Of a DNA stretch of 5,645 bases, positions 1 to 5,645 are shown in pieces. The translations under genes and the position numbers were made by a program. Positions within the stretch are counted from its first letter, which is position 1, and each line of letters starts with the position of its first letter. The stretch covers positions 1,776 through 7,420 of the forward strand of contig MGSU01000011.1 of NCBI GenBank assembly GCA_001799195.1. Reading direction: 5' to 3'. The notes under the pieces were generated by a model. It was not told the DNA's origin. It was given only the letters and a program-made list of their open reading frames with translations, and searched no databases. The stretch is from Deltaproteobacteria bacterium RIFOXYA12_FULL_61_11 (GTDB taxonomy: Bacteria > Bdellovibrionota_F > JAHFAK01 > YA12-FULL-61-11).

Positions 1-1
1 G

Positions 2-307
2 GCGGTCGGTTGGTTGGGCGAAAGCGAGGGCTCGACCATACCGGCCTTCGGGGCAGCAGCCTTGGCCGGGCTTCCGGAGTTGAGCTGGTGGCTTGCCAAC
101 GGCACGAGGTCCGAGCATGATGCGGGACTGTTCACCTTGCTGCTTTGTGTTCCGGCCGCGGTGCTGGGCTATCACGCCAAGGCCCTACAGTCCGGGATCG
201 AGGTCCTGCAGGGAATTGTGTTTGCTCCGCCCAGGTTTTCCGTGGCCGAACTCGAAGTCGGCGATGCCCCGCTGGTCGAGTTGGAATTGCTGCGTGGCCA
301 CTTCTGA
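2..307 (+). CDS. C-terminal part of an unidentified upstream protein (5' end outside window)
   Basis: The reading frame is open from the first complete codon at base 2 to the TGA at 305-307, so this is the last roughly 101 residues of a gene that begins before the window. A TTG at 14 could act as a start, but the open frame before it argues for truncation by the window edge. The visible part has a hydrophobic stretch (around LFTLLLCVPAAVLGYH) followed by an amphipathic segment and an acidic tail ending in ELELLRGHF. The order small/hydrophobic segment, then a Pro-containing hydrophobic helix, then a charged helix faintly recalls the C-terminal part of MotA/TolQ/ExbB-type membrane proteins, but this is only an impression. 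A probable terminator follows directly and the next gene starts 260 bp later behind its own promoter, so it is probably not part of the downstream gene set. Confidence 0.55.
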   Translation, partial: AVGWLGESEGSTIPAFGAAALAGLPELSWWLANGTRSEHDAGLFTLLLCVPAAVLGYHAKALQSGIEVLQGIVFAPPRFSVAELEVGDAPLVELELLRGHF

Positions 308-315
308 GGTGGGGC

Positions 316-339
316 AAGAGTACCCGACCGTACTTTTTT
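316..339 (+). terminator. Probable intrinsic terminator of the upstream gene
   Basis: Just after the stop codon at 307, AAGAGTAC (316-323) can pair with GTACTTTT (330-337) around a six-base loop, with one G-U pair, and a run of six T residues occupies 334-339. A competing GC-richer stem (GGTGGG at 308-313 with CCC-G-ACC at 323-329) ends just before the T run. Either fold gives a hairpin plus U-tract arrangement. The stems are short, so the call is moderate. Confidence 0.4.
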
Positions 340-340
340 C

Positions 341-369
341 TTGACCACTTTGACGCAGCGTGCTATATA
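341..369 (+). promoter_or_regulatory. Extended -10 sigma-70-type promoter for the four-gene set
   Basis: TTGACC at 341-346 matches five of six bases of the -35 consensus. After a 17-bp spacer, TATATA at 364-369 serves as the -10 element, and the TG at 361-362 one base before it makes an extended -10 (TGnTATATA). The predicted transcript start is near 376, giving a leader of about 190 nt before the first gene at 568. The promoter begins one base after the T run of the probable upstream terminator, so the four-gene set appears to be transcriptionally separate. Confidence 0.6.
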
Positions 370-409
370 CCCCCGCATCAGAGAACAGAACCGTGTCAGT
401 TGTCCGACC

Positions 410-470
410 ATCGTACCGGGTTGAATTCGGGAATACGATTCGTGTTTTCGAATCAATGGCCCTTTGGGGC
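410..470 (+). promoter_or_regulatory. Leader segment with overlapping inverted repeats
   Basis: In the leader between the promoter and the first gene, ATCGTA (410-415) is complementary to TACGAT (434-439). GATTCG (437-442) is perfectly complementary to CGAATC (449-454) around a six-base loop. The two stems share bases 437-439, so they cannot both form completely. A third short stem, GCCC (459-462) with GGGC (467-470), follows. This could be an alternative-fold leader or a DNA operator dyad. No known riboswitch is recognised, and no U-tract follows the stems. The remaining leader (471-558) shows nothing else that can be named. Confidence 0.25.
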
Positions 471-557
471 GCAGAAACGGTGCGATACCAACAGGTTGAT
501 GGTTGGGTCGGCAATTGCAAAGGGAGGTTCTCGGATCGAAGAACAACTCGTGCGGGA

Positions 558-563
558 GGGGGG
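558..563 (+). promoter_or_regulatory. Strong purine-rich ribosome binding site of the small-protein gene
   Basis: The G-rich run GGGAGGGGGG before ATG 568 contains GGAGGG-type anti-SD complementarity at normal spacing. It decides the start at 568 over the in-frame ATG at 499 and suggests that the small protein is made in high amount relative to the next gene, which lacks a clear site. Confidence 0.5.
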
Positions 564-567
564 AACG

Positions 568-801
568 ATGAAGAACGAAGCCATCGTCATGGCCATGTTG
601 CTGGGTATGTCGGGCATGATCGGTTACGCAAAACCGAACCCGGCGCTGAAACTCCTGATTGAAAAAGAAACCAAGGCCGACAAAGAGCTCAAGACCAAAC
701 CCGAGGTCATCCCTCCGAGCATCGAGGCGCGGATAGAGAAGAGGGATTTATCAATAGAGCCATATGATTCATGTGGTACCCATTTTACGAATGAACGATA
801 A
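568..801 (+). CDS. Small protein with signal-like N-terminus; candidate YcaO substrate (precursor peptide)
   Basis: This gene encodes 77 residues and its family is not recognised. The ATG at 568 is chosen because GGGAGGGGGG lies a few bases upstream. An in-frame ATG at 499 and a longer open frame before it lack such a site. Residues 5-21 are hydrophobic (AIVMAMLLGMSGMIGYA) after a short MKNE start, with a possible signal-peptidase site after A21. Residues 22-60 are highly charged (KPNPALKLLIEKETKADKE and on), resembling a helical leader. The tail, residues 61-77, ends PYDSCGTHFTNER and holds S68, C69, T71 and T74, the residue types that YcaO cyclodehydratases convert to azolines. The gene heads a set with a YcaO gene, which is the main reason to suspect a RiPP precursor. 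A secretion signal on such a precursor would be unusual, so a small periplasmic accessory protein is the main alternative. The last codons are AT-rich, unlike the leader codons. Confidence 0.65.
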   Translation: MKNEAIVMAMLLGMSGMIGYAKPNPALKLLIEKETKADKELKTKPEVIPPSIEARIEKRDLSIEPYDSCGTHFTNER

Positions 802-816
802 TGTCATTATAACTCA

Positions 817-2376
817 ATGAAAATACAGTTTTTATTCTGTATTTCTATTCTTCTACCCGTTTATCTCCTGGGATCACCCCGGGAAAATGGGAGACAACCA
901 ATGCCAAAAAGATTTTTCCGTTTATCATACTATGAACTTCCTCAAGCCATAGATACTTCAAGGCTCGGTTCTATTTCCGAATACTACCTCGCCGCCAATC
1001 TTGGCGGTACCCTGGTCGTCCTTGGGGCCGCCGATCAATATTATTCCTGCTTGGCCAGGCGTTGGGAGGTAGACCGGACCAAGAACACCCTCACCTTCAC
1101 CCTGGATCCGAGGGCCCACTTTAGCAACGGCGACCCCATCACGACCGAGGACGTGGTCTCTACCTTCAAACGGCTGGCCCTCAATGGGTCCTTCCATTTC
1201 GCCGTGCGGGAACTTCTGCTCGGCGCCGACCGCCTGCAACGCATGGAAGATCCTTTTCCCGGGGTGGTCGCGCTGGACGCTGCGCAGGTCCGCTTCACCT
1301 TTCACCAACTCAGCCCGCTCAGTCTCTATCTTTTCACCATGGCCGATACCTCCATCCTGCACCGCAGCCAGGTAGAGGGAGCGAGGTTAGCCGTAGACAA
1401 CTGGGCGGTCAGTTCCGGCGCGTACAGTGTAGCAGCATGGGAACCCGGCAAGCTCCGCCTGCGCAAGAACCCGCACTTTCCGTTGATCGAGCCGACCAGC
1501 CTCGAAGAACTGGAATTGGTTGAGGTCCGTGAACGGGACAAGCTCATCGAAGGCCTGGTGAGCGGCGGTCTGCAGTATACTCTGGAGAGCTTTCTCACCA
1601 CCGAAGCGGGCTACGACAAGCTGCTCGCTTCCCCCAGCATTGAGATCAGACCCCGCTCGTATTGCGCCACGATGTTTCTTTTTCTGTTTCCCCGGCTGGA
1701 ACTGATGCAGAGCAAGGCCAACCGCCAGGCCCTCTATCGACAACTGTATCAAGCCAAGCTCGACCTACGGCCGCTGAAGAACGAGTGGTTCTCCCCTGCC
1801 TATCACCTGTACCTGCCGACCCAACTTGGCAAACCCAGCCAAGAAGAGGTCGAGACCTTGCTTGCGACCTTCCCGTCCGAACCTCCACGGGCGCTTCGCG
1901 ACAACCGCTTCGAATACCTCTACATGCCCTGGCTCTTCGATGACCGCAGCGGGAATATCTTGATCGAGTTCATGCAGAAGTTCGGTTTCGTCGCCAACGC
2001 CAACCGCTTCGTCTCGAATGAGGACTGGGTCGCCCGTAAGCCCAAGTATTTGTTCTTTGGATCTCCTTTGTACATCGATGAGCGCGAGTTGCACGAGACC
2101 TTTTCGTATATGCTGTCGGTCGGGTTGTATTTCAAGGAGAACGCAGAGAAGGTGAGGGCGCTCAATCTTCGTCTTGCCGCAGAGCAGGACGACTTCAAGC
2201 GCGCCGCCCTCACCAAGGAAATCGGGCTGCTCCTGGTCGATGACGCGCTGGTCTTTCCGCTCTATCATGTCATCCGTCAGGATTTTCTGCATCGTGAGTA
2301 CGAGTTCAGCGCGGTCAACGGATTTCACGGTACGCCGACCCTGTGGCGACTGCGCAAGCGTGCCCCACAACCATGA
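817..2376 (+). CDS. Family-5 (OppA/DppA-like) extracellular solute-binding protein
   Basis: The 519-residue product fits the length and layout of the SBP_bac_5 family, which binds peptides and related ligands, usually in the periplasm for an ABC importer. The clearest signature is at residues 90-120: NTLTFTLDPRAHFSNGDP followed by ITTEDVVSTFKRL, matching the family pattern of a predicted strand, F-x-(D/N)-G-x-P-(V/I)-T-A/T-E-D-V. Later segments (WAVSSGAYSVAAWEPGKLRL, and FPLYHVIRQDFLH near the end) also fit. Residues 1-20 look like a Sec signal peptide (hydrophobic FLFCISILLPVYLL) without an obvious lipobox. No permease or ATPase gene accompanies it, so it may serve sensing, peptide capture or presentation rather than import. 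ATG 817 has no clear Shine-Dalgarno sequence; in-frame ATG 901 has GGGAG seven bases upstream but would delete the signal peptide. The stop overlaps the YcaO start. The first about 145 bases are AT-rich compared with the rest of the gene. Confidence 0.85.
   Translation: MKIQFLFCISILLPVYLLGSPRENGRQPMPKRFFRLSYYELPQAIDTSRLGSISEYYLAANLGGTLVVLGAADQYYSCLARRWEVDRTKNTLTFTLDPRAHFSNGDPITTEDVVSTFKRLALNGSFHFAVRELLLGADRLQRMEDPFPGVVALDAAQVRFTFHQLSPLSLYLFTMADTSILHRSQVEGARLAVDNWAVSSGAYSVAAWEPGKLRLRKNPHFPLIEPTSLEELELVEVRERDKLIEGLVSGGLQYTLESFLTTEAGYDKLLASPSIEIRPRSYCATMFLFLFPRLELMQSKANRQALYRQLYQAKLDLRPLKNEWFSPAYHLYLPTQLGKPSQEEVETLLATFPSEPPRALRDNRFEYLYMPWLFDDRSGNILIEFMQKFGFVANANRFVSNEDWVARKPKYLFFGSPLYIDERELHETFSYMLSVGLYFKENAEKVRALNLRLAAEQDDFKRAALTKEIGLLLVDDALVFPLYHVIRQDFLHREYEFSAVNGFHGTPTLWRLRKRAPQP
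2373..2376 (+). promoter_or_regulatory. ATGA stop-start overlap coupling the binding protein and YcaO genes
   Basis: The YcaO start ATG (2373-2375) overlaps the binding-protein stop TGA (2374-2376). There is no strong Shine-Dalgarno sequence just upstream (the bases are GCGTGCCCCACAACC), so termination-reinitiation is the likely route to YcaO synthesis. The upstream in-frame GTG-like start at 2343 is not needed. This ties the amounts of the two proteins together and suggests a functional link. Confidence 0.55.
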
Positions 2377-3467
2377 GTCTTGAAGAACTGTGGCACCTCC
2401 GGAATGAACCGCGGAGTTACTCCGAACGGGTGGAGCTCTTGTTGGGGCACCTCGACGCCGAAGCGGCGAAAGGGATGGTCACGGACCTTGTAATTTTCGA
2501 AGACGAGCCGGAAGATCCTCTCGACCCCTCCCTCTGCCGCTTCCTGATAAAGTACCGAGAACGAGAGGGGCGACCAGTGATCTGTACGGGCATTGCTCCA
2601 AACAGAGAACGGGCCTTGCTCAAAGCCTTGGCCGAGGCCGTGGAAAGAACTTGCTTTTACGATCGAGGGTTATCCTGGCGCACACTCGACTGCAGCGCAA
2701 ATCGATGGAGTGACGCTGGGCCTGTCCTTGAATCGACCAACGGGCTGGCCTTTCACACCGAGGTGCAGCCCTGTCTGTTGGCCAGCCTGTGCGAGTTGGT
2801 CGAACGCCATCATCTCGCCTTGCACTGGTATACAGCGCAACCGGCTCTCGGTCGTCTGAACTGTCAACGGTTGCCCTTATTGGGACAGGCAGAAGAAGTC
2901 CTGCGCTCGCGAGGAGCCGATTTCCATGCTCTTCTCCTCGACCGGCTTGGGCCACTCACGACGGTGGGATTGCTGGCCCGCACCAAGCGCGAGGATGTGG
3001 GATTTCACCTTCTGTTCTCGACGGCTTGCGGTTTGGAACTCGAGCCGACTCTCCGCCGGGCTTGGGGCGAATTGGTCTGTCAATATCGCAGTCATCCCCT
3101 GCGGCGAGCCTTGGAGCGAGGTGGTCCTCCTGACACGGTTACCAGCATCGAGGAGCACGATCTGTTTTATCAGCGGCCGGACCGCCTGGCGGTTTTCGAC
3201 ATGCTGCTGGACTGTGAACCATGCTCGGACCTACCGGCCCAAGAAGTCGGGGTCGAAGTGTTGCCGAGTTTCTTGCGGGAGTGGTCGATCGAGGTCGCCG
3301 TGGCACAATTGCCTGAATCCTTGGCAGGAACGTGGCTGATGCACTGTGCTTCCCCGCGGTTGGTGAATTTAGGGTTCGGTAAACGCGAGAGCCTCAATCG
3401 TACGAGGCTTGAAGCGATACTCGGGAGGTCCTTGCCGGGAACGTGCCCCCCACACCCGTTGCCTTGA
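2373..3467 (+). CDS. YcaO-domain protein, probable azoline-forming cyclodehydratase
   Basis: The 364-residue product carries the YcaO fold signatures. The first is GIAPNRERALLKALAEAVER (73-92) with the ATP/Mg-binding ExxER at E88-R92. The second is ASLCELVERHHLALHW (137-152) with ExxER at E141-R145, and a later E233...Q237 segment follows the usual G-x-(A/C)-x-x-L-E-P-x-L-x-R-A pattern. SIEEHDLFYQRPDRLAVFDMLL (258-279) matches the usual acidic-His segment. The protein ends exactly in PHPLP (360-364), the Pro-x-Pro-x-Pro tail characteristic of azol(in)e-forming YcaO enzymes, which use ATP to cyclise Cys, Ser or Thr in a peptide backbone. The Ser of the usual SxxExxER motif is Ala here. No RRE or E1-like domain is fused: the first 60 residues are too short for one, and no partner gene is visible. 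ATG 2373 forms an ATGA overlap with the preceding stop, implying translational coupling to the binding protein. Alternatives are thioamide or amidine chemistry. The YcaO assignment is firm; the exact reaction is inferred. Confidence 0.9.
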   Translation: MSLEELWHLRNEPRSYSERVELLLGHLDAEAAKGMVTDLVIFEDEPEDPLDPSLCRFLIKYREREGRPVICTGIAPNRERALLKALAEAVERTCFYDRGLSWRTLDCSANRWSDAGPVLESTNGLAFHTEVQPCLLASLCELVERHHLALHWYTAQPALGRLNCQRLPLLGQAEEVLRSRGADFHALLLDRLGPLTTVGLLARTKREDVGFHLLFSTACGLELEPTLRRAWGELVCQYRSHPLRRALERGGPPDTVTSIEEHDLFYQRPDRLAVFDMLLDCEPCSDLPAQEVGVEVLPSFLREWSIEVAVAQLPESLAGTWLMHCASPRLVNLGFGKRESLNRTRLEAILGRSLPGTCPPHPLP

Positions 3468-3481
3468 TCGGTCTTGTGACC

Positions 3482-3487
3482 AGGAGG
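3482..3487 (+). promoter_or_regulatory. Consensus AGGAGG ribosome binding site of the kinase gene
   Basis: AGGAGG sits six bases before GTG 3494 in the 26-nt gap after the YcaO stop. It is the best Shine-Dalgarno match in the set after the first gene and decides the start at 3494. The kinase is therefore translated independently of YcaO although probably on the same transcript. Confidence 0.65.
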
Positions 3488-3493
3488 CCACAC

Positions 3494-5224
3494 GTGCCCA
3501 AAAAACTCACTCTGGTGATCCTCGGCGGCACCATCTTGTCGGTGTTTCTTGCACTGATCGGCGGTCTGGTGCTCCAGAACATGGTCGAGCAAAGTCTCGC
3601 CGAGGATTTGACCCTCGAGCGGCAGCGCCACTATGAGTATGTGATAGGCGGTGTTCGCACGTCGCTGCTGCTGGCTGATTTCCGCAAGGTCGAACAGGAC
3701 CTACAATCGGCTCTTGGCGGGGAAGAAGTTGATGAAATTATTCTCTATGATGCGACTGGGAAGGTTGTGCACAGGATCGACGCACACAACGGTAACTCAG
3801 GAAAAGCTGTTGAGCAGGTGTCGGTCGGGATCTGGTACGACGAAAGTGGGCGCGAGCCCTGGGGCACTGCGGTCTTCAACCTGCATCGACGCAACAGCGC
3901 GCTGCAGAATACCTTACGCGGTCTCCTGCTCCTCGTGGCAGGGGTCGGCCTCCTGCTTTTCATCGTCTTCGCTGTCACCGTCCTTCTGGCCTTGGCCAAG
4001 GAATACCGGTTGTATCGCCGCTTGGCCATTGAGATTGTCGGCGCCAAGGGAGGTCTCGAGGAAGGAAGACGGCTCCCCCTGCCGGTCTTCGAGGAACTGC
4101 GCCGGCTGGCCGCTGAGTTGGAACGGAACAACCACCTGTTGCGCCGGCAGACGGAATTGGCTGCGGTCGGCCGGACCACGGCCATGTTGGCCCACGACCT
4201 GCGGAAACCTTTTGCACTCTTCAAGGTGGCGCTCGGCAGGGTGCTCGAACTCAACGAGGTGGGAGACCAACAGGTCGGGCAAATCCGCCAGGTCGAGGCC
4301 GAACTCGGTCATGCCGAGCGCATGCTCGAAGATCTTTTGGCTGCGACCAGCGAGCGCAACTTGATCCTGCTGCCCGAGGATCCGGTGCAACTTGCCGAGG
4401 AGGCCCTTGCCTCGTCATTTCCCACAGGCGTGCCGGCCGAACTCCACCTTCGCCGGGAACTTCGAACAACCCGCCCTGTCCGCGCCGATCGACGGGCTGT
4501 CGAACGCATCCTTCTCAATGTGATTCAGAACGCGGTCGAGGCTTCGCACGGACAAGGACCGGTGACGGTCCGCACCCAGGACGGCGGCGAAGGTCAGGGG
4601 CAGGTACTATTTTCGGTGCACAATCATGGCAGTTATCTGCCGCCCGAGTTACACGAGCGTATTTTTGAACCCTTCTACACCAGCGGAAAACGCGGGGGAA
4701 CCGGCCTGGGTTTGGCCATCTGTCGCAAGTTGGCAGAAGAACACGGCGGCACCATCTGGGTGCAAAGCGAACCCGAGGAAGGTACGACCTTTTTCGTAGC
4801 GTTGCCGGCCTGGGAGGGTGCCGAGGACAGCGCGAAGGTGAAACCTGACGTGCCGCACCCAAGGGAAGGGCTGGTCCTGGTCGTTGACGACGACGAGCTG
4901 CTTCGCACCCATACGGTCGAGTTGGTAGCCCGTCGATGGGGCCGGGAAAAGGTCGTCTCCGCTGCGACCCCGGCCGAGGCCCGTGCCGCTCTTGAGGCTG
5001 GGGGAATACGCCTCGTCTTCACCGATCTTGAATTGGGCGTTCCGGGGGACAACGGTCTCGACCTGGCCCGCTGGATCCGCCTCCATTACCCCGCTCTGCC
5101 CGTGCTCCTAGTCACCAGCGCCGATGCCTCGCTCGGCAAAACCGAACTGGAACAGGGCATCGCCACCGCCTGGCTGCGGGCCCCGCTCAATGCCGAAACC
5201 CTGGCCGGGGTGCTGCCGCTGTAG
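3494..5224 (+). CDS. Membrane hybrid sensor histidine kinase with C-terminal receiver domain
   Basis: The 576-residue product has a transmembrane helix at 5-27, a periplasmic region at about 28-142 containing VDEIILYDATGKVV (79-92), typical of small PDC/Cache-like sensor folds, and a second helix at 143-168. A linker helix leads to the HisKA domain with MLAHDLRKPFALFK (phospho-accepting H234). The HATPase domain has the N-box NVIQNAVEAS (342-351), FEPFYTSG (391-398) and GGTGLGLAIC (401-410). The receiver domain (about 459-576) has the acidic pocket DDD (465-467), phospho-acceptor D511 in FTDLELG and T541/S542. The usual Lys-Pro near its end is replaced by LRAP (561-564), so the conserved Lys is missing. 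The G1-box Asp is Asn (HNHG). GTG 3494 is chosen because AGGAGG (3482-3487) lies six bases before it; GTG 3443, 17 codons upstream and overlapping YcaO, has a weaker site. No DNA-binding output is present. Confidence 0.92.
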   Translation: MPKKLTLVILGGTILSVFLALIGGLVLQNMVEQSLAEDLTLERQRHYEYVIGGVRTSLLLADFRKVEQDLQSALGGEEVDEIILYDATGKVVHRIDAHNGNSGKAVEQVSVGIWYDESGREPWGTAVFNLHRRNSALQNTLRGLLLLVAGVGLLLFIVFAVTVLLALAKEYRLYRRLAIEIVGAKGGLEEGRRLPLPVFEELRRLAAELERNNHLLRRQTELAAVGRTTAMLAHDLRKPFALFKVALGRVLELNEVGDQQVGQIRQVEAELGHAERMLEDLLAATSERNLILLPEDPVQLAEEALASSFPTGVPAELHLRRELRTTRPVRADRRAVERILLNVIQNAVEASHGQGPVTVRTQDGGEGQGQVLFSVHNHGSYLPPELHERIFEPFYTSGKRGGTGLGLAICRKLAEEHGGTIWVQSEPEEGTTFFVALPAWEGAEDSAKVKPDVPHPREGLVLVVDDDELLRTHTVELVARRWGREKVVSAATPAEARAALEAGGIRLVFTDLELGVPGDNGLDLARWIRLHYPALPVLLVTSADASLGKTELEQGIATAWLRAPLNAETLAGVLPL

Positions 5225-5241
5225 CCGAGCCCAGTAATCCC

Positions 5242-5257
5242 ACCTCTGGTATGAGGT
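5242..5257. terminator. Possible weak bidirectional terminator hairpin between convergent genes
   Basis: ACCTC (5242-5246) pairs with GAGGT (5253-5257) around a six-base loop in the 39-bp gap between the kinase stop (5224) and the stop of the convergent gene (5264). The stem is short and neither side carries a proper T run, so this may be chance. The position is where a shared terminator would be expected. Confidence 0.22.
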
Positions 5258-5263
5258 CCTCTG

Positions 5264-5645
5264 TTACCCGAGCATCCAGTGCCGGTCCAGCCGATCCGGC
5301 GCGAGGAGGGTCGGGGTTCGTACTGTAGGCTCCGTCGGCGAGGCCGAGGCGTGCACCCGGAAGGATGCTGTGAGCGGCGGATACAGATGATCCCCTCCGG
5401 CCGGACCGGCGACGAGTTCCGCGCATACACGGTACCGTCCTCGGCCGAGGAGGGACGTGTCGAGGATCAGGTTGGCCCGCGGACATGGATCTGTTGGGTG
5501 TTGCAGGTGATCGATCGGCAACGAAGCGCCCCACAGGAGGACCTCGCCGGCCAGATCGTTCTCGAGATGAAGCCGGACCAGCAACCTCGGCGCAACTCCC
5601 TGCTCGCGAGAGGGGATCGGGAACCCGATACGCAAGGTTCCCTCG
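5264..5645 (-). CDS. C-terminal part of a probable Wzt-like polysaccharide-export protein (5' end outside window)
   Basis: On the minus strand the frame is open from the window edge to a TAA at 5266-5264, about 126 residues. The TTG at 5635 is not needed as a start because the frame stays open before it. The visible sequence (for example LLVRLHLENDLAGEVLLWGA, then LLGRGRYRVCAELVAG, then LTASFRVHAS) alternates short strands with a Pro/Gly-rich turn. It resembles the C-terminal beta-sandwich of Wzt-type ATPases, which recognises the end of an O-antigen or related glycan before export. The last about 25 residues after FRVHAS look like a disordered tail. The ATPase domain would lie outside the window, so the assignment rests on the pattern of one domain only. 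It is convergent with the kinase gene and has no visible link to the YcaO set. Confidence 0.5.
   Translation of the reverse strand, partial: EGTLRIGFPIPSREQGVAPRLLVRLHLENDLAGEVLLWGASLPIDHLQHPTDPCPRANLILDTSLLGRGRYRVCAELVAGPAGGDHLYPPLTASFRVHASASPTEPTVRTPTLLAPDRLDRHWMLG

Follow-up and report, generated by a model that had tools for sequence, protein, structure and literature searches.

A candidate cassette for making and sensing a modified peptide, with a small secreted precursor, an SBP_bac_5 protein, a YcaO enzyme and a hybrid kinase, in Deltaproteobacteria bacterium RIFOXYA12_FULL_61_11

The window, that is the whole stretch of 5,645 nucleotides that was analysed, carries on its plus strand a gene for a 77-aa Sec-type peptide followed in order by genes for an SBP_bac_5 substrate-binding protein (SBP), a stand-alone YcaO and a hybrid histidine kinase (Table 1). 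The first two genes are separated by 15 nt (802-816), the SBP and YcaO genes overlap in an ATGA (2373-2376), and 26 nt (3468-3493) precede the kinase. An earlier note on this DNA had described four co-directional genes with this spacing, which the open reading frame calls match exactly. It had also placed them behind one good promoter; a sigma-70-type candidate is indeed present, but as a consensus match only, and it does not appear in the list given by a stricter promoter scan. Shine-Dalgarno-like runs are found before the small gene, where the run is strong and lies just upstream, and before the kinase, while none is found before the SBP or YcaO genes. The cassette is flanked upstream by an LpoB/CsgG-like gene and downstream by a convergent radical SAM/SPASM gene. 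The note had seen no E1-like/ThiF protein, dehydrogenase or exporter, and a family search likewise returned none within the cassette; an E1-like, ocin-ThiF or RRE partner was also lacking in the window and in the scanned flanking genes of its locus (L003). The window holds no cognate DNA-binding response regulator and no match to Rfam families. In some relatives (L214, L215) an extra receiver-like gene follows the kinase.

Table 1. Features of the cassette, in positions of the window
Feature	Position	Strand	Basis
Candidate sigma-70-type promoter, TTGACC-17 nt-TATATA	341..369	+	10/12 consensus positions; consensus match only
Small gene for a predicted precursor peptide of 77 aa	568..801	+	Position, Sec-like signal, Shine-Dalgarno-like run
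Candidate core, last 16 residues SIEPYDSCGTHFTNER	751..798	+	Inferred by analogy with other YcaO-cassette peptides
SBP_bac_5 substrate-binding protein, 519 aa, N-terminal signal	817..2376	+	Pfam SBP_bac_5 E 1.6e-24
Stand-alone YcaO, 364 aa, candidate peptide maturase	2373..3467	+	Pfam YcaO E 7.8e-17
PHPLP, YcaO C-terminus, PxPxP-like	3450..3464	+	Alignment A1
Hybrid histidine kinase, 576 aa, GTG start	3494..5224	+	HATPase_c 6.7e-29, Response_reg 3.9e-11
H-box MLAHDLRKPF	4184..4213	+	Phospho-acceptor His234 codon 4193-4195
Receiver domain, residues 461-546	4874..5131	+	Pfam Response_reg 3.9e-11

The product of the small gene begins with a Sec-like signal at about residues 1-21 (MKNEAIVMAMLLGMSGMIGYA) and ends in a candidate core, ...YDSCGTHFTNER, whose Ser, Cys and Thr are, by analogy, residues that a YcaO could modify. 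The gene was assigned from the ATG at 568; the automated small-ORF rule missed it because the reading frame stays open upstream as far as 145. No homologue of the peptide is detectable (a match to chryseobasin, at E 0.073 far below the cut-off, was dropped), and its role thus rests on position, signal and analogy. Where enough upstream sequence was present for testing, a small ORF with a Sec signal was found before the SBP in 9/9 YcaO cassettes, as against 0/23 ordinary SBPs, and the two radical-SAM cassettes of the source genome both have one at the same position. In one pair the small ORF is under purifying selection (dN/dS 0.23), with the last 20 residues identical. The window peptide has a single Cys and no lipobox, and several YcaO-cassette precursors of relatives do have a lipobox (L110, L113, L131, L152, L154), which in those peptides would mean membrane anchoring and not release.

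The YcaO was modelled with a pLDDT of 83 and a pTM of 0.86, and the nearest folds to the model are the archaeal YcaOs 6cib and 6peu, McbD (6gos) and the heterocyclase 4v1v, with E values of 1.8e-12 to 6cib and 3.1e-11 to 6gos. All 12 cassette YcaOs match PF02624, and in the alignment of these divergent proteins (A1) E88, E91, G124, E144, R145 and E233 are invariant; E88, E91, E144, R145 and E233 are presumably residues of the ATP-Mg site. A C-terminal PxPxP, a criterion for TOMM cyclodehydratases, is met by the PHPLP of the window enzyme, and many cassette relatives end in PHPxx or HPxx.

The AlphaFold model of the SBP (pLDDT 83, pTM 0.82) aligns over about 455-475 residues with a VIA Z of 33.4 to AapF and of 31-33 to OppA, DppA and MppA, a comparison of this model that places the protein in the OppA/MppA/AapF class and makes it a candidate peptide receptor. 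The best PDB sequence match is MbnE (5icq), the binding protein of a methanobactin system. A plain role in ABC import was rejected because permease genes are missing: the flanking genes that were examined include no ABC permease or ATPase. A tree also speaks against the view that the SBPs of these cassettes are just ordinary OppA proteins, since they need 1 label change on it against about 20 in shuffles; its deep branches are weak, however, and support for a single clade is only 43. On the same tree, SBP sub-clades follow the class of the neighbouring maturase.

In the kinase, two transmembrane helices flank a periplasmic segment of about 110 aa, and HisKA, HATPase_c and receiver domains follow. 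The usual conserved Lys of the receiver, 3' of the span listed in Table 1, appears from the alignment to be substituted by Arg (AWLRAPL). The G1 box of the kinase family has Asn where Asp is usual, so kinase activity is not certain. The H-box motif is common to both other cassettes of the same genome and to 65 named loci. The pattern MLAHDxRKPF is nonspecific, since 38 of these 65 loci lack SBP_bac_5, and it was therefore used for locus finding only, a search starting from the YcaO serving as the unbiased test.

That the four genes belong together is indicated first by the source genome, which contains three cassettes in the same order, one with YcaO and two with radical SAM/SPASM enzymes in the maturase position. 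The closest kin of the window kinase in this genome are the kinases of the other two cassettes (E 3e-44, as against 4e-25 for the next best). Single-sequence YcaO searches were nearly empty, with no kin in genome_contigs, viral contigs, plasmids or phages and, across 386 genomes, none except one 29% match at a locus with neither SBP nor kinase, and a profile (A1) was thus required. The YcaO-first search covered 58 genomes of another phylum and gave 15 matches at E<=1e-50; an SBP adjoins all 14 that could be tested for it and a kinase adjoins 12 of these, while the fifteenth, cut at the contig start and untestable for an SBP, adjoins a kinase. SBP, YcaO and kinase also lie together in two genomes outside the searched phylum, in one case with the peptide in front, and in one genome (L111) SBP and kinase are fused. 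The exact order recurs in at least three phylum-level groups. It had been proposed that YcaO homologues lying without the SBP, the kinase or the small gene would refute a common pathway; these counts, with the small ORF kept wherever upstream sequence suffices, go the other way, and the layout does recur in distant genomes as a gene-neighbourhood search was meant to establish. The three cassettes of the source genome and the adjacency found in the YcaO-first search make the set more than a chance neighbourhood. The reading that four unrelated genes merely share a direction has nothing in its favour beyond the missing experiments, is already contradicted by the neighbourhood data and retains a negligible probability.

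The occupant of the maturase position varies. Elsewhere the same SBP-kinase pair adjoins DUF4135 (LanM-like, with a LanC-like protein), MNIO or methyltransferase genes, and no maturase is visible beside some SBP-kinase pairs of the same clades (L121, L148, L149, L150, L161). Maturase and core vary together, the radical-SAM peptides having W-S-N near the end and the YcaO peptide SCGT. The YcaO might instead act on some protein other than the small peptide; candidates would be the kinase, the SBP or, given the link of E. coli YcaO to RimO, a ribosomal protein. Stand-alone YcaOs with non-RiPP substrates do exist, archaeal McrA thioamidation being an example, and the nearest folds are 6cib and 6peu; however, the slot is held elsewhere by peptide modifiers (radical SAM/SPASM, DUF4135 with LanC, MNIO) and a small secreted ORF is retained, which leaves another substrate very unlikely.

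The divergence of SBP and YcaO is correlated (r=0.89, or 0.68 without near-copies), more closely than that of either with the kinase. As a cytoplasmic YcaO and a periplasmic SBP co-diverge, they should share a ligand. An unlikely though still possible alternative is that, once modified, the peptide serves in the periplasm or on a lipid anchor as a probe or chelator for metal, redox state or envelope damage, and that the SBP and kinase read its loaded or cleaved state, the cassette then sensing the envelope and not a cell signal. The lipobox of the relatives' precursors and the MbnE match would fit such a probe, as would the precedent of bufferin-type Sec-signal RiPPs, which bind copper and some of which are lipoproteins (PMC12452194, PMC12636315). 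The window peptide, however, has neither lipobox nor more than one Cys, and among the paralogous cassettes of one genome cores and SBPs differ strongly while maturase and kinase are alike, a pattern that looks more like specificity pairs than like one conserved metal site. Rather improbable is a third account, by which the peptide serves as an antimicrobial or is aimed at prey, and its production is switched on when SBP and kinase sense outside peptides such as nutrients or prey lysate. Most named relatives are MAGs labelled Oligoflexia, Silvanigrellales or Bdellovibrio, lineages with predators, and OppA-class SBPs bind diverse peptides; yet an environmental sensor needs no co-divergence with the maturase, SBP sub-clades tracking maturase chemistry would be unexpected, and the YcaO cassettes show no evident immunity gene or exporter.

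Collectively, we consider it somewhat better than an even bet that the four genes together make up an operon-like unit, one instance of a widespread cassette for making and sensing a peptide, in which modification, peptide binding by the SBP and the kinase response are inferred. The view of the set as one unit is backed by the same-genome cassettes, YcaO-first adjacency, distant recurrence, maturase swap, co-divergence and SBP-kinase fusion; the make-and-sense reading advanced in the earlier note is supported, while YcaO modification, SBP binding and kinase response are not shown. The proposed cassette also fits one criterion for a peptide pheromone two-component system, in that the genes for a small secreted precursor, for a modifying enzyme and for a kinase lie together and are conserved as a set. 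In the proposed mechanism, the small gene would yield a precursor whose N-terminal Sec signal doubles as leader, and the cytoplasmic YcaO would use ATP to modify backbone amides near the Cys, Ser or Thr of the C-terminal core, giving an azoline or a thioamide. The modified peptide would then reach the periplasm via Sec, be trimmed and be captured by the SBP, which in its loaded form may engage the periplasmic part of the kinase, shift its phosphorylation state and let the signal leave through the receiver domain. Whether the signal acts within a cell or between cells is a matter of inference, and the absence of biochemistry or expression data counts against this explanation. So do the window peptide's lack of homologues, the SBP-kinase pairs without a visible maturase, the lipobox of several relatives' peptides, the lack of a DNA-binding regulator or dedicated exporter in the window, the Asn in the G1 box and the weak deep branches of the SBP tree. 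To a more general reading we give even chances: a maturase-agnostic form of diderm signalling, in which a ribosomal peptide is modified by an enzyme of one of four or more unrelated classes (YcaO, radical SAM/SPASM, LanM-like DUF4135 and MNIO) and read by a dedicated OppA-class SBP that drives a hybrid kinase. Core, maturase and SBP would then evolve together as a set that defines specificity, with the kinase as their common output.

If true, this would be peptide signalling of a new kind for bacteria that have two membranes. Pheromone systems in which a dedicated enzyme modifies the peptide are known chiefly from Gram-positive bacteria, and what most orphan RiPP enzymes naturally do in diderms is, to our knowledge, not established. 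The layout ties RiPP enzymes of several classes to a single type of receptor and offers in each case a ligand-receptor pair that can be tested at once; a search rule would follow as well, by which an SBP_bac_5 gene flanked by a small Sec-signal ORF and a kinase points to RiPP pathways which enzyme-based mining can miss.

The earlier note did not recognise the gene combination as a described pathway, and the literature searched, limited to open-licence papers, likewise contains no description of YcaO with a solute-binding protein and a histidine kinase, or of a RiPP with a hybrid histidine kinase and a binding protein. Parts of the cassette have counterparts. With TOMM or azol(in)e clusters (McbBCD, SagBCD) it shares the YcaO, a small precursor with core Cys/Ser/Thr and the PxPxP-like C-terminus, whereas it lacks an E1-like/ocin-ThiF/RRE partner, a dehydrogenase and an ABC exporter, and its precursor has a Sec signal. 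Among RiPPs, precursors that carry Sec or lipoprotein signals are known from bufferins and RiPP-lipoproteins (PMC12452194, PMC12636315), where a text search of both papers found no kinase or binding protein. Their MNIO enzymes work with DUF2063-type partners, unlike the window cassette. The methanobactin operon also combines a RiPP enzyme with an SBP_bac_5 protein (MbnE, PDB 5icq). No kinase is known to take part there, whereas the cassette has a hybrid kinase. Methanobactin uptake and regulation involve a TonB receptor and sigma/anti-sigma factors. A periplasmic binding protein paired with a membrane hybrid kinase recalls LuxP-LuxQ, TorT-TorS and ChvE-VirA, SBP-kinase pairs whose ligands are not known to be encoded alongside, while the cassette encodes both peptide gene and maturase. 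The ComQXPA and agr-type systems, which are Gram-positive, use the kinase as the receptor and include a DNA-binding regulator. Like the cassette, they encode a small precursor together with an enzyme dedicated to its modification and a sensor kinase, and in both the specificity parts diverge fast; to this plan the cassette adds an OppA-class SBP, interchangeable classes of RiPP maturase and a hybrid kinase.

The four co-directional genes described in the earlier note were recovered by an ORF check at the same positions and with the same intergenic gaps, and the three larger products carry, respectively, an SBP_bac_5 domain, a YcaO domain, and HATPase_c and receiver domains. Strong Shine-Dalgarno-like runs lie upstream of the peptide and kinase genes and none precedes the SBP or YcaO gene, a pattern from which we infer much peptide and little enzyme, if one RNA is common to all. 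Neither the window nor the flanking genes read showed a YcaO partner protein. A B12-binding radical SAM protein is encoded 8 kb beyond the convergent radical SAM/SPASM gene (L003:15470-17818).

Features of the window, with positions in L003 (the window plus flanks) where available
Feature	Window	L003	Strand	Remark
Upstream gene, LpoB/CsgG-type lipoprotein-like	1-307	979-2082		weak, E 3e-4 to 8e-4
TTGACC-17-TATATA box	341-369			basis: sequence
Small peptide	568-801		plus	
OppA-class binding protein (SBP)	817-2376		plus	
YcaO	2373-3467		plus	
Hybrid kinase	3494-5224		plus	
Radical SAM/SPASM protein, long C-terminal extension	5264-5645	7039-9219	minus	converges on kinase gene

The source genome (a 4.64-Mb MAG, 87% complete), whose phylum counts only two genomes in the collection, holds only five SBP_bac_5 loci by Pfam, of which three are cassette-type (on C11, the contig on which the window occupies 1776-7420, and on C114 and C182); at the remaining two the family is matched over most of its length. 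On C114 and C182 the gene order is small peptide, SBP, radical SAM/SPASM enzyme and hybrid kinase. A search of this genome with the window SBP returned a distant relative on C114 (22% identity) and, on C194, a decayed, deletion-riddled copy at 85-88% DNA identity (L011:1934-2428, minus strand), adjoined by a Cys-rich repeat protein gene (L011:2544-5087). Between C11 and C114 the kinases are 32% identical and the SBPs about 20%, the maturases (peptide-modifying enzymes) not being homologous, and the C114 and C182 cassette kinases are by far the nearest genome-wide to that of the window (E 3e-44 versus 4e-25 for the next). The C114 and C182 cassettes themselves are 87% identical in the kinase, 83% in the radical SAM enzyme and 60%, with saturated silent sites, in the SBP; the recognition parts thus evolve faster than the machinery. 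Both SBP genes have a foreign base composition (GC3 about 0.30-0.31 versus ~0.7 in their neighbours; L012:4916-6478, L022:3293-4909), as if the SBP alone had been swapped. The peptides of these two cassettes (46-50 aa) combine a near-constant signal sequence with variable cores at the end; both cores contain W-S-N, in agreement with the aromatic-X-Asn motif known for cyclophane-forming SPASM enzymes, and the window peptide offers Ser, Cys and Thr instead. A homologous secreted gene (MKTSRVC...GGATSA.CP.FGP) follows both cassettes (L012:9577-10464; L022:1-195, minus) and is a possible fifth member.

The proposal of a functional set would have been refuted by related YcaO genes lying without the SBP, kinase or small gene. 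When the YcaO profile was searched first, without requiring neighbours, in 58 genomes from the same phylum as G346 (a genome with a DUF4135 locus, described below), 16 matches were obtained at E<=1e-50, and neighbours were examined at 15. The proposal withstood this search, as the SBP directly adjoins YcaO in 14 of the 15 (L192 has a contig edge at its start) and the kinase is present in 13, L192 included; of the other two loci, L196 stops inside YcaO and L197 has no kinase within the sequence retrieved. YcaOs from other families, with weaker scores, were mostly alone, as expected, with all three genes found at L183 and L199. Across 386 other genomes, SBP-YcaO-kinase occurred at two of the profile matches, in G268 and G179, both absent from the genome list of that phylum. 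A 63-aa Sec-signal peptide precedes the G268 set, and a CRISPR-like short-repeat array lies upstream of the whole cassette (L212:5911-7913).

SBP-kinase cassettes with other maturases were found in distant genomes. The C182 SBP led to G001, of the same class, where an MFS protein, a radical SAM enzyme, a pair of SBPs, a Sec-signal peptide of 46 aa and a hybrid kinase are encoded, and to a third maturase class, a LanM-dehydratase-like DUF4135 protein preceding the SBP in G179, G346, G437, G441 and G411. The kinase follows the SBP at these loci (in G411 the contig ends with at least the start of the kinase gene present). A LanC-like gene adjoins the DUF4135 gene in G411, and a small peptide bearing a D-L-D-K-L-E-type motif is encoded ahead of it in G179, G437 and G411. 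At L100:4780-4998, the gene for a peptide in which MDLDKLE is repeated six times in tandem stands ahead of a DUF4135 gene.

The kinase H-box DNA pattern MLAHDxRKPF yielded 65 named loci, nearly all from Oligoflexia-, Silvanigrellales- or Bdellovibrio-labelled MAGs, 27 of them with a cassette-type SBP. Profile searches of these loci and the window returned 16 YcaO matches. At other loci there is an MNIO enzyme (L117, 3.7e-21), a methyltransferase (L125, L147) or a YcaO with a JmjC protein (L155). At L111:696-3989 SBP and kinase are fused in a single 1097-aa protein, which may be cytoplasmic because it lacks a signal peptide or an obvious TM helix between the two parts. Several small ORFs at L145:6328-7007, close to a MLAHDVRKPF kinase, are bacteriocin-like, their double-glycine-like leaders standing ahead of VCGG(V/L)C motifs. 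In the window kinase (about 4616-4660) and the 65 related loci the G1 box reads IGNSxS, Asn replacing the usual Asp, so that kinase activity itself is not established; this box also occurs at loci without an SBP, and the usual Lys is absent from the receiver of the window kinase.

The small gene was sought by a rule cruder than SignalP (<=160 codons, Lys/Arg near the start, a hydrophobic stretch, stop <=160 nt from the SBP). It was met in 9/9 YcaO cassettes in which the usable upstream DNA sufficed (at L153 and L168 the 278 and 158 nt available were considered too short) and in 2/2 radical-SAM cassettes of the source genome, versus 0/23 ordinary SBP loci. The L113 and L154 peptides share their last 20 residues despite 59% identity between their YcaOs, and the pair gives a dN/dS of 0.23; two peptides at L143 both carry GG-x-C-x-x-N-C near the end. 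Several cassette peptides have a lipobox, which keeps alive the main rival reading, namely a peptide that serves as probe or chelator and is sensed in the envelope.

Across 13 YcaO cassettes, distances correlated at 0.89 for SBP-YcaO, 0.62 for SBP-kinase and 0.54 for YcaO-kinase, falling to 0.68, 0.32 and 0.19 (the last not significant) without two near-copies. Kinases are alike within one genome; SBP and YcaO track each other, not the genome. The SBP tree places the window protein in a group with 18 further cassette SBPs (support 95), and sub-clades track maturase class, although long branches and a weakly supported deep split limit this reading. All 12 YcaOs aligned and scanned match PF02624 and keep six invariant residues, many ending in PHPxx or HPxx. 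In AlphaFold models the YcaO domain is complete and most similar to archaeal stand-alone YcaOs, McbD and other heterocyclases; the SBP, likewise complete, is a cluster-C binding protein whose closest match is AapF, OppA, DppA and MppA also being close.

Collectively, the gene unit, its recurrence, the exchange of maturase class, the co-divergence and the predicted folds are shown. The simplest reading is that a self-made, modified peptide is read by the SBP and kinase: the peptide would be modified, exported, bound by the SBP and signalled through the kinase, with chemistry, export, binding and signalling all inferred. Text searches, limited to open papers, found no description of the cassette, and a prior one is not excluded. 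Every component comes from a known family, and to our knowledge no known system matches the cassette as a whole.
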